A stretch of 64,000 nucleotides of DNA from Candidatus Thorarchaeota archaeon (GTDB taxonomy: Archaea; Asgardarchaeota; Thorarchaeia; Thorarchaeales; Thorarchaeaceae). Of the stretch, positions 1-64,000 are shown one piece after another. Positions within the stretch are counted from its first letter, which is position 1, and every line of letters begins with the position of its first letter. The notes under the pieces are model-generated. The model ran no database searches. It saw nothing but the letters and a program-made list of their open reading frames with translations, and was not told where the DNA came from. The stretch spans positions 1 through 64,000 of the forward strand of contig PRDJ01000041.1 of NCBI GenBank assembly GCA_003345555.1. The letters are read 5' to 3'. Position numbers and translations under genes: made by a program.

Positions 1-52
1 AGACACTGACATGTAGCATCCAAGCCTACTGAAGCTTGGAGCGGGTGTTGAC

Positions 53-517
53 ATGGCTGAATCAGAACCCACTTCCATCGCGCAGCTGAAACCCGTGTTT
101 CGCCCCCCACTGGTTATCTTCAAGGTGCTTGACATAAACGAACCAAGAGATGTTCGGGTGAAGAGGACAGGTCTGATTCATAGAGTCGCTGATGCAACCG
201 TGGCAGACTCGACAGGCCGAATCACGCTTACGCTGTGGGACTTCGATATCGACGAGGTTGCTGCTGGCAAGACGTACATGTTAAGGAACGGCCGCATCAA
301 CGTGCGCGACGAATGCATGAGCCTCACCCGTGGATTCTCTGGGGAGTTCCATGCGGTCTCGGAACCAATCGCCCGTGTTTCTGAGTCCCCCGACATGAGC
401 AGACCCTTTGCTGGTGTGACAATCAGACGAAGAAGAGGTGAATCCGGAAAAGGACGCAACTTCCAAGGTACAATGGGGAGAGAGGCAAGAGGATTCTGCT
501 CGAGGAAGTCGTTCTAA
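53..517 (+). CDS. Single-domain OB-fold ssDNA-binding protein (RPA/SOSS-B-like)
   Basis: OB-fold pattern 'VRVKRTGLIHRVADATVADSTGRITLTLWDFDIDEVAAGKTYMLRNGRINV', with a basic C-terminal tail (RRRRGESGKGR). Confidence 0.7.
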   Translation: MAESEPTSIAQLKPVFRPPLVIFKVLDINEPRDVRVKRTGLIHRVADATVADSTGRITLTLWDFDIDEVAAGKTYMLRNGRINVRDECMSLTRGFSGEFHAVSEPIARVSESPDMSRPFAGVTIRRRRGESGKGRNFQGTMGREARGFCSRKSF

Positions 518-644
518 GAACGCACATCGGACCCGTAAGAAACAGACTCTGCTAGTAAGACACCCTCTTCCGCGATACGGATGAAGTCATGATGCATGGA
601 GGAAGTGCTTTTGAGCCGGCAACATTCCTAAAGTCCGAGCGACA

Positions 645-1544
645 ATGAGAGTTGCTATACAGGGTGAGTCTATTCCCTATCCTATCGCTGTGCTTCGCGG
701 CAAGCTCAGGCTCAGTGGTGTTCCTTACCTAGAGACAGAGGAGATAATCTCGGAGGTTCTTGCCACGTCCAGCAAGAGACCACCAACTGAACAGACTGTA
801 ACCAAGCTTGTCAGAGACCGGGTGAAGTCACATCATTCTGCGGCATTGCCACGATTCGATATTCTCATTAAGTATGACTTGTCGAGAAGTGCTGATAGAG
901 CACTGCCTCCTGTTGTTCTTGTCCTAGAAGGAGCATCTGCAACGGGCAAGTCGATGCTCTCACTGCCGATGATACTGAACCTCGCGGCCACACGGGTGAT
1001 CGGCACTGATACAATCCGGCAGGTGCTCAGAGCAGTCTACAGCGAACGCGATCACCCCGAGTTGTACTGCCACACGTACCAAGCTTACGAGTACCGTCAG
1101 GTGGGTCCCAAGGAATTGAGCCCAATTGTAAGAGGGTATCTTGCTCAATGCGAGCTTATCGAGCCCGTCGTAAGGGACCTTGTTGAGAGGATAGCTCAAG
1201 AAGGAGCAGATGCGGTGATTGAGGGCGTCCATATTAGGCCGGGAACGTTGAAAGGGCTGAGCGCAGGAGTCATTGAAGCCGTCGTGGAGCCGGGAGAAGA
1301 CTCCCATAGAGCGATGTTCATGACAAAGCACGCGGCCGCGAAACTGAGGACTGTCAGCGGAGACCATGCAACCAGGGAAAGAGAATTTCAAGCCACCAGA
1401 TTGATTCAGGAGTATCTAGTAGATATGGCTAGGCGCGCTGGAGTTCATATATTGCAGCTATCGGATTACGACCAGGCAGAGAAAGACATGTGTAACTTGG
1501 TGGTTGAGTCCGCGAAGAGAATCATTGAGATGGGAGGAAAATGA
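645..1544 (+). CDS. 2-phosphoglycerate kinase-like protein (ATP-cone-like N-terminus plus P-loop kinase)
   Basis: P-loop 'LEGASATGKSMLSLPM' followed by 'RVIGTDTIRQVLRAVYS', typical of archaeal 2-phosphoglycerate kinases. Confidence 0.7.
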   Translation: MRVAIQGESIPYPIAVLRGKLRLSGVPYLETEEIISEVLATSSKRPPTEQTVTKLVRDRVKSHHSAALPRFDILIKYDLSRSADRALPPVVLVLEGASATGKSMLSLPMILNLAATRVIGTDTIRQVLRAVYSERDHPELYCHTYQAYEYRQVGPKELSPIVRGYLAQCELIEPVVRDLVERIAQEGADAVIEGVHIRPGTLKGLSAGVIEAVVEPGEDSHRAMFMTKHAAAKLRTVSGDHATREREFQATRLIQEYLVDMARRAGVHILQLSDYDQAEKDMCNLVVESAKRIIEMGGK

Positions 1545-2933
1545 ATGAACTGGAAGGATGAATCTCTGAGTAAGCTCTTCAATCCTGAGACAATCGCTGT
1601 CGTCGGGGCCTCTGACAAGCCGCAGAAGCTGGGCGGTCTTGCCCTCAGGGCTCTCAGCACATCGAAATGTAATCTCATTCCTGTGAACCCTCGGATCTCA
1701 TCGCTTGGCGGCTTGAAGTGCTATCCAAGTGTAGAAGCCGCCGGCCAAGAAGTAGACTTGGCCGTGATTGCCCTTCAGGCCCCACTAATCCTTCCTGCCA
1801 TTCAAGACTGTGCCGCTGCAGGTGTGAAGTCGGCCATTGTCTTCTCTGCAGGCTTCAGGGAGCTCGGTGAAGCGGGCGAAGAACTCCAAGCACAAATGAA
1901 AGCTGTCGCGGATGCAGCTCATATCGCGATCATCGGGCCCAACTGCCTAGGTGCCGGCAACAGTAACATCGGGCTGAACGCGACATTCTTTCCACACCCC
2001 GTTGAGCTGAAAAAGGGAAAGGTCTCACTCGTGAGCCAGAGCGGCGGCGTTGCTGGATTGATGATATATGCTGCGTCAGATGCTGGCCTCGGCATCGCGA
2101 AGTTCGCCAGCATCGGCAATAGGGTAAACGTAGATTTCGATGACATGCTGAGGTTCTTGGCTCAAGATTCTGAGACGGAAGTCGTGTGTCTTTTCGTTGA
2201 AGGCACCGAACGCGGGAGATCTATGTATGAGGAGATGGCAAAGCTTACTCCGAGGAAGCCAGTGGTCGTATACAAGGTTGGTAAGACCCCCGCAGCCATG
2301 AGAGCAGCAAGGAGCCATACAGGTAGCCTTGCAGGACAGCAGAGACTGTATAGCGCCGCAGTTCATCAAGCCAAGGGCATCGAAGTAGATACCGTCTCGG
2401 ACATGATTGATGCGGCTAAAGTGCTGGTGGCAAGTTCCGGCCGACGCCGCGGCCCAAACGCTGTAATTCTGACCCACACGCTCGGACCGGCTCTCATCGT
2501 TGCCCAGATACTGGAGGAACGCGGCATCAGACTTCCGATGCCACTGCCTGACACGGCGACGACCATTGAAGAGATGCTGTCAATGCCGGTTCACGTACCG
2601 ATATCCAACCCCGTTGACTTGCTGGCTCAAGGGTGGTCAGAACCCCGAATCTTCGCGGGAGCCCTAGAACTGCTGTTGAAAGATGACAGATACGACGCTC
2701 TGATGACTGTCTTCTCCCCGAACTACCAAGAGGATATCGGGGGTGGTATGCCCGTCGAACATATCGTCAGATGTGCAAACGAGTCGGACAAGATAGTCAT
2801 CGCGGTCTTGAACGCACCGGAATCTAGACCTCCTCCCGGTAGATCTGTTCTCGAGGAGGGAGGAATCCCTGTGTTCTTTAGTCCGGAACGGGCAGCACGT
2901 GCGTTGGCCAGTGTACTTGCCACGAAGGACTGA
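1545..2933 (+). CDS. Acyl-/acetyl-CoA synthetase (ADP-forming), alpha-type subunit with CoA-binding domain
   Basis: 'LFNPETIAVVGASDKPQKLGGLALRAL', 'IIGPNCLGAGN', 'VSLVSQSGGVAGLMIYAASDAGLGIAKFASIGNRVNVDFDDML', 'ARSHTGSLAG'. Confidence 0.85.
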   Translation: MNWKDESLSKLFNPETIAVVGASDKPQKLGGLALRALSTSKCNLIPVNPRISSLGGLKCYPSVEAAGQEVDLAVIALQAPLILPAIQDCAAAGVKSAIVFSAGFRELGEAGEELQAQMKAVADAAHIAIIGPNCLGAGNSNIGLNATFFPHPVELKKGKVSLVSQSGGVAGLMIYAASDAGLGIAKFASIGNRVNVDFDDMLRFLAQDSETEVVCLFVEGTERGRSMYEEMAKLTPRKPVVVYKVGKTPAAMRAARSHTGSLAGQQRLYSAAVHQAKGIEVDTVSDMIDAAKVLVASSGRRRGPNAVILTHTLGPALIVAQILEERGIRLPMPLPDTATTIEEMLSMPVHVPISNPVDLLAQGWSEPRIFAGALELLLKDDRYDALMTVFSPNYQEDIGGGMPVEHIVRCANESDKIVIAVLNAPESRPPPGRSVLEEGGIPVFFSPERAARALASVLATKD

Positions 2934-3068
2934 ACTCAAAGTTTCACACTTGTTCACAACACGCCGAGAGATACTACGGTCGTGAGATGTGGTCTCGTCT
3001 TCTGCAAACATATTTGTGGACGTGAAATGAATCAATGCAGACAGTCCCTAGTCCAAAAAGGGGCCAAG

Positions 3069-5690
3069 ATGGTGCAGGGAAACGAGATGAGCATATCGAC
3101 GCCTATGAGGCAGCAGTACACGCAGCTGAAAAGACAGTACCCTGACTGCCTGCTTATGTTCAGGCTAGGAGACTTCTTTGAGTTATTCAATGAAGACGCC
3201 AAGACCGCGAGTCAGGTCCTCGACATAGTATTGACTGCGCGCGGTGAAGGTGTCGACAAGTGGCCCATGTGCGGAGTGCCGTACCATGCCGTTGAGACCT
3301 ATGTGGCAAGACTGCTGCAAGCCGGGTACACAGTCGCGATGGCAGACCAAGTTGAAGATCCTGCAAAAGCGAAAGGACTCGTCAGACGCGAAATCGTCCG
3401 AGTCTTGACGCCCGGTACTTTGCTCGAACCCGGGATGCTGCAGGAGGCCTCAAACAACTACCTTGTTGCAATGATAGAGCATGAGACCAGGGTGGGTATT
3501 GCTGTAGTCGACGTCTCGACCGGCGAGTTCGCAGTAACTGAGTTTGAGGGTAGGATAACCGGTGAGAAAGCTGTAAATGAACTTGGGCGACTTGGGCCAG
3601 CTGAGCTCCTGTTACCTGACTCTGTCTCGAAACGAGCAGACGTCAAGGCAGTGTTGGAGAATACAGGAGCCAAGATCACATTCAGGACCGACCTTGATTT
3701 CTCATCTTCATCCGCTGAGGAGCGGCTGAAGGAAAGATTCAGAGTGGCCACCCTTGAAGGATACGGCCTCTCTGGGAAGAGAGTAGCAATTGGGGCCGCG
3801 GGCGCGATATTGGCATATCTCAATGAGGTCCACAAGAACAATGCGATAACGCTGTCGGGGATCAGGGCATATTCTCTTGACGATTTCATGATTATCGACA
3901 ATATCACAGTAAGGAATCTCGAACTGGTCAGGAATGCTAGGGACGGGACACCAAGAGGGACACTCCTGAGTGTAGTCTCCAGCAGCGAGACATCGATGGG
4001 CAAGAGGAAACTGAGGAGTTGGATACTGCAGCCCTTGATGAATGAGGAAGCTATTGGAATGCGGCTTGATGCAGTGGAGGAACTTGCCCGAGGAGCTCTT
4101 ATTCGGCAAGCGCTGTCTGAGAGTCTTCGCCATCTAGGTGACCTTGAGAGGATAACCAGCAGGACAGTGTTTGGGACTGCCAATGGAAGAGACCTAGTTG
4201 CCCTCAGAAACGCATTGACGCGAATTCCGTCCGTTAAGAAAGCACTGACAGGCTGCAGTTCAATGATACTGAAGGAGGCGGCGGAATCAATCGACTCCTT
4301 ACCTGAGCTGGCGGACATATTGCAGAAAGCGCTGGTTGATGATCCGCCTGTAAGCGTGCGTGAAGGAAGAATGATTCGAGAGGGCTACAGTGATGACCTT
4401 GATCAGCTGAAGAAATCTATCTCGTCCGACAAGAAATGGATTGCATCACTTCAAGAGCGAGAACGCAGGCGCACCGGCATCAAGACATTGAAGGTGGGAT
4501 ACAACAAGGTCTTTGGCTACTATATTGAAGTTAGCAGTTCCAATGCCAGCCATGTTCCAAAGGACTACGAAAGAAAACAGACACTCGTTAGTGGAGAGAG
4601 ATACATCACACCGGAACTGAAGGAAAAGGAATCTTCTGTATTGGCCGGAGAAGACAGAATCAGTGAGTTGGAGTATGAGCTTTACGAGAGACTAAGAACT
4701 CAAGTCAAGGATGTTATGAACGTTCTGCAGCGTGACTCAGATGTCGTGGCCACAGTCGATGCTCTCTCCAGCTTGGCTGAGACTGCCGTGAAGAGAAGGT
4801 ACGTCAGACCAAGAGTGCACACAGGAACACGGATCAGCATTGTCGACGGCCGTCACCCTGCCCTTGAGATGATTCTGGGACCGAACGAGTTTGTGCCGAA
4901 TAGCGTGGATATAGGTGATGGCGGCACGACGCTCCTCATTGTGACTGGACCCAACATGGCCGGAAAGAGCACTTACATGAGACAGGCGGCGCTCATTGTG
5001 TTAATGGCACAGATGGGGTCATTCGTGCCCGCAAAGGAAGCCGAGATAGGACTCGTTGATAGAATCTTTACAAGAGTGGGCGCATTTGATGACCTGACAG
5101 CCAAGCAAAGCACGTTCATGGTAGAGATGATTGAGACTGCAAACATACTGAACAATGCCACTGAGAGAAGCATGGTCGTGCTAGACGAAATCGGCAGAGG
5201 AACCTCAACGTTCGATGGCATGGCACTTGCATGGGCTGTGGCAGAACGCATCGTACATCTGAAAACCCGAACCCTGTTCGCAACCCACTTCCATCAACTA
5301 ACGGATATGTCAGGCTTATACCATGGAGTCAAGAACGTACACACACTTGCTCGAGAATCAGGAGACACAATCATCTTTCTTCACAAGGTTGTTGACGGCG
5401 GCACGGACAAGAGCTATGGAGTTCACGTAGCAGCTCTAGCAGGCATCCCGGAACCAGTTGTCAGGAGGGCTAGAGAGATCCTAGCTCGACTAGAGCAGGA
5501 GAATGCTACAGACCTTGGTAAGACTACCGGCACGTCCACTGGGTTGCTTCAGACGTCTCTCGAACCTCTGATGGCTGATGACCCGCTGATAGAACGCATT
5601 ACCCATATGGATCTTGAGAGGACTAGTCCAATTGACGCACTGCTCCAGCTCAAGGAGATGCAGGACGAGGTCAAGAAACGAAAGAGATAG
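3069..5690 (+). CDS. mutS: DNA mismatch repair protein MutS
   Basis: N-terminal 'TPMRQQYTQLKRQYPDCLLMFRLGDFFELFNEDA', Walker A 'TGPNMAGKSTYMRQAALI', 'VLDEIGRGTSTFDGMALAWAVAE', 'LFATHFHQLT'. The ORF extends to 2982; the start is probably 3069 or 3090. Confidence 0.95.
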   Translation: MVQGNEMSISTPMRQQYTQLKRQYPDCLLMFRLGDFFELFNEDAKTASQVLDIVLTARGEGVDKWPMCGVPYHAVETYVARLLQAGYTVAMADQVEDPAKAKGLVRREIVRVLTPGTLLEPGMLQEASNNYLVAMIEHETRVGIAVVDVSTGEFAVTEFEGRITGEKAVNELGRLGPAELLLPDSVSKRADVKAVLENTGAKITFRTDLDFSSSSAEERLKERFRVATLEGYGLSGKRVAIGAAGAILAYLNEVHKNNAITLSGIRAYSLDDFMIIDNITVRNLELVRNARDGTPRGTLLSVVSSSETSMGKRKLRSWILQPLMNEEAIGMRLDAVEELARGALIRQALSESLRHLGDLERITSRTVFGTANGRDLVALRNALTRIPSVKKALTGCSSMILKEAAESIDSLPELADILQKALVDDPPVSVREGRMIREGYSDDLDQLKKSISSDKKWIASLQERERRRTGIKTLKVGYNKVFGYYIEVSSSNASHVPKDYERKQTLVSGERYITPELKEKESSVLAGEDRISELEYELYERLRTQVKDVMNVLQRDSDVVATVDALSSLAETAVKRRYVRPRVHTGTRISIVDGRHPALEMILGPNEFVPNSVDIGDGGTTLLIVTGPNMAGKSTYMRQAALIVLMAQMGSFVPAKEAEIGLVDRIFTRVGAFDDLTAKQSTFMVEMIETANILNNATERSMVVLDEIGRGTSTFDGMALAWAVAERIVHLKTRTLFATHFHQLTDMSGLYHGVKNVHTLARESGDTIIFLHKVVDGGTDKSYGVHVAALAGIPEPVVRRAREILARLEQENATDLGKTTGTSTGLLQTSLEPLMADDPLIERITHMDLERTSPIDALLQLKEMQDEVKKRKR

Positions 5691-5849
5691 TCCACGGACG
5701 TACACCCCGAGGTGAGCCTGTACAGAATTCGCTGGGAGAGCATTCAATACCAGGCAATCATAGGCCGAATCAATGAGGAGACCCAGAAGGCTTAATTGCA
5801 TGCGCAGATAGGCGGCTTTCTGTAGACATCGAACGGAGTGCAAATCGCC

Positions 5850-6512
5850 ATGAAGCCGCTGATATCGCCTTCAGTCTTATCTGCGAACTTCGCGAGACTA
5901 CAAGAGGACATTAGGGCTGCAGAGAAAGGCGGGGGAGAACGGTTCCATTTGGATGTAATGGACGGGCACTTTGTTCCAAACATCAGCTTTGGCCCGATGA
6001 TCGTGAGAACAATGAAGAAGGTCACCAATGTACCGCTCGATGCCCACCTCATGATTTCAGATCCTGACAAGTACATACCTGAGTTCGTCGACGCTGGAGC
6101 CGAGTTCGTCATCCCGCACATAGAGGCCTCGTATGATGTCTATAGGTCAGTTCAGCTGATCATAGAGCTGGGAGCAAAGGCTGGGATTGCATTGAACCCG
6201 GGAACCCCAGTCGAGTGGGTCGAGCCATTGTTGGATAAGATCGACTTGGTGCTCATCATGAGTGTGTGTCCCGGTTTCGGAGGCCAGAAGTTCCAGCCAC
6301 AGTCACTCAAGAGAATCAAGGCACTACGATCACTGCTTGATAAGGCCAACCCAGGTGTTCACATTGCAGTTGATGGTGGGGTGAAGAAAGAGAATATTGT
6401 TGAGATTAGCGCGTCGGGGGCAGACATTCTGGTAGCGGGTTCTGCCATCTTTGAGGCCCAAGATATCGAGAAAGCAGTCAGAGAACTGAAACGGCTTATC
6501 GACAAACAGTGA
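5850..6512 (+). CDS. rpe: Ribulose-phosphate 3-epimerase
   Basis: 'SPSVLSANFARLQEDI', 'FHLDVMDGHFVPNISFGP', 'DAHLMISDPDKYI', 'MSVCPGFGGQKF', 'VDGGV'. Confidence 0.95.
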   Translation: MKPLISPSVLSANFARLQEDIRAAEKGGGERFHLDVMDGHFVPNISFGPMIVRTMKKVTNVPLDAHLMISDPDKYIPEFVDAGAEFVIPHIEASYDVYRSVQLIIELGAKAGIALNPGTPVEWVEPLLDKIDLVLIMSVCPGFGGQKFQPQSLKRIKALRSLLDKANPGVHIAVDGGVKKENIVEISASGADILVAGSAIFEAQDIEKAVRELKRLIDKQ

Positions 6513-6587
6513 AAGGAAACGGACATAAACCCGACAGATGCCTTCAGAGCATGGTCAATCCATACTGAAACTGGAGACGATACTGGG

Positions 6588-7259
6588 ATGAAGTTCTTCA
6601 TTGATACAGCGAACGTACAAGCGATAAGAGAGGCACATGATCGCGGAATGGTGGACGGCGTTACCACGAACCCATCTCTTGTCGCCAAGGAAGGCCGTGG
6701 TTTCAAAGAGATCGTCTTGGAGATTGCATCATTCGTTAAAGGCCCAATCAGCATCGAAGTCGTAGCAACGGACTACGAAGGTATGATGAGAGAGGCCAGA
6801 GACCTGAACGGATGGATTGACAATGCGGCAATCAAGATACCCATGACTTGGGATGGACTCAAGGCAGTCAGGAAGTGCGCCGACGAAGGCATTAAGACGA
6901 ACGTTACGCTCTGCTTCAGTCCAAACCAAGCACTGTTGGCGGCAAAAGCTGGTGCGACATTCATGTCGCCTTTCATCGGTCGCCTCGATGATGTCGGCCA
7001 TGTTGGGATGGATATAATACCCGACATAGTTCAAATCTACTCGAATTACGGATACAAGACAGAGATTATCGTGGCAAGCATACGACATCCCGTGCATGTG
7101 TACGAAGCCGCCTTGGCAGGTGCGCACATCGCAACGATTCCGCCGGATGTTTTGGACAAGATGGTGAAGCATCCGCTGACGGACGTGGGGATTGAGAAGT
7201 TCCTCGCTGACTACAAGAAGATACCTCCGGCCGCCGAGCCAAAGAAGCATGGCAGATAA
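6588..7259 (+). CDS. Transaldolase / fructose-6-phosphate aldolase family
   Basis: '[37 protein letters not shown]', '[16 protein letters not shown]', '[34 protein letters not shown]'. Confidence 0.93.
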
Positions 7260-7337
7260 GATGTCTATCTGCGTATGATAATACAGCAAGAATGATATGC
7301 CAACTTGAGCCAATGTACTACGAGCAGGGTGTCGCCA

Positions 7338-8897
7338 ATGAAGTTGCAGGCAGACCTCGTAGTATTCAACGGAAACATCATCACGATGGATCCGGAGAAT
7401 CCAACGGCCACGGCATTAGCAGTCAAGAACTACAAGCTTATCGCAGTGGGTAGCGATACACAGGTCTTTGACCTTGTGACGAATGCCCGAAAAGCCATGG
7501 ATCTAGGAGGGAAGACCGTAGTTCCGGGTTTCGTGGATGCCCACACTCACATCACAAACGCTGGCATGAGAACTTCGCAAGTGAATCTGGAATCGAAGCT
7601 TTCTATCGCAGAGGTAAAACAAGCCCTGAGTGATGCGCTTTCGAGATGTAGCCCCGGGCAGTGGGTTCGCGGGTTTGGATGGGATGAGAGCTTTTGGCCT
7701 GAGAAGAGGTATCTCACGGCTGCCGATTTGGACGAGGTCGCCAAAGAATTCCCAATTGCTGTCGATAGGGTTGATGGGCATCTGACCTCTGTCAACAGTC
7801 TTGCATTGAAGAAGCTGGGCATTTCTCTGGATCAGGAAGGCGTCCTCAAGGACAAGAGGGGAAAGCCCACCGGAGTACTGAGGGATGTTGAGAATCTCTG
7901 GAAGAAGGTGGCTCCCTCACCTGAAGAAATCAGGCAAGGCGTCTTGGCAGCGAGTCGGATCGCCAGTGAATGTGGCATCACAACACTCGTAGATAACGAA
8001 CGGCCCGGCATATTCCGGTACGTAAGGGCATGCGAACAGGAGGAGCTTCTTGGCGTAAGAATGGTGGTCAACCAACACGCTGAAGTCATAAAGAACATGA
8101 TCGAGCTTGGAATCACGTCAGGCATGGGCGGATCCATGGTGAAAATTGGCGGCATGAAGTCGTTCATGGATGGGTCGATTGGGGCGAGGACTGCAGCTTT
8201 GTCACAGCCCTATAGTGATGACAAGCGCAACAAAGGTAGGATGCTCACATCGCAGAAAGAAATGACGGCACTGCTGAAGAAAGCCATCAAGAACGAAATA
8301 CAAACTGTCACACATGCAATCGGAGATGATGCGATTGAGACTCTTATTTCTGCGTTCGAAAGCTTGAGTGAGGATGAAAAGGCCAAAGTCAGGAATCAGC
8401 GGCACAGAATAGAACACGCGGAGATGATCAGCGAAAGCCAGATTCGACGGGCGGTAGCTCTAGGTTTGATTCTATCGATGCAACCCAATTTCGTTGGCGT
8501 GTGGCAGCAGAAAGGGGGTCTCTATGAGCAAAGACTTGGGCCAGAGCGAGTTTCGAAGATGAACATGTTCAGAGTGGCACTTGATAATGGAGCACGTTTA
8601 TGCTTCGGCTCAGATGGGATGCCGTATGGTCCGCTCTACGGCATTTGGTCGGCAATAGCGCATCCGAATCCGAAAGTCAGGATTACAGTCGAAGAGGCAC
8701 TGCGCTGCTACACGATGGAGAGTGCTTACTCGGCATTCATGGAGACGAAAATAGGAAGTCTCACCGAAGGAAAGAGAGCCGACTTTGTGATTCTCTCCAA
8801 CAACATCATGACCGTTCACCCACGTAGAATCAGGGACATCAATATTGAAATGACAGTCCTAGGCGGCCGCGTCGAGTTTGGCTTGGCAGGCGGGTGA
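7338..8897 (+). CDS. Amidohydrolase (YtcJ-like)
   Basis: 'VVPGFVDAHTHI', 'DGSIGARTAALSQPYSDD', 'THAIGDDAIE', 'RHRIEHAEMI', 'CFGSDGMPYGP'. ORF opens at 7305, with ATG at 7338. Confidence 0.88.
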   Translation: MKLQADLVVFNGNIITMDPENPTATALAVKNYKLIAVGSDTQVFDLVTNARKAMDLGGKTVVPGFVDAHTHITNAGMRTSQVNLESKLSIAEVKQALSDALSRCSPGQWVRGFGWDESFWPEKRYLTAADLDEVAKEFPIAVDRVDGHLTSVNSLALKKLGISLDQEGVLKDKRGKPTGVLRDVENLWKKVAPSPEEIRQGVLAASRIASECGITTLVDNERPGIFRYVRACEQEELLGVRMVVNQHAEVIKNMIELGITSGMGGSMVKIGGMKSFMDGSIGARTAALSQPYSDDKRNKGRMLTSQKEMTALLKKAIKNEIQTVTHAIGDDAIETLISAFESLSEDEKAKVRNQRHRIEHAEMISESQIRRAVALGLILSMQPNFVGVWQQKGGLYEQRLGPERVSKMNMFRVALDNGARLCFGSDGMPYGPLYGIWSAIAHPNPKVRITVEEALRCYTMESAYSAFMETKIGSLTEGKRADFVILSNNIMTVHPRRIRDINIEMTVLGGRVEFGLAGG

Positions 8898-8907
8898 AGG
8901 TGGACAG

Positions 8908-10680
8908 ATGGGCAGAATCAGGACCCTCAGTCCGGACTTGGTGTCTTTGATATCCGCAGGCGAAGTTATCGACGGACCGTGGTCAGTGGTCAAGGAACTC
9001 ATTGAGAACTCGCTCGATGCTGCATCCAAGCACATAGACATTGAAATCGTGAAAGGTGGTACAGCCGCAATAAGAGTTTCTGACAACGGTTCGGGCATCA
9101 CGAAGGATGATTTGCGACTGTGCGGGCTGCGTCATTCCACGAGCAAGATAATGGCCAAGAACGACCTCGAATCCATAGCAACGTTCGGGTTCCGCGGCGA
9201 GGCACTTGCCAGTATGGTCGCCGTGGCTGATGTTGAGATAACCAGCCGATCTTCAAATGAGGAGACCGGGATGAAAGTTGTATCAAGAGCGGGCGAACAT
9301 CGAATCTATACACATGCATCAAGACCACAAGGAACAACCGTAGAGGTCTCGAATCTTTTCAGTCATGTACCAGCTCGAAAGAAGCATTTATCCTCTCCAA
9401 AGACCGAGGGGCAGCGCGTTGTCGATGTCGTTTTGCGCCATGCAATTCTGAGACCGGATGTAGGTTTTAGACTCATTAGGGATGGCCAGACAGTATTGGA
9501 TTGCCCGCCCCAAGCTGCAAGAGACAGGGTCAATGCCATCTGGGGTACAGATGTTGCCAAGAACCTAATGGAAGTAGATTACATCAAGGATGAGACCAGG
9601 GTCACTGGTTTTGTCGCCAGACCGCCTATCTCGAGAGGAAATCGTTCCCGAGAGTACTTCTACGTCAGGGGCAGACCCATAGAGGATGGTCAACTCAGTG
9701 GAGCACTTGAAAGCACCTACTCTTCTCTTCTAATGCGTGGACGCTACCCTATTGCTGCTCTAGACATCTCCCTAGACATAAGCCGTATCGATGTCAATGT
9801 GCATCCGACGAAGCGAGAAGTGAGGATAGCAGGAATTGAGGAAGTCAAGGCTGCAGTGAAGGAAGCCGCAAGAGAGGTCTTGGTTCTAGAGACTCCACCA
9901 GAAGAGACCGCTTTCGTTCTCAGTTCGAAGGCCAGAGTCGTCTCTGGACCACCGGGAGTAGTTGCCCAAGAGATTTCAGAGATCGCAGAGCATTCGCATG
10001 CAGAGTCGTCTGCAGTAGATGCGCTCGTTGAAGCGGATACGCTCGAAGCAACCGCTATTGCTGAGACGTATGAGACCATGCAGGTCCCCACGCTGGGCGG
10101 GGTCTTCAGAATAATAGGTCAGCTTCAGAACCTCTACATACTTCTCGAGTTCGAAGATGGCCTCGTGCTAGTTGATCAACATGCGGCACATGAGAGAGTG
10201 ATGTATGAGCGGCTGCGGCGCGTACTGGACAGTGGTGCAATGCCCGTGCAAGAACTGCTTGAGCCCATAGTTCTTAGACTCGAACGCGGTGATTGTGAGC
10301 GAGTACTGGAGCTCGTACAACCATTGGATAGGCTCGGGTATACCGTCGCCAGCTTTGGCGGCAATGAAGTACTGGTTTCAACACTCCCAGATGTACTTGG
10401 GCATCAGGTCTCCGACAAGGAGGTCTTGGCCATCGTTGACGAGATCCTTGATCTCGGCGAAGACCATACCTCGGAACACTTCATGGACGACCTCGTTAAG
10501 CTAACGGCATGTCACGCAGCCATCAGAGCTGGCCAGCCACTGAGTACCGAAGAGATCAGGAATCTCCTTACCACCATGGCCAGCACCCCCAACCGTTACA
10601 ACTGCCCCCATGGGCGACCGACAATCGTCCGGATAACCTCAGATGAGCTGAAGAAGAGGTTTGGCAGAGTGCAGCCTTAG
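8908..10680 (+). CDS. mutL: DNA mismatch repair protein MutL, with intact endonuclease motif
   Basis: GHKL motifs 'VVKELIENSLDAAS', 'DNGSGI', 'TFGFRGEALASM'; C-terminal 'DQHAAHERVMYE' fits DQHA(X)2E(X)4E; also 'ACHAAIRAGQ' and 'CPHGRPT'. Confidence 0.95.
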   Translation: MGRIRTLSPDLVSLISAGEVIDGPWSVVKELIENSLDAASKHIDIEIVKGGTAAIRVSDNGSGITKDDLRLCGLRHSTSKIMAKNDLESIATFGFRGEALASMVAVADVEITSRSSNEETGMKVVSRAGEHRIYTHASRPQGTTVEVSNLFSHVPARKKHLSSPKTEGQRVVDVVLRHAILRPDVGFRLIRDGQTVLDCPPQAARDRVNAIWGTDVAKNLMEVDYIKDETRVTGFVARPPISRGNRSREYFYVRGRPIEDGQLSGALESTYSSLLMRGRYPIAALDISLDISRIDVNVHPTKREVRIAGIEEVKAAVKEAAREVLVLETPPEETAFVLSSKARVVSGPPGVVAQEISEIAEHSHAESSAVDALVEADTLEATAIAETYETMQVPTLGGVFRIIGQLQNLYILLEFEDGLVLVDQHAAHERVMYERLRRVLDSGAMPVQELLEPIVLRLERGDCERVLELVQPLDRLGYTVASFGGNEVLVSTLPDVLGHQVSDKEVLAIVDEILDLGEDHTSEHFMDDLVKLTACHAAIRAGQPLSTEEIRNLLTTMASTPNRYNCPHGRPTIVRITSDELKKRFGRVQP

Positions 10681-10710
10681 CATACTGGAGCCAATTGGAT
10701 CTAGCATTTC

Positions 10711-10727
10711 ATGCCCGCAACGGGTAT
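10711..10727 (+). terminator. Possible stem-loop downstream of mutL
   Basis: ATGCCCG-CAA-CGGGTAT (7 bp stem including one G:U) about 30 nt after the mutL stop. Confidence 0.25.
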
Positions 10728-10870
10728 GGCATCGCGGAAACCGTTCGCAGGGGCCGAATGGGGGAAGTTCGGAAAAGCGAATAGTTTTACTAGGATCTAG
10801 CAAGTAATGTAGAGCGCCTCTTTATCGAAAAACGGTCTGCTGTGCCGGGATTCGGAGATGACGATGGCCT

Positions 10871-11272
10871 TTGAGCACGACGTGGTTCATTGCCAAGGAA
10901 TACCTCAAGCGACTCCAAATCAGCTTTGAGGAGAATGCCCGCAAGACATTCAGTGTTCGACCTCACGCCCCGCCAGAGCCTGTCGAAATCGAAGTGTTCC
11001 CGGGCACGAACTGGATAACTCTAACGACGAGATTGATGGACCTATCCGACATACCGGATGGAAAAAGAAAGGGCGCATACGAGAAGCTGCTCAAATCCAA
11101 TGCCAAACTTGCCGAGGTCAGTTTTGGAATTGACAAGAAAGACTGCCTTATCATCCGCAACGCGATTCCTGTCGAAGGCATATCGTATGATGCGTTCAGT
11201 TCAACCTATGAGGCACACATTGCAGGGATCAAGTTCTTTCAACAGACTCTCCTTCCCGTGCTTGAGCAATAA
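10871..11272 (+). CDS. Conserved hypothetical, possible YbjN/secretion-chaperone-like fold
   Basis: 133 aa ORF; its C-terminal half shares a spaced pattern with the protein at 25293..25778. Confidence 0.5.
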   Translation: MSTTWFIAKEYLKRLQISFEENARKTFSVRPHAPPEPVEIEVFPGTNWITLTTRLMDLSDIPDGKRKGAYEKLLKSNAKLAEVSFGIDKKDCLIIRNAIPVEGISYDAFSSTYEAHIAGIKFFQQTLLPVLEQ

Positions 11273-11348
11273 GCGAACTCGCTGAATGCTGTTTCCTACA
11301 TACTATCACAGATTCCCCAAGAGGACATGATCCCGGCTGGTCTAGAGT

Positions 11349-14027
11349 CTATGGACTGAACATCGCCACTACTAGGGGTGTAATGTTCGCTTCAATCAGT
11401 GCTCCGATGAAGAGGAAGAAGAGCACCATTGCGTACGTTCGCCATAGACGCATGTCTTTCAAAAGAACCCAAGTCTTCAAACGAACCGACCCCCAGTCCT
11501 TGGATTGGATACTCGGTGCCAAGTCACGCGCAATCCTCAGAGAAGCGGCAGCAGCAAAGAGGAAGGCCGGTATCTCTACTATGCCATGCGGCAGAATCAT
11601 TGCCAAATAATGGACCACACTTCCGCCTATCAGCGAATCGACTGTCCCTAAACCAGCAACCCAGAGCGCAGTGGATAGCACCTCGGCGACTGCAACAGAC
11701 ATAAGGCTCAGGCGAATATAAGTGACTAGCACAGTCTCGTTCTTGATTTGAGGAGTTCCGTGGTATACAAGTCTGTACAATGCAGTCATAACTATAGGCA
11801 AGATTACGAGTGCAATCAATGTAAACTGGTCATCATAGACGAAGTATTCGATGGCGAGAAGCATCAACAATGGCGGGAACCACCATCCCCGACTGTCTCC
11901 ATGGGCAATCCGATTATACAATAAGACAATGCAGCATGCCACGAACAGTATTCCCAGCGTAATGGTTGCTCTTAGTCCCAGTTCGGCAACAAACGGCCAA
12001 GCAGGATTGAGCTTGCCAGCCATAGCGTCGAGATAGGTCCACATGAAGGCAGCAATCCCGGCCATGAACGTCGCGAGCAAGCTTGCCCAGCCTACAACGT
12101 TGCCGGCTCTCTCCTCTCCCTTGCTGCCAGAAAGCCAGAGAATCAGGGTCCAAAAGACGGGACCTGCTACGAGCATGAGAAGTGTCCTTATCATGTTGTG
12201 CTCGGCTATCAAGATGAACGGTGAGACAATCTGCGCAAACACGAATTCTAATCCATTCGGACTGCCAATCTCATCGATTACGAACGCAATCAGCGAGCCC
12301 ACACTGAACACATTAATGAAGTAACTTAGAAGGAGAACTCCCAGAACCGAGCCCAATATACCGACGGCAAACATGGCTATGGAGTCCCAGATATCTCGTG
12401 CGTGCACTGTGAGAAGGGGACCGACTACCTCGCCTGTTTCCTGTCTCCACTGCTGCCGGAACTCGAAGTAGTACAATATGAAAAGAACTGCGGCTATGTA
12501 CATTGGCACAGCAACCGCGAATTCGGATGCTATACGCATCAGAGTATCGGATGCCTGAGGAATCATTAGTACTGGTCGTAATCTGAAGAAGAGTAAGCCT
12601 TCAATTGAAGCTGGCGTGACTAGTGCCTCGATTAAGTAGTCCATGCCGGGCAGCAGGACCCAGACGGCTACAGAGGTAAGGAGTCCTGCGAAGAATGCGA
12701 AACCTTCCAGTCCTCCTTTTGTTCTGCGACGAATGTAGTGGCCAAGAACACCAAGCAATAACATCGTGCTCAACGGGATGATTATCATTAATAGCGTCAG
12801 AATCGTTGGGGGTACGAGAGCTGCATTACTCAACCCATTGAGACTCATATACTGAACACTCTCGTCGACCTGGTCGGGATAGACGAATAGCTGATGTGAC
12901 ATGAAGTTGTAAGCGAAGTTCAACGAGACGCCCATGACCGCTCCGACAAACGCTCCTGTGGCTAGTGCACCACTCCCGACTGCCGAAAGCAGATTAACCA
13001 CCGTATTCTTCCAGTGAACATTCGACAGCCTAGTGCGACCGCTCCTAATCGTTTCAAGAGATCTCTTGTAGAGAACCTGCGCAAAACCCTCTGACATCGG
13101 GAGTAAGACTAGTGCAAAGAGTATTGGCGGTGCTGCCTGAACTATCCCTAACATATAATACTGGCCCAGGCTGTCAAGCAGATTCGCTTGCATTCTCTGA
13201 ATAATCTCAAAGGCAATCAAGATGACAGTGAGTAGGATATTCAGCCTGAAGAACCAACCAAGAACCCCGCGCATCATCTCGGACCCAATATCCCGGTCGC
13301 CCAGCTTAATGCCAAGCCCTTTAGCTATGCGGTTGGATGCGGGGTATCCGAATCTGTAAATCCAAGTCAGAAAGACCCATATTCCTACTGCGTAGAAGCT
13401 GACGTTTGTATTGGGGGTCATGTCAAGATTGAAGGACATCATGTACACTCCAACGCTAGGCAGTAAGGTCGCTAGTCCGATTATGAGGTAATCCTTCCAC
13501 GATTCGCTCCATGCCCTTGAGACTACGTCTGGGTTCAGAGGCTGAGACTCAGCTTCTGAGAATGTTATGTGATTCAGGCGGTCTCGCAGCCCCGAATAAC
13601 CATCGCTGAGCGGCCGGTGACCAGTCAGCCTGTTCATCAAATTCCCGAATCGCAACTCTAGCGGTTCCTGCAGAGCCAACTTCGCGACAAGCACAACTTG
13701 GCCAAAGAGAACAGCAATAAAGGCAACCATAATCCAAGTGAAGAATTCCTGTAGAGCGTAGGCGAAATGGTAGATGAAATTCGTAATGAGTACCCAGTAT
13801 AGGTCGCTCGCATCCAGAGTGTCAGTGAACCCAGAAGGGAGCCCGTAGCTTGGGTCAGACGCCCAGATATTGTAGATGAAGTATGTGACCGCTTTGATTG
13901 CCATAAGAAGTATGAAAGCCTCAATGAAGTGGTTTCTTCGGTCACGAAAGGCAACAAGATAGACGAAGGCCACAACCAAGGTGGGAAGGAACTCAAGAAG
14001 AATAGTCAGTGGGGTGATGTCAGTCAC
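11349..14027 (-). CDS. Large polytopic membrane protein with SpoIIM-like C-terminal region
   Basis: 892 aa with many hydrophobic segments; C-terminal 'VHYLAMILPHGIVEIPAFLFAAAASLRIARDL' is typical of stage II sporulation protein M family proteins. Confidence 0.7.
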   Translation of the reverse strand: MTDITPLTILLEFLPTLVVAFVYLVAFRDRRNHFIEAFILLMAIKAVTYFIYNIWASDPSYGLPSGFTDTLDASDLYWVLITNFIYHFAYALQEFFTWIMVAFIAVLFGQVVLVAKLALQEPLELRFGNLMNRLTGHRPLSDGYSGLRDRLNHITFSEAESQPLNPDVVSRAWSESWKDYLIIGLATLLPSVGVYMMSFNLDMTPNTNVSFYAVGIWVFLTWIYRFGYPASNRIAKGLGIKLGDRDIGSEMMRGVLGWFFRLNILLTVILIAFEIIQRMQANLLDSLGQYYMLGIVQAAPPILFALVLLPMSEGFAQVLYKRSLETIRSGRTRLSNVHWKNTVVNLLSAVGSGALATGAFVGAVMGVSLNFAYNFMSHQLFVYPDQVDESVQYMSLNGLSNAALVPPTILTLLMIIIPLSTMLLLGVLGHYIRRRTKGGLEGFAFFAGLLTSVAVWVLLPGMDYLIEALVTPASIEGLLFFRLRPVLMIPQASDTLMRIASEFAVAVPMYIAAVLFILYYFEFRQQWRQETGEVVGPLLTVHARDIWDSIAMFAVGILGSVLGVLLLSYFINVFSVGSLIAFVIDEIGSPNGLEFVFAQIVSPFILIAEHNMIRTLLMLVAGPVFWTLILWLSGSKGEERAGNVVGWASLLATFMAGIAAFMWTYLDAMAGKLNPAWPFVAELGLRATITLGILFVACCIVLLYNRIAHGDSRGWWFPPLLMLLAIEYFVYDDQFTLIALVILPIVMTALYRLVYHGTPQIKNETVLVTYIRLSLMSVAVAEVLSTALWVAGLGTVDSLIGGSVVHYLAMILPHGIVEIPAFLFAAAASLRIARDLAPSIQSKDWGSVRLKTWVLLKDMRLWRTYAMVLFFLFIGALIEANITPLVVAMFSP

Positions 14028-14217
14028 AGTTCGGGGTCTCCCCTAGTTCTCAGACATGCCCCCTCCAGCCGATGGTAAAAAACATTCGTTGGATATCCCG
14101 GTCTCCAATGCACCGGCAGGACCGCGAGCTCATACTCCGAACTACTGATGGTCCAGTCCCGAGAGGAAGCTACTACTTATTGAGCTGTTGAGCAGTATAG
14201 ACCGGCGAAGATGCAAT

Positions 14218-16206
14218 ATGTTGCCGCAGGATATCGTCGAGTGCGTGGCTGATCTCGTTTCAGGTATACGTTCCATTGACTACGTACGGGAGATCTCTCG
14301 TTTTCACAGAATACAGGCGAGCCCGGGTTTTCGTGGTGCCATTGAGTATCTCAAACAAGAGATTTCTAAAGTGTCTGGAGCAGAAGTCAAGTTATTCGAA
14401 TTCCCGGAGGATACAACGAAAGACATCGAAACGTGGGAGAGTAACTACGGATGGTTTCCGAACCATGGTGTACTTTCCTTGCTCCAACCCGAGCAGAGGA
14501 TTCTCGCAGACTTCGATTCTGAACCCGTATCTCTGATAGGGCAGTCATGCTCCGCAGACATTGAGACCGATGTGGTATACGTAGGAAAGGGGTTCAGACC
14601 CGAAGATTTTCAGGGTAAGGAAATTGCAGGGAAAATCGTGTTGGCCGAGGGGAGAGCATCAAATGTGCATAAGGCTGCATGTATCGAGCGGGGTGCGGCA
14701 GGGATTCTTCTGTTTCAAGCTCCTTCAGGAATTCAAGAGGTCCCCGACCTGCGTCCCTATGCCGCCTTATGGCCGAGGCCCGGTGAAGCCCAGAAGACCC
14801 GATTCGGCTTTGCGCTCACTTACTCAGACGGGATGAAAATCAAGCAGTGGCTCGAGGAGAACAAGCGGGTCACCGTGAGGGCGAATGTTGATGCACGCCT
14901 TGGCGTGGGAAAGGCCGAGGCAGTCTCAGCTCTCATCAAAGGCACAGAATTATCAGATGAGGTCTGGCTTGTCGCTCATATTTGTCACCCTCATCCAAGT
15001 GCAAACGACAACGCATCAGGTAGCGCAACATTGCTGGAAGCTTTGAGAGTCATCTCAAGGATGATGAGAGAAGGCAAGATTCCACAGCCTAGCCTTTCGA
15101 TTAGGTTCCTTTGGGTTCCCGAATGGAGCGGCATGACCAAAATGCTGCATTATGCAAAAGAGACTGTAGCCAAATGCAGATTCATGGTCAATGCAGACAT
15201 GGTTGGAGCCGACCCCAGTAAGACCGGCTCGGTGCTGCACCTCTTCAGGACGCCCTACTCACTGCCGACGACGCTGAACAACGTTGTACGCTTTTGGTTA
15301 GCTACTGAGGTGAAGAGGAAGATGAAGCATATGTCTGCAAGTGGAAGGACCCCTCTGCCTTGGGAATACAACGTCTATTCTGGAGGCAGTGACCACGTGT
15401 TGCTCGCATCCAAGGCTTCCGGCATCCCGGCAGTCATGCTGAACCAATGGCCTGAACCGTTCTGGCATACATCTGCAGACGTTCCTGAGAACCTCAGCTG
15501 CAACCAGCTAGAGTTTGTCGCCAGAGTGGTAGTTCTAACAGCCGTCTCTCTTGGTCTGCCTAGTAGAACAATGAAAGAACTCGTATTGACTGACTGCAGG
15601 AACGAGGCAGTTGAAATCATTCACGACGTTGGTATGAAAGCCGTTCGAGAACTCTCCGCCTGTGCAGATAACCCGGAGACGCTTTACAAGAGGTATCTGA
15701 AATGGCTTGATCTTGCCCTCCAGCTTGGTCAAGCATCAATTGACTCGGCCTCACATGAATGGCCGCTAATAGAAGAACAGGAGGCTCTTAAACAAGGACT
15801 CAAGGCAAGCCTCGACATGACGTACACTGCTGAGATGGTTGTCGTGAGAAGGGCATACGAAGGAGCATGTGCCGAGGCGGGTCTCGAGCCGAAAGATGAG
15901 ACCCATTTCGAGACCGGATCAGGCAGCTTCAACAAGGAGGCAAGAAGGTTGATCAAATATGCGCTGAACCCGGGCTACATGATGAAAGACCCCGACATCA
16001 TGCTCAGGTTCACCGGTCTTCAAGAGACGGACAGGCAGCTCTTCGAGCGCATTGACGAAATCCTGAATCTTTGTGCAGACTGGAGATCGTTGGACGATGT
16101 CTACGAGCACGTCTGTCTTGAATTCGGCTTGTATAATCCTAGTCTGTTTACGGAAATCGTCAGAGACTTGGAGAGGATGAAAGTGATAGAGACCCGGGAG
16201 GTGTAA
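14218..16206 (+). CDS. M28/DUF4910-type aminopeptidase-like protein
   Basis: 'EVWLVAHICHPHPSANDNASGSATLLEAL', 'RFLWVPEWSGM', 'VYSGGSDHVLL', 'WHTSADVPENL'. ORF opens at 14188, ATG at 14218. Confidence 0.75.
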   Translation: MLPQDIVECVADLVSGIRSIDYVREISRFHRIQASPGFRGAIEYLKQEISKVSGAEVKLFEFPEDTTKDIETWESNYGWFPNHGVLSLLQPEQRILADFDSEPVSLIGQSCSADIETDVVYVGKGFRPEDFQGKEIAGKIVLAEGRASNVHKAACIERGAAGILLFQAPSGIQEVPDLRPYAALWPRPGEAQKTRFGFALTYSDGMKIKQWLEENKRVTVRANVDARLGVGKAEAVSALIKGTELSDEVWLVAHICHPHPSANDNASGSATLLEALRVISRMMREGKIPQPSLSIRFLWVPEWSGMTKMLHYAKETVAKCRFMVNADMVGADPSKTGSVLHLFRTPYSLPTTLNNVVRFWLATEVKRKMKHMSASGRTPLPWEYNVYSGGSDHVLLASKASGIPAVMLNQWPEPFWHTSADVPENLSCNQLEFVARVVVLTAVSLGLPSRTMKELVLTDCRNEAVEIIHDVGMKAVRELSACADNPETLYKRYLKWLDLALQLGQASIDSASHEWPLIEEQEALKQGLKASLDMTYTAEMVVVRRAYEGACAEAGLEPKDETHFETGSGSFNKEARRLIKYALNPGYMMKDPDIMLRFTGLQETDRQLFERIDEILNLCADWRSLDDVYEHVCLEFGLYNPSLFTEIVRDLERMKVIETREV

Positions 16207-16698
16207 GGAACGAAGCAGACTTCATGGCCTTACAAGAAGGTAGTATTCGCTGGGACTTTCGATCACTTGCATGAGGGCCACAAGCATTTGCTGAGAACCG
16301 CCCTCAAACTGGGGGAATGGGTGGGAATCGGCATCACGACAGACCGATTGCTTGGCGAGAAGACCGACCCTGATAGAATCCAGAACTTCGACGAGCGAAA
16401 GAAGTCAGTCCTAGAGTTCGTAAAGAAGGAAGGTCGGAGCGAAAGATGTACCATGTTTGCGGTAGACACCAAGGAGGGGGGTGCTGAATCCATGAAAGGT
16501 CTTGAGGCGCTCATAGTCTCAGATGAGATAACAGTCGTCGCTAACGCATTCGAGATAAACGAGAAGCGTGCACAGAACCGCCTTCCTCGCTTTCACATAG
16601 TCGTCGTCCCGCGAGTCAGAACCGAAGATGGAGCGCCGTTGTCTTCTTCGAGGATAAGGCGAGGAGAATCCTTTGACCGCAAGAAGCTCGTCTATTAG
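16207..16698 (+). CDS. coaD: Phosphopantetheine adenylyltransferase (archaeal CoaD); 5' end lacks an in-frame canonical start
   Basis: 'KKVVFAGTFDHLHEGHKHLLRTAL' and 'PLSSSRIRRGE'. The called ORF starts at TTG 16267, which would cut off the essential GTFD; the open frame runs back to the stop at 16204-16206 with no ATG/GTG/TTG before that motif. Confidence 0.8.
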   Translation, partial: GTKQTSWPYKKVVFAGTFDHLHEGHKHLLRTALKLGEWVGIGITTDRLLGEKTDPDRIQNFDERKKSVLEFVKKEGRSERCTMFAVDTKEGGAESMKGLEALIVSDEITVVANAFEINEKRAQNRLPRFHIVVVPRVRTEDGAPLSSSRIRRGESFDRKKLVY

Positions 16699-17966
16699 TC
16701 TCCTGAAGGAAATAGCTGGGTCTGAGCGTACTTGATTTCGAACGCCGCGTTATCGAGCAGCTCCAAGTACCGAATAGAACTCGCAACCTTCTCCGCCCTT
16801 CGTCGAGCAGTCGTGTCCCAAACCATGACATCTGCACCGATGGAGGCACCCCCGCGAACCTGATTCATGCGGGCATGATCGAACCTAGGGAAGAGACCAA
16901 TTCGGAAAGCGTCCTCAAGATCGAGCTGCGATCCGAACGAACCCGTCATATAGACCGTTTGGATTCGGTCGGGAGAAAGGCCGCAGGCTTGGAGCACAAC
17001 TGCAATCGCGGCATGAATGGCGGCTTTTGATTGCTGAACCAGCCTCACATCGGGCTGCGAAACATAGACCGGATGCCCAGATGCGCTTTCGACGGCCTGA
17101 CAAAGCAGGTACCTCGCAGTAACATGACTCCTAGGAAGCCAGACTGATTCCATACTCCGATTGAATGAACCAACAGAATCGATGATTCCCGCCCTGAGCA
17201 TTTCGGCCAAGGCTGAAACTATGCCGGTCCCACATATTCCCCCCGGTTTCTCGTTGCCTATTACTTCTGGGAGCGGCCTCAGACTGCTGCGATTTATCTT
17301 CACTCTGAATATCGCACCACTCTTCGCGGGCATTCCACACTCGATGGCCATACCTTCGAAAGCTGGCCCCGATGCAGCCGATGCCACCCAGAGTCCCTTG
17401 TGTGACTGAAGGAGAACCTCAGTATTAGTCCCGATGTCAATCATCAATGACGGCTCTGCCCTACCGATTAAGTTGGAGGCTTCGAGCACCGCAAGAGCAT
17501 CCGGACCCACATAGGACTCTACCACAGGAGGGGAATAACAGACCGTGTTCTTACCAAGGCACAAACCGACCATGCTTGCTTTGGTGCTAATGGAACTCTT
17601 TGTCTCTGCAACGTAAGGAGTCCGGACAAGCATATCTACGGGCAGACTATAGAACAAGTGGTGCATGACAGTATTGCCGACGACGACGACCGTCTTGACG
17701 GATTCAGGTTGGACGCCTAGTGCACTCAGAGATTCCTGCACTGCTCGGTTGATTGACTCTCTTATGATAGAGGTCAGCCATCCGGAGCGGCTCGCGTCAT
17801 TCGCTCCGTACTTGATGCGTGTGACAACGTCAAGGCCCACGACCGACTGAGGATTCTCAAAGACCCTCTCTAGGACAACCCGCTTCCTTAGGATGTCGAT
17901 TATGTGAACCGTCACCCAAGTGGTGCCAATGTCAACCGATATGCCGTAGGGAACTGTCTCGTCCAC
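16695..17966 (-). CDS. ASKHA-type corrinoid activation/regeneration protein (DUF4445/RACo-like) without an N-terminal 2Fe-2S domain
   Basis: 'GISVDIGTTWVTVHIIDI', 'VVVVGNTVMHHLF', 'PSLMIDIGTNTEVLL', 'AASGPAFEGMAIECGMPAKSGAI', 'MTGSFGSQLDLEDAFRIGLFP'. Confidence 0.82.
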   Translation of the reverse strand: MDETVPYGISVDIGTTWVTVHIIDILRKRVVLERVFENPQSVVGLDVVTRIKYGANDASRSGWLTSIIRESINRAVQESLSALGVQPESVKTVVVVGNTVMHHLFYSLPVDMLVRTPYVAETKSSISTKASMVGLCLGKNTVCYSPPVVESYVGPDALAVLEASNLIGRAEPSLMIDIGTNTEVLLQSHKGLWVASAASGPAFEGMAIECGMPAKSGAIFRVKINRSSLRPLPEVIGNEKPGGICGTGIVSALAEMLRAGIIDSVGSFNRSMESVWLPRSHVTARYLLCQAVESASGHPVYVSQPDVRLVQQSKAAIHAAIAVVLQACGLSPDRIQTVYMTGSFGSQLDLEDAFRIGLFPRFDHARMNQVRGGASIGADVMVWDTTARRRAEKVASSIRYLELLDNAAFEIKYAQTQLFPSGD

Positions 17967-18012
17967 GACTTATCGCTCTCTGATATGAGTATCCGATTAC
18001 TGCATGATGATT

Positions 18013-18483
18013 CTATCGTACAATCATGACGGGACACGAGGCGCTCTTGGCCACCTTGTCACTTATCGTGCCCACAAACACACGCCTTATTCCACTAACA
18101 CCCCGCGATCCGACAAGAATCAGGTCCACTCTCCGTTCTTCAGCCACCTCTATAATCCTGTTTGCAGGATCTCCGTGAGAAAGCAAGTCAATCACCTCGC
18201 AGCCGTAAGAACGTGCCAGTTCCTTAGCTCTAGCCAGAATATCCTCTCCTACCTTCTGCAATGCAAGGAAGGGTTGGTCGGATACGGTGTCGTGGTATGG
18301 CGTTGCAGAAACGAGCATCGGTACGACATGCAGAAGGATTATCTCGGCGCCAATGGAGGATCCGAGAAGACATGCATAGCGTACGGCCTTGTAGGAATAC
18401 TCAGAGCCATCTACTGCCACTAGTATGTTCTTCAATTGGACGGGCTCAGTATCCATGCCTAGCTCATCATCGTTGCTCATCAT
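18013..18483 (-). CDS. Universal stress protein (UspA family)
   Basis: 'KNILVAVDGSEYSYKAVRYACLL', 'VDLILVGSRGVSGIRRVFVGTISDKVAKSASCPVMIVR'. Confidence 0.93.
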   Translation of the reverse strand: MMSNDDELGMDTEPVQLKNILVAVDGSEYSYKAVRYACLLGSSIGAEIILLHVVPMLVSATPYHDTVSDQPFLALQKVGEDILARAKELARSYGCEVIDLLSHGDPANRIIEVAEERRVDLILVGSRGVSGIRRVFVGTISDKVAKSASCPVMIVR

Positions 18484-18605
18484 GGACCCGCGAGACTGAC
18501 TGGGACGAACAGCTTATCTCTCTTTCTGACTATTCTCAACAGACGCAATTCGGTTATATCGCTGTAGCACAGTGATAAGAATGATTGCCTATTCGGTGGT
18601 GCGCA

Positions 18606-18839
18606 ATGAGAATCACAGGTACTCAATACACAGTAGAGAAGAAAGAATCAGGCATTGAACTCAAGAACCAAGGTAGGGTGGTCGAGACCTTTCAGTTCCA
18701 GGGTAAGACTCTCTCTGAGGTAGCTGACGCGGTGTGGGATACACTGAAGCGCAAGGGTGTGGTAGTACAAAGGGCTGCCTTGAAGGAGGATCTTGCTGCA
18801 TTGTTCCCAGGTTCCCGTCCTTCAGGACCTCTGAAGTAG
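18606..18839 (+). CDS. Small conserved hypothetical protein
   Basis: ORF with in-frame ATG at 18606 (MRITGTQYTVEKKESGIELKNQGRVV), divergent from uspA. Confidence 0.5.
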   Translation: MRITGTQYTVEKKESGIELKNQGRVVETFQFQGKTLSEVADAVWDTLKRKGVVVQRAALKEDLAALFPGSRPSGPLK

Positions 18840-18885
18840 ATTCCCGTAGACGACTGTGTGTTTTGTGCGAGGGGAGCCCCAATAT

Positions 18886-20409
18886 CTAGGTGCGTTGGCC
18901 TGTTGGCGGCGCACCGAGGACTTGGTTTCCCCGCACCAGGTCTTGAAGTGTCTTGAGCAGGTCAGTTCGTGAGACTCGGACTTGCTCCATAGAATCCCTG
19001 TCTCTAATCGTGACAGTATTGTCCTTGAGTGACTGATAGTCCACCGTCACACAGAACGGAGTACCTACTTCGTCTTGGCGCCTGTATCTTCGGCCTATGG
19101 AACCGGAGGAATCAAGGTAAGCCACTAGTCCGCTGTCGAGAAGCTCCTTGTGAATCTCAGCAGCTGGTCCTTCAAGTTCAGGCTTTCCCATTAGTGGGAA
19201 GACACCGACCTGAATCGGTGCTATGTGAGGCGGGAACTTCAACCAGACCCTTTCACTATCCTCGGCATAGGCGCGGTCTATGTGACAGAAAAGGGGTCTC
19301 TCAACGCCGAATGCAATCTCGAGTACATTGGGCACAACCGTTTCAGTGCCCGACTTCACGCTCAAACTTTCTTTCGAGAATTCTTGGTGTCGGCCCAGAT
19401 CATAACTGCCTCTGTCATGTATGCCGCAGCACTCAACCCAACCAAAGCTATTCGTATACACTTCTATGTCCCAAGCATCAGCTGCATAGTGTGCACGCTC
19501 TGCAGGCAGATGCTGACGCAGTCTCATTGATTCGAGCGAGAATCCCATGGTCCTGAAAATCCTGAACGCCAAATCAACGCACCATGCGTAGGCCTTCGTC
19601 TTGAAGTGCCCTTGCTCCAAGGCATCAGATATACTGAAGAGCTGGACCTGATTCGGCCCATCAATCTGAGCTTGGTAGGGCAATAGCGGCAGCTCATCAC
19701 CCTTGATGCTATCAAACTGGGACCAAGACTGTTCGTCTTCGGTAAGTATGAAGAGCTGGCCCTCGACTTGAGTGAACTCTCGAAGCCTGAGCATTCCTTG
19801 CCTGGGAGAAATCTCATTACGGTATGCCTTGCCAATCTGAAACACGCCTGCTGGCAGCTTGTCACGGAAGAATGTGAGAAGCCGCTTGAAGATCAGATAC
19901 GTGGTTGTGGCAGTTTCTGGACGCATGTACGCATCTTGATCGAGGCCAAGCCGGGTTTTCAGCATGAGATTGAATCGTTCGACAGGACCCAGCTCGCCCT
20001 TGCACGCCGGACATCGAACACCCAATTCCTTGATTTTCTTTGTAAGCTGGTCCAGAGAGAGTCCCCTGATCTTGGCATCCGGTGCCTGCTCTTCGATGAG
20101 ATTGTCCGCGCGGTATGCTTGGCCACATTTGGTACAACGAGTCACCGGGTCTACAAAGCCTTCGAGGTGACCTGATGCCTTCCAGACGATTTCGGGAGCT
20201 ACAGTGGGGCACTCAACTTCCCAATAGTTGACACGCACGAATGAATCACGGATGGCTGCCTCCAAGCGGTTCTTCATCAGCTTGCCCAAAGGACCAAGAT
20301 CGTAGAGACCGGAGCTGCCGCCGTATATCTCAGGCGACGGCCCCCAGAAAAAGCCTCTCTTCTTACAGAGCCCTACGACAATGTCACTGATGTCTCTCTT
20401 TGAAGTCAT
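18886..20409 (-). CDS. glyS: Glycyl-tRNA synthetase (archaeal/eukaryotic alpha2 type)
   Basis: 'CKKRGFFWGPSPEIYGGSSGLYDLGPLG', 'QIGKAYRNEISPRQGMLRLREFTQVEGQLF', 'HIAPIQVGVFPLM'. ORF opens at 20541; likely start MTSKRDISDIV at 20409. Confidence 0.95.
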   Translation of the reverse strand: MTSKRDISDIVVGLCKKRGFFWGPSPEIYGGSSGLYDLGPLGKLMKNRLEAAIRDSFVRVNYWEVECPTVAPEIVWKASGHLEGFVDPVTRCTKCGQAYRADNLIEEQAPDAKIRGLSLDQLTKKIKELGVRCPACKGELGPVERFNLMLKTRLGLDQDAYMRPETATTTYLIFKRLLTFFRDKLPAGVFQIGKAYRNEISPRQGMLRLREFTQVEGQLFILTEDEQSWSQFDSIKGDELPLLPYQAQIDGPNQVQLFSISDALEQGHFKTKAYAWCVDLAFRIFRTMGFSLESMRLRQHLPAERAHYAADAWDIEVYTNSFGWVECCGIHDRGSYDLGRHQEFSKESLSVKSGTETVVPNVLEIAFGVERPLFCHIDRAYAEDSERVWLKFPPHIAPIQVGVFPLMGKPELEGPAAEIHKELLDSGLVAYLDSSGSIGRRYRRQDEVGTPFCVTVDYQSLKDNTVTIRDRDSMEQVRVSRTDLLKTLQDLVRGNQVLGAPPTGQRT

Positions 20410-20522
20410 ACTGAGTCCGAAGCGAAGGCAAAGATGCACTGTCTTAAACCTATTCTCAAAGGCCCTTGGCATCACATGGGCTCCAGCATTCTTATTAGGG
20501 CTCCAAGGAGACCGGGTGAAAG

Positions 20523-21836
20523 GTGTCGTTCTTGGATTCAAGAATCTCTGGCTTCTACAAGCTCACAAGAGAAGAACGGGTCAAGAGACTATCAGAGATA
20601 GTGGGGATAAGCGATAGTGATTTTGCGGCTCTCGTAGATCCCGGGAAGGTCGAAATGGAGACGCTCGACCACATGATTGAGAATGTGGTCGGTGCAATGA
20701 CTCTGCCCGTTGGAATAGCGACAAACTTCTTGATAGATGGAAAAGACTACTTGATTCCGATGGCAATTGAAGAGCCATCCGTGGTCGCCGCGGCCAGCAA
20801 TGCCGCGCGCTTTGCTAGAGACCATGGCGGATTCACAGCGACAGATACTGGTCCCCTCATGATAGGACAGATCCAGGCGGTTGACATTGCCAAGCCGAAT
20901 GAAGCGAAGCGAGAGATACTGAAGGCTAAGGACAAGATCATAGAATTAGCCAATGCTCAAGATCCTGTCTTGGTGCGTTTTGGAGGCGGAGCCAAGGACC
21001 TTCGTGCGAGAGTCATAGAAACAAAGGTTGGGCCGATGGTCATCACAGAACTGATCGTTGACACTCGAGACGCCATGGGCGCAAATGCTGTCAATACGAT
21101 GGCAGAAGCTGTCGCCACCATGATAGAGAAACTGTCGGGCGGCAGGGTCTTATTGAGAATTCTGTCAAACCTAGCAGACCAGAGGCTTGTGCGGGCAAAG
21201 GCAACATTCGACAAGGTACTCCTCGGTGGCGACGAAGTGGTTGATGGCATAGTAGCTGCATGGGCATTTGCTGAGGCAGACCCGTACAGATGTGCGACCC
21301 ACAACAAAGGGATAATGAATGGGATTGACGCAGTCGTGATAGCAACTGGAAACGACTTTCGTGCAATCGAGGCGGGAGCACATAGCTATGCTGCCACGCA
21401 TGGATACACGTCCTTGACGAAGTACGAAAAGGACGCTGATGGCAACCTGGTTGGTTCGATAGAAATCCCGATGGCAGTAGGGCTTATTGGGGGCGCGACA
21501 AAGATTCACCCTGCAGCAAGAGCATGCGTGAAGATACTCGGAGTGAAGACCGCACAGGAACTAGGTCATGTTGTCGCAAGTGTTGGTCTCGCCCAGAACC
21601 TAGCAGCACTTCGAGCGTTGGTATCGGAAGGTATTCAGAAAGGGCACATGGCACTCCACGCCCGGAACATCGCAGCTACAGCTGGCGCAAAGGGAGACAT
21701 GATTGAAGTAATCGCGGACCAGCTCGTGAAAGAGAAAAACGTCAGAGCAGAGAGAGCAAAGGAGATCCTTGATGGGATGGTGGCAAGCGAAACCAAATCG
21801 CGTGCCGCCGGGGCAGGCAAGAAACCAACGAGATAA
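20523..21836 (+). CDS. Hydroxymethylglutaryl-CoA reductase, class II-like
   Basis: 'SRISGFYKLTREERV', 'MIENVVGAMTLPVGIATNFLIDGKDYLIPMAIEEPSVVAAASNAA', 'DTRDAMGANAVNTMAEA', 'AELGHVVASVGLAQNLAALRAL..GIQKGHMALHARN'; GTG start. Confidence 0.9.
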   Translation: MSFLDSRISGFYKLTREERVKRLSEIVGISDSDFAALVDPGKVEMETLDHMIENVVGAMTLPVGIATNFLIDGKDYLIPMAIEEPSVVAAASNAARFARDHGGFTATDTGPLMIGQIQAVDIAKPNEAKREILKAKDKIIELANAQDPVLVRFGGGAKDLRARVIETKVGPMVITELIVDTRDAMGANAVNTMAEAVATMIEKLSGGRVLLRILSNLADQRLVRAKATFDKVLLGGDEVVDGIVAAWAFAEADPYRCATHNKGIMNGIDAVVIATGNDFRAIEAGAHSYAATHGYTSLTKYEKDADGNLVGSIEIPMAVGLIGGATKIHPAARACVKILGVKTAQELGHVVASVGLAQNLAALRALVSEGIQKGHMALHARNIAATAGAKGDMIEVIADQLVKEKNVRAERAKEILDGMVASETKSRAAGAGKKPTR

Positions 21837-21846
21837 TGCTAGGATA

Positions 21847-21880
21847 ACATCTAGGCTGTCAGTGTGCTGACCCTAGATGT
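21847..21880 (+). terminator. Strong stem-loop immediately downstream of the HMGR stop
   Basis: ACATCTAGG[CT]GTCAG-TGTG-CTGACCCTAGATGT: 14 bp stem with a 2-nt bulge, 10 nt after the stop; T-run (GGTTTTTCG) about 15 nt further on. Confidence 0.55.
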
Positions 21881-22011
21881 CGAATACACTAAAGCGGTTT
21901 TTCGACAGCCAATACGTCAGAGTAACATATTTGTGCTTCACGCGCCCTAATTGTTCTCTAGTTCAGCGTTTGAGTGCAGTCCATAGACGCGCCGTCCGGA
22001 GCTTGAAGAAT

Positions 22012-22761
22012 ATGGAAGACGAATGTGGCCAGTGGGAAAGGCTTGCAGGTGAGTTCGCTGAAGCCGAGAAGTACTTTCAGGCTGCGAACCAGTACAAGCA
22101 GGCTGCAAGCTGCTATCTCGACCATGTTGTGGAGATGACCCGGAAAGCAGCCGAGTACTTTCATCGGTATGCAGAAATGAGCTATGAGAAAGGCGACCAC
22201 AAGGCTGCTGCTATGGCCTACTTCGAGGCGGCCAGTCAGTATCGGCAGGTGGATGAGCAGGCCACTGCACTCACTCTCTTCGAGAACGCAGCAAGAGAAG
22301 CCCTCGAGGGAGGGCTGACCGAAATCGCAGCGCAGTCGTACCTTTGGGCTGCCCATGCATGTCACAAGCTAGGCAATGCGGACTACTTTCTTACTTGCGC
22401 CGAAGAGATGGCAAAGCTCTATGACAAGGCTGCGGAAGAAGCTCTCCAAGATGGAAAAGCAGAGAGAGCTCTCATAGATCTGTCTCTCGCGGCCATGGGG
22501 TTCGCAACGATTGAAAAGGCACCCGAGGCAAAAAAGAGGATAGACAGGGCAAAACGCATAGTGGACAAGACCGCTTGGGATTGGCTCAAGACGCTCCTGT
22601 CATTCAGCCAAGCTCTGACCGAGAACCGGTTTGATGACGCCCGCGACCTTCTGAAGATGTTTAAACAGGAGGAGACAATCATGGGAGTGATGGATGCCTG
22701 TCTAAGCATCCTTGAAGAAAGAGAGAAGAAGCGAAAGAAGGTTGGGTCAAAGAAACCCTAA
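22012..22761 (+). CDS. SNAP/TPR-like helical-repeat protein
   Basis: Repeats 'AEKYFQAANQYKQAASCYLDHVVEM..AAEYFHRYAEMSYEKGDHKAAAMAYFEAASQYRQVDEQATALTLFENAA'. ORF opens at 21877; ATG at 22012 (MEDECGQWERLAGEFAEAEKYF) is the likely start. Confidence 0.65.
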   Translation: MEDECGQWERLAGEFAEAEKYFQAANQYKQAASCYLDHVVEMTRKAAEYFHRYAEMSYEKGDHKAAAMAYFEAASQYRQVDEQATALTLFENAAREALEGGLTEIAAQSYLWAAHACHKLGNADYFLTCAEEMAKLYDKAAEEALQDGKAERALIDLSLAAMGFATIEKAPEAKKRIDRAKRIVDKTAWDWLKTLLSFSQALTENRFDDARDLLKMFKQEETIMGVMDACLSILEEREKKRKKVGSKKP

Positions 22762-24020
22762 GCTACTCTGACAAGAGCTGTCTTGGCCGTCTCCTTTTCT
22801 TGAGTAGGTTCCTTTGTCTTGATTGTGACAAGACCATCCCCACGACCCACTGCTTTCACATAGAGCAGGAATCTCATCTCCTCGCCCGTAGCAAGGAACT
22901 GGATTGACTTCTGGTCATTCCCCAGTGAGAGCTGAAGTCCAGCTGATAGCTCAGTGGTGACTGTGATATTGCTTGCCGCACCATGTCCGCTGTTCTTCAA
23001 CACAACGTCGATCACAACTTCATCACCGACTGAACAAGACAGCTGCTGCGGGTTCAGAGACAATTCGAGCAGAGGCGGTGCAGGAGAAACCCCGAATCTT
23101 ATTGTATTGCTCTGCCTGTTCACGAGGACTTTATCGCCTTCCAGTCTCATCTTGATTGGCCCTACTACTCCACCGCCATCCAGAATCGGGGTCACTTCCA
23201 TGAGCCACGAATCTTCCGTAGCGACGTTGCCAGCGATTTTCGGCATTTTCGACATGACAAGGTTCGACGATAAGGAAACACGGTAGTCAACGACGCGGAC
23301 TGAAGCAGGACATCTGTACTTGACTTCAAACTCGATTGGCGTCTTCACAAGAACAGTATCTTCCTTTCGGCCGGCCCATTCTACGACGACGTTTGTATCA
23401 AGCGCCAATTTCAATGATGAAACTATGAAATCGAGTAAGGTCGACTCTGAAGGCTTACCCTTGAATTGATCAACAGCCTTCTGAAGCTCCTTCCGCGTTA
23501 CGCCCTCGCCCTCGCAGAGTATTGCTACAGCAATGGCGGCCAGATTGAGAGCAGGGTTTCTTTCCTCTGAAGACCCCGTTAATCGCCCCTCTGCTTTTCG
23601 GAGGAGATTCACGGCAGTCTCGAAGCTTCGGGCGGCAAGGTAGCAGAGGACGGCCGTCGATAGGGCTCGAGCAGACTCACCACCCTTTCTGTCGTGATGG
23701 TAATGGTCAGATGCTTCAGAGTACATACTGCCGGCTTCTTGGAATCGACCGTCGGCCACCAAAGCTTCGGCTGCAGTGGTCTTGATGTCACCTGCACGGA
23801 CATGGTCCTCCGATTGCAGGGCACAGTTTGCCGACTCTCGGAAGTATTTCACAGCAAAGTCGATTTCCTCTGCTTCCAGAAACAGTCTTGCAGCATGCTC
23901 GTATTCCTGACTCGCATAGTCAGGATAGTTGCTCTGAAGCTCATTCAACGCCTTCTCAATATACTTCTTCGCTTTGGAAACGGGATCTCGCTTAAGGAAT
24001 CCAACCATCTGCGGTGTCAC
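22758..24020 (-). CDS. TPR/SNAP-like N-terminus plus CARDB-like beta-sandwich C-terminus
   Basis: 'PVSKAKKYIEKALNELQSNYPDYASQEYEHAARLFLEAEEIDFAVKYFRESANCALQ' then 'LELSLNPQQLSCSVGDEVVIDVVLKNSGHGAASNITVTTELSAGLQLSLG'. Confidence 0.65.
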   Translation of the reverse strand: MTPQMVGFLKRDPVSKAKKYIEKALNELQSNYPDYASQEYEHAARLFLEAEEIDFAVKYFRESANCALQSEDHVRAGDIKTTAAEALVADGRFQEAGSMYSEASDHYHHDRKGGESARALSTAVLCYLAARSFETAVNLLRKAEGRLTGSSEERNPALNLAAIAVAILCEGEGVTRKELQKAVDQFKGKPSESTLLDFIVSSLKLALDTNVVVEWAGRKEDTVLVKTPIEFEVKYRCPASVRVVDYRVSLSSNLVMSKMPKIAGNVATEDSWLMEVTPILDGGGVVGPIKMRLEGDKVLVNRQSNTIRFGVSPAPPLLELSLNPQQLSCSVGDEVVIDVVLKNSGHGAASNITVTTELSAGLQLSLGNDQKSIQFLATGEEMRFLLYVKAVGRGDGLVTIKTKEPTQEKETAKTALVRVA

Positions 24021-24078
24021 CAGTCAATGAGGGTCGAGTTTAAGGTGGGTTTTGTGTGTTTCGGCTGATGATGATAGC

Positions 24079-25290
24079 ATGGAAAGTGATATCCTCCCGT
24101 ATTGGACTGACCCGTTGATTCCGGAATTCAGGGTCACTGTATTGGATTGTCAGCCTGTGGGCAAGGCTTTCGAAGTCAGAATCCGAGAGAACGTCATTAG
24201 GCCCGAAGGCGGCGGCCAAGCAGGAGACAGAGGCGAACTGAGAATCGGAAAGAAGAGTGTTCCGTTCACTGACACCGTTATGAGGGAACAAGGTATCGCT
24301 GTCGTCACCCAAGAACCTGTCTCGGGGCGGACAGAAGCTGCACTAGTAGTGAACATGGATTGGAGAAGGGCAATGATGCGGAACCACAGTGCCGAACACT
24401 TGTTTGTCGGCACCCTCAGGAAGCACAAGCCCCAATTGCAGCCGGGATATATCTGGATTGATGGCAAACATGGAATCGTCGAGTTGACGGGAGCCTCCGT
24501 AGCAGTAGAGGATATTCTGAGAGCCGAATCTGAGGTTCAACACCTAGTGGCGCTCGATATCCCTGTTACTACCGAGATTGTCGATTCTTCACGACTTGAT
24601 GCAAGCGTGAGAGTCCGCGAAGGAGTGACCTCCAAGCACGACAGATTGCGGATAGTGAAAATAGGGGAGTCTGACAGTTCGGCCTGTTCAGGTACTCATG
24701 TGCTGAAATCCGGAGACATAGGGCTGTTCAAAGTGGTCGACTACAAGCTTACGGATTCCAGCGTCCGGCTTGAGTTCGTGGCCGGTGAACCGGCATCGGA
24801 GCTTGTCTCCAGTGTGTTTAATGCTGCGCTTACAAGGAAGTACGAATATCCTTACGAATTCGACCAGCTCGGGGCAGTACTAGACAAGAGCAAGACTGCA
24901 TGGAATGAGCGGAATGAGCTCCTTGATACTGTCGAGCGTTTAGTTGTCGAGCGGCCTGTCGTAGAGGTGGCAGGTAAGATTGCATTTGTTCACGAGTATC
25001 TGCCCGCTTTTGACACGAACAGAATGAAACGACTTGTCAAGAAGATGCACATGACGGGTGCTTCAATAGTCCTCTTGATGTCCCCCGGAGAGAAGTCTAA
25101 CTTCATAGTTGTGACTAACGACATCAATGATTCAGCGGAGAGCATCGTGGGCGATTTGATAAGACAGATGGGAGGAAAGGGAGGAGGGAGCAACGACGTG
25201 TACACGGGAGGGTTCCTGGGTGTACGCAACCCCTTGGAGTTGTATGATCGTCTCGTCATCGGACTGAAGCAGCGTCTGGGGACACTCTGA
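24079..25290 (+). CDS. Alanyl-tRNA editing protein (long AlaX type with DHHA1-like C-terminus)
   Basis: 'RPEGGGQAGDRGEL', 'RNHSAEHLFVGTL', 'DSSACSGTHV', 'QMGGKGGGSNDVYTGGF'. ORF opens at 24052, ATG at 24079. Confidence 0.85.
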   Translation: MESDILPYWTDPLIPEFRVTVLDCQPVGKAFEVRIRENVIRPEGGGQAGDRGELRIGKKSVPFTDTVMREQGIAVVTQEPVSGRTEAALVVNMDWRRAMMRNHSAEHLFVGTLRKHKPQLQPGYIWIDGKHGIVELTGASVAVEDILRAESEVQHLVALDIPVTTEIVDSSRLDASVRVREGVTSKHDRLRIVKIGESDSSACSGTHVLKSGDIGLFKVVDYKLTDSSVRLEFVAGEPASELVSSVFNAALTRKYEYPYEFDQLGAVLDKSKTAWNERNELLDTVERLVVERPVVEVAGKIAFVHEYLPAFDTNRMKRLVKKMHMTGASIVLLMSPGEKSNFIVVTNDINDSAESIVGDLIRQMGGKGGGSNDVYTGGFLGVRNPLELYDRLVIGLKQRLGTL

Positions 25291-25292
25291 GT

Positions 25293-25778
25293 CTATTTCA
25301 GTCCATGCTTCCTTGCTACCTCACTCCAGAACTTCTTGACCGCCCATGGCACTGCCAAGAACTCTTCGCGGAACTCATCGAAATTGAGTCCCTGAGCCAT
25401 CATCTCTTGCGAGGTGCCTATCATGCCCCGGGACTCATCAAAATCAAAACAGACCTCAGCATATTTCCTGTTGCATCCTAGCAGGTCAAGGAGGACGTCG
25501 GCTTTCTTGTCCGGAGGTATGTTAGCCAAGGGATAGACATCACAATACACTTCGACCCATTTCTCTCTTGGGCGAATCCATATGGTATATCGGAAATAGC
25601 CTTCTTCAGCTGTTCGTCCGGGAGCAGCAGGCCTGTCATCCTTTCTTTCACTGAATAGAAGCTCAAAGATGCCGTCCTTGTATGTATACTTCATTTTCAA
25701 GAAATCTAGATACTCCGATATCTGAGCCTTCAGGTCTGTCAAGTGTCTCTCCCTACGCCGCAAAGAGACGTGACCCAC
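25293..25778 (-). CDS. Conserved hypothetical, possible YbjN/secretion-chaperone-like fold
   Basis: 161 aa; 'ISEYLDFLKMKYTYKDGIFELLF..RYTIWIRPREKWVEVYCDVYPLANIPPDKKADVLLDLLGCNRKYAEVCFDFDE'. Confidence 0.55.
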   Translation of the reverse strand: MGHVSLRRRERHLTDLKAQISEYLDFLKMKYTYKDGIFELLFSERKDDRPAAPGRTAEEGYFRYTIWIRPREKWVEVYCDVYPLANIPPDKKADVLLDLLGCNRKYAEVCFDFDESRGMIGTSQEMMAQGLNFDEFREEFLAVPWAVKKFWSEVARKHGLK

Positions 25779-25863
25779 ATAAGCTTATTCTTTAATCGAC
25801 GGCCTCAGAACGTCAGTGACTTATTCACTATCCGAATCACCTCAGCTTAAATCTGAGAAGTTC

Positions 25864-27456
25864 TCAACTGAAGCTTGTCTTGCTCCAGTTCACCCGAAAC
25901 ACAGACATTGTGTCTCGTCCGCTTATGAAATTGTCCTCCAAATGAACCGTATAGATTTTGTCGTACGCGCCGGGTAGCCAGTACCAGTAGAAGAATATCT
26001 CATCGAAGAACACAAAGTAGTCGCATCCGTGGTTTTTGAGGTAGCTCAAAGTCTCTATAACGGTCATGTTGCCGTGAACGATGGCAGGAGTCACGAGACC
26101 AGCCAAGTCTATCACAGAACGTCCGGAGAAGAAACGCAGCGCTCCAGCATCGTGAATTGCGAAGACTGCATCTTCCGGTGTATTGTCTCTCAGCCAGATG
26201 CCAATCTGGACTTGCTGCTCGTTTATGTTCTTTACAGCGTTGCCAAATAGCTGTGCTTGAATGAAATACTCGGGGAGGAGCGGTACTAGTACGAGGTCTA
26301 TGACAATGAACACGGCAGCAACCTGTACAAGTGCTTCTGTTCCTGGCCGAATTCTCGCAGTAAACAATCTTTGAAACAAACAAGCAAATCCAGCAACCGC
26401 AGTAATGACGAGCAGGTCGAAGACTGGCACAAGATACCTTGCGTTATTGATGAGTGCCCCATATGGATTAGAAAATCTGTAGAGCAGTAGCAGAGAGAGA
26501 CCCAGCAACCATGTATAGGGCTTTCCCTTGATAGCCAGATAGATGCCTGAAACTACCCCGATAGTGATGAAGGGGAACTCAAGCAACCAAACGGACCACC
26601 AGAAATCCCAAGCCTCGATTTCCGAAACGTTTGGCACGTGAACCTTTGCATAGAAGGTATCGGGCAGGGGATATCCCGTTGTACTGAGGCAGTACATGAC
26701 CCAAGGAACCACAACAAGCAAAGCCAATGCCCCAGCCAAGAGGAACGAAGCTACACGGCGGAGTGTAAGTTGTCTTCTGATTGTGACAATCAGGAATCTC
26801 ATCGGAAAGCAAACCAAACACACCAAGATACCCTCGGGCCTTGAAAGATAAGCAAGTCCTGCAACAACTCCTAACAGAGGATCGTACTTCACCTCGGTCT
26901 TGTCAAGGAGGTAAATGGAGAGCATTAGCATGAAGACGAAGAGGGGTGTTTCCATGCCAGAGAGCATCAGCCAAGTGTTTCTCGGAAACAGAACAAAGGC
27001 AGCCATGGCGAGAAATCCCCAAACAGTATGTCCTGTATAGCTTCTCACGACAAGTCCGACCAGAAAAGTGCATAGACAGTAGAGAACTGTCGCGATCACG
27101 TAAGTTCCCAATACCAGCCTTTCAGGATCGTTGGTGAAGAGAAGAAGAGAACTAAGCAAGATGGACCACAGAGGACTTGTCGAACCGGTCGACGGAACGC
27201 CTGGTGAATACTCCCAAGGGTGACCTTCATAGATTGTCCGGGCGAATTGGAGGTGAATCCAGGAGTCATCAAGTGCGAACCCTGGCTGGGTCCACATGAG
27301 CAGCGTGACGAAGTAATGAATGCACGATGTGACAGTCATCAAGATCGAAAAAAGGAGAATCTCCACTCCCGCTTTGTGTCCCGGAAGCCAATCTGAGATG
27401 CGGTCACTGATACGCCGCTTCGTCGGACCAGCAGCTTGCAATCCTTGGCCCGCCAA
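25864..27456 (-). CDS. Polytopic GT-C-like glycosyltransferase (ArnT/GT39/GT87-like)
   Basis: Multiple TM segments; 'GFALDDSWIHLQFARTIYEGHPWEYSPGVPSTGSTSPLWSILLSSLL' acidic motif in the first loop. Confidence 0.65.
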   Translation of the reverse strand: MAGQGLQAAGPTKRRISDRISDWLPGHKAGVEILLFSILMTVTSCIHYFVTLLMWTQPGFALDDSWIHLQFARTIYEGHPWEYSPGVPSTGSTSPLWSILLSSLLLFTNDPERLVLGTYVIATVLYCLCTFLVGLVVRSYTGHTVWGFLAMAAFVLFPRNTWLMLSGMETPLFVFMLMLSIYLLDKTEVKYDPLLGVVAGLAYLSRPEGILVCLVCFPMRFLIVTIRRQLTLRRVASFLLAGALALLVVVPWVMYCLSTTGYPLPDTFYAKVHVPNVSEIEAWDFWWSVWLLEFPFITIGVVSGIYLAIKGKPYTWLLGLSLLLLYRFSNPYGALINNARYLVPVFDLLVITAVAGFACLFQRLFTARIRPGTEALVQVAAVFIVIDLVLVPLLPEYFIQAQLFGNAVKNINEQQVQIGIWLRDNTPEDAVFAIHDAGALRFFSGRSVIDLAGLVTPAIVHGNMTVIETLSYLKNHGCDYFVFFDEIFFYWYWLPGAYDKIYTVHLEDNFISGRDTMSVFRVNWSKTSFS

Positions 27457-27695
27457 AGCTGACTCTCCCGAGTCAAACTCTCCACCCTAAGGACAACATA
27501 AACCTTGGGAACACGGCTGCCCACGGCCATGCAGGTCGGTCAGAACTCGGAGAAAAGACAAAGTCAAGGAGATACTTTCGGAAACCCCCCTCTGGGATGC
27601 TCATGTTCCAAGTGTCATATTCCTGTGTTGAACAACTGGCTTAGCAATCCTCGCAGTCGAATAACTCAGTCTGGAGAAGTTCAGGTTGGGTTAGA

Positions 27696-28853
27696 ATGTC
27701 AATTGGACAAGTAATCACGACCCAAGTTCAACTGGTTCCGATGCCAGTGAGAAGATCATTCACAGTATTCAGTCCACCCGGTATTTCTGTCGAACCCGCC
27801 AAGTATCCGTACTTGCTTGCAGGCGTACTCGCTTCGACCGACGCTTCAGAGCATCTTTCAATTTACGATCATCCTGGGGCTTGGAAAGGTCTAGATCGTG
27901 AAGCAGTCATCACCATGAGAAGGTGCCTCTATAGATTCGTTACACCAGTCAATGCTCGAGAGATGTATCCCAAAGACACAGTTCGGGCTCTCCAGACAAT
28001 AGCCCTCTCTGTTAGCCCTGTAGCGATACGTGTCGAAACAAGTGAGATTCCACCCATCAGAATCCAGACTCAACCCGCTCTGCTCCCGTCAAGTCCATCA
28101 GTCACTGTAAAGTCAATCGAACTCCTCTCGGAACCAGAGATCACCAAGGTGGCAGAGAGAATCACCAGCAAGGACATTCCGGCATCTGACGGAATCTGCC
28201 AGCTCCTTGAATACGACTATAGCCTTGACCAAGTTGCCCGCCTGCTGGCTGTTGGTCTCTTGGGAAGACTCAACAGCAGAAGGCTCGTCCCCCTAAGGGG
28301 AGCATACAAGGCAGCAATCGATGCCTTTGTCAGCAAGGTCCTGATGGATATCGTTGAGAGGCCGTCATCTCAAACATATAGAATCCACCTTGGCAGTCTA
28401 TATGGAGACACCTTTGTGGTACTATTCCAACCCGGCGACCCCAGAGTCGACTACCTCCGGGTGGAGACGGGGAATGGGTCTCAGTCAGGAGGCTACAGCC
28501 TAGAGGACCCTCGCCATCCGACAACGGATCCAAAAACGTCCATCTACGCCGACCACGCAAGGTTTTCAGCATACCAGTGCCTAGCGAGGGAAAGGAACAA
28601 CTCCCATATCATCGTCTTTCACCACTCTCGAGGCCAGCTGAATCAACTCCTTGGACCTTGGCTGGTCAGGGCAGGCGTGGAGGAAGCTCTCGACTCGGAA
28701 CCCATTCTATTTGACAATACGCAGGACATGGCGCAGGCCCTGAACTCGATTCTTACTCCGGAGCTCAGAGCAGTATTCCGCGAATCGCCAATACCGTCTC
28801 GATTGGGACTCAATGGTGATGCAGTCGAGTTGCCTACTCCTCTCTCTTCTTAG
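27696..28853 (+). CDS. Divergent Nre-like protein (archaeal NreA/B family, putative DNA repair)
   Basis: 'FSPPGISVEPAKYPYLLAGVLAS', 'VARLLAVGLLGRLNSRRLVPLRGAYKAAIDAFVSKVL', 'YGDTFVVLFQPGDPRVDYLRVETG', 'NNSHIIVFHHSRGQLNQLLGPWLVRAGVEEAL' follow the Nre domain order. Confidence 0.5.
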   Translation: MSIGQVITTQVQLVPMPVRRSFTVFSPPGISVEPAKYPYLLAGVLASTDASEHLSIYDHPGAWKGLDREAVITMRRCLYRFVTPVNAREMYPKDTVRALQTIALSVSPVAIRVETSEIPPIRIQTQPALLPSSPSVTVKSIELLSEPEITKVAERITSKDIPASDGICQLLEYDYSLDQVARLLAVGLLGRLNSRRLVPLRGAYKAAIDAFVSKVLMDIVERPSSQTYRIHLGSLYGDTFVVLFQPGDPRVDYLRVETGNGSQSGGYSLEDPRHPTTDPKTSIYADHARFSAYQCLARERNNSHIIVFHHSRGQLNQLLGPWLVRAGVEEALDSEPILFDNTQDMAQALNSILTPELRAVFRESPIPSRLGLNGDAVELPTPLSS

Positions 28854-28875
28854 AGACAAGTGCAAAAAAGTTGAG

Positions 28876-28893
28876 GTAGGACGTATGTCCTAC
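28876..28893 (-). terminator. Stem-loop between convergent genes, overlapping the minus-strand stop codon
   Basis: GTAGGAC-GTAT-GTCCTAC perfect 7 bp stem; on the minus strand it is followed by CTCAACTTTTTTG. Confidence 0.6.
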
Positions 28894-29894
28894 TCCTTCT
28901 CCTTTGCCTGCTTTCTTGAAGCTCCCTTGTACATGAAAACGAGAGCCACTGCCATCAGTAGGCCCCCTGCTACAAGATCTCCACCCACATATGCTCCCAC
29001 GAGTTCTTGTATAGGCGCGAACGGAATCTCCAGTACGCCAAGGCCCATTGCCAAGAGGACTGCACCGATGATTAGGAGAACGAAGCCGAGCCCGAGCCCC
29101 ATTGCTCTGAATGCTGCAGACCGCGGATACTCACTTTCTATGACATATCCGGTAGAGGCAGACACAGACGCTTTGAAGCTCTTGTTGCCATATCGATACT
29201 GAATCTCCCAGACTGGAACATGAACCAAGAATGTCTCTCCAATGTTGACCTTATCGTCTCTCGATTCAATTTTCGAAATCTCTTGCGTAATCAATCCAGT
29301 CTGTCGGTCAAGCGCAATCTGCTTAGCGGCTGCCTTCGCTCCATCCTCAGACATCTGACTATGAAGCAATGTGCCGCCATACTGCTCCGCGTGGTCATGG
29401 CTGAAGTACTCCTTCGCCCTAGTCGGAATCGCCATCGATTTTATGTCTTGGTCAATCGCGCCTACTCCGGGAACCTTAATCTCGTAGTTCCTGCTGAATT
29501 CGCCAGACTCCGGTTTCCAGAAGAAATCGATCCTCTTGTAGGCCCCGCGGTACTGCGGCCATTCATCGCTGAACGTAGCATCCCGGCCAAGGCCTTTGTA
29601 CGAAGACTGTGCATCGATGCGACTCACCCAGAAGGGGTACCAGATTTGCTCAGCCTTTAGCAGATGGGCGGTCGATCCAAGATCACCGGGCACGCCAAGC
29701 TGCTTTGAGACCCAGTCTAGGAGCGTTGTGAATGACTGATTCTGATCGAAGTGGACACGAATCATGTAGTGCTCCTTTAGCTTGGCTCCTTCAACGGTCT
29801 GTGCAGTCCCACAGAATGGGCATATCAACAACAAATCATCAGGGTTAGATTTGATGTCTCCACCACAAAACGCGCACTTTGTCACTGCTATCAC
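28890..29894 (-). CDS. Membrane protein with N-terminal zinc ribbon
   Basis: 'CAFCGGDIKSNPDDLLLICPFCGTAQTVEG' plus two C-terminal TM segments. Confidence 0.65.
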   Translation of the reverse strand: MIAVTKCAFCGGDIKSNPDDLLLICPFCGTAQTVEGAKLKEHYMIRVHFDQNQSFTTLLDWVSKQLGVPGDLGSTAHLLKAEQIWYPFWVSRIDAQSSYKGLGRDATFSDEWPQYRGAYKRIDFFWKPESGEFSRNYEIKVPGVGAIDQDIKSMAIPTRAKEYFSHDHAEQYGGTLLHSQMSEDGAKAAAKQIALDRQTGLITQEISKIESRDDKVNIGETFLVHVPVWEIQYRYGNKSFKASVSASTGYVIESEYPRSAAFRAMGLGLGFVLLIIGAVLLAMGLGVLEIPFAPIQELVGAYVGGDLVAGGLLMAVALVFMYKGASRKQAKEKE

Positions 29895-30919
29895 CCCTTC
29901 TCCTCTCGCTGAGGCATCATCAGAATCCTGATGCCGAGAACTGTCATTATGATTCCCACCACTGTTGCTGCGATACCAGCTATCATCACACTGCCCGGTT
30001 CGGTGATATACCCACGATAGGCGAACTCACCGCCCACTGCAGCCACGATAATGCCGAGGATTGCAAGGAGTGTCCATAGCGCCCTCTGCCCTTTCGTGAT
30101 AGGAATCTCTCCGACAAGCACTCTGCCAGTGTGTCCGTCCATGGCGCACTTGAAAAGACCACCGCCGAACTTATACCGAATCAGCGCAAACGGGGCTTGA
30201 AGGTAAGTCGTACCCCGAACAGCCGTTGTTGTTCTGCAGTCGAAAAGCTCAGAAAGACCGGACTTGGCCTGAGCCCTGTGCCTGTCAGCGACTTGACCAC
30301 TGGCACTCTTCTCGTATTCATCTGCTCCTATCTCGGCATTGAGCATGGTGGGCTTTAGGTCCTTGATCTTCTCGAAATCGTATCGCACTGTGTCTTTCAA
30401 GTCAATCGCCTTGAGGTAATCTTCCAGACCGTAGAAACGGGACCCTTTCCTTGCCAACAATGGTTCATCTGTATCGGAGTGAATCTCACTTTGCACCGGC
30501 ACATAACCGGTCTCGTACGCGGTGTAGGTTTCAGTACGAGTGTGGCCCTGCGAATCTCTCACGGTCCGTGTTCGTTGCACCGGAACCTGTACTGTCTTGT
30601 AGCCCTTGTACCAGCTATCAGCCTTCACCTTGGAAGTCCAGACGGGAACGAAGATCAGATTGTTCTCCACGACTTGAGCGCCTTGCACGAGAGCCTTGTT
30701 CGCCCCCTTGTGCTTCCCAAGATACGCACGAAAACCATCTGTTCGCTCTCTGTCGCCTATGGCCATTTCCATAAGGTGGTCCCCAATTGCTTTCCCTTCT
30801 ATGGTCGTCGTACTGCCACAATAGCTGCAGGTAATGACCATATCATCGGGACCAATTCGGACGTTACCATTGCAGACCGGGCACTTGAAAATGTCCGCTG
30901 CCTGTGCTTCTGTCCCCAT
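29891..30919 (-). CDS. Membrane protein with N-terminal zinc ribbon (paralogue of the adjacent gene)
   Basis: 'FKCPVCNGNVRIGPDDMVITCSYCGSTTTIEG' plus C-terminal TMs; 4-nt overlap with the downstream gene. Confidence 0.65.
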   Translation of the reverse strand: MGTEAQAADIFKCPVCNGNVRIGPDDMVITCSYCGSTTTIEGKAIGDHLMEMAIGDRERTDGFRAYLGKHKGANKALVQGAQVVENNLIFVPVWTSKVKADSWYKGYKTVQVPVQRTRTVRDSQGHTRTETYTAYETGYVPVQSEIHSDTDEPLLARKGSRFYGLEDYLKAIDLKDTVRYDFEKIKDLKPTMLNAEIGADEYEKSASGQVADRHRAQAKSGLSELFDCRTTTAVRGTTYLQAPFALIRYKFGGGLFKCAMDGHTGRVLVGEIPITKGQRALWTLLAILGIIVAAVGGEFAYRGYITEPGSVMIAGIAATVVGIIMTVLGIRILMMPQREEKG

Positions 30920-31066
30920 GTTTAGTTCTCCGCGATTTGTGAACTAGGATAACCATACGGTCATTCTCTATTATTAATTCCTATTGTATATACCCAGCGC
31001 GGATTGCCAATAGTGGGTTGGCTTTGAATCGGTGCCATCAGATGTGCACTTAGGAAATGGTAGACA

Positions 31067-32221
31067 CTACCTTCTGACTTCGTCACGGAGGCGCGCCGCA
31101 GAAAACTCATCCACTCGATCTTTCATTTCTTCTCGTGCGGCCTGATGGCGTTCCAAGAATTCAACCATCCTTGGCGCAAGTATTTGTTTGCATTCACCAC
31201 AAAGAATCGCTCCGCTTCTGCATTTCTGGTCGATGTCTGCGAGTTCTCTGTCGTCCGGCATGAAGATGAATGAGTAATACTTGAAGACCGAACACACGTC
31301 GGGATTTGCTCCAAGCCTCCTCTGCTCCTCTGCTGTGGCCCTGCCGCCTGTGAACGCGTTCATGACTTTCTTCCTAGCCAGTTTCGGTTTGTCAGTCGTA
31401 AAGATGGCCGACATTGGATCAGAAGAGGACATCTTTCCCCCTTCACCCAAGCCTGGGACAAATTTGTTCTGGATAGACGCGGGCTTGTAGTATCCCAGCT
31501 TGTCTGCAACATCGCGAGTGACTCTCCAATGCGGGTCTTGGTCTATCGCACAAGGAATGAGACAGGGAACGTTCTTGCCAACAATCCAAGAATGCAGAAA
31601 CGCCGGCACAGCTTGAAGAGCTGGATACCAGATACCTCCGATATTCATGGAGTTCTCAAAGCCGTAGACTGCCTTTGCAGTGGAGAACGTCACTTTCTTG
31701 GCAACCTGAACACCAAGCTCGTATAGCAGGTCAATGTGTTTGATGTCATCAATCAGGAACGTCGTTTCAGGTTCAAATCCTAAGGCCAGAAGATCCAAGG
31801 AGTTCTCGTAGGTATAATGACGGACCTCCTCGATTGTCATGCACTCCTCAAAGAAGAATTTCTCATCATTGGTCAGCTGGAAGTACAGGCGCGTCTTGAA
31901 ACGGTCCTTCAACCATTTGGTGAACATCCAAGGTATGAGGTGACCAATGTGGACTTGGCCGCTAGGTCCTCTGCCTGTGTAGATGAAAAACGGGTGGCCT
32001 TTTGCATATTCGTCCAGTAACCAGTCAAGGTCTCTATGTGAGAAGAACAGACCTCTTTCGAGAAGGAAATGCTTCTCGCCCGCGGCCTTGTAGATTCGCT
32101 CTCTTAGCCTCTGGTCGATCCTTTGCGTGCCAAACAACTCGATTAGACGATCATAGTCAATCTTGCCTCTGACTTCCCAAGGGGTAACGACCATCTCTTC
32201 ATCCTTGTCGGCCATGAACAT
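31067..32221 (-). CDS. trpS: Tryptophanyl-tRNA synthetase
   Basis: 'FIYTGRGPSGQVHIGHLIPWMFTKWL', 'ALQAVPAFLHSW', 'CAIDQDPHWRVTRDVA', 'GGKMSSSDPMSAIFTTD'. Confidence 0.95.
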   Translation of the reverse strand: MFMADKDEEMVVTPWEVRGKIDYDRLIELFGTQRIDQRLRERIYKAAGEKHFLLERGLFFSHRDLDWLLDEYAKGHPFFIYTGRGPSGQVHIGHLIPWMFTKWLKDRFKTRLYFQLTNDEKFFFEECMTIEEVRHYTYENSLDLLALGFEPETTFLIDDIKHIDLLYELGVQVAKKVTFSTAKAVYGFENSMNIGGIWYPALQAVPAFLHSWIVGKNVPCLIPCAIDQDPHWRVTRDVADKLGYYKPASIQNKFVPGLGEGGKMSSSDPMSAIFTTDKPKLARKKVMNAFTGGRATAEEQRRLGANPDVCSVFKYYSFIFMPDDRELADIDQKCRSGAILCGECKQILAPRMVEFLERHQAAREEMKDRVDEFSAARLRDEVRR

Positions 32222-32309
32222 TTCCTCGCTGGCGCATCAGATTCGCTGGAGTTGTCTATGACCGATTGTCATGGCAATTAAGCGTGATGGTTCCAAAAAA
32301 TGTCGACTC

Positions 32310-33113
32310 TCAAAAAGTGACATTCTTGTAGGCATCCGGTACCCTGATTCCAGTCTTTCCTTGGAATATCTCTCGAAGAAGCTCGTAGTGCTCGTCCAAG
32401 TCCTTCAATAGCTTCTCCAACGCATGCGGCTCGATGTTCGGTTCAGCAGTCCAGATAGTAAGGTAGTTACTGATGATACCTACGTCAGCCGCGCCTTCTT
32501 CCAAGTCATTGTAGATAGTGATCTTCACCAGAAACTCTGCTTCGAACATATTGAGTATGTCATGCACACTCATTACTATGAGATCCAGAAAACCAATGAG
32601 GTCCTCGAGCTCCGGCGACTCTTCGGCATTGCTTCTCAATGATTCGGCGAAGGTCTGAATGCTCGATACTTTCTGTCGAAGGGTCTCGAACATTTTCATC
32701 AGCTTAGTGAACTCCCTGATCGATGCCTCGAGAGAGGGCACAAGCTTATCGAACAGGGTGACCAAGAGCTTGCCCCGAGCATTTTCCCTGATGTCCTTGA
32801 AGCCATCCAATTTGCCCATTGGACCATCTAGGTGCTCGACTTGAACAAGAGTGTTGGTGACTGCCTGAATGGATTTGACTGAGTTTCTCTGTATCTTGGA
32901 CCAGCGCTCGACAAATGAGTCGATGCCCTCGCGAAGGTCCTCCAGAACTTCGAACTCTTGAGTCAAGTCCGTTCCCTCTAGTGAGAACTTCGCTTGACGA
33001 CTTATAACCTCTCCTGCGAGGACATGAAAACGTGGAAGCGTTAAAGGCGAACATTCGTCGTTTCGACGTTCCAAGCGAACCTGCGTGAGTACGCTCATCG
33101 AATCGGTTATCAT
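32310..33113 (-). CDS. Hypothetical predominantly helical protein
   Basis: 267 aa ORF with heptad-like content and no recognised motif; immediately downstream of the HTH-CBS gene on the same strand. Confidence 0.5.
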   Translation of the reverse strand: MITDSMSVLTQVRLERRNDECSPLTLPRFHVLAGEVISRQAKFSLEGTDLTQEFEVLEDLREGIDSFVERWSKIQRNSVKSIQAVTNTLVQVEHLDGPMGKLDGFKDIRENARGKLLVTLFDKLVPSLEASIREFTKLMKMFETLRQKVSSIQTFAESLRSNAEESPELEDLIGFLDLIVMSVHDILNMFEAEFLVKITIYNDLEEGAADVGIISNYLTIWTAEPNIEPHALEKLLKDLDEHYELLREIFQGKTGIRVPDAYKNVTF

Positions 33114-33128
33114 CTGTGCGTTCGGAAT

Positions 33129-33680
33129 TCAGTGCGCAGACTTCATGGCATCAGCTCTCGTGACGACACCGATGAGACGTCCTTGCTTCTGAACAAGTAC
33201 AGCCTGAAAAGATTCGAACAGGGGCAGAATGAAGCTCAGAGGTGTGCTCTCGTCGAACATTGGGGGAGCAATAGGATCCATGATTGCTTGTACCGAAACT
33301 TGTGCAAGATTGCGTCGTAGATTCCGGACGATGCCAAGTTCGGTGATGATGCCAATGACCCGTCCACTCCTGACCACGGGTAGCTGAGAAAATGCACGTT
33401 CCTGCATAATCAGAACAACACTCGAAACTGAATCACGTGCGTCCACAGTCGTGGGATCAGCGGTCATGACATCACCCAGAACCGGACCGGAATGCTCGCT
33501 GAGAACCTCAAGTATCTTGTTCGCTACGGAGAGCTTCGGGTCGAGAGTGCCAGACTCGATTCGCGCTACGTAGGATTGCGATACACCCACGGCATGCGCC
33601 AGCTCTCCCTGAGTCATCCCCGCTTGCCGCCTCAATGCCGTCACGAGTTCAGGTGTGAGTATCAAGATGGTCATCTCCAA
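33129..33680 (-). CDS. XRE-type HTH transcriptional regulator with two CBS domains
   Basis: 'VTALRRQAGMTQGELAHAVGVSQSYVARIESGTLDPKLSVANKIL' followed by CBS repeats 'DVMTADPTTVDARDSVSSVVLIMQERAFSQLPVVRSGRVIGIIT'. Confidence 0.92.
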   Translation of the reverse strand: MEMTILILTPELVTALRRQAGMTQGELAHAVGVSQSYVARIESGTLDPKLSVANKILEVLSEHSGPVLGDVMTADPTTVDARDSVSSVVLIMQERAFSQLPVVRSGRVIGIITELGIVRNLRRNLAQVSVQAIMDPIAPPMFDESTPLSFILPLFESFQAVLVQKQGRLIGVVTRADAMKSAH

Positions 33681-33703
33681 TTCCTAACAGTTATCTAGAA
33701 GAT

Positions 33704-33732
33704 GATAATCATTACCGGTAGTAATCACTATC
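33704..33732. promoter_or_regulatory. Imperfect inverted repeat (operator candidate)
   Basis: GATAATCATTAC-CGGTA-GTAATCACTATC; arms pair at 10 of 12 positions, in the divergent HTH-CBS / MAT intergenic region. Confidence 0.5.
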
Positions 33733-33734
33733 CA

Positions 33735-33747
33735 AAGCTATTTAAGA
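33735..33747 (+). promoter_or_regulatory. TATA/BRE-like promoter for MAT
   Basis: AAAGCTATTTAAG, about 45-50 nt upstream of ATG 33790. Confidence 0.5.
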
Positions 33748-33789
33748 AGCGCCCTCAGGGCACGATGAAAAGAAAGTGAGTTGAGCCTT

Positions 33790-34995
33790 ATGGGCCTGAA
33801 CCTAGAAGTCACGAAAGGAGAAGGTATCTGCGTTGCAGACCGAAAAGTGGAGATAGTTGAAAGGAAGGGCAAGGGCCATCCTGACACTCTCTGTGACAAG
33901 GCCGCTGAGGAGCTCTCAATACACCTCAGCGAATACTACCTGAAGGAATTCGGCAGAGTCCAGCATCATAACGTGGACAAGGTTCTGCTAGCAGGAGGTT
34001 TGTCCAATGTTCATTTTGGTGGAGGAGACGTAATCGAACCGATATACATCCTGATGAGCGGCCGCGCTGTTGATGTCATCGGGAGAGACTACACCCGTCA
34101 GGTTCCAGTGGGAAAATTCGCAGTGGAACACACGCGCGAATGGATGAGCAAGGACTTGCCTCATCTTGATGTGAACTCTGATGTCATCATCGACTACAAG
34201 ATACGTGCGGGTAGCACTGATCTTGTCGGTAACTTCGACGCGGGAGTGGAAATCCCGAGGTCAAACGACACGAGCTTTGGCGTCGCCTATGCGCCGATGT
34301 CAGCAACAGAGAAACTTGTTCTGGAATCTGAGCACCTCTTGAACTCCCCAGCGGTTAAGAAGAAGTGGCCCCAAATCGGCGAGGACATTAAGGTCATGGG
34401 TACGCGCGTAGGCAAGAAGATCCACTTGCAGGTTGCTGTTGCTGTAATTTCAACAGAGACAAGAGACGCAGACGAGTACGCCAACGTGATGCAGACTGTG
34501 AAGGATCTATTGATTGACCAGGCCGTCAAAATCACGGACATGCCCGTGACTGTTGCAGTCAACACCGCAGACGATCCATCCAAAGGTCTGTTTTACCTAA
34601 CTGTGACTGGCACATCAGCCGAGCACGGCGATGATGGCCAAGTCGGCCGTGGCAACAGAGCCAATGGTCTAATCACTCCATACAGACCGATGACGCTTGA
34701 AGCTGCAGCGGGCAAGAATCCCATATCACATGTTGGAAAGACATACAATGTGGCTGCCAGAGAAATCGTCGACCGAATAGCCGGTGAGCACCCCGAACTG
34801 AAGCAGGTCTACTGCTACGTTGTCAGTCAGATAGGAGCTCCAATAACTGAACCTCAGGCTGTAAACGTTGAGCTATATGGAAACGTCAATCTCAGCTCGG
34901 TGAAGAGTTCCGTGGAAAGCATATGCGATGAAGTCATTGCCAAGTTGCCTTATCTCTGGAAGGGATTCATCAAGCGCGAGTACCAGCTGTGGTAG
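33790..34995 (+). CDS. mat: S-adenosylmethionine synthetase (archaeal type)
   Basis: 'VERKGKGHPDTLCDKAAEELSIHLSEYY', 'VGRGNRANGLITPYRPMTLEAAAGKNPISHVGKTYN', 'NLSSVKSSVESI'. ORF opens at TTG 33781. Confidence 0.96.
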   Translation: MGLNLEVTKGEGICVADRKVEIVERKGKGHPDTLCDKAAEELSIHLSEYYLKEFGRVQHHNVDKVLLAGGLSNVHFGGGDVIEPIYILMSGRAVDVIGRDYTRQVPVGKFAVEHTREWMSKDLPHLDVNSDVIIDYKIRAGSTDLVGNFDAGVEIPRSNDTSFGVAYAPMSATEKLVLESEHLLNSPAVKKKWPQIGEDIKVMGTRVGKKIHLQVAVAVISTETRDADEYANVMQTVKDLLIDQAVKITDMPVTVAVNTADDPSKGLFYLTVTGTSAEHGDDGQVGRGNRANGLITPYRPMTLEAAAGKNPISHVGKTYNVAAREIVDRIAGEHPELKQVYCYVVSQIGAPITEPQAVNVELYGNVNLSSVKSSVESICDEVIAKLPYLWKGFIKREYQLW

Positions 34996-35019
34996 GCTAT
35001 TGGATTAGTCTTCTTGTGA

Positions 35020-35037
35020 GGCATCCTTACGGATGCC
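35020..35037 (+). terminator. Stem-loop downstream of mat
   Basis: GGCATCC-TTAC-GGATGCC perfect 7 bp stem, 25 nt after the stop, then a pyrimidine-rich tract. Confidence 0.5.
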
Positions 35038-35111
35038 CCTTCCCACCTTCCCAGCATCGACTCGGCATCCAAACGCCGAATGTGAAGCCGAGCGGACACG
35101 AGCGTGAGATT

Positions 35112-35120
35112 CTTTTTAAG
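35112..35120 (+). promoter_or_regulatory. TATA-box-like element
   Basis: CTTTTTAAG, about 26-34 nt upstream of the hairpin at 35146. Confidence 0.45.
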
Positions 35121-35145
35121 GGTAGGCGGCCACAGGATTAGCAGG

Positions 35146-35179
35146 TCAACCCCGGTCCTGTGCCAAACAGGGGGGTTGA
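35146..35179 (+). promoter_or_regulatory. Hairpin in the predicted 5' leader
   Basis: TCAACCCC[GGT]CCTG-TGCCAAA-CAGGGGGGTTGA: 12 bp paired with one 3-nt bulge; GGAG SD at 35191 and TTG start at 35204. Confidence 0.5.
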
Positions 35180-35203
35180 GCAACTCTCTAGGAGAAACCA
35201 CAA

Positions 35204-35764
35204 TTGGGCAAAGTAACTGATGACATTGCCAAGCGAATCAGGAAGAAAGCAGCCAAGGACATCAAGGGTGGCTTCTTCGGCAAGATTACCCACTACATCC
35301 CTGGTTGGCACGGATACCAGGAGAAGGAAGAACGCCGCGCCGCAGACAAAGTCCTTCGTGAGTTCCTCGCTGACCAGCTCCGCCTAGTCAAACAGGACCT
35401 CGAGAAGCTGCAGGGCATGATGGTGGATTACAATCTGACCAAGACGTTCGAGACCTTTGACCGAATGCTTGCTTTAACAGACAAGATCGAGTCCGCCATA
35501 CGATATGCGGACTATGGCTATTCGTCATGGGGCTCGAAGGAGAAGATTGGCTCGAAATCCCTCGATCGGATGTATGAATTCGATGCTGTCATTATTGACG
35601 ACATTGGTGCAATCAACGATGTCGCCGAGGAGTTCACAGACAAGATGAATCAAGGCAAGTTCGATGACGCATGGAATTACACCTACAGAATGTGGCAAAT
35701 CGTGCAGCGTCTTGAGGAAAAGTGGAACCAGCGCGAAGGTTTCATGAAAGGTTACCAGGAGTAG
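35204..35764 (+). CDS. Conserved hypothetical helical protein
   Basis: 186 aa; 'IPGWHGYQEKEERRAADKVLREFLADQLRLVKQDLEKL'; SD GGAG 9 nt upstream of TTG. Confidence 0.65.
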   Translation: MGKVTDDIAKRIRKKAAKDIKGGFFGKITHYIPGWHGYQEKEERRAADKVLREFLADQLRLVKQDLEKLQGMMVDYNLTKTFETFDRMLALTDKIESAIRYADYGYSSWGSKEKIGSKSLDRMYEFDAVIIDDIGAINDVAEEFTDKMNQGKFDDAWNYTYRMWQIVQRLEEKWNQREGFMKGYQE

Positions 35765-35773
35765 GAATCTTGA

Positions 35774-35806
35774 GGATTGTCACGGGATTCCTCTCCCTGA
35801 CAATCC
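35774..35806 (+). terminator. Strong intrinsic-terminator-like stem-loop
   Basis: GGATTGTCA[C]GGGA-TTCCTC-TCCCTGACAATCC (13 bp, 1-nt bulge) followed by CGTCTTCTTTTC. Confidence 0.7.
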
Positions 35807-35945
35807 CGTCTTCTTTTCAATGGATCATTGTCGTAAACAATTCACAGCTGACGTGAAGCAACATACGACCATGCTTTGCTAGTGCCGGGCATCAACTGAA
35901 TGAGAAGACTGATTACCTAGCCTGCTGACTGCAGACCCGACAACA

Positions 35946-36701
35946 ATGAGAATCACGTTGTTAGGTACTGGCACATCACTGCCGGATACCAAGCGAGTGC
36001 AGTCCGGCATCCTTGTTGAGCAAGGCGACAGGTCGTTCCTGTTCGATATAGGTTCAGGAGTACTTCACAGATTTGTCGAGACTGGAACTGACGTGAAGAC
36101 CCTCGACAGTGTCTTCATTAGCCACCTCCACGTCGACCATTCGTCAGATTTCATCGCTTTGTATCAGACGCTATGGCTTTCAGCATTTGACAAGATTCTG
36201 CATCTCTACGCCCCTCCTCCTGCTCGCGAATGGTTCCGCATGCTCAACGAAGTCATCTATCCCTACCTCAGGGGCAAGGTCAACGTTGAAGTAACAGAGC
36301 TAAAGGAGCGCGATATCGTCAAGACCGGGTTGTTGACAGTAATGTGTCGAAAGACGCAGCACGGCATCATGGACTCAAGGGCGTTCAGAGTGGAACAAGG
36401 AGGCCGCTCAGTAGTAATCTCTGGTGATACTGCCCCCTGCAAAGAAGTCATTGAACTCGCGACAGGCGCAGATATCCTCATACACGAATGCAACTGGTTG
36501 GATGGAAGACACTCGGAAGGAGTCCACACTTCGCCAAGCCAGCTGGCAGAGGTTGTCAGAAAGGCAAGACCTAAGAAGCTCATAATAGTGCATGCCTTCC
36601 CTGAAGTGGTCTTCAACATCCAGAAAGTGATATCAACCATCGGTGCGGATCAGGGAACAGAGGTCGTTCTTGGCGAGGACATGATGACAATGGTTCTCTA
36701 G
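35946..36701 (+). CDS. Metallo-beta-lactamase fold hydrolase (RNase Z-like family)
   Basis: 'LLGTGTSLPDTKRVQSGILVE', 'VFISHLHVDHSSDFIAL', 'VISGDTAPCKEVIELATGADILIHECNW'. Confidence 0.9.
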   Translation: MRITLLGTGTSLPDTKRVQSGILVEQGDRSFLFDIGSGVLHRFVETGTDVKTLDSVFISHLHVDHSSDFIALYQTLWLSAFDKILHLYAPPPAREWFRMLNEVIYPYLRGKVNVEVTELKERDIVKTGLLTVMCRKTQHGIMDSRAFRVEQGGRSVVISGDTAPCKEVIELATGADILIHECNWLDGRHSEGVHTSPSQLAEVVRKARPKKLIIVHAFPEVVFNIQKVISTIGADQGTEVVLGEDMMTMVL

Positions 36702-36875
36702 TGTGACCGAGTGAGGATGCGGTCATGTCAGGCTTTCTTTTATATACCGGACACTGCTAGCATGCTACCCGACCGACCTAAGGGCTGAAGCATGCAACCG
36801 CGAACCCTAGCATGTCAATCTTTAAAACGGATTACAGCCCAATAGGCCGCAGTACTCCAAGTTCTGGTGTAATAA

Positions 36876-37760
36876 ATGGCCGACTCAATTGAATGGACCA
36901 ATGCGAGCCCGGACGACATCGTCTGGCGCTTCCCGGACAACAGAATAAAGTGGGGCTCTTCGCTCACTGTTATGGAGAATCAGGTTGCCATCTTCTACAG
37001 AGACGGCAAGGCACTCGATTCTTTCATCGCAGGGCGCCACAAGTTGACAACAAGCAGCATGCCAGGTTTGGTAGGCTGGCTTCAGAAGAAGCTCAAGGGT
37101 GACGTCTTCGAGGCGACCTGCATCTTTGTGTCACGATCGCAGTTCCAAGGCAAGTATGGTGGCCGAGGACAAACCTCGGACCTTGCGCCTCTGATGTTTC
37201 ACGGCAACTTCTGGTTCCGAATCAAGGAACCAAAGATATTCACAAACGAGGTCGTGGGGAACCAAAACGCATTCACTACTCCAAAGGTCGACGACTACTT
37301 GCGCTCATTCATGAACGAGAAAGTCATCGATGAGTTCGCTCACTTTGACCTGCAGACAGTCTTCACCCAGCTCGATGAGACCTCCTTGAAGGTCAAGACC
37401 AACGTACGGATGGACTTCGAGCGATTGGGATTGGAACTCGTGGACCTCAAGTTCGAGGGAATCGACACGACCGATCAGTACCGTGAGAGGCTCTTCTGGC
37501 TTAAGACGGGCAAGGTTGAAGGTGCTCATCTGGCTGGAATGGAGACAATGAAGAGCGCTGCAGAGTCGCTGGGCAAGAGCCCGGGTGCCGGCTTTGGCGC
37601 AGGAATGGGCTTCATGGGTGCAGTCAGCGGTACAGTAGCTGGGCCACAGACTGGCACAGCAGCACGCACAGCGCCAGCGGGAACCAAGTTCTGTCCTAAC
37701 TGTGGAGCAGAACTAAAGGGCGGCAAGTTCTGTCCCGAATGCGGGCAGAAGGTTAGTTAG
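36876..37760 (+). CDS. SPFH/Band-7-like protein with C-terminal double zinc ribbon
   Basis: 'VWRFPDNRIKWGSSLTVMENQVAIFYRDGKALDSFIAGRHKLTT..'; C-terminus 'TKFCPNCGAELKGGKFCPECGQKVS'. Confidence 0.88.
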   Translation: MADSIEWTNASPDDIVWRFPDNRIKWGSSLTVMENQVAIFYRDGKALDSFIAGRHKLTTSSMPGLVGWLQKKLKGDVFEATCIFVSRSQFQGKYGGRGQTSDLAPLMFHGNFWFRIKEPKIFTNEVVGNQNAFTTPKVDDYLRSFMNEKVIDEFAHFDLQTVFTQLDETSLKVKTNVRMDFERLGLELVDLKFEGIDTTDQYRERLFWLKTGKVEGAHLAGMETMKSAAESLGKSPGAGFGAGMGFMGAVSGTVAGPQTGTAARTAPAGTKFCPNCGAELKGGKFCPECGQKVS

Positions 37761-37776
37761 TATAGTTCCTAGGGCA

Positions 37777-37820
37777 GGACCTACTCGGTCCCCCCTTCTC
37801 CTTCTTTCTTTTCTGCTGTA
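37777..37820 (+). terminator. Stem-loop plus pyrimidine tract
   Basis: GGACC-TACTC-GGTCC followed by CCCCTTCTCCTTCTTTCTTTTCTG. Confidence 0.55.
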
Positions 37821-37854
37821 TCTTCTGGATTAGTCCTATGCATAGGCTGCTAGA

Positions 37855-39063
37855 CTAGACGAGAAGAGAAACAGCGGCTCCTGGTCTCTTTCGTACAATT
37901 CGGCGTGTCAGTTTTGTCTTGACGGCTTTTGGTGTCAACAGCCCACCAAGCAAAGCTGCAATCAGGTAGTTGGCATACGAGTCGTCCCTGAAGAACTGAC
38001 ACAGCGTTTCCATGTTCTTTGTGCGCTTATAGAAAAGACTCGCCATGGACGAAGAAACCATCAGGTCGCTGATAATGGTCTTTCTGCATTGTTCGCGGTA
38101 GTTGCTTAGCAATCGAGGGTCTTTGACTGCATCTTTTAGAACAGATCCAGCGACTATCCCTGAATGTATCGCGTACGGTATTCCTTCACCCGTAAACGCA
38201 TCTACGAAACCCGCAGCATCGCCCACAAGGAGCGCACGTCCCTTCGCAATTTCCTCGGCCGGAACAATGGGAAAGCGTGCACCAGAATCCGAGACGATTT
38301 CTGGGTCGATGGAGTATTGCGCCTTGAACTTGGCGAACCACTTGTTGAACGTGCCTCGGATGTCCTGCGTAATGTCCTGTCTGCACCATGCCCCGAGACT
38401 CAGCACCGACCGCTTCGGGAAACACCATATGTATCCATTAGGCAGGTCTCCGAACCACAGCAAGAGAAGCTCCGCGTCGTAACCACCGGGTTCTCCACAT
38501 ATCTCTCTGACCTTGCTGGCTCCGACCTCGGCTTCCATCTCGATTGCAACGCCAGCGGTCTTCCCTTCCCAACCACGATAGAATCCCAGTTCCTTTGCCA
38601 CAATACTGTTGATTCCGTCCGCGCCCACGATGAACTTCGCTGAGATTGTCTCGTTCTCTGATGTTGTGGCGACAACCCGATCTAACTGTTGATCAACCTT
38701 TGTGATTCGTGTTTCTTCTTTCGTCTCAGCACCTGCCTCGACCGCCTTTTGGAAAAGCAGATTGTCAAACTGCTCACGCATGACCGTGTATCCCGGTTTC
38801 GAACGATCCTGCGGGACACAGTCCACGCGAAATCCTGACGGCGAAAACAGGGCAAGTCCACTTATGCGCCTGTGTAAGGTCTCTTTTGGATCGAAGTCTA
38901 GCAGCTCTGTGACAAAATGGCGAATGCCCCCAGCACAGGGCTTGTCTCTCGGGAACTTGGCCTTGTCAACCAACACCACTCTCAACCCAGCCTGCGCGGC
39001 TCTTCTGGCAGTCGTTGATCCGGCCGGGCCTGCGCCAACTATGATAGCGTCGTAGTCGCTCAT
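37855..39063 (-). CDS. Geranylgeranyl reductase family FAD-dependent oxidoreductase
   Basis: 'YDAIIVGAGPAGSTTARRAAQAGLRVVLVDKAKFPRDKPCAGGI', 'LLVGDAAGFVDAFTGEGIPYAIHSG'. Confidence 0.92.
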   Translation of the reverse strand: MSDYDAIIVGAGPAGSTTARRAAQAGLRVVLVDKAKFPRDKPCAGGIRHFVTELLDFDPKETLHRRISGLALFSPSGFRVDCVPQDRSKPGYTVMREQFDNLLFQKAVEAGAETKEETRITKVDQQLDRVVATTSENETISAKFIVGADGINSIVAKELGFYRGWEGKTAGVAIEMEAEVGASKVREICGEPGGYDAELLLLWFGDLPNGYIWCFPKRSVLSLGAWCRQDITQDIRGTFNKWFAKFKAQYSIDPEIVSDSGARFPIVPAEEIAKGRALLVGDAAGFVDAFTGEGIPYAIHSGIVAGSVLKDAVKDPRLLSNYREQCRKTIISDLMVSSSMASLFYKRTKNMETLCQFFRDDSYANYLIAALLGGLLTPKAVKTKLTRRIVRKRPGAAVSLLV

Positions 39064-39132
39064 GAAGTGAACCTGAGGTCATGCCTATGTTAGTTGCCTC
39101 TGTTAAGTAATACGGTCAATTGCTTTCGAAAC

Positions 39133-39148
39133 ATAGTTCAGTAACTAT
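39133..39148. promoter_or_regulatory. Inverted repeat in the divergent GGR / hydrogenase intergenic region
   Basis: ATAGTT-CAGT-AACTAT perfect 6 bp arms. Confidence 0.3.
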
Positions 39149-39310
39149 AGAAATGGCATGTCTGTGGTCCAGGTATGTAGGGCCGGTATTCTTCTCCCAT
39201 ACAATCTGGAATTGCATTCAAATGGGAAGAAAGAGAATAAGGGAAGTCACCTTTCCGACAGGTTACATATGCATTTGAACGGCATTTCAGTTGACGCGAG
39301 GAATGGCTCG

Positions 39311-39320
39311 ATTATATAAG
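39311..39320 (+). promoter_or_regulatory. TATA box of the hydrogenase operon
   Basis: ATTATATAAG, about 60-65 nt upstream of GTG 39375. Confidence 0.45.
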
Positions 39321-39374
39321 TAGGTTAGTTTCCGAGGCCAGACAACTCACGCAGAATCGGTCGGGTGTCTTCAC

Positions 39375-40409
39375 GTGCGGATATTAAAAATGCAACCCAA
39401 GTTCCTCGAGGTATTCCTCGAGAGTACAGAGAAGTTCGGCACCCTGTATGGTCCTGTCGTCAGAAATGACATACTTACGTATGACAAGGCCCAGAACGCA
39501 GCAGAGTTGGTCCCGAACTTGTGTGAGAAGACTATGATTCCTGCAAAGAAGCTGTTTCATCCGATGAGGTTTGACATGTTCAAGTTCGATGAGAACGGCT
39601 TCGTGCCGGACTACTCCATGATTGAGAGAAGAGTTGTCGTCGGTCTGCATCCTTGCGAGATCCATGGTCTGTTGACCCTAGACAGAGTTCTCGGGAGTGC
39701 TCCTCCTGATCCGTATTACATGGAACAAAGGAAGAACTCAGTGATCGTTGGCTGGTCCTGTGCCGTCTGCAACAACGCCCTCTGCAAGAGTACCAACACG
39801 GACATGATTCAGGAAGGATTTGATCTATTCTTTGTCGACGTGGGCGAATTCTACTTAGTATGGATTGGCTCAAGTATCGGCTATGATATGATTCACGAGA
39901 AAGAGGAGTTCTTTGACGATAAGGTCACGCATGAGGATTTGGATGCTTACACCGAATGGCGCAAAAAGCGCAATGCTTCGTTCCTGAAATCCTTCAATTT
40001 CGACAACATGCCCGATATTATGGACATGACCTTTGCAAGTGAGGTCTGGAGCTACTTCGCTGACAAGTGCATATCTTGTGGTCAGTGCTCAATGGTCTGT
40101 CCCACATGCAACTGCTACAATGTCACAGATCAATTTGATGTGACGAACGCCTTGAAAGGAAAACGCGAAAGAATGTGGGACAGTTGCATGTTTGCTGACT
40201 ACAGCCTTGTGGCCGGAGGCCACAACTTCCGAGGTGCAAGAGCAGACCGCCTGAAGCTCTGGTATACCCACAAACTGAAGGCCTATGGAGGAGAGTTCGG
40301 AAAGCCTGGTTGTGTCGGTTGCGGCAGGTGCGTTGAGTACTGTCCCGTTGACATCAATGTCCTGACGATTTCGGAGGCGCTCACAACTGGGGAGGTGCCC
40401 AAGCAATGA
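39375..40409 (+). CDS. hydB: Group 3b NiFe-hydrogenase/sulfhydrogenase beta subunit (4Fe-4S)
   Basis: 'DKCISCGQCSMVCPTCNCYNVTDQFDV', 'PGCVGCGRCVEYCPVDINVLTI'. Confidence 0.88.
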   Translation: MRILKMQPKFLEVFLESTEKFGTLYGPVVRNDILTYDKAQNAAELVPNLCEKTMIPAKKLFHPMRFDMFKFDENGFVPDYSMIERRVVVGLHPCEIHGLLTLDRVLGSAPPDPYYMEQRKNSVIVGWSCAVCNNALCKSTNTDMIQEGFDLFFVDVGEFYLVWIGSSIGYDMIHEKEEFFDDKVTHEDLDAYTEWRKKRNASFLKSFNFDNMPDIMDMTFASEVWSYFADKCISCGQCSMVCPTCNCYNVTDQFDVTNALKGKRERMWDSCMFADYSLVAGGHNFRGARADRLKLWYTHKLKAYGGEFGKPGCVGCGRCVEYCPVDINVLTISEALTTGEVPKQ

Positions 40410-41257
40410 TTGCAGCACAAGAGTATCAGAACCCCTTCCAGCCAGAACCAGCGAGGATTGTGCGTCAGTACGATCTCATTGACAATCATAGATTCCTGCA
40501 AGTCAGGCACAGAAACATGAACCGTGCTATGTCCTTCACATACAGGCCCGGTCAGTTCATGATGGTTTCCTTGCCCGGAGTAGGTGAGTCCCCCTTCTGT
40601 CTGTCCTCTACTCCAAGCCGTCCAGGCATTATCGAGTTCGGAATACGCAGAGTTGGTAAGGTGACAAAAGCAATCTTCCAGAAGAAGGACAATGACACAG
40701 TTTACATACGGGGTCCTTACGGCCAAGGTTTCTCTCTGGAAGACATGATTGGAAAGGATATCCTCATTGTGGCCGGAGGACTTGGAGTCATGCCCTTGAG
40801 GTCGATTCTGTACTACGTCATGGACAACAGAGACCAATTCGGTAGGGTATTCTTCCTATATGGTGCAAGAAACCCCGATGAGATTCTGTTCAAGACCGAA
40901 TTCTTCCAGCTAAAGGAACGAGAAGACATAACTTGCCTGTACACAGTGGACAAGGATACAACAGGGAAGTGGACGGAGAACGTCGGAGTTGTGACTACTC
41001 TCTTTTCCAAGCTTCCTCCAATCGATCCTTCGAATGTCAATGCTATTGTGTGTGGGCCACCTGTCATGTACCGGTTCTGCATCGAGAAATTCCTGAACCT
41101 CAAGATTCCCAAGACGCAGATTCAGATGTCACTGGAGAGGCGCATGCATTGCGGTATCGGCAAGTGCGGACACTGTGTCTTGGATCACCTTTACACCTGC
41201 ATTGACGGGCCCATATTCACGTATTGGGACACACTTCACTTCAGGGAGTTGATATGA
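40406..41257 (+). CDS. hydG: Group 3b NiFe-hydrogenase gamma subunit (FAD/NAD(P)-binding, ferredoxin reductase-like)
   Basis: 'MSFTYRPGQFMMVSLPGVGESPFCLSSTPSRPGIIEFGIRRVGKVT', 'IVAGGLGVMPLRSILYYV', 'MHCGIGKCGHCVLDHLYTC'; 4-nt overlap with hydB. Confidence 0.9.
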   Translation: MIAAQEYQNPFQPEPARIVRQYDLIDNHRFLQVRHRNMNRAMSFTYRPGQFMMVSLPGVGESPFCLSSTPSRPGIIEFGIRRVGKVTKAIFQKKDNDTVYIRGPYGQGFSLEDMIGKDILIVAGGLGVMPLRSILYYVMDNRDQFGRVFFLYGARNPDEILFKTEFFQLKEREDITCLYTVDKDTTGKWTENVGVVTTLFSKLPPIDPSNVNAIVCGPPVMYRFCIEKFLNLKIPKTQIQMSLERRMHCGIGKCGHCVLDHLYTCIDGPIFTYWDTLHFRELI

Positions 41258-41258
41258 G

Positions 41259-42050
41259 ATGGCCGATCAAAAAGAGAAGGTTTTGGCAAAGCCCAAAGTG
41301 GGCATTTACGGCTTCACGGGTTGCGCAGGGGACCAGCTCCTCATCATCCACTCGGAGGATCACCTGCTGGACCTATTCAATGCTGTTGACATCAGATCCT
41401 TCGTGATGGCCTCAAGCAAGCCGATAGAACAAGAGCTCGATGTTGCACTAGTCGAGGGCAGTATCAGCACCGAAGAGGAAAAGGCGCACGTGAAGGAAAT
41501 CCGGAGCCGAGCAAAGGTGCTTGTAGCGATAGGTAATTGCGCGGTGAGCGGTGGACCCCAAGCCATGTTCGCCGCAGATGGCGAGTTTGCGCAGAGACTA
41601 AAGCAGGTGTATGGCGAGACCAAGTTCATCACTGACCCCGTCGAAGCAACGCCGATTGATGCCCACATTACCGTCGATTATTATCTGCCCGGATGTCCCA
41701 TCAGCGCACCGCAGACGTTCGCTCTTCTTTCCAGACTCATTCATGGGGCTTCACCAGATGACTATATGCATCCGGTCTGCCATGAATGCAAGATGAACGA
41801 GAACCGGTGCTTCTTAGTTGACAAGAAATTCTGCCTTGGGTCCATAACCGCAGGAGGATGTGGTTCTGCTTGTATCAACGTCGGCCTTCCCTGTGTTGGA
41901 TGTTGGGGTCCGAACCGAGATGGCAACTTCGCCAGTGTGGTCAAGCAGCTTATTTCCTACGGGATTGCGTACGAAGATATCATGCGACGCATTCGCAACT
42001 ATGGGGGACACAAGATACTCCAGTACATCAAGGATGTCAAAGTGAGGTGA
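41259..42050 (+). CDS. hydD: Group 3b NiFe-hydrogenase small (delta) subunit
   Basis: 'VGIYGFTGCAGDQLLII', 'VAIGNCAVSGGPQ', 'YYLPGCPISAPQ', 'CGSACINVGLPCVGCWGP'. Confidence 0.92.
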   Translation: MADQKEKVLAKPKVGIYGFTGCAGDQLLIIHSEDHLLDLFNAVDIRSFVMASSKPIEQELDVALVEGSISTEEEKAHVKEIRSRAKVLVAIGNCAVSGGPQAMFAADGEFAQRLKQVYGETKFITDPVEATPIDAHITVDYYLPGCPISAPQTFALLSRLIHGASPDDYMHPVCHECKMNENRCFLVDKKFCLGSITAGGCGSACINVGLPCVGCWGPNRDGNFASVVKQLISYGIAYEDIMRRIRNYGGHKILQYIKDVKVR

Positions 42051-42056
42051 CTGTGA

Positions 42057-43349
42057 TTGGCAGCAAAAAACAGCATCATGATTGAACCCCTGGCAAGAGT
42101 CGAAGGTCACGGCGGCATCAAGGTAGACATCAAGGGTAACAAGGTCAGTAACGTCGAGGTTCAGGTCTTGGAAGGGCCAAGGCTCTTCGAAGCACTAGCC
42201 GTGGGCAAGACAGCTGAGGAAGACTTGAGCCTTGTGCCTAGGATATGTGCAATCTGTAACCTATCTCACAAGTACGCAGCACTAAGAGGTCTTGAGAAGG
42301 CCCTCGGTGTCCAGGTTCCAGAGATGACAAGGACCTATCGACAGCTCATGCACCATGGTGAGATGATAGAGAGTCATAGTCTCCACCTCTACTTCTTGGC
42401 GCTCCCCGACTTCCTCGGGTATCCAAATGCAGTCGCCATGGCCGGCAAGTACGGTGAGGTCGTTACGAATGCTCTGAAGATGAAGAAGTTCGGCAACTTC
42501 GTCATGAGAACTATGGGAGGGAGAATGATTCATGGAGAAAATCCTATACTGGGAGGGTTCGGAAAACTCCCGGATGACAAGACGCTAGTTGCAATACGCG
42601 ACGAGGCTTCCGAGTTGATTCCGTTTGCACTCGAGACAATCGACATGCTAGGAATCTTGCAGGTTCCGGACTTCATGGAGCGGGATACGCAGTTCCTGTG
42701 TCTCAAACCTCCGCATAATGAGTACGACTACTATGGTGATACTCTAGTCACATCAGACGGCAAAGAAACGCTAATCGAAGACTACAGAGACGCAATTACT
42801 GAACGCGTCGTTGCCCACAGTTTTGCCAAGCGTTGCGCCTACCTCGGAAAACCATTTACCGTTGGCGCACTTGCAAGAGTCCTCCTGCTCGGTGATCGTT
42901 TGAAAGGCGAGGCCAAGAAGAGCTACAAGAAGCTGGCCAACAAGCGCTGGCCGAGAAACCCTCTGTACAATAACTTCGCTCAGGCAGTGGAGATGGTCTA
43001 TTCTCTCGAAGGGATAGTTTCGACTGTAGACAAGCTCTTGGGACAAGATCAACCGAAGATAGCCAAGGCCACGAAGCAAACAGGCGTGGGCACTGGCGGC
43101 GTCGAGGCACCGCGAGGCACACTGATCCACCATTACGAGATGAAAGACGGGAGAATCACTTCCGCCGACATAATCACCCCTACAGCCATGTTTCTGGATG
43201 ACATTGAGGCGTTCATTCGTAAGGGCGGTGACGACCTCCTGACCAAGGGCCAAAAGCAGAACCTTGAACTTCAATTCGAGATGGTCGCTCGGGCGTACGA
43301 TCCATGCATAAGCTGCAGTGCTCACTTCGTGAGCGTTGACTATAAGTGA
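42057..43349 (+). CDS. hydA: Group 3b NiFe-hydrogenase large (alpha) subunit
   Basis: 'IEPLARVEGHGGIKVDI', L1 'RICAICNLSHKYAALRGLEKAL', L2 'YDPCISCSAHFVSVDYK'. Confidence 0.93.
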   Translation: MAAKNSIMIEPLARVEGHGGIKVDIKGNKVSNVEVQVLEGPRLFEALAVGKTAEEDLSLVPRICAICNLSHKYAALRGLEKALGVQVPEMTRTYRQLMHHGEMIESHSLHLYFLALPDFLGYPNAVAMAGKYGEVVTNALKMKKFGNFVMRTMGGRMIHGENPILGGFGKLPDDKTLVAIRDEASELIPFALETIDMLGILQVPDFMERDTQFLCLKPPHNEYDYYGDTLVTSDGKETLIEDYRDAITERVVAHSFAKRCAYLGKPFTVGALARVLLLGDRLKGEAKKSYKKLANKRWPRNPLYNNFAQAVEMVYSLEGIVSTVDKLLGQDQPKIAKATKQTGVGTGGVEAPRGTLIHHYEMKDGRITSADIITPTAMFLDDIEAFIRKGGDDLLTKGQKQNLELQFEMVARAYDPCISCSAHFVSVDYK

Positions 43350-43453
43350 GTTAATCGTCCCACACAAATCGGACTCACACTCCGCAAGAAGGTCCCGTCT
43401 CGGGCAACCAGACGTACGGAGAGAACCCCCTCGTCCAACACGTCGAGACTCGG

Positions 43454-46111
43454 GTGTGGCTAGAGCTCAGTGAAACATTGGGGGATTATCCCACGAGATA
43501 CAATCTGCAGTTTCTCAAGAGCCGCGGAATCATGGCTGATGCCGTTGAGCACACTGCAGTCATTGACGGGAGGACGATTCGCTATGCTCACAGCGGCTCA
43601 GCAGGCATGGTGTACACCGAGATTGAGAACGGCACTGATCCCTGTCACATCGTTGAATCATTATCGTCTAATCTCATGTTCGATTATGCGTGGGTGCTGG
43701 GCGAACAGGCAAGCATCCACAGGACTTTCGGTGATATGAGATGTGTCAAATTGGATGAACAAGATTGCTGCTACTCCAGTGAACGTCACGCCGCACTTCG
43801 CCTCCGTATTGAGGCAGGTTCGATTCCCAAGCTTTTCGACAGCAAGAAGGATTACGAGCGGCTGGGCTCACGAATCTGGACCTTCGCCCTTGCATATGCT
43901 CAAGCAATGGATGATTCGCACCCAATGAAGGACAGGCTCCTCGAGGTGATGGGTGTAATTAACGAATTGTTGATTGCTGCTCTCCGCAAGCGAACAGCCG
44001 AGAGTGGTTCTGACGCTTGGCAACACTCTTTGCAGAGCGGCATCAGAACATCATCTGCCAATGGACTTCAGGAGGAACTTCAGACACTTCTCACGGCAGA
44101 TTCCTTGCTGCTTGAATCAACGGAAATGATAAGACCGGGCTTTCTTAACTGGATTTACGAGAACATTACCTGTTCACTCTTGAACGTCCGAGATGATTCC
44201 AATTCTGCAATGCTTCAGCCGAGAGGACTGAAGCGCAACAACAGAAGAACCGGCTCCTATTACACGCCAGATCACATAACTCGGTACATAGCCAGCAACT
44301 CATTGCGGCACTGGCTGAAAAAAAGAACGAGCATTGATTTAGCCGACCCGGAGCAGCTGTTGAAAATCACAGAGGAACAACGTGACAAAGCTCTCAATCT
44401 GCTTCGGAATGTGAGGATACTCGACCCGGCTGTTGGCGGCGGCGTGTTCCTGATAGCGGCGGGCGAATGGCTTGAGGCCGCCAGACTACTCCTTGGAGAT
44501 CAATCCCCACGGCATATTCTCCGTGCGAACATAATCAACATGAATCTGAATGGTGTCGACATAATGACAGGAGCGGTGGACCTCTGCAGAGCGAGATTGA
44601 GGCTTTGGTATCTCTCATCATTGTCGGAGAGTTCAGAACCCGAGGAACTTGAGATCGACCAAACAATAAGATGTGGCAATAGTCTCATTGGAGCCGCGGT
44701 CACAGAATCGCTCAAGAAAAGAGGAAGACAAAGCTGCAGAAAGATAGAGAATTCAAAAGGCGCAGGAGAGACTCCACGCCCACTTTCAGAACCTCAGTCA
44801 TTCGATTGGGGTCTGGAATTCAGTGAGATCATGGGCGACGAACTTCATGGTTTTGATCTCGTAATTGGAAATCCCCCTTACGGGAGCATCCTAAGTACTT
44901 CTGAAAGGAAAGCACTATCTAATACGTATGGAAGGCTCGCAAGCGGAGGAGAAGACGGAACTTGGAACACCGCTGCCTTCTTCATAGTTCGTTCCAAGAT
45001 GCTCCTGAAGGCAGGTGGCGAAATCGGACTCATTGTGCCGAATAGTGTTCTGAGGGTCCGCCAGTTCTTCAAGACAAGACTGTTCTTGCTTGAGCAAACG
45101 AAGATGTGGGAAATAGTCGATGAGGGCAGTCCATTCGAGGGCGTTACACTTGAAATGGTCAGCCTCTTTTGCACGGCAGAAGACGACGGCGGAGATCATG
45201 ACATCAGAGTTGTCTCCAGAAGACCGGGCATGGAAGGCGTGAACCATGTCCCATGGGATGTTTTGAAGTCGGCAAGAATCTTCGTTCTTTACTACGACGA
45301 TATTCTTGCCGGAATACTCCAGAGGGGTGTCAGAAACCTCGTAAGGGCTTCACGAGGAAAGGACATTCCAAGAGCCCATGTGAGTGAGAGGAGGAAAGGA
45401 AGATACACGACTCCGTATGCAACAAAAGGGCGCAGCGTAAAACGCTATGCTATTGACACTGGACACCTCATTCATGCCGACAAGTGGTTCAAGAAGGACG
45501 GCATCTTGATGGACTCATATTCAAACCGCTTTCTTCTCGCGACAAAGAACTATCCCTATCCCAGGTGCGTGATGAAACCAAAAGGAATGATTCATGGAGG
45601 GGGAGCCGTGAGAATTCAGCCAACAGATCAGAACGTCGACCCTGAGGCGCTAGGTGCAATACTCAACTCGCGAATGGTCAGATTCATGTGCACTCGCTAC
45701 TGGACGAACTACTCTCAGCTGACCACATGCATGAACACAGGCATCTTCGAGGACTTGCCTGTCGTATATCCAAAGGAGGACAGACCTCTAGCTCTTCTCT
45801 TCAGAAGCCTCAGTGAACTCTATAGCAAGCAGGCACCAAGCCCAGACGAACTGAAAGCAATCACATACCTTGAGAGAGTGACAGATGCAATCACGTATTC
45901 CTTGTACCTTGGTCGTGAACCCGACCTGGTCAAGGCGGTGAGCGATGTTCTCGACGGCCGAAAGGAACTGAATAGTGCGCAAGAGGTCTACGGCGAACTC
46001 GACCGTGTCGATGTCGAAAGGCACGTCACGAAGGTAATGGAGGACCCCATCGTCAAGAGGATTGAGTCCTCGCCGTTTATGCAAACAAGGGAGAACTCGC
46101 GCAGACGCTGA
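43454..46111 (+). CDS. Eco57I-type/Type IIG-like DNA methyltransferase (restriction-modification)
   Basis: 'RRTGSYYTPDHITRYIASNSL', 'ILDPAVGGGVFLIAAGEWLEAARL', 'GFDLVIGNPPYGSILS', 'GGEIGLIVPNSVLRV'; C-terminal target-recognition-like region. Confidence 0.85.
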   Translation: MWLELSETLGDYPTRYNLQFLKSRGIMADAVEHTAVIDGRTIRYAHSGSAGMVYTEIENGTDPCHIVESLSSNLMFDYAWVLGEQASIHRTFGDMRCVKLDEQDCCYSSERHAALRLRIEAGSIPKLFDSKKDYERLGSRIWTFALAYAQAMDDSHPMKDRLLEVMGVINELLIAALRKRTAESGSDAWQHSLQSGIRTSSANGLQEELQTLLTADSLLLESTEMIRPGFLNWIYENITCSLLNVRDDSNSAMLQPRGLKRNNRRTGSYYTPDHITRYIASNSLRHWLKKRTSIDLADPEQLLKITEEQRDKALNLLRNVRILDPAVGGGVFLIAAGEWLEAARLLLGDQSPRHILRANIINMNLNGVDIMTGAVDLCRARLRLWYLSSLSESSEPEELEIDQTIRCGNSLIGAAVTESLKKRGRQSCRKIENSKGAGETPRPLSEPQSFDWGLEFSEIMGDELHGFDLVIGNPPYGSILSTSERKALSNTYGRLASGGEDGTWNTAAFFIVRSKMLLKAGGEIGLIVPNSVLRVRQFFKTRLFLLEQTKMWEIVDEGSPFEGVTLEMVSLFCTAEDDGGDHDIRVVSRRPGMEGVNHVPWDVLKSARIFVLYYDDILAGILQRGVRNLVRASRGKDIPRAHVSERRKGRYTTPYATKGRSVKRYAIDTGHLIHADKWFKKDGILMDSYSNRFLLATKNYPYPRCVMKPKGMIHGGGAVRIQPTDQNVDPEALGAILNSRMVRFMCTRYWTNYSQLTTCMNTGIFEDLPVVYPKEDRPLALLFRSLSELYSKQAPSPDELKAITYLERVTDAITYSLYLGREPDLVKAVSDVLDGRKELNSAQEVYGELDRVDVERHVTKVMEDPIVKRIESSPFMQTRENSRRR

Positions 46112-46151
46112 CGCTTAAATAAGAGACAAGTGAACAGTGAGTCTGACGCCT

Positions 46152-46754
46152 ATGGAACACAAAGATGAGAAGCCATCGGACACAGAGGATTCCTCAGACC
46201 TGTCAGATGAAATCGTCAGGTCAGTGCGGGAAGAGCAGAAGACTGATGATGGCCTCACAAGGCGTGAGCGTTTCATAGAAGAAAGCAAGCAGGCTGAGAG
46301 AATACGAAAGGCCAAGGAACTGAAGAAACAACTGCGTAAGAAGGAACTGGGGCTTGTAAAATACAGGTGGTCGCTGCTGATTCTGCTTGTGGCAGGGTTC
46401 CTATCTATTTCGACTCAGTTCCTTCCTGTAATGGTGCACCCCTCGGATGCAGGTTTTGACAACTTCGTTGACGGGTTCGTAAAATCGGGTAGTGTATTCT
46501 TCTTCTTTCCATTCATTGCTGGCGTAATCATGGTTGTTTGCGGTCTTCTAGCTTATAACAATCCAAAGTTCGCTTGGATTTCTCTGATACCAGGTATGAT
46601 GATGGCAATGTCCGGCATGACTGTCTACTTCCTGATCTCCTTTGGGTTGGAGGTAGACCCCTCAGCAACCTTCTCGGCCACAGGAACACCATTCACAATG
46701 CTGCTGATTGCCCTAGTCTCTGTTCTTGCAGTCCTTCTTCGCAACAGGGAGTGA
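46152..46754 (+). CDS. Hypothetical membrane protein (charged N-terminus, about 4 TM)
   Basis: Charged helical N-terminus followed by hydrophobic segments 'WSLLILLVAGFLSISTQFL', 'VFFFFPFIAGVIMVVCGLLAY'. Confidence 0.6.
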   Translation: MEHKDEKPSDTEDSSDLSDEIVRSVREEQKTDDGLTRRERFIEESKQAERIRKAKELKKQLRKKELGLVKYRWSLLILLVAGFLSISTQFLPVMVHPSDAGFDNFVDGFVKSGSVFFFFPFIAGVIMVVCGLLAYNNPKFAWISLIPGMMMAMSGMTVYFLISFGLEVDPSATFSATGTPFTMLLIALVSVLAVLLRNRE

Positions 46755-46800
46755 TGCATCTCGAATCGGACGCATTCTTGGCCTGAGTGGCGGCACTAGG

Positions 46801-47475
46801 TCAGCTCTCGGCCAAGATGAGATCGATGTATACTGTGAAGTACTGATGAGTGTTCTTCCATTGCACAGAGGTAGGCACTCCATCTGATAGAGTGATATTG
46901 CCAGGCCAGCCCCACATGGCGTCGATGCCATTGGACTGGATGTGTGCAAAGAAGAAATGATCAGGATAGACTTTCGAAGCAAAAGACCCCGGGTACGGGG
47001 GGAACCAAGGGGTCTCATCTGGATAGAGAGAGTCAATGAATGGCAATCCGCCAATGGGAAGAATGCATCCAGATGGTGCAGAAGCGATTATTCCCTCCAC
47101 GGCGTTCTGCAGCTCACTTCCATTCGCAAGTACGCAGTCCACTCTTGAAACGTTGACGATAGCTGAAAAGAATGTCGAGGAATCGAAAACGCCATCTAGA
47201 AGCGGTAAACTTGTCATGTTCGCCACTACTGTCGTGCCATTCAGGCCGAGTATGTCTTCGTAAGTCTGGTTTGATACGCCAAACATGAGAGACCAGGGAT
47301 AAGTCGCGTGGGTTCGGAGCTGATACCGAAACGTATCGCCGATGTGAACCCCCCATTCAAAGTTGGGTTCCGGGACAGGCAAGGGGCGTGTGACCCAGAA
47401 GACTCCAAAGCCTGCCAGAAATACTATGACCATCGTCGTAGCTGCAAGGCAGCGCCACTTCATTCTCCTTGCCAC
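46801..47475 (-). CDS. Hypothetical secreted or membrane-anchored protein
   Basis: N-terminal signal/TM 'CLAATTMVIVFLAGFGVFWV' followed by 'FEWGVHIGDTFRYQLRT' extracytoplasmic-type domain. Confidence 0.6.
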   Translation of the reverse strand: MARRMKWRCLAATTMVIVFLAGFGVFWVTRPLPVPEPNFEWGVHIGDTFRYQLRTHATYPWSLMFGVSNQTYEDILGLNGTTVVANMTSLPLLDGVFDSSTFFSAIVNVSRVDCVLANGSELQNAVEGIIASAPSGCILPIGGLPFIDSLYPDETPWFPPYPGSFASKVYPDHFFFAHIQSNGIDAMWGWPGNITLSDGVPTSVQWKNTHQYFTVYIDLILAES

Positions 47476-47555
47476 ACTTCTCTCTTGTACGCCTTCTATT
47501 TCTGTATTGGGGTTTCGAGATGTGTCAAACTTGACAGCCGTATAGGGCGATTTGC

Positions 47556-48125
47556 TCAGTCACTCAAGAACTTATCAAGCCGTCCCTCATTCTCAAGAAG
47601 CTCCATCCAGTCATACCTCGGCGAACGTGCTCGCGGCTTCATCAATTCAACGATCTTGTCCGCAGTCTCAGTGGGTGTCAGGTCCGTCGTATCTATCTCG
47701 AATACCTTTGGCTCACCAAACGACTCGATTGCATCCATCTGACATACTCCAATGACTTCGGCCTCCACGTTTTCAGCGACCTTCTCCTTTGAGTAGCCGC
47801 GCGATGTCAGTCTCTCTTTGAGAGTCGCGGGGTGTGTCCGCAAGACAAACGCCCTCTCAACGGAGCTATAGGGTACCAGATCTATGTAATGTCCTTCGAT
47901 TATGACACGGTCTGACTCTCCTTCGAGAGTGTCTATTATTGCATCGACCAGACAGTCTTCGTCAATGATCTCTGTGTCCCGTTCTGTGTCCTCCTCAGCG
48001 ATGCAACCTGCCTTCTTGGAGAGGTCGCCCAGCGAAATGACCTTGATCTTCAAACGTTCGGCCAGTATCGCAGCGACCTCCGATTTCCCTGTGCCCGGAG
48101 TACCGCCAACAAGTATGGCTGTCAC
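47556..48125 (-). CDS. Adenylate kinase family (AK6/Fap7-like NMP kinase)
   Basis: 'AILVGGTPGTGKSEVAAILAERLKIKVISLGDL', 'RVIIEGHYIDLVPYSSVERAFVLRTHPATLKERLTSRGYS'. Confidence 0.9.
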   Translation of the reverse strand: MTAILVGGTPGTGKSEVAAILAERLKIKVISLGDLSKKAGCIAEEDTERDTEIIDEDCLVDAIIDTLEGESDRVIIEGHYIDLVPYSSVERAFVLRTHPATLKERLTSRGYSKEKVAENVEAEVIGVCQMDAIESFGEPKVFEIDTTDLTPTETADKIVELMKPRARSPRYDWMELLENEGRLDKFLSD

Positions 48126-48309
48126 ATTGTGTACATGAAAAAGAGGACAGATAAGAGATTAGCTCTCGCAGTTGCATGCTATTTGAGTCACATAATATAA
48201 GGTCCAATAGACTGGATGCAGTCTAACTGCCGTATTCTATCCTCGGCACAATTCATAAAAACCGCAATCATGCCGCCATGAACACCCGAACGGGAATGGA
48301 GCAACGAGC

Positions 48310-48819
48310 ATGGCATGGGTCCTACGGCAATTCGAGCGAGATGACCTAGACAGCGTCATGGAAATCAACAGGACCTGCCTACCTGAGAACTACCCAGATA
48401 GCTTCTTCCTTGGCCTGTACTATCACGCTCCCAAGGCGTTTCTTGTAGCCGTTGCCGACAGTCGAGTCATCGGATACATAATGTGCAGGATAGAACGGGG
48501 AGTGTCCAGCTATGGTCGACTTCCAGTCAAGAAGGGACATATAGTCTCTGTGGCCGTCGTACCAGAGATTAGACGGCAAGGTGTGGGGTCCGACCTCGTG
48601 AAGGCGGCAATGAACAGCATGTCAACCTACGGTGCGGCAGAGTGCTTTCTTGAGGTTCGGAAATCCAACGAAGCCGCAATCTCCACTTATGAGACTCTTG
48701 CCTTTGAGATCAAGCGCGTTCTCAAGGGGTACTATCGTGATGGAGAAGACGCTTACCTCATGACGAGAAAGCTCGAACCTCAGCCGGGGGCCGAGGCCAT
48801 TGTCGAAGAAGGATATTGA
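48310..48819 (+). CDS. GNAT N-terminal acetyltransferase (RimI/Ard1-like)
   Basis: 'ESDLDSV'-type N-terminus 'FERDDLDSVMEINRTCLPENYP', 'HIVSVAVVPEIRRQGVGSDLVKAAM', 'AECFLEVRKSNEAAISTYETLAFEIKRVLKGYY'. Confidence 0.9.
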   Translation: MAWVLRQFERDDLDSVMEINRTCLPENYPDSFFLGLYYHAPKAFLVAVADSRVIGYIMCRIERGVSSYGRLPVKKGHIVSVAVVPEIRRQGVGSDLVKAAMNSMSTYGAAECFLEVRKSNEAAISTYETLAFEIKRVLKGYYRDGEDAYLMTRKLEPQPGAEAIVEEGY

Positions 48820-49723
48820 AGTTCCCCTCATACCCGAATGCTCTTCGTGCATCCTGAACAGTCTTCAGACGCTGTTGCCTCTCATAGCCAAGAATAAGGA
48901 GGAGCAGTTTGAGCTGTACAGGCTAGCCTTCAAGCGACTATCTGAGGGCTACAAGAAGAAGACGCCGCCCGTCGAACTGTCAATTCTGCTTTACAGAGAA
49001 CTGTATTCATTGAAAGGAACGGAGAACCCCCTGAGTGAGATAAAGAGACTCAGCATTGAAGCAGCTAGGAAGGCTCTACCTTGGGTCGATGAGCAGGTAC
49101 TGTCGAAGTCTGGCTATGACCGTCTCAGGGCTGCACTCGCAGCAGCAATTGCGGGCAATCTAATAGACTACAACACGGCGAACTACGAACCCGACTTGGG
49201 CGGACTCAGGTCTTCGTTCACTCGAATAATCGAAGAAGGGTTCGCTATCGACGACTCAAAGCAGCTTTGGGAGTCGCTCGACTCAAGAACCGGTTTGTTA
49301 ACATACCTTGCCGATAATGCTGGAGAGACCTACCTCGACATGCCCTTCCTGAGGCTTGCCAAGGAATTGGGATGGACCATCAACTTCGTGGTCAAAGGCG
49401 AAGCTATGGTGAACGACGCAACAGAAGAGGATGTGGAGGGGTCAGGCATCGAGGAAATCGCCGAGGTTTCCAATACGGGTGCTTGGGCACTCGGAGTTCC
49501 CAAGAAGTGGGTGAGCCACCAATTTCTTGAACTGATAGCGAGAAGCCAACTTGTGATCTCAAAAGGTCAAGCAAACGTGGAGACTTTCCCTGAGATTCAG
49601 AGCGATTTTGGTGTTGAAACCTACTATGTGTTGAACGCAAAGTGCCCTCACATAGCCGAAGCCCTCAATGCAAAGAAGGGTGACAACATCGTGCTGCGGA
49701 GACCGGTCGATTCAGAATCGTGA
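48800..49723 (+). CDS. DUF89/ARMT1-like damage-control phosphatase
   Basis: 'IPECSSCILNSLQTLLPLI', 'LADNAGETYLDMPFLRLAKELG', 'VKGEAMVNDATEEDV', 'ISKGQANVETF'. Confidence 0.85.
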   Translation: MSKKDIEVPLIPECSSCILNSLQTLLPLIAKNKEEQFELYRLAFKRLSEGYKKKTPPVELSILLYRELYSLKGTENPLSEIKRLSIEAARKALPWVDEQVLSKSGYDRLRAALAAAIAGNLIDYNTANYEPDLGGLRSSFTRIIEEGFAIDDSKQLWESLDSRTGLLTYLADNAGETYLDMPFLRLAKELGWTINFVVKGEAMVNDATEEDVEGSGIEEIAEVSNTGAWALGVPKKWVSHQFLELIARSQLVISKGQANVETFPEIQSDFGVETYYVLNAKCPHIAEALNAKKGDNIVLRRPVDSES

Positions 49724-49889
49724 GACAAGAGTCAGTGATAGCCCGTGTTCTTGCCGACAACCTTTTTACTGCTACAAACGCAGCCGGCCACCTACAGGCG
49801 AGGTTCGAAGATAATCCTTAAATGCTGTATACGAAGTCCATGTACAGTTTTGGCTGGACCCGTCTAGGTTAGGCCAATGATTATTCCAA

Positions 49890-51566
49890 ATGGAGGAAAT
49901 GATTGTGAGTCAACAGGGTGGCCAAAGTGTTCCGGTCTTGATACTCAGAGAAGGCACAGAGCGGAGCACAGGCCGTGATGCACAACGCAATAACATCATG
50001 GCGGCAATCGTAGTCGCTGAAGCAATCAAGTCGGCCCTGGGTCCAAAAGGCATGGACAAAATGCTCGTGGACTCTTTTGGTGACGTGACGATTAGCAACG
50101 ATGGCGCCACGATTCTCAAGGAGATGGATGTTGCACATCCAGCAGCAAAAATGGTGATAGAGGTAAGCAAGACAGTCGACTCAGAGGTGGGCGATGGTAC
50201 AACCACTGCCGCTGTCCTTACGGGTGAGCTCCTGAAACAAGCTCAGACGCTCCTCGATCAGAAGATACATCCTACGACGATTATCAGCGGCTATAGGAAG
50301 GCCGCTGAGAAGGCAATGCAAATCATCGATTCCGCAGCGGAGACTGTTGATCCGAAGGATCCTGCGTACAGAAAGCTGTTGGTTGATGTTGCCAAGACTG
50401 CTATGTCGAGCAAGTTTGTGTCCGCCTCGAAAGATAATCTGGCTGAAGTCGTAGTCGATGCAGTCCTCTCGGTTGCAAAGACATTGCAGCCTGGTGAGGA
50501 GATAGACATGGAAAACCTGCCCCGTCAGAAGCAAATGGGTTTAACATTCCAGTCAAGCGAACTCGTGAAGGGCATCGTGCTTGACAAGGAAGTCGTCCAT
50601 TCGGGTATGCCGACAAAGGTGGAGTCAGCCAGAATAGCTCTCTTGGAGTGCCCGCTTGAGATTACAAAGACTGAGATCACGGCCAAGATTGCGATACATG
50701 ATCCGCAGTCGATGCAGGGCTTCCTTGGCGAAGAGGAGAGACTTCTCAAGACAATGGTTGACAAAGTTATCGAATCTGGAGCGAATGTTGTGATTTGTCA
50801 AAAAGGCATTGATGATGTGGCTCAGCACTACCTTGCCAAGAATGGTATCTTGGCTGTGAGAAGAATCAAGAAGTCAGATGTGGAGAGACTTAGCAAAGCC
50901 ACGGGAGCTACTATTGTTTCCAAGATACACACGCTCTCAAAGGCAGACCTTGGAAAGGCGAAGCTCGTCGAGCAGAGGAAAATCGGCGATGACAAGATGG
51001 TCTTCATCGAAGGGACTCCGTATTCATCTGTAGTGACACTTCTCATCAGAGGTGGCACTCAGCATGTTGTCGACGAGGTTGACCGCGTGGTGAATGACGC
51101 TCTTTGGGTCGTGCGCGACGTCATAAAGTACCCAAAGATTAGCTACGGAGGCGGTGCCATCGAAGCTGAGGTCGCTATGAAGCTGCGTCAGATGGCATCA
51201 ACTCTCGAAGGGAGAGAGCAGTACGCTGTGAATTCGTTCGCGGATGCAGTAGAATCTATTCCCGCAGCGCTGGCAGAGAACGCTGGCCTAGAACCCATTG
51301 ATACGTTGGTTGACCTCCGGACAGCCCATACTGAGGGAAAGGTCACATTCGGAATCGACATCGAAAAGGGCAAGGTTGGAGACATGAAGAAGACTCGTGT
51401 CATTGAGCCAACACTTGTCAAGAGGCAGGTTATCGCTTCTGCCGCAGAGGCCTCACAGATGATTCTGAAGATTGATGACGTGATTAGCTCGAAAGGCAAG
51501 AAGGGAATGGGTGCACCTGGCGGGAAGGGCCGGGGAGAACACGACAAGGAACTAGATGAAGACTAG
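49890..51566 (+). CDS. thsA: Thermosome subunit (group II chaperonin)
   Basis: '[43 protein letters not shown]', '[19 protein letters not shown]', '[15 protein letters not shown]'. Confidence 0.97.
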
Positions 51567-51600
51567 AGATCCAGTTGGCGAGCAGAAAAAGGTGCGATTA

Positions 51601-52263
51601 ATGGCGGAAGACTTCGACCCGGAAGAGAATGAGAACGAGGAGTTCATCGAGGAAGAACCAGAGCCGGCTTTTGTGCTGACACGCATTCCGGGCGTTGGAC
51701 CAAAGACGGCTGAGAAGCTCGTGGCTTCTGGCTATGGCGATGTCCAGAAGATTGCTGCCGTGGATGCCGAAACTCTTGCTGGAGCCGTTCCAGGTTTGAG
51801 TGAAGCAAAGGCGGAGATTATAATCAATGAAGCCAAGTCATTCTTGGAGGAAACCGCAGCCGAAGCTGAAGAAAAAGGCAAGAAGTCCAAACGCAAGAAG
51901 AGCACTGAGGTTGAGCCGACAAAGGTAGGACTCCCGCCCGCAACCGAACGCGCTCATGAGGACGAGGTCGCATCACTACAAACAGGCTACGACAGGGAGA
52001 AGAAGGAGCTGGGCATAGCCATCGGCCCGAAGTGGTTGACGAAATACGAGAGGGCAAGAGTCGTCGGTGCCCGTGCGCTTCAGATTTCAATGGGTGCCCC
52101 TGTACTCATTGATATCAACACTGCGCCGAAAGGACTGTTTGCTCTCGCAGAGGCAGAGCTGAGGGCCGGGGCCCTTCCCATGACTGTCCGAAGAACCCTT
52201 CCGTCCGGGGAACATTTCGACATCCCTCTTTCAATCCTGCTGAAGAGCACGAAGTTCAGCTAG
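51601..52263 (+). CDS. rpoK: RNA polymerase subunit Rpo6/RpoK with acidic N-terminus and fused helix-hairpin-helix domain
   Basis: C-terminus '[61 protein letters not shown]' is RPB6/omega; N-terminus '[15 protein letters not shown]' then '[53 protein letters not shown]'. ORF opens at 51556. Confidence 0.88.
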
Positions 52264-52373
52264 TGTCCAACTTCAGTCCCTCTTTTTCTGATAGAGCAGT
52301 ATTACCCAGATTCGTGATAAAACGCCTTAAGAGCCATTGAATACGATGCTGTAGGTCCCGATGGTGATAGTGC

Positions 52374-53726
52374 ATGCAGATTGTTGTCACTCCTGACCTC
52401 GTGATGATGTGCCTAATCGGTTTTGCAGTAGGCGCTCTGATAGGTCTTGAGAGACAGAAACGCATGACGGAAGAGATGTCCTTGGGAGTGAGGACGTTCG
52501 GACTCCACAGTCTGCTCGGCACAATATCGGCCTACATATTCCGGGTCTACGATAATCCGTACATCCTGATATACGCCATATGTGTCTCAATTGTGTTCTC
52601 TGCAGCTTCAGTTGTCTACAAGATATTCAGGACAACACGGAAAGGCCTGACCACCTCGATAGTGTTCGCATTGTCCTTCGTCTTGGGCGCATTGGTCGGT
52701 ATGGACCCAACGCCAAGCCCGAGTCAGCCTCTTGGAGAACTAGAAGTCCTTGCGATGACAATATCATTTCTGGTGTTCCTAGTTCTGAGCTTCAAAGAGG
52801 AACTGGCTGCTGCAGTAGCTTCTGTCAGCCACGAAGAAATGATAGGTGCAGCCGAACTAATGGTTCTAATTGCCTTTCTATGGCCGATCCTCACACAATA
52901 CCCCAATATTGCCGTTGGCCCACTTACATTTCCACTCTTCCAGACCTATTTCCTAGTTGTCGTACTACTATCCATCAGGTTTGCCAGCTACATAATCGTA
53001 AAGAAGTACAAGGACCGTGGTCCCTACTTCTTCGGCTTCTTTGGAGGTTTCGCCAATAGCGAAGCCACAGTCTCAAGTATAACGGACTTCCACAACGCAC
53101 TTGAGGAGAAATACCCCGGTAGGATGTCTCTAGCCATCATACTTGCTAACCTCGCCATGGTGCTCAGAAACGCAGTGCTCGTCGTAATCCTCGACCCTAC
53201 CCTCAACATATTCAGGTTGTACTTGGGGCCTCTTCTAATCCTCTTGTTCGTTGGCGTGCTGAGGTTTCTATATGAAGGAAGAAGAAGACTGAAGCCAGAA
53301 GCCAAAGAAGATATCGGCGCGCGAATTAAGGTTGGATTCGGATCACCGTTCTCTCTGCATGCTGCACTTCGGTTTGCCATTATCTTCTCGTGCGTGTCTC
53401 TACTGGCGCTATGGGCCCAGCAGTCTTTCAGTCAGCTAGGCATGATAGTTGCTGCGTTCATCGGAGGATTTGCTTCGGCTGGAGCAGTGGTTTCCATAGC
53501 TGCTCTTTCATATTCAACAGGAGCAATCACACTCGCTACGGCAGCATTTGCCGTAATCATCGCCACAACTACATCGGTGTTCAACAAGATCATTTACGTC
53601 TTCTTGGGCGACTACCAAGGCCGACGTGACTTGTCGAGAATGGCCGCAAGAGATGCACTGGTCATGGGAGCCGCCGTACTCGGCTTTCTGGTGTTGCTGC
53701 AACTGGGATACATTCCGATTGAGTAG
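52374..53726 (+). CDS. MgtC/DUF4010 family membrane protein
   Basis: 'MCLIGFAVGALIGLERQKRMTEEMSLGVRTFGLHSLLGTISAYI' plus long polytopic C-terminus 'GFFGGFANSEATVSSI'. Confidence 0.85.
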   Translation: MQIVVTPDLVMMCLIGFAVGALIGLERQKRMTEEMSLGVRTFGLHSLLGTISAYIFRVYDNPYILIYAICVSIVFSAASVVYKIFRTTRKGLTTSIVFALSFVLGALVGMDPTPSPSQPLGELEVLAMTISFLVFLVLSFKEELAAAVASVSHEEMIGAAELMVLIAFLWPILTQYPNIAVGPLTFPLFQTYFLVVVLLSIRFASYIIVKKYKDRGPYFFGFFGGFANSEATVSSITDFHNALEEKYPGRMSLAIILANLAMVLRNAVLVVILDPTLNIFRLYLGPLLILLFVGVLRFLYEGRRRLKPEAKEDIGARIKVGFGSPFSLHAALRFAIIFSCVSLLALWAQQSFSQLGMIVAAFIGGFASAGAVVSIAALSYSTGAITLATAAFAVIIATTTSVFNKIIYVFLGDYQGRRDLSRMAARDALVMGAAVLGFLVLLQLGYIPIE

Positions 53727-53893
53727 AGCAACTGATGACAAGCGGAAGACTTAAAGAACAGAGAAACATTGACCTGCTTGGTGACAAGCATGAGCGGTCG
53801 TGGCTCTGTTCATCCCGGCTTCTGAGTTTTTCAGCGCAGAGCAGGCCTTGCTTGTTGTCACGACCAATTCTGGAGGATTTTGCCTTGAGTGAG

Positions 53894-55195
53894 ATGAGAT
53901 TAGTGCGAGGTATGAGAGACCTCATGGGGCCGGAGCAATACATCAACGACTACCTCATTGAGATGGCGGTGAACGTCTTTCGGCTTTTCAACTACGAGCC
54001 CCTTGATACACCTGTCATGGAGCTATGGGAAACACTTGCTGCCAAAGGTGGCGAAGAAGTAGAATCAGACACCTTCAAATTCGCGGACAAAGGCGGGCGC
54101 GAGGTTGGTCTTCGGTTTGACCTGACAGTTCCTTTGGGCAGACTTGTGGCATCCAATCCCAGTTTGCCAAAGCCGTTCAAGAGATACGCAATCGGCAAAG
54201 TCTGGAGATATGATAGACCACAAGCGGGTCGATACCGAGAATTCACACAGGCAGACGTTGACGTAGTCGGTTCAAGCAGCATGACTGCCGACACAGAGGT
54301 AGTCCTTGTGGCCCTTGAGTTCATGAGACGAGTCCTAGGAGGCGATTACGTCATTCGCGTAAACAACAGAAAAGTCCTGAAGGGACTCACTGAGAAAGCA
54401 GGAGTACCGGATGCACTTGCCTACGAGTGTTTCAGGTCAATAGACAAGCTGGATAAGATCGGGCGGGACGGAGTACTTGAGGAACTCAAGAACAGGGGGG
54501 TCGGCAGGAAACAAAGCAACTTCCTAATGGATAACATCACCTTGAGAGGAAAAGGTAGTTCTGTCCTCGAGCAGTTCGGGGATCTTCTGAATGGATCGGA
54601 AGTCGGCATGCGTGGAGTGGAAGAACTGTCAGCGATGGCGAGCAACTTCGAGGAGTCAGACGTAAGTGATTCTGTAGAGTTTGACATGTCTCTCGCACGA
54701 GGACTGGACTATTACACTGGTCCGGTCTTTGAGGGCACATTCACTGGTGAACCCCGAGTTGGATCAATCGCGGGAGGCGGTCGTTATGACAATCTGATTG
54801 AGAAGTTTGGTGGCCCACCAACTCCGGCGACTGGCATCTCGTTAGGCATTGGTAGGCTTATCGATGTCATGCTCGCAAGAGGACTCGGCGATAAACTTGT
54901 GCCTACTCTTGACGTGTTTCTTGCCCCAATTACTCCATCAATGGCGAGATATGCTGCAAGGTTCCAGTCAGAGCTTGTTAAGGCCGGTTTCTCTTGCGAG
55001 ACGGACCTCATGGAAAGAAACCTAAAGAAACTGCTCGAGGTCGCTGACTCGAAGAAGGCAAGATACGCAGTTATCATCGGCCAACGAGATCTGGAAAAGA
55101 GGGAGGTTAGCGTTCGAGATATGCGGACCAAGGACACGCGCCAGGTCAAGATTGATGATTTAGTGAAGTATATTCAAACCAGCATCAAGAGATGA
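53894..55195 (+). CDS. hisS: Histidyl-tRNA synthetase
   Basis: 'VRGMRDLMGPEQYINDYL', 'LRFDLTVPLGRLVASNP', 'FTQADVDVVGSSSMTAD', 'SLARGLDYYTGPVFEG', 'SIAGGGRYDNLI'. ORF opens at 53735; ATG 53894 matches the conserved start. Confidence 0.95.
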   Translation: MRLVRGMRDLMGPEQYINDYLIEMAVNVFRLFNYEPLDTPVMELWETLAAKGGEEVESDTFKFADKGGREVGLRFDLTVPLGRLVASNPSLPKPFKRYAIGKVWRYDRPQAGRYREFTQADVDVVGSSSMTADTEVVLVALEFMRRVLGGDYVIRVNNRKVLKGLTEKAGVPDALAYECFRSIDKLDKIGRDGVLEELKNRGVGRKQSNFLMDNITLRGKGSSVLEQFGDLLNGSEVGMRGVEELSAMASNFEESDVSDSVEFDMSLARGLDYYTGPVFEGTFTGEPRVGSIAGGGRYDNLIEKFGGPPTPATGISLGIGRLIDVMLARGLGDKLVPTLDVFLAPITPSMARYAARFQSELVKAGFSCETDLMERNLKKLLEVADSKKARYAVIIGQRDLEKREVSVRDMRTKDTRQVKIDDLVKYIQTSIKR

Positions 55196-55296
55196 CCGGG
55201 GCAACGCGTCCTCGTCATACGAGGTGTATTGCCTAGCTCTGGTGTCGACCGAAGCCTTTTTTCTCAGGCACTGCAATCTGTAACCAGGGATTACTG

Positions 55297-56145
55297 ATGA
55301 CACGAATGCCTGTGGTCGCAGGATCCTTCTACGAAGGAAAGCCTGAAGCATTACTCAAGCATCTAGAAAGCTGCTTTGTCAAGAGTCCCGGTCCCGAACG
55401 GCTGCCGAAGGGTGGGTCAGGTAAGTCGAGGAAAATTAAGGCACTTGTATCCCCTCATGCAGGATACATGTATTCTGGAATGGCGGCAGCCCACAGCTAT
55501 CTACATCTCTATGAGGATGGGCAACCAGAGCACATAGTCATCCTCGGTCCAAACCATACTGGCCGAGGTCTGGATCTCTCCCGACTTGCTGTCTGTGAAG
55601 ATAACTGGGAAACGCCTCTTGGACTAGTCAAGTATGACAGGAAAATCGGTCCGATGATTCTCGAACAGAACGAATATGCCATGCCCGATTGCATTGCACA
55701 TACTGGAGAGCACTCGATTGAAGTGCAGCTGCCTTTCCTCCAGTTTGCCTTTGGCAAAGAATTAAGCTTCGTTCCCATCTGCATTAGCGACCAGAGCTAT
55801 GAAATCTGCGAATCCATTGGAAAGACTGTAGCCAATGTCGCTAAAGATAACGACATAGTGGTAATCGCGAGTTCTGACTTCACTCACTTCGAGTCTGCAG
55901 AGAGCGCGAGGAAGAAAGACAACCAAGCAATCGAATACCTTGAGAACCTCGACCCGGAAGGATTCCTGAGATTCGTGCACGGTCATCGGTTGAGTATTTG
56001 TGGCGCCGGTCCCATTGCTGCGGCCTTGGTGTTCGCTATCGAGCGAGGAGCAACTCAGTTCAGTCTCCTGAAGTACATGAACAGTGGTGACGTGACCGGC
56101 GACGGTGGTCATGTCGTCGCATACGTGGCTGCAGAGATTACCTAG
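55297..56145 (+). CDS. MEMO1 family protein (AmmeMemoRadiSam system protein B)
   Basis: 'MPVVAGSFYEGKPEALLKHLESCF', 'ALVSPHAGYMYSGMAAAHSY', 'IVILGPNHTGRG', 'EHSIEVQLPFLQFAFG', 'VIASSDFTHFE'. Confidence 0.94.
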   Translation: MTRMPVVAGSFYEGKPEALLKHLESCFVKSPGPERLPKGGSGKSRKIKALVSPHAGYMYSGMAAAHSYLHLYEDGQPEHIVILGPNHTGRGLDLSRLAVCEDNWETPLGLVKYDRKIGPMILEQNEYAMPDCIAHTGEHSIEVQLPFLQFAFGKELSFVPICISDQSYEICESIGKTVANVAKDNDIVVIASSDFTHFESAESARKKDNQAIEYLENLDPEGFLRFVHGHRLSICGAGPIAAALVFAIERGATQFSLLKYMNSGDVTGDGGHVVAYVAAEIT

Positions 56146-56162
56146 GTGAACTGCGGCCCGAC

Positions 56163-57449
56163 TCAGTCTTGAGGCCCAGCAATTGCGTCTACGGCATCGT
56201 GGCTCTTGGAATTCGGCTTGACGCTTGGAAGCCCGACTATTGCGGTCACGCAGCCAGCGAGTGACACTATCGATGCGAGGAATAGACTTCCAGTAGCGAC
56301 CCCAGTTTCAGAATAGAGATATCCAGCAAGAAGAGGACCTATCACGTACGCCGTGTTGTTGACCATGCCAAAGACGCCCATGACAGCACCGTAGGCATTC
56401 TTGTCAGTGAGGTCAGCCACCATAGCCTGTGTGGTTGGGCCTCTCAATGAGATTGCTAGGCCCAGCACCGCTGCCCCCTCAAGAAGCCCTACAATCTCGG
56501 TAGCCTGCATGAATATGAGCATCGATACTGCGCCCAAGAACGATCCTAGCACAATTGGCCATTTCCTGCCAAGCCTGTCTGACTCTAGACCGAATCCAAT
56601 GCTGCCGCATATGGTAATAGCTCCAACGACCCCAAAGAACAGACCTATCTGTAGCGGGGTTACCCTGAATCTCTCCACAGCATCCAGCGTGAAGGCTACC
56701 TCAAGGATCCCGATAGCGAAAACATTGGCAAACACAGAAACGGCCAAGGCGGCATAGGCACTTGAGTTGCGGCTGAGTATCTCAAAGACATGAATCCCTC
56801 GCTCGTTCACTGTAGACTCACGATGGTGCTCAGGTTCTGTAATGAGCAAGTGAAGCGCGGCGAGTGTCACAAGAGTGATGATAGCCGTGATGATGAACGG
56901 TAGTCTGAAGCCAAAGAACTCTGCCAAGACCCCTCCCAAAGTGGGTCCAATGATAAAGCCCACCATGCCGCCAGCACTGAGAAAGCCCATGGCTTTTCCG
57001 CGGGCCGTCGGAGCAGTCACATCCGCCACAAATGCATTGGCGGCAGGAAAGAATCCTGCTGATACTGCGCCCTCTACTATCCGCGCGACAATCATGACGT
57101 ATATGTCGGTAGCCAGAGAGTAGAGGACGTTTGCTGCAGCAAAACCAACCATAGCAGTCACAAGAACAGGCTTTCGACCAGTCCGGTCGGATAGATGGCC
57201 AAGTGGTCCAGCGAGAAGGATTTGTGCCATTGCGTACGCTGCCGCTAGAATGCCCAGCTCCATGCCACCAAGACTCATTGAAAGAATGTAGTATGGAAAA
57301 ATCGGAATGACGATTCCAAAGCCGATTTGTAGTATGGCCATGCATACAGCAAGGGTCAAGACCTGATGCATACCGACACTGACTCTGCTTGCTGCCAAGC
57401 TCTGGCCTTGTTGGTTCGACAATTGCGGGTCGACATCAGCGTCAGTCAA
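56163..57449 (-). CDS. Major facilitator superfamily transporter
   Basis: 'GIVIPIFPYYILSMSLGGMELGILAAAYAMAQILLAGPLGHLSDRTGRKPVLV' with about 12 TM segments. Confidence 0.92.
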   Translation of the reverse strand: MTDADVDPQLSNQQGQSLAASRVSVGMHQVLTLAVCMAILQIGFGIVIPIFPYYILSMSLGGMELGILAAAYAMAQILLAGPLGHLSDRTGRKPVLVTAMVGFAAANVLYSLATDIYVMIVARIVEGAVSAGFFPAANAFVADVTAPTARGKAMGFLSAGGMVGFIIGPTLGGVLAEFFGFRLPFIITAIITLVTLAALHLLITEPEHHRESTVNERGIHVFEILSRNSSAYAALAVSVFANVFAIGILEVAFTLDAVERFRVTPLQIGLFFGVVGAITICGSIGFGLESDRLGRKWPIVLGSFLGAVSMLIFMQATEIVGLLEGAAVLGLAISLRGPTTQAMVADLTDKNAYGAVMGVFGMVNNTAYVIGPLLAGYLYSETGVATGSLFLASIVSLAGCVTAIVGLPSVKPNSKSHDAVDAIAGPQD

Positions 57450-57519
57450 AGCGTGCGCCGCCGTCGGCCTATCTTCCGCGCTTTTCAGTCTTCCTCAATG
57501 CCAGATGCATACTGACCGG

Positions 57520-58104
57520 CTACGAAGGTTTGTCGATTACTACCCTGCTTACACCCTTTATCTCTCTCAGTGAATCGATCACCGATCCGGAGAGCGGCTC
57601 TTGAGTGATTATCTTAAGACACGGTTCTTCATAAATGGCGACATCTTCCGCGATTACTTGCCGGATAGGTACACTGTATCCAGCGATCGTGGAAGCTACT
57701 TCAGAAAGGATACCTGGAAGCTGTGGTGACTCGACATAGACTTTGACTACCCCGTAACCGAAAACCTTACTGACCTTTTCAAGGGAAGGGCCGGCAGGCT
57801 CTATTCTGGAAAACAGCTCAAGCATTTTGGGATTGGAACAAATAGCCTCGGTCGTAGATCGCACGGTTCGCCGGTCTATTCCCAAGCCATCGCCAATAGA
57901 CTTCAAGGCAATCCTGATGGATTTGCACTTGACCACGCCGGGCGATTCCACACGGAAGCCATGCGTCAATATGGATTGAGCTACCTTGAGCCTTCCTGGG
58001 GACTCATGGAAGAATTCCACAATCGTCTGCCAGAACAGATGATCACGTGTTGTCTCAGTTGCAGTCTTAGACTGCCTGGATGATTTTTTCCATGAGGATT
58101 TCAT
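57520..58104 (-). CDS. HTH plus ACT-domain regulator
   Basis: C-terminal ACT-like 'VVKVYVESPQLPGILSEVASTIAGYSVPIRQVIAEDV'; central 'ALKSIGDGLGIDRRTVRSTTEAI' HTH-like. N-terminal start uncertain (38-nt overlap with upstream gene). Confidence 0.7.
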   Translation of the reverse strand: MKSSWKKSSRQSKTATETTRDHLFWQTIVEFFHESPGRLKVAQSILTHGFRVESPGVVKCKSIRIALKSIGDGLGIDRRTVRSTTEAICSNPKMLELFSRIEPAGPSLEKVSKVFGYGVVKVYVESPQLPGILSEVASTIAGYSVPIRQVIAEDVAIYEEPCLKIITQEPLSGSVIDSLREIKGVSRVVIDKPS

Positions 58105-58603
58105 CTACATATCCCCTTTCCATCTTGAAGTGGCGTACCCGAAAGCCTATGGCCCGATAGCCCAACGACTGATAGAGTGATAGAGCGAGATCATTGTCGC
58201 TGAAGGTACTGAGCACTATCTTCTCATACTCTTTGACAAGGGCTACATCCTCTGCACTGGTCATGAGACTCCTGCCGACTCCCAAGTTACGGAAATCCTT
58301 GATGACTATGACACCCAGCTTTGCTACGTGCCTCGACGCCATCCATTCCTCAGGCTGAAGCGTTAGGTGTCCGGCATAGTGACTATCAACCTCCGCGACA
58401 AGAATCGCTTCGGAGCCCACAGATGCCCTTTGTATCCAGTTGGCCCAATCTGGTACTGTCGCACTAGATATGAAAGTAGGCAGCCATTGCCCTTCACTCA
58501 CAACGTCGCAAAAGCCATCGTGGAGTATCTTGGCATCGTTAATGCCCGCATACCGCACGCCAATTGGTCGTCCGTCCTTGGACCGATAACTCCACGATTT
58601 CAA
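58067..58603 (-). CDS. GNAT family acetyltransferase
   Basis: 'KLGVIVIKDFRNLGVGRSLMTSAEDVALVKEYEKIVLSTFSDNDLALSLYQSLGYRAIGFRVRHFKM'. Confidence 0.9.
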   Translation of the reverse strand: MKSWSYRSKDGRPIGVRYAGINDAKILHDGFCDVVSEGQWLPTFISSATVPDWANWIQRASVGSEAILVAEVDSHYAGHLTLQPEEWMASRHVAKLGVIVIKDFRNLGVGRSLMTSAEDVALVKEYEKIVLSTFSDNDLALSLYQSLGYRAIGFRVRHFKMERGYVDEILMEKIIQAV

Positions 58604-58712
58604 GACCGGACCTCTTCGTCGACAGATGATTCTGTACCATATCAGTCTTCTTCTAGGACCGAATCAGCATCGGACCTCTTGTTTGCAGAGTGACGGGGCG
58701 GCCAAGGTAGTA

Positions 58713-59642
58713 CTAGGGTTTACGGGTCATCCCGGACCAGACAACGTTGGTCAGACCCTCCTCAGCTGCAACATGGGCCAAGTGCTCCATTGTTTCTCGA
58801 GAAATGGGCTCAAGACCACGAAGCGGATAGTCAAGCCCTAGGAGAGTGTACTTGTCCACACAAAGGGAGTTGAAGGCCAGAAGCTCGTATCTTTCGACAC
58901 GAGGCATGTTCTTGTAAACATACCGGGCTATTGCCCGGACGTTTTCTTCGCTGTCGGTATGCTGAGGAATCACGGGCGTGCGCACCCAGAAAGGCACGGT
59001 CTTTGACGCGAGCAAGCGAGCATTGGCCAAGACCTTATCGAGACGCACGCCCGTGAACTCCAGATGCTTATCAGGGTTCATGACTTTCAAATCGTAAAGC
59101 ACCAAGTCCACGGATGATATGATCCTCTCCATGACCTTCTTGCCGCAATAGCCTGAAGTCTCAATGGCAACATGAACTCCTTCTTTCTTTAGCCTTGAAG
59201 CGAGTTCGACGACAAACTCTGCCTGACTAGTCGGCTCCCCTCCTGAGAAGGTCACTCCTCCTCCTGATGTCTCAAAGAACACGCGATCCTTCAGGAGCTC
59301 TTCAACGAGAGCATCAGAAGGCCAAGCACGACCCAACAATCTAATCGCATTCGTTGGGCAGGCGGTCTCACATTTTCCGCAGGCCGTGCATTTGTTTCGA
59401 TCAATCTTCATGCCACTCGCTGTCAGCTCAAGTGCATCTTCGGGGCATGCCTGTATACAGCTCTTGTCAGCAATACACTTGACTGCGTACCAGACCACGC
59501 GAGGAGTTGCTTCAACACTCTCGATATTCTGGCACCAGAGGCATCTAAGCGGACAGCCTTTGAGGAAAACAGTGGTCCGTATACCTGGACCGTCTTCTGT
59601 GGAAAACCTCTGAATGTTAGTGACGATTCCGGATGCTGTCAC
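58713..59642 (-). CDS. Glycyl-radical enzyme activating protein (PflA-like radical SAM)
   Basis: 'FSTEDGPGIRTTVFLKGCPLRCLWCQNIES' (CxxxCxxC), ferredoxin-type insert 'CIADKSCIQACPEDA..KCTACGKCETACPTNAI', 'VTFSGGEPTSQAEF'. Confidence 0.9.
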   Translation of the reverse strand: MTASGIVTNIQRFSTEDGPGIRTTVFLKGCPLRCLWCQNIESVEATPRVVWYAVKCIADKSCIQACPEDALELTASGMKIDRNKCTACGKCETACPTNAIRLLGRAWPSDALVEELLKDRVFFETSGGGVTFSGGEPTSQAEFVVELASRLKKEGVHVAIETSGYCGKKVMERIISSVDLVLYDLKVMNPDKHLEFTGVRLDKVLANARLLASKTVPFWVRTPVIPQHTDSEENVRAIARYVYKNMPRVERYELLAFNSLCVDKYTLLGLDYPLRGLEPISRETMEHLAHVAAEEGLTNVVWSGMTRKP

Positions 59643-59946
59643 TTAACCGCTCTCCGCTCTATTCGAAGGTGACAATTCACCGATGACTGACGGAGTCAAT
59701 ATGCACTTGAGCCTTTATCTTGTCTTTCTTGTGTGCACAGACTTGTCAAACAGAAGCGTGTGGTCGGGAGTATAGAGGAAGTCAAGGGATTCCGATTGGC
59801 TACTGCGTGTAGTATCAGAAGGCAGGAAAGCGGCTGTGACGATACATAATCTAGTTAGCAAGAGAGGCAGCGACAAGACGAAACAACCATAGCACATTCC
59901 AACGTACTGCAACGAATGCCAGCTCGGTCGCAGCGAATCAGGGCCA

Positions 59947-59980
59947 AGACATTCGTACGCGTAATGCTTTAGTGAGCTGC
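59947..59980 (+). repeat. Direct repeat copy 1, upstream of 7TM paralogue 1
   Basis: AGACATTCGTACGCGTAATGCTTTAGTGAGCTGC; 30 of 34 positions match 61174..61207. Confidence 0.75.
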
Positions 59981-60045
59981 GACGAGAAGTGAACAGCGGC
60001 CATTCACCGTAGAGGTCATCCGCCTTTGGCTTTGGGAGGCTAAGC

Positions 60046-61110
60046 ATGCCCGCCTTTGCTGGAGTCACTATCGTAAGGGACACTGTGTTAGTCCTCGATT
60101 CGGCTGTTGTGTTGTACACACTGCTATTCGGACTTACGCTCGTATATGAATGGCTCAGGAGCCCACTGCGGAAGCTCACAGATGTAAGATTGGCATGGTC
60201 CGTCTTCATGTTCGGCATGGCCTCTAACTCGTTCTGCTTCATCATGTCGGATTTCTACTTCACTGCCGAGGCCGATTGGATATTGTGGGTCAAAGCAGGA
60301 TATGTCTCCATGATGCTTGCGCTTGTCGGCTTCTCGGTTGCGCTTGAGAGAATACTGCCCTATCGTACACACCACGTATTCTCTTCCGCCGTGACTGTCA
60401 TTGCTGTGGCTTCTCTTCTGGCTCCGAGGGAGACGTTGACCACTCTTGCGTTTGCAGCTTGTTTGGTCGCCTTTGGCATTCTGGTCTTGTTCTTCAGATT
60501 CTTTGTGAGGAACACGACTGGTGTCGTCCGAAGCAGTATGAGAGTCATCTTGGTCGGCTTTCTTGTAGGGTTCGTGGGCTATATTGGTCGTAGCGACTTC
60601 GTATATGCTGGCCTTGGTCCGGAGGTCTATATCCTAGGTGGATTCCTCTTGGCTGGAGGACTTCTGATTCTGGGCACTGCCGTGCTTGGGTCACCCGCTC
60701 TCGACGAATTGGACTGGACTGACCAGATGCTTGAACTCTATTTGATACACACAAGCGGAATTCTGTTGTATCACCACAAGTTCGTGCCAGCAGTCAATAT
60801 GGATGAGAGTCTAACAGCCGCAGGCATTACAGGAGTCCAGGAGCTGTTCAAAGAGATCACCCAAAGCAAGACCGGCCTGAACAATCTATCCGTGGGAGAC
60901 TTCAACATTCTGTTCGCCCATCAAGTCGATTTCACATCGGTCCTCATAGCGAAGCAACCCTACCGAGTGCTCTTGGAAAAGGTGAAGGACTTCTCCGACA
61001 AGTTCCAGCTTGTCTTTGGAAAGGCAGTGCAAGAATTCTCTGGAAACACGAGTCAATTCGATGCTGCGGAACCGCTAGTTAAAGCCGTGTTCAGTCCGGG
61101 CTCCAAGTAA
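60046..61110 (+). CDS. 7TM membrane protein with C-terminal longin/roadblock-like domain (paralogue 1)
   Basis: Seven hydrophobic segments, then soluble 'MLELYLIHTSGILLYHHKFVPAVNMDESLTAAGITGVQELFKEITQSKTGLNNLSVGDFNILFAHQVDFTSVLIAKQPYRVLLEKVKDFSDKFQLVF'. Confidence 0.75.
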   Translation: MPAFAGVTIVRDTVLVLDSAVVLYTLLFGLTLVYEWLRSPLRKLTDVRLAWSVFMFGMASNSFCFIMSDFYFTAEADWILWVKAGYVSMMLALVGFSVALERILPYRTHHVFSSAVTVIAVASLLAPRETLTTLAFAACLVAFGILVLFFRFFVRNTTGVVRSSMRVILVGFLVGFVGYIGRSDFVYAGLGPEVYILGGFLLAGGLLILGTAVLGSPALDELDWTDQMLELYLIHTSGILLYHHKFVPAVNMDESLTAAGITGVQELFKEITQSKTGLNNLSVGDFNILFAHQVDFTSVLIAKQPYRVLLEKVKDFSDKFQLVFGKAVQEFSGNTSQFDAAEPLVKAVFSPGSK

Positions 61111-61173
61111 TCCCGAGAACAACCCACCCTCGCGAGCAGGCGCACCCACATCAGGTCTACTGCGTTCCCGTTG

Positions 61174-61207
61174 AGACATTCGTACGCGGAATGCTTTAGT
61201 TGGTTGC
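61174..61207 (+). repeat. Direct repeat copy 2, upstream of 7TM paralogue 2
   Basis: AGACATTCGTACGCGGAATGCTTTAGTTGGTTGC; lies 65 nt before ATG 61272, versus 66 nt for copy 1. Confidence 0.75.
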
Positions 61208-61271
61208 AGCCTGGCCTCAACACCGTGGGTCGCTCTAGACCCCGTTGGGTTTATGCTTCGGGAGGCCGACC

Positions 61272-62336
61272 ATGCCGCCGTTTGTTGAGGTCACTCTTGT
61301 AAGAGACATTGTACTGATTCTCGACTCAGCTGTTGTGCTGTACACACTGCTGTTCGGGTTGGCATTTGTGTACCAATGGCTGAGGAGCCCTTTAAGGAAG
61401 CTGACAGATGTGAGGTTGGCATGGTCAGTCTTCATGTTCGGGATGGCATCAAACTCGTTCTGCTTTGTTATGTCGGATTTCTACTTCACTGAGCCGACTG
61501 CGTGGGTGCTATGGGTCAAGGCGGGCAATGTCTCATTGACGCTGGCACTTGTGGGCTTTTCTCTTGCTCTGGAGAGGATCTTGCCATATCACACGCATCA
61601 CGCCTTCTCCATGACAGGGACCCTCGTTGCTGTGGCTTCTGCACTTGCCCCGAGGGAGTTGCTGAATCCTATTGCACTTGCAGCCATCCTGGCGGCATTT
61701 GGAATTCTTGTCCTCTTTTTCAGATTCTTTGTGAGGAACACGACTGGCGTTGTTAGAAGCAGTATGAGAATCATCTCGGTTGCGTTTGTTGTTGGGTTCG
61801 TGGGTTTTCTCGGTCGCAGCGACATCGTCTATTACGGCTTGGGTCCGGGGGTCTACATTCTAGGTAGTCTGTTTCTTGTCGGAGCGCTCCTGATTCTGGG
61901 GACCACCCTATTCGGATCACCGGCCCTTGATGAACTGGACTGGACCGATCAGATGCTCGAACTGTATGTTATTCATACCAGTGGGATACTACTGTTTCAC
62001 CGTAAGTTCGTGCCCGCAGTCAATATGAATGAGAGTCTCACGGCGGCAGGCATAACTGGAGTAGATGAGCTGTTCAAAGAAATAATGCAGAGTGTTGGCG
62101 GCCTCAACAACCTGTCTATCGGCGACTTCAGTATTCTGTTCGCTCACGAACCGGATTTCACTTCAGTCCTCATAGCCAAGCAACCCTACGGAGTGCTACT
62201 AGAAAAAGTGAGGGACTTCTCCCAGAAGTTTCAGCTAGTCTTCGCAAAAGCGGTTCATGAATTCTCAGGGAACACGGCCCAGTTCGAAATGGCCAACGCA
62301 CTCTTGGAAGCAGTGTTCAGTCAGGGCACCGGGTGA
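61272..62336 (+). CDS. 7TM membrane protein with C-terminal longin/roadblock-like domain (paralogue 2)
   Basis: Alignable end to end with 60046..61110 (MPPFVEVTLVRD vs MPAFAGVTIVRD). ORF opens at TTG 61245. Confidence 0.75.
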   Translation: MPPFVEVTLVRDIVLILDSAVVLYTLLFGLAFVYQWLRSPLRKLTDVRLAWSVFMFGMASNSFCFVMSDFYFTEPTAWVLWVKAGNVSLTLALVGFSLALERILPYHTHHAFSMTGTLVAVASALAPRELLNPIALAAILAAFGILVLFFRFFVRNTTGVVRSSMRIISVAFVVGFVGFLGRSDIVYYGLGPGVYILGSLFLVGALLILGTTLFGSPALDELDWTDQMLELYVIHTSGILLFHRKFVPAVNMNESLTAAGITGVDELFKEIMQSVGGLNNLSIGDFSILFAHEPDFTSVLIAKQPYGVLLEKVRDFSQKFQLVFAKAVHEFSGNTAQFEMANALLEAVFSQGTG

Positions 62337-62391
62337 TTTCGAGAAAGTTCTGTGATGCGAGAAAGATGATTTCACACTTGCGCTTACTGCT

Positions 62392-62406
62392 TGAGACAGT
62401 GTCTCA
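62392..62406. promoter_or_regulatory. Perfect 7-bp-arm dyad (operator or terminator)
   Basis: TGAGACA-G-TGTCTCA, between paralogue 2 stop and the next gene. Confidence 0.35.
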
Positions 62407-62469
62407 CTTGTGAGCCGACTGCGACAAAGGGGATAGTACTTTTCAGTTGGTTGTGCAGAAGATAGTCTC

Positions 62470-62736
62470 ATGTCCGCGAAGAAGACAAAGAAGAAGCAAG
62501 TGGGCGTGGTCACGCGCTTCTTCAGTAACATCAGTGTCGCTGCAATCAAGCTTGAGCAACCACTGCGCATGGGCAATAAGATCTCCATCGAGGGGCCTCT
62601 CGGAGCAATCGAGCAGGTTATCGAGTCAATGCAAATCGACAGGAAGCCAATTCAGCAGGGAGCGCCCGGTCAGGAAATAGCTATCAAAGTCAAGAGTCCT
62701 GTCAGGGAGAATGATAAGGTATTCGTGCTAGAATAG
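62470..62736 (+). CDS. Small EF-Tu domain II-like protein (translation elongation factor-like)
   Basis: 'VGVVTRFFSNISVAAIKLEQPLRMGNKISIEGPLGAIEQVIESMQIDRKPIQQGAPGQEIAIKVKSPVRENDKVFVLE'. Confidence 0.85.
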   Translation: MSAKKTKKKQVGVVTRFFSNISVAAIKLEQPLRMGNKISIEGPLGAIEQVIESMQIDRKPIQQGAPGQEIAIKVKSPVRENDKVFVLE

Positions 62737-62794
62737 TAGTGACTTGGCAACCTTACTGCCACCTCGTATCATGCACCTAGAAGAGGCATGTTGC

Positions 62795-63727
62795 TCATTC
62801 AACCGCGACTGACAACTCACTCGCAGTCACTGTCGACCTCGGACTGTGATTAATGACCAGTATCCCTGCTATAATCAACACCATTCCCACAACGAATGTC
62901 CAGTAGATCGGGTCATTCAGTATCAACGCTGATAAGACAACTCCGAAGATGGGAACCAAGTTCAGGAATACCCCTGTTCGAGTCGGCCCTATTCTTTTGA
63001 CTGCTTGAAGATACAGCGTGTCCCCGACGAAGCTGCCCAAGATGCCCAAGTAGAGTATGTTGAACCAGAACACGGGACTCTGCATTCCTGGCTGAGTCCA
63101 GAACTGCTCAGCGACCGCGCCAACTGCAAACATGATCGTCCCCGTGATAGCCGCTCCGGTAATGGCTTCCAATGGTGAAACCGTTTGCATGACTCTCTTG
63201 CCGATCGCGGAGTACAGTCCCCATGAGAACATCGATGCAAGTACAATCAGATTGCCAATCACGTAAGAGGGTTGAAAGTCGAGCAGCGCCTGAATTCCGA
63301 TGACAAAGATGATGCCAACAAAGCTTACCATAAGTCCTAGGTATTGCCAGCGAGAGTCAAGGACTTCTTTGTCGAGCACGTAAGCGAATATGGCAACAGC
63401 GGCTGGGGAGATACCAGATATTATCACACCCTGTGCTGCGGTCGTGAGCTTGACGCCTACAAAGAAGAGTATGCTGTAACCAAAGAACCCCGTAAGGCCC
63501 AGCAAAACAAAACCCTTGAGTTCAGCCCGTCCATATCGGTGAGGTTGCTTCGAGCGCGTCAGTAGAAGCAGCATTGAAAGCAAGATGCTCGCTGGCACGT
63601 ACTGCACAAACCCAGCGGTGAAAGGAGGGACAGTCGTCGTCACCAGTTTGCCCGAGACCCAACCACCTGCCCAGATGAGCATCGTAATCACGAGCAGGAA
63701 GTACGATGCATGAATCTGGGACGGCAT
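62795..63727 (-). CDS. EamA/DMT superfamily transporter
   Basis: Ten TM segments, 'LLVITMLIWAGGWVSGKLV', 'TAAQGVIISGISPAAVAIFAYVLDKEVL', 'NLVPIFGVVLSALILNDPI'. Confidence 0.92.
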   Translation of the reverse strand: MPSQIHASYFLLVITMLIWAGGWVSGKLVTTTVPPFTAGFVQYVPASILLSMLLLLTRSKQPHRYGRAELKGFVLLGLTGFFGYSILFFVGVKLTTAAQGVIISGISPAAVAIFAYVLDKEVLDSRWQYLGLMVSFVGIIFVIGIQALLDFQPSYVIGNLIVLASMFSWGLYSAIGKRVMQTVSPLEAITGAAITGTIMFAVGAVAEQFWTQPGMQSPVFWFNILYLGILGSFVGDTLYLQAVKRIGPTRTGVFLNLVPIFGVVLSALILNDPIYWTFVVGMVLIIAGILVINHSPRSTVTASELSVAVE

Positions 63728-63852
63728 TGCCTCTAGGCTCCTTAGTTGCTTTCCGCGGGGTTCCGAGCGCGTCTAATAACTAGACTGTAATAGGCAAATG
63801 CAGACCGGTACAAGGAACTGTCCCATCAGGCAAGTGGAATCTGATTCGGAAA

Positions 63853-64000
63853 CTAACGTCGATACTTGAGAATCAGCACAATACCGATGGAAATCACGAT
63901 TAATACACCGGTGATGGCTATCAGATAGAGAGAAGGAATGGCCCCCGTCTCGTAGACGAGGCGATCAACCTCGTAGTGATAGACTTCCTCTTGAGTGGTA
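63853..64000 (-). CDS. Partial CDS: C-terminal TM anchor of an extracytoplasmic protein, truncated by the window edge
   Basis: Manual minus-strand translation: ...TTQEEVYHYEVDRLVYETGAIPSLYLIAITGVLIVISIGIVLILKYRR*. Confidence 0.6.
   Translation of the reverse strand, partial: TTQEEVYHYEVDRLVYETGAIPSLYLIAITGVLIVISIGIVLILKYRR

Follow-up and report, generated by a model that had tools for sequence, protein, structure and literature searches.

In eukaryotes the longin fold serves in the handling of small GTPases at membranes. Asgard archaea, including Thorarchaeota, are the archaeal group closest to eukaryotes and possess eukaryote-like small GTPases in great number. Longins, roadblocks and longin-GTPase fusions of Asgard archaea have already been described (PMC10933270, PMC4917890), as have Asgard longins joined with Vps28-C and adaptin appendage (PMC11188069). 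The longin homologues given in PMC10933270 are from Loki- and Odinarchaeota only, not Thorarchaeota; transmembrane fusions are unmentioned there, and operons are said to pair Asgard GTPases with regulators only seldom.

The window analysed here is a stretch of 64,000 nucleotides from a Candidatus Thorarchaeota archaeon (contig PRDJ01000041.1, positions 1 to 64,000). It contains two adjacent genes whose products are predicted to carry a longin domain behind seven transmembrane (TM) helices. These share with the Asgard proteins mentioned above the phylum, the fold and, within their own genome, profile homology; they differ in that those proteins, as far as reported, are either soluble or fused to a GTPase. 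Among the papers searched, which were open-access ones and a minority of preprints, none was found to describe a multi-TM protein with a longin at its C-terminal end. The features of the locus are listed in Table 1.

Table 1. Features of the 7TM-longin locus, in coordinates of the window.
Feature	Coordinates	Strand	Evidence or remarks
Upstream element 1 (ACATTCGTACGCGTAATGCTTTAGT)	59949..59973	+	97 bp before ATG 60046
Paralogue A, 354-aa 7TM-longin protein	60046..61110	+	ORF; AF2 model pLDDT 81; most genomes of the same family have an orthologue
Seven-helix membrane module of A, residues 1-215, predicted N-out / C-in	60046..60690	+	AF2 helices, K+R loop counts
Cytosolic longin domain of A, residues 217-354, starting with the conserved juxtamembrane motif PALDELDW	60694..61107	+	AF2, Foldseek
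Upstream element 2 (ACATTCGTACGCGGAATGCTTTAGT)	61176..61200	+	96 bp before ATG 61272
Paralogue B, 354-aa 7TM-longin protein	61272..62336	+	78% identical to A; sister to A in tree; dN/dS about 0.10
Seven-helix membrane module of B	61272..61919	+	76% identical to module of A; paralogue comparison
Cytosolic longin domain of B	61920..62333	+	80% identical to longin domain of A; paralogue comparison

An earlier sequence-only reading had described two adjoining paralogues of about 354 aa, alignable end to end, and this is borne out: the ORFs at 60046-61110 and 61272-62336 specify proteins with 78% amino acid identity over their full length. The ORF listing begins paralogue B at TTG 61245, but B aligns with A from ATG 61272 onward. 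The genome-wide search for further copies which that reading had advised returned no third full-length copy in the 2.28-Mb genome. Comparison of A and B by the method of Nei and Gojobori gives dN 0.14 and dS 1.38 (dN/dS about 0.10), which indicates that both are maintained coding genes under purifying selection. In the maximum-likelihood tree they are sisters (support 100/99), with the orthologue L003 next, and the duplication is therefore recent in the lineage of this genome. A separate tandem pair in another genome (L011/L035) is made up of members that are not sisters in the tree. Just 3′ of B lies a gene for an 88-aa protein (62470-62736, + strand) with a weak likeness to the C-terminal domain of Peptidase_U32 (E 0.046, below cut-off).

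Each gene is preceded by a 25-bp element, the two being identical at 24 of 25 sites while the intergenic DNA around them has diverged. With up to three mismatches allowed, these two matches turn up in the window, where 0 are expected, and the whole genome has no others; in front of the orthologues examined the element was not found. A divergence of this order makes neutral retention unlikely (chance about 7e-8, assuming 45% identity per site), and this suggests that the element is a candidate shared promoter or operator of A and B. It contains a partly palindromic CATTCGTACGCGNAATG. The start of the interval singled out by the sequence-only reading coincides with element 1 (59949-59973).

AF2 modelling with 20 orthologues produced a full-length model (pLDDT 81, pTM 0.70) with TM helices at residues 9-38, 47-71, 75-103, 111-125, 128-156, 160-181 and 192-215, in agreement with the seven hydrophobic segments noted previously. 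Mean K+R counts are 4.3, 1.75 and 2.85 in loops 1-2, 3-4 and 5-6, as against 0.9, 0.15, 0.8 and 0.85 in the N-terminus and loops 2-3, 4-5 and 6-7. By the positive-inside rule this charge distribution places the N-terminus outside and the C-terminus inside, so that the longin domain is computed to be cytosolic, as had been supposed.

In the same model the C-domain consists of strands at 228-235 and 240-245, helix α1 at about 252-273, strands at 280-283, 286-292 and 296-302, and helices at 307-329 and 336-349. The order β1-β2-α1-β3-β4-β5-α2-α3 is recovered when the domain is modelled in isolation (pTM 0.76). Only a helix turn of 4-5 residues precedes β1, and there are two C-terminal helices. The most conserved parts of the protein include α1, β1, β5 and the juxtamembrane motif; yet α1, where the interface is expected, is modelled with the least confidence (pLDDT 46-54), a weak point that counts against the GTPase platform proposed below. 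Foldseek with the isolated domain listed 50 PDB matches at E ≤ 1e-3, all of them longin or roadblock folds. Among these listed matches the best superpositions are with longins, namely VAMP7 (TMq up to 0.68) and AP-1 σ3 (0.65); Sec22b and TRAPP 3cue_A both reach 0.64, and MglB mostly 0.46-0.55. The full-length model had nothing at E ≤ 1e-3, its top ranks (E from 4e-3) being AP σ, AAGAB-bound AP-1 σ3, COPI chains (ζ-COP), TRAPP, Sec22b and VAMP7.

The modelling and structure search that the sequence-only reading had recommended thus confirm, on computational grounds, that the C-domain has a predicted longin fold; it is not the degenerate kinase dimerisation domain which that reading had considered as an alternative. 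Of its "longin/roadblock-like" label the longin half is upheld by element order and TM-score, and the roadblock half is not. The roadblock fold comprises a full helix before β1 and a single C-terminal helix (PMC10933270), and roadblock/LC7 membership was rejected on the missing full helix, the two C-terminal helices and the higher TM-scores to longins. Nor do we consider the proteins to be longin SNAREs (R-SNAREs): they have seven N-terminal TM helices and end after α3, the SNARE coiled coil and single C-terminal TM segment being absent.

Sequence searches are in line with the earlier impression that this is not a described family, as no Pfam or NCBIfam family covers the domain. Single-sequence searches of Pfam, NCBIfam and PDB with the window proteins gave no match. 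Twenty-seven diverse C-domains drew 23 sub-threshold Pfam families, three of them longin-type: Intu_longin_1 (three members, best 0.0016), Sybindin (three, best 0.0076) and Fuz_longin_1. Relatives in the same genome, collected with the diverse C-domain profile A5, matched Fuz_longin_1 at 9.5e-5 and Longin (PF13774) at 0.0044, the latter twice. Among the Pfam longin-type models Fuz_longin_1 came closest to its gathering cut-off (23.0 versus 26.1 bits), and none exceeded its own cut-off in the window domain, its relatives or the own-genome paralogues; sequence therefore hints at membership, and most of the argument is carried by the fold. The NCBIfam matches of the C-domains are scattered and we judge them to be chance. 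A PDB profile search was headed by de novo designed helical proteins, which we attribute to helix composition.

The likeness to the 7TM N-termini of sensor kinases that had been proposed was not confirmed: the module has no Pfam match and, where seen elsewhere, accompanies an Rce1-like protease or stands alone, with no kinase. A 7TM sensor histidine kinase was discarded for want of a Pfam kinase match (HisKA/HATPase output), a longin fold being found instead. A GPCR or microbial rhodopsin was set aside as well, there being no Pfam or PDB sequence match and no lysine (the retinal Lys) in TM7 of P0001. DUF3522 (PF12036) was rejected too, its match to part of the 7TM unit being weak (E 0.023-0.15; 12.6-15.3 bits, far under the cut-off of 29.3 bits). 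Foldseek pairs the full-length model with 7TM proteins only weakly (E ≥ 0.029). A related module is fused to an Rce1-like (CAAX/CPBP) protease at L163:1008-2660 (-) and L164:1447-3030 (+) and adjoins one at L166; at L122, in the same genome as the window, a lone module lies beside a soluble longin-wHTH gene. These links are weaker (profile E 5e-6 to 7e-5), and by them the 7TM module itself appears to be mobile.

Matches to the 7TM-longin protein occur in 48 of 59 related genomes (E ≤ 1e-3). The named orthologues belong to Candidatus Thorarchaeota MAGs, one labelled Lokiarchaeota, which vindicates the Asgard origin put forward from sequence. A contig scan with a single protein as query detected no relative, and with an alignment 17. 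In further genomes of this phylum, twenty more ORFs of about 317-397 aa place the longin domain after 6-8 predicted TM segments, as counted by a simple predictor that finds six in P0001. Orthologues that look truly broken are confined to L020 and L025 (stops) and L016/L044 and L029 (frame breaks), and reflect either decay or assembly error; internal stop codons in several other relatives proved to be terminal stops. The orthologue's neighbourhood at L034-L036, L038-L042 and L045-L047 is conserved and includes peptide-type ABC ATPases and DUF362 ferredoxin-like, DinB-like, MFS, AAT-like and DHDPS-like genes.

The C-domain by itself is present in 105 of 119 sampled Asgard genomes (E ≤ 1e-5). In other Asgard genomes it terminates MFS transporters (L080, L095, L099), which are possible transporter-receptors, and follows an 11-TM protein (L081), units of 4-7 TM segments by the simple predictor (L089, L093, L094, L097, L098) and very large ectodomains with one TM (L082, L085, L086, L087, L091). 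The ectodomain proteins L085, L086, L087, L091 and L120 measure from about 800 to more than 2000 aa and have their one TM towards the C-terminal part, with the longin domain in the cytosol; extra cytosolic winged-helix or coiled regions are present in some of them. Soluble proteins also contain the domain. The soluble protein at L084:978-1709 (-) combines an N-terminal helical stretch that is weakly MIT-like (E 0.0011, sub-cut-off) with a C-terminal longin-like domain. From these architectures the C-domain appears to be a mobile cytosolic module behind differing membrane units.

The genome has 16 Ras-family matches, and profile A5 finds 13 places in it. One, at L116:678-1547 (-), is a 290-aa longin-Arf/Ras fusion (Arf 5.5e-20; Clat_adaptor_s 0.06 over the N-domain), the gene being followed by an ORF for a 192-aa coiled-coil, Ala/Pro-rich protein. 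Another, L117 (G000:C36:55000-59800), is a cluster of a longin (139 aa), a multi-TM protein (492 aa), a Ras GTPase and a second longin (132 aa). A5 picks up the N-terminal domain of the L116 fusion and both L117 longins at E 2-3e-4. In seven other family genomes (L127, L134-L139) a Ras-type GTPase, a longin of this same family and a multi-TM protein are likewise clustered, usually with a zinc-ribbon-like protein of about 90 aa; at L138 the start of the GTPase is missing from the called ORF. In hhalign comparisons A5 aligned with the longin family of the L117-type cluster at Prob 96.8 and E 3e-10 (unrelated control, Prob 0.2), and the narrow window subfamily A4 with the cluster longins A9 weakly (Prob 1.1, E 0.047). 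At the profile level, the link from the window domain to the longins of GTPase clusters runs through the diverse profile A5. Neighbouring small GTPases, which the sequence-only reading had suggested looking for, were not found: no GTPase gene lies within about 6 kb of the 7TM-longin genes of 15 named orthologues, which counts against the GTPase model, and on the window's contig the nearest Ras match is about 17 kb away. The case that the 7TM-longin proteins dock a GTPase is an indirect one.

We propose, with somewhat better than even confidence, that A and B are membrane sensors with a longin output platform for small GTPases. The seven helices, N-terminus outside and C-terminus inside, would form a sensor or anchor unit, and the cytosolic longin domain its output platform. 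By analogy with TRAPP, Mon1-Ccz1, FLCN-FNIP and MglB, the longin domain probably forms dimers, either of one paralogue (A with A) or of both (A with B), along the conserved α1 helix and β3 edge, and probably recruits or regulates one of the many Ras/Arf/Rag-type GTPases of the cell at the cytoplasmic membrane. Computation supports the anatomy well, namely the fold, the topology, the spread of the family, the recent duplication under purifying selection and the homology to longins that are fused or clustered with GTPases; dimerisation, GTPase binding, direction of control and a ligand are features that we infer.

The main rival of the GTPase platform is a trafficking or sorting tag, whereby the longin domain, in the manner of AP σ chains or SNARE longins, would bind coat- or adaptor-like proteins and set the place of the 7TM protein with no control of a GTPase. 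Some longins (SNAREs, AP σ and ζ-COP chains) serve other jobs, which counts against the GTPase model, and AP σ, ζ-COP, Sec22b and VAMP7 are among the top Foldseek matches. As expected of a tag, the domain follows membrane proteins that are unrelated to one another, MFS transporters and huge ectodomains among them, and Asgard genomes are reported to encode adaptin-like and ESCRT-linked longin proteins, with adaptin appendage and Vps28-C (PMC11188069). What makes us regard a sorting tag as unlikely is that members of this domain family occur in fusions or in clusters with small GTPases.

It seems to us improbable that the proteins sense nutrients or peptides and are dedicated to regulating an oligopeptide ABC importer, with the longin domain acting on the transporter or its regulator instead of a GTPase. 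At ten of the 15 named orthologous loci the gene has peptide-type ABC ATPases (ABC_tran + oligo_HPY) close by, the neighbourhood being conserved, and this may hint at nutrient sensing. The genome of the window and the closest orthologues are without this neighbourhood, however, the other architectures of the longin domain have no known tie to Opp genes, and the adjoining ABC ATPase gene, being on the opposite strand, is not co-transcribed with the 7TM-longin gene. We give least credence, and very little, to a roadblock/LC7 domain, or a profilin-like fold of a generic kind, that would serve the 7TM unit structurally, for dimerisation, and in no other way. LAMTOR, MglB and MK-D1 Roadblock2 do occur among the listed Foldseek matches, and dynein roadblock chains among weak PDB profile matches, but the helix arrangement is that of longins (PMC10933270) and the TM-scores of up to 0.64-0.68 for Sec22b and VAMP7 exceed those of MglB.

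Returning to the proposed GTPase platform, the window proteins can be set beside several known systems. Eukaryotic longins (Sec22b, VAMP7, AP σ/ζ-COP, TRAPP Trs23/Bet5, Mon1-Ccz1) have the same element order, with TM-scores up to 0.60-0.68 for several, and are likewise cytosolic and membrane-attached. They differ in sequence (about 10-16% identity to the window domain), and the window proteins are without a SNARE motif and have the longin C-terminal behind seven helices, not N-terminal to a single TM. With MglA/MglB and Ragulator/TRAPP-type platforms the likely shared principle is a longin/roadblock dimer carrying a small GTPase at a membrane, whereas here the putative platform is an integral part of a multi-TM protein. 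As in 7TM sensor histidine kinases and bacterial 7TM receptors, a membrane sensor unit would be followed by a cytosolic output domain; unlike the kinases, the window proteins contain no kinase; their 7TM unit is without a Pfam match, and it is a longin domain that would serve as output. The pair is part of a far broader Asgard set with one longin module behind varied membrane units, which may be likened to bacterial receptors with kinase or methyl-accepting outputs. As a tentative extension, held at a little under even chances, we envisage a wider class of Asgard receptors whose membrane sensors are interchangeable (7TM, transporter-like or with a large ectodomain) and feed a shared longin output and through it Ras/Rab/Rag-type GTPases.

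Longin-bearing membrane proteins occur in Thorarchaeota, for which PMC10933270 gave no longins, and membrane proteins that have a longin built in make concrete candidates for the upstream inputs that have been missing from the picture of Asgard GTPases. The 7TM-longin pair suggests an undescribed way of linking surface sensing to GTPase switches. The wider receptor class, if true, would amount to transmembrane signalling coupled to GTPases in a prokaryote and might be a forerunner of the membrane-bound longin regulators of eukaryotic GTPases. Membrane proteins with a longin of their own would bear on the pre-eukaryotic origin of GTPase control at membranes.
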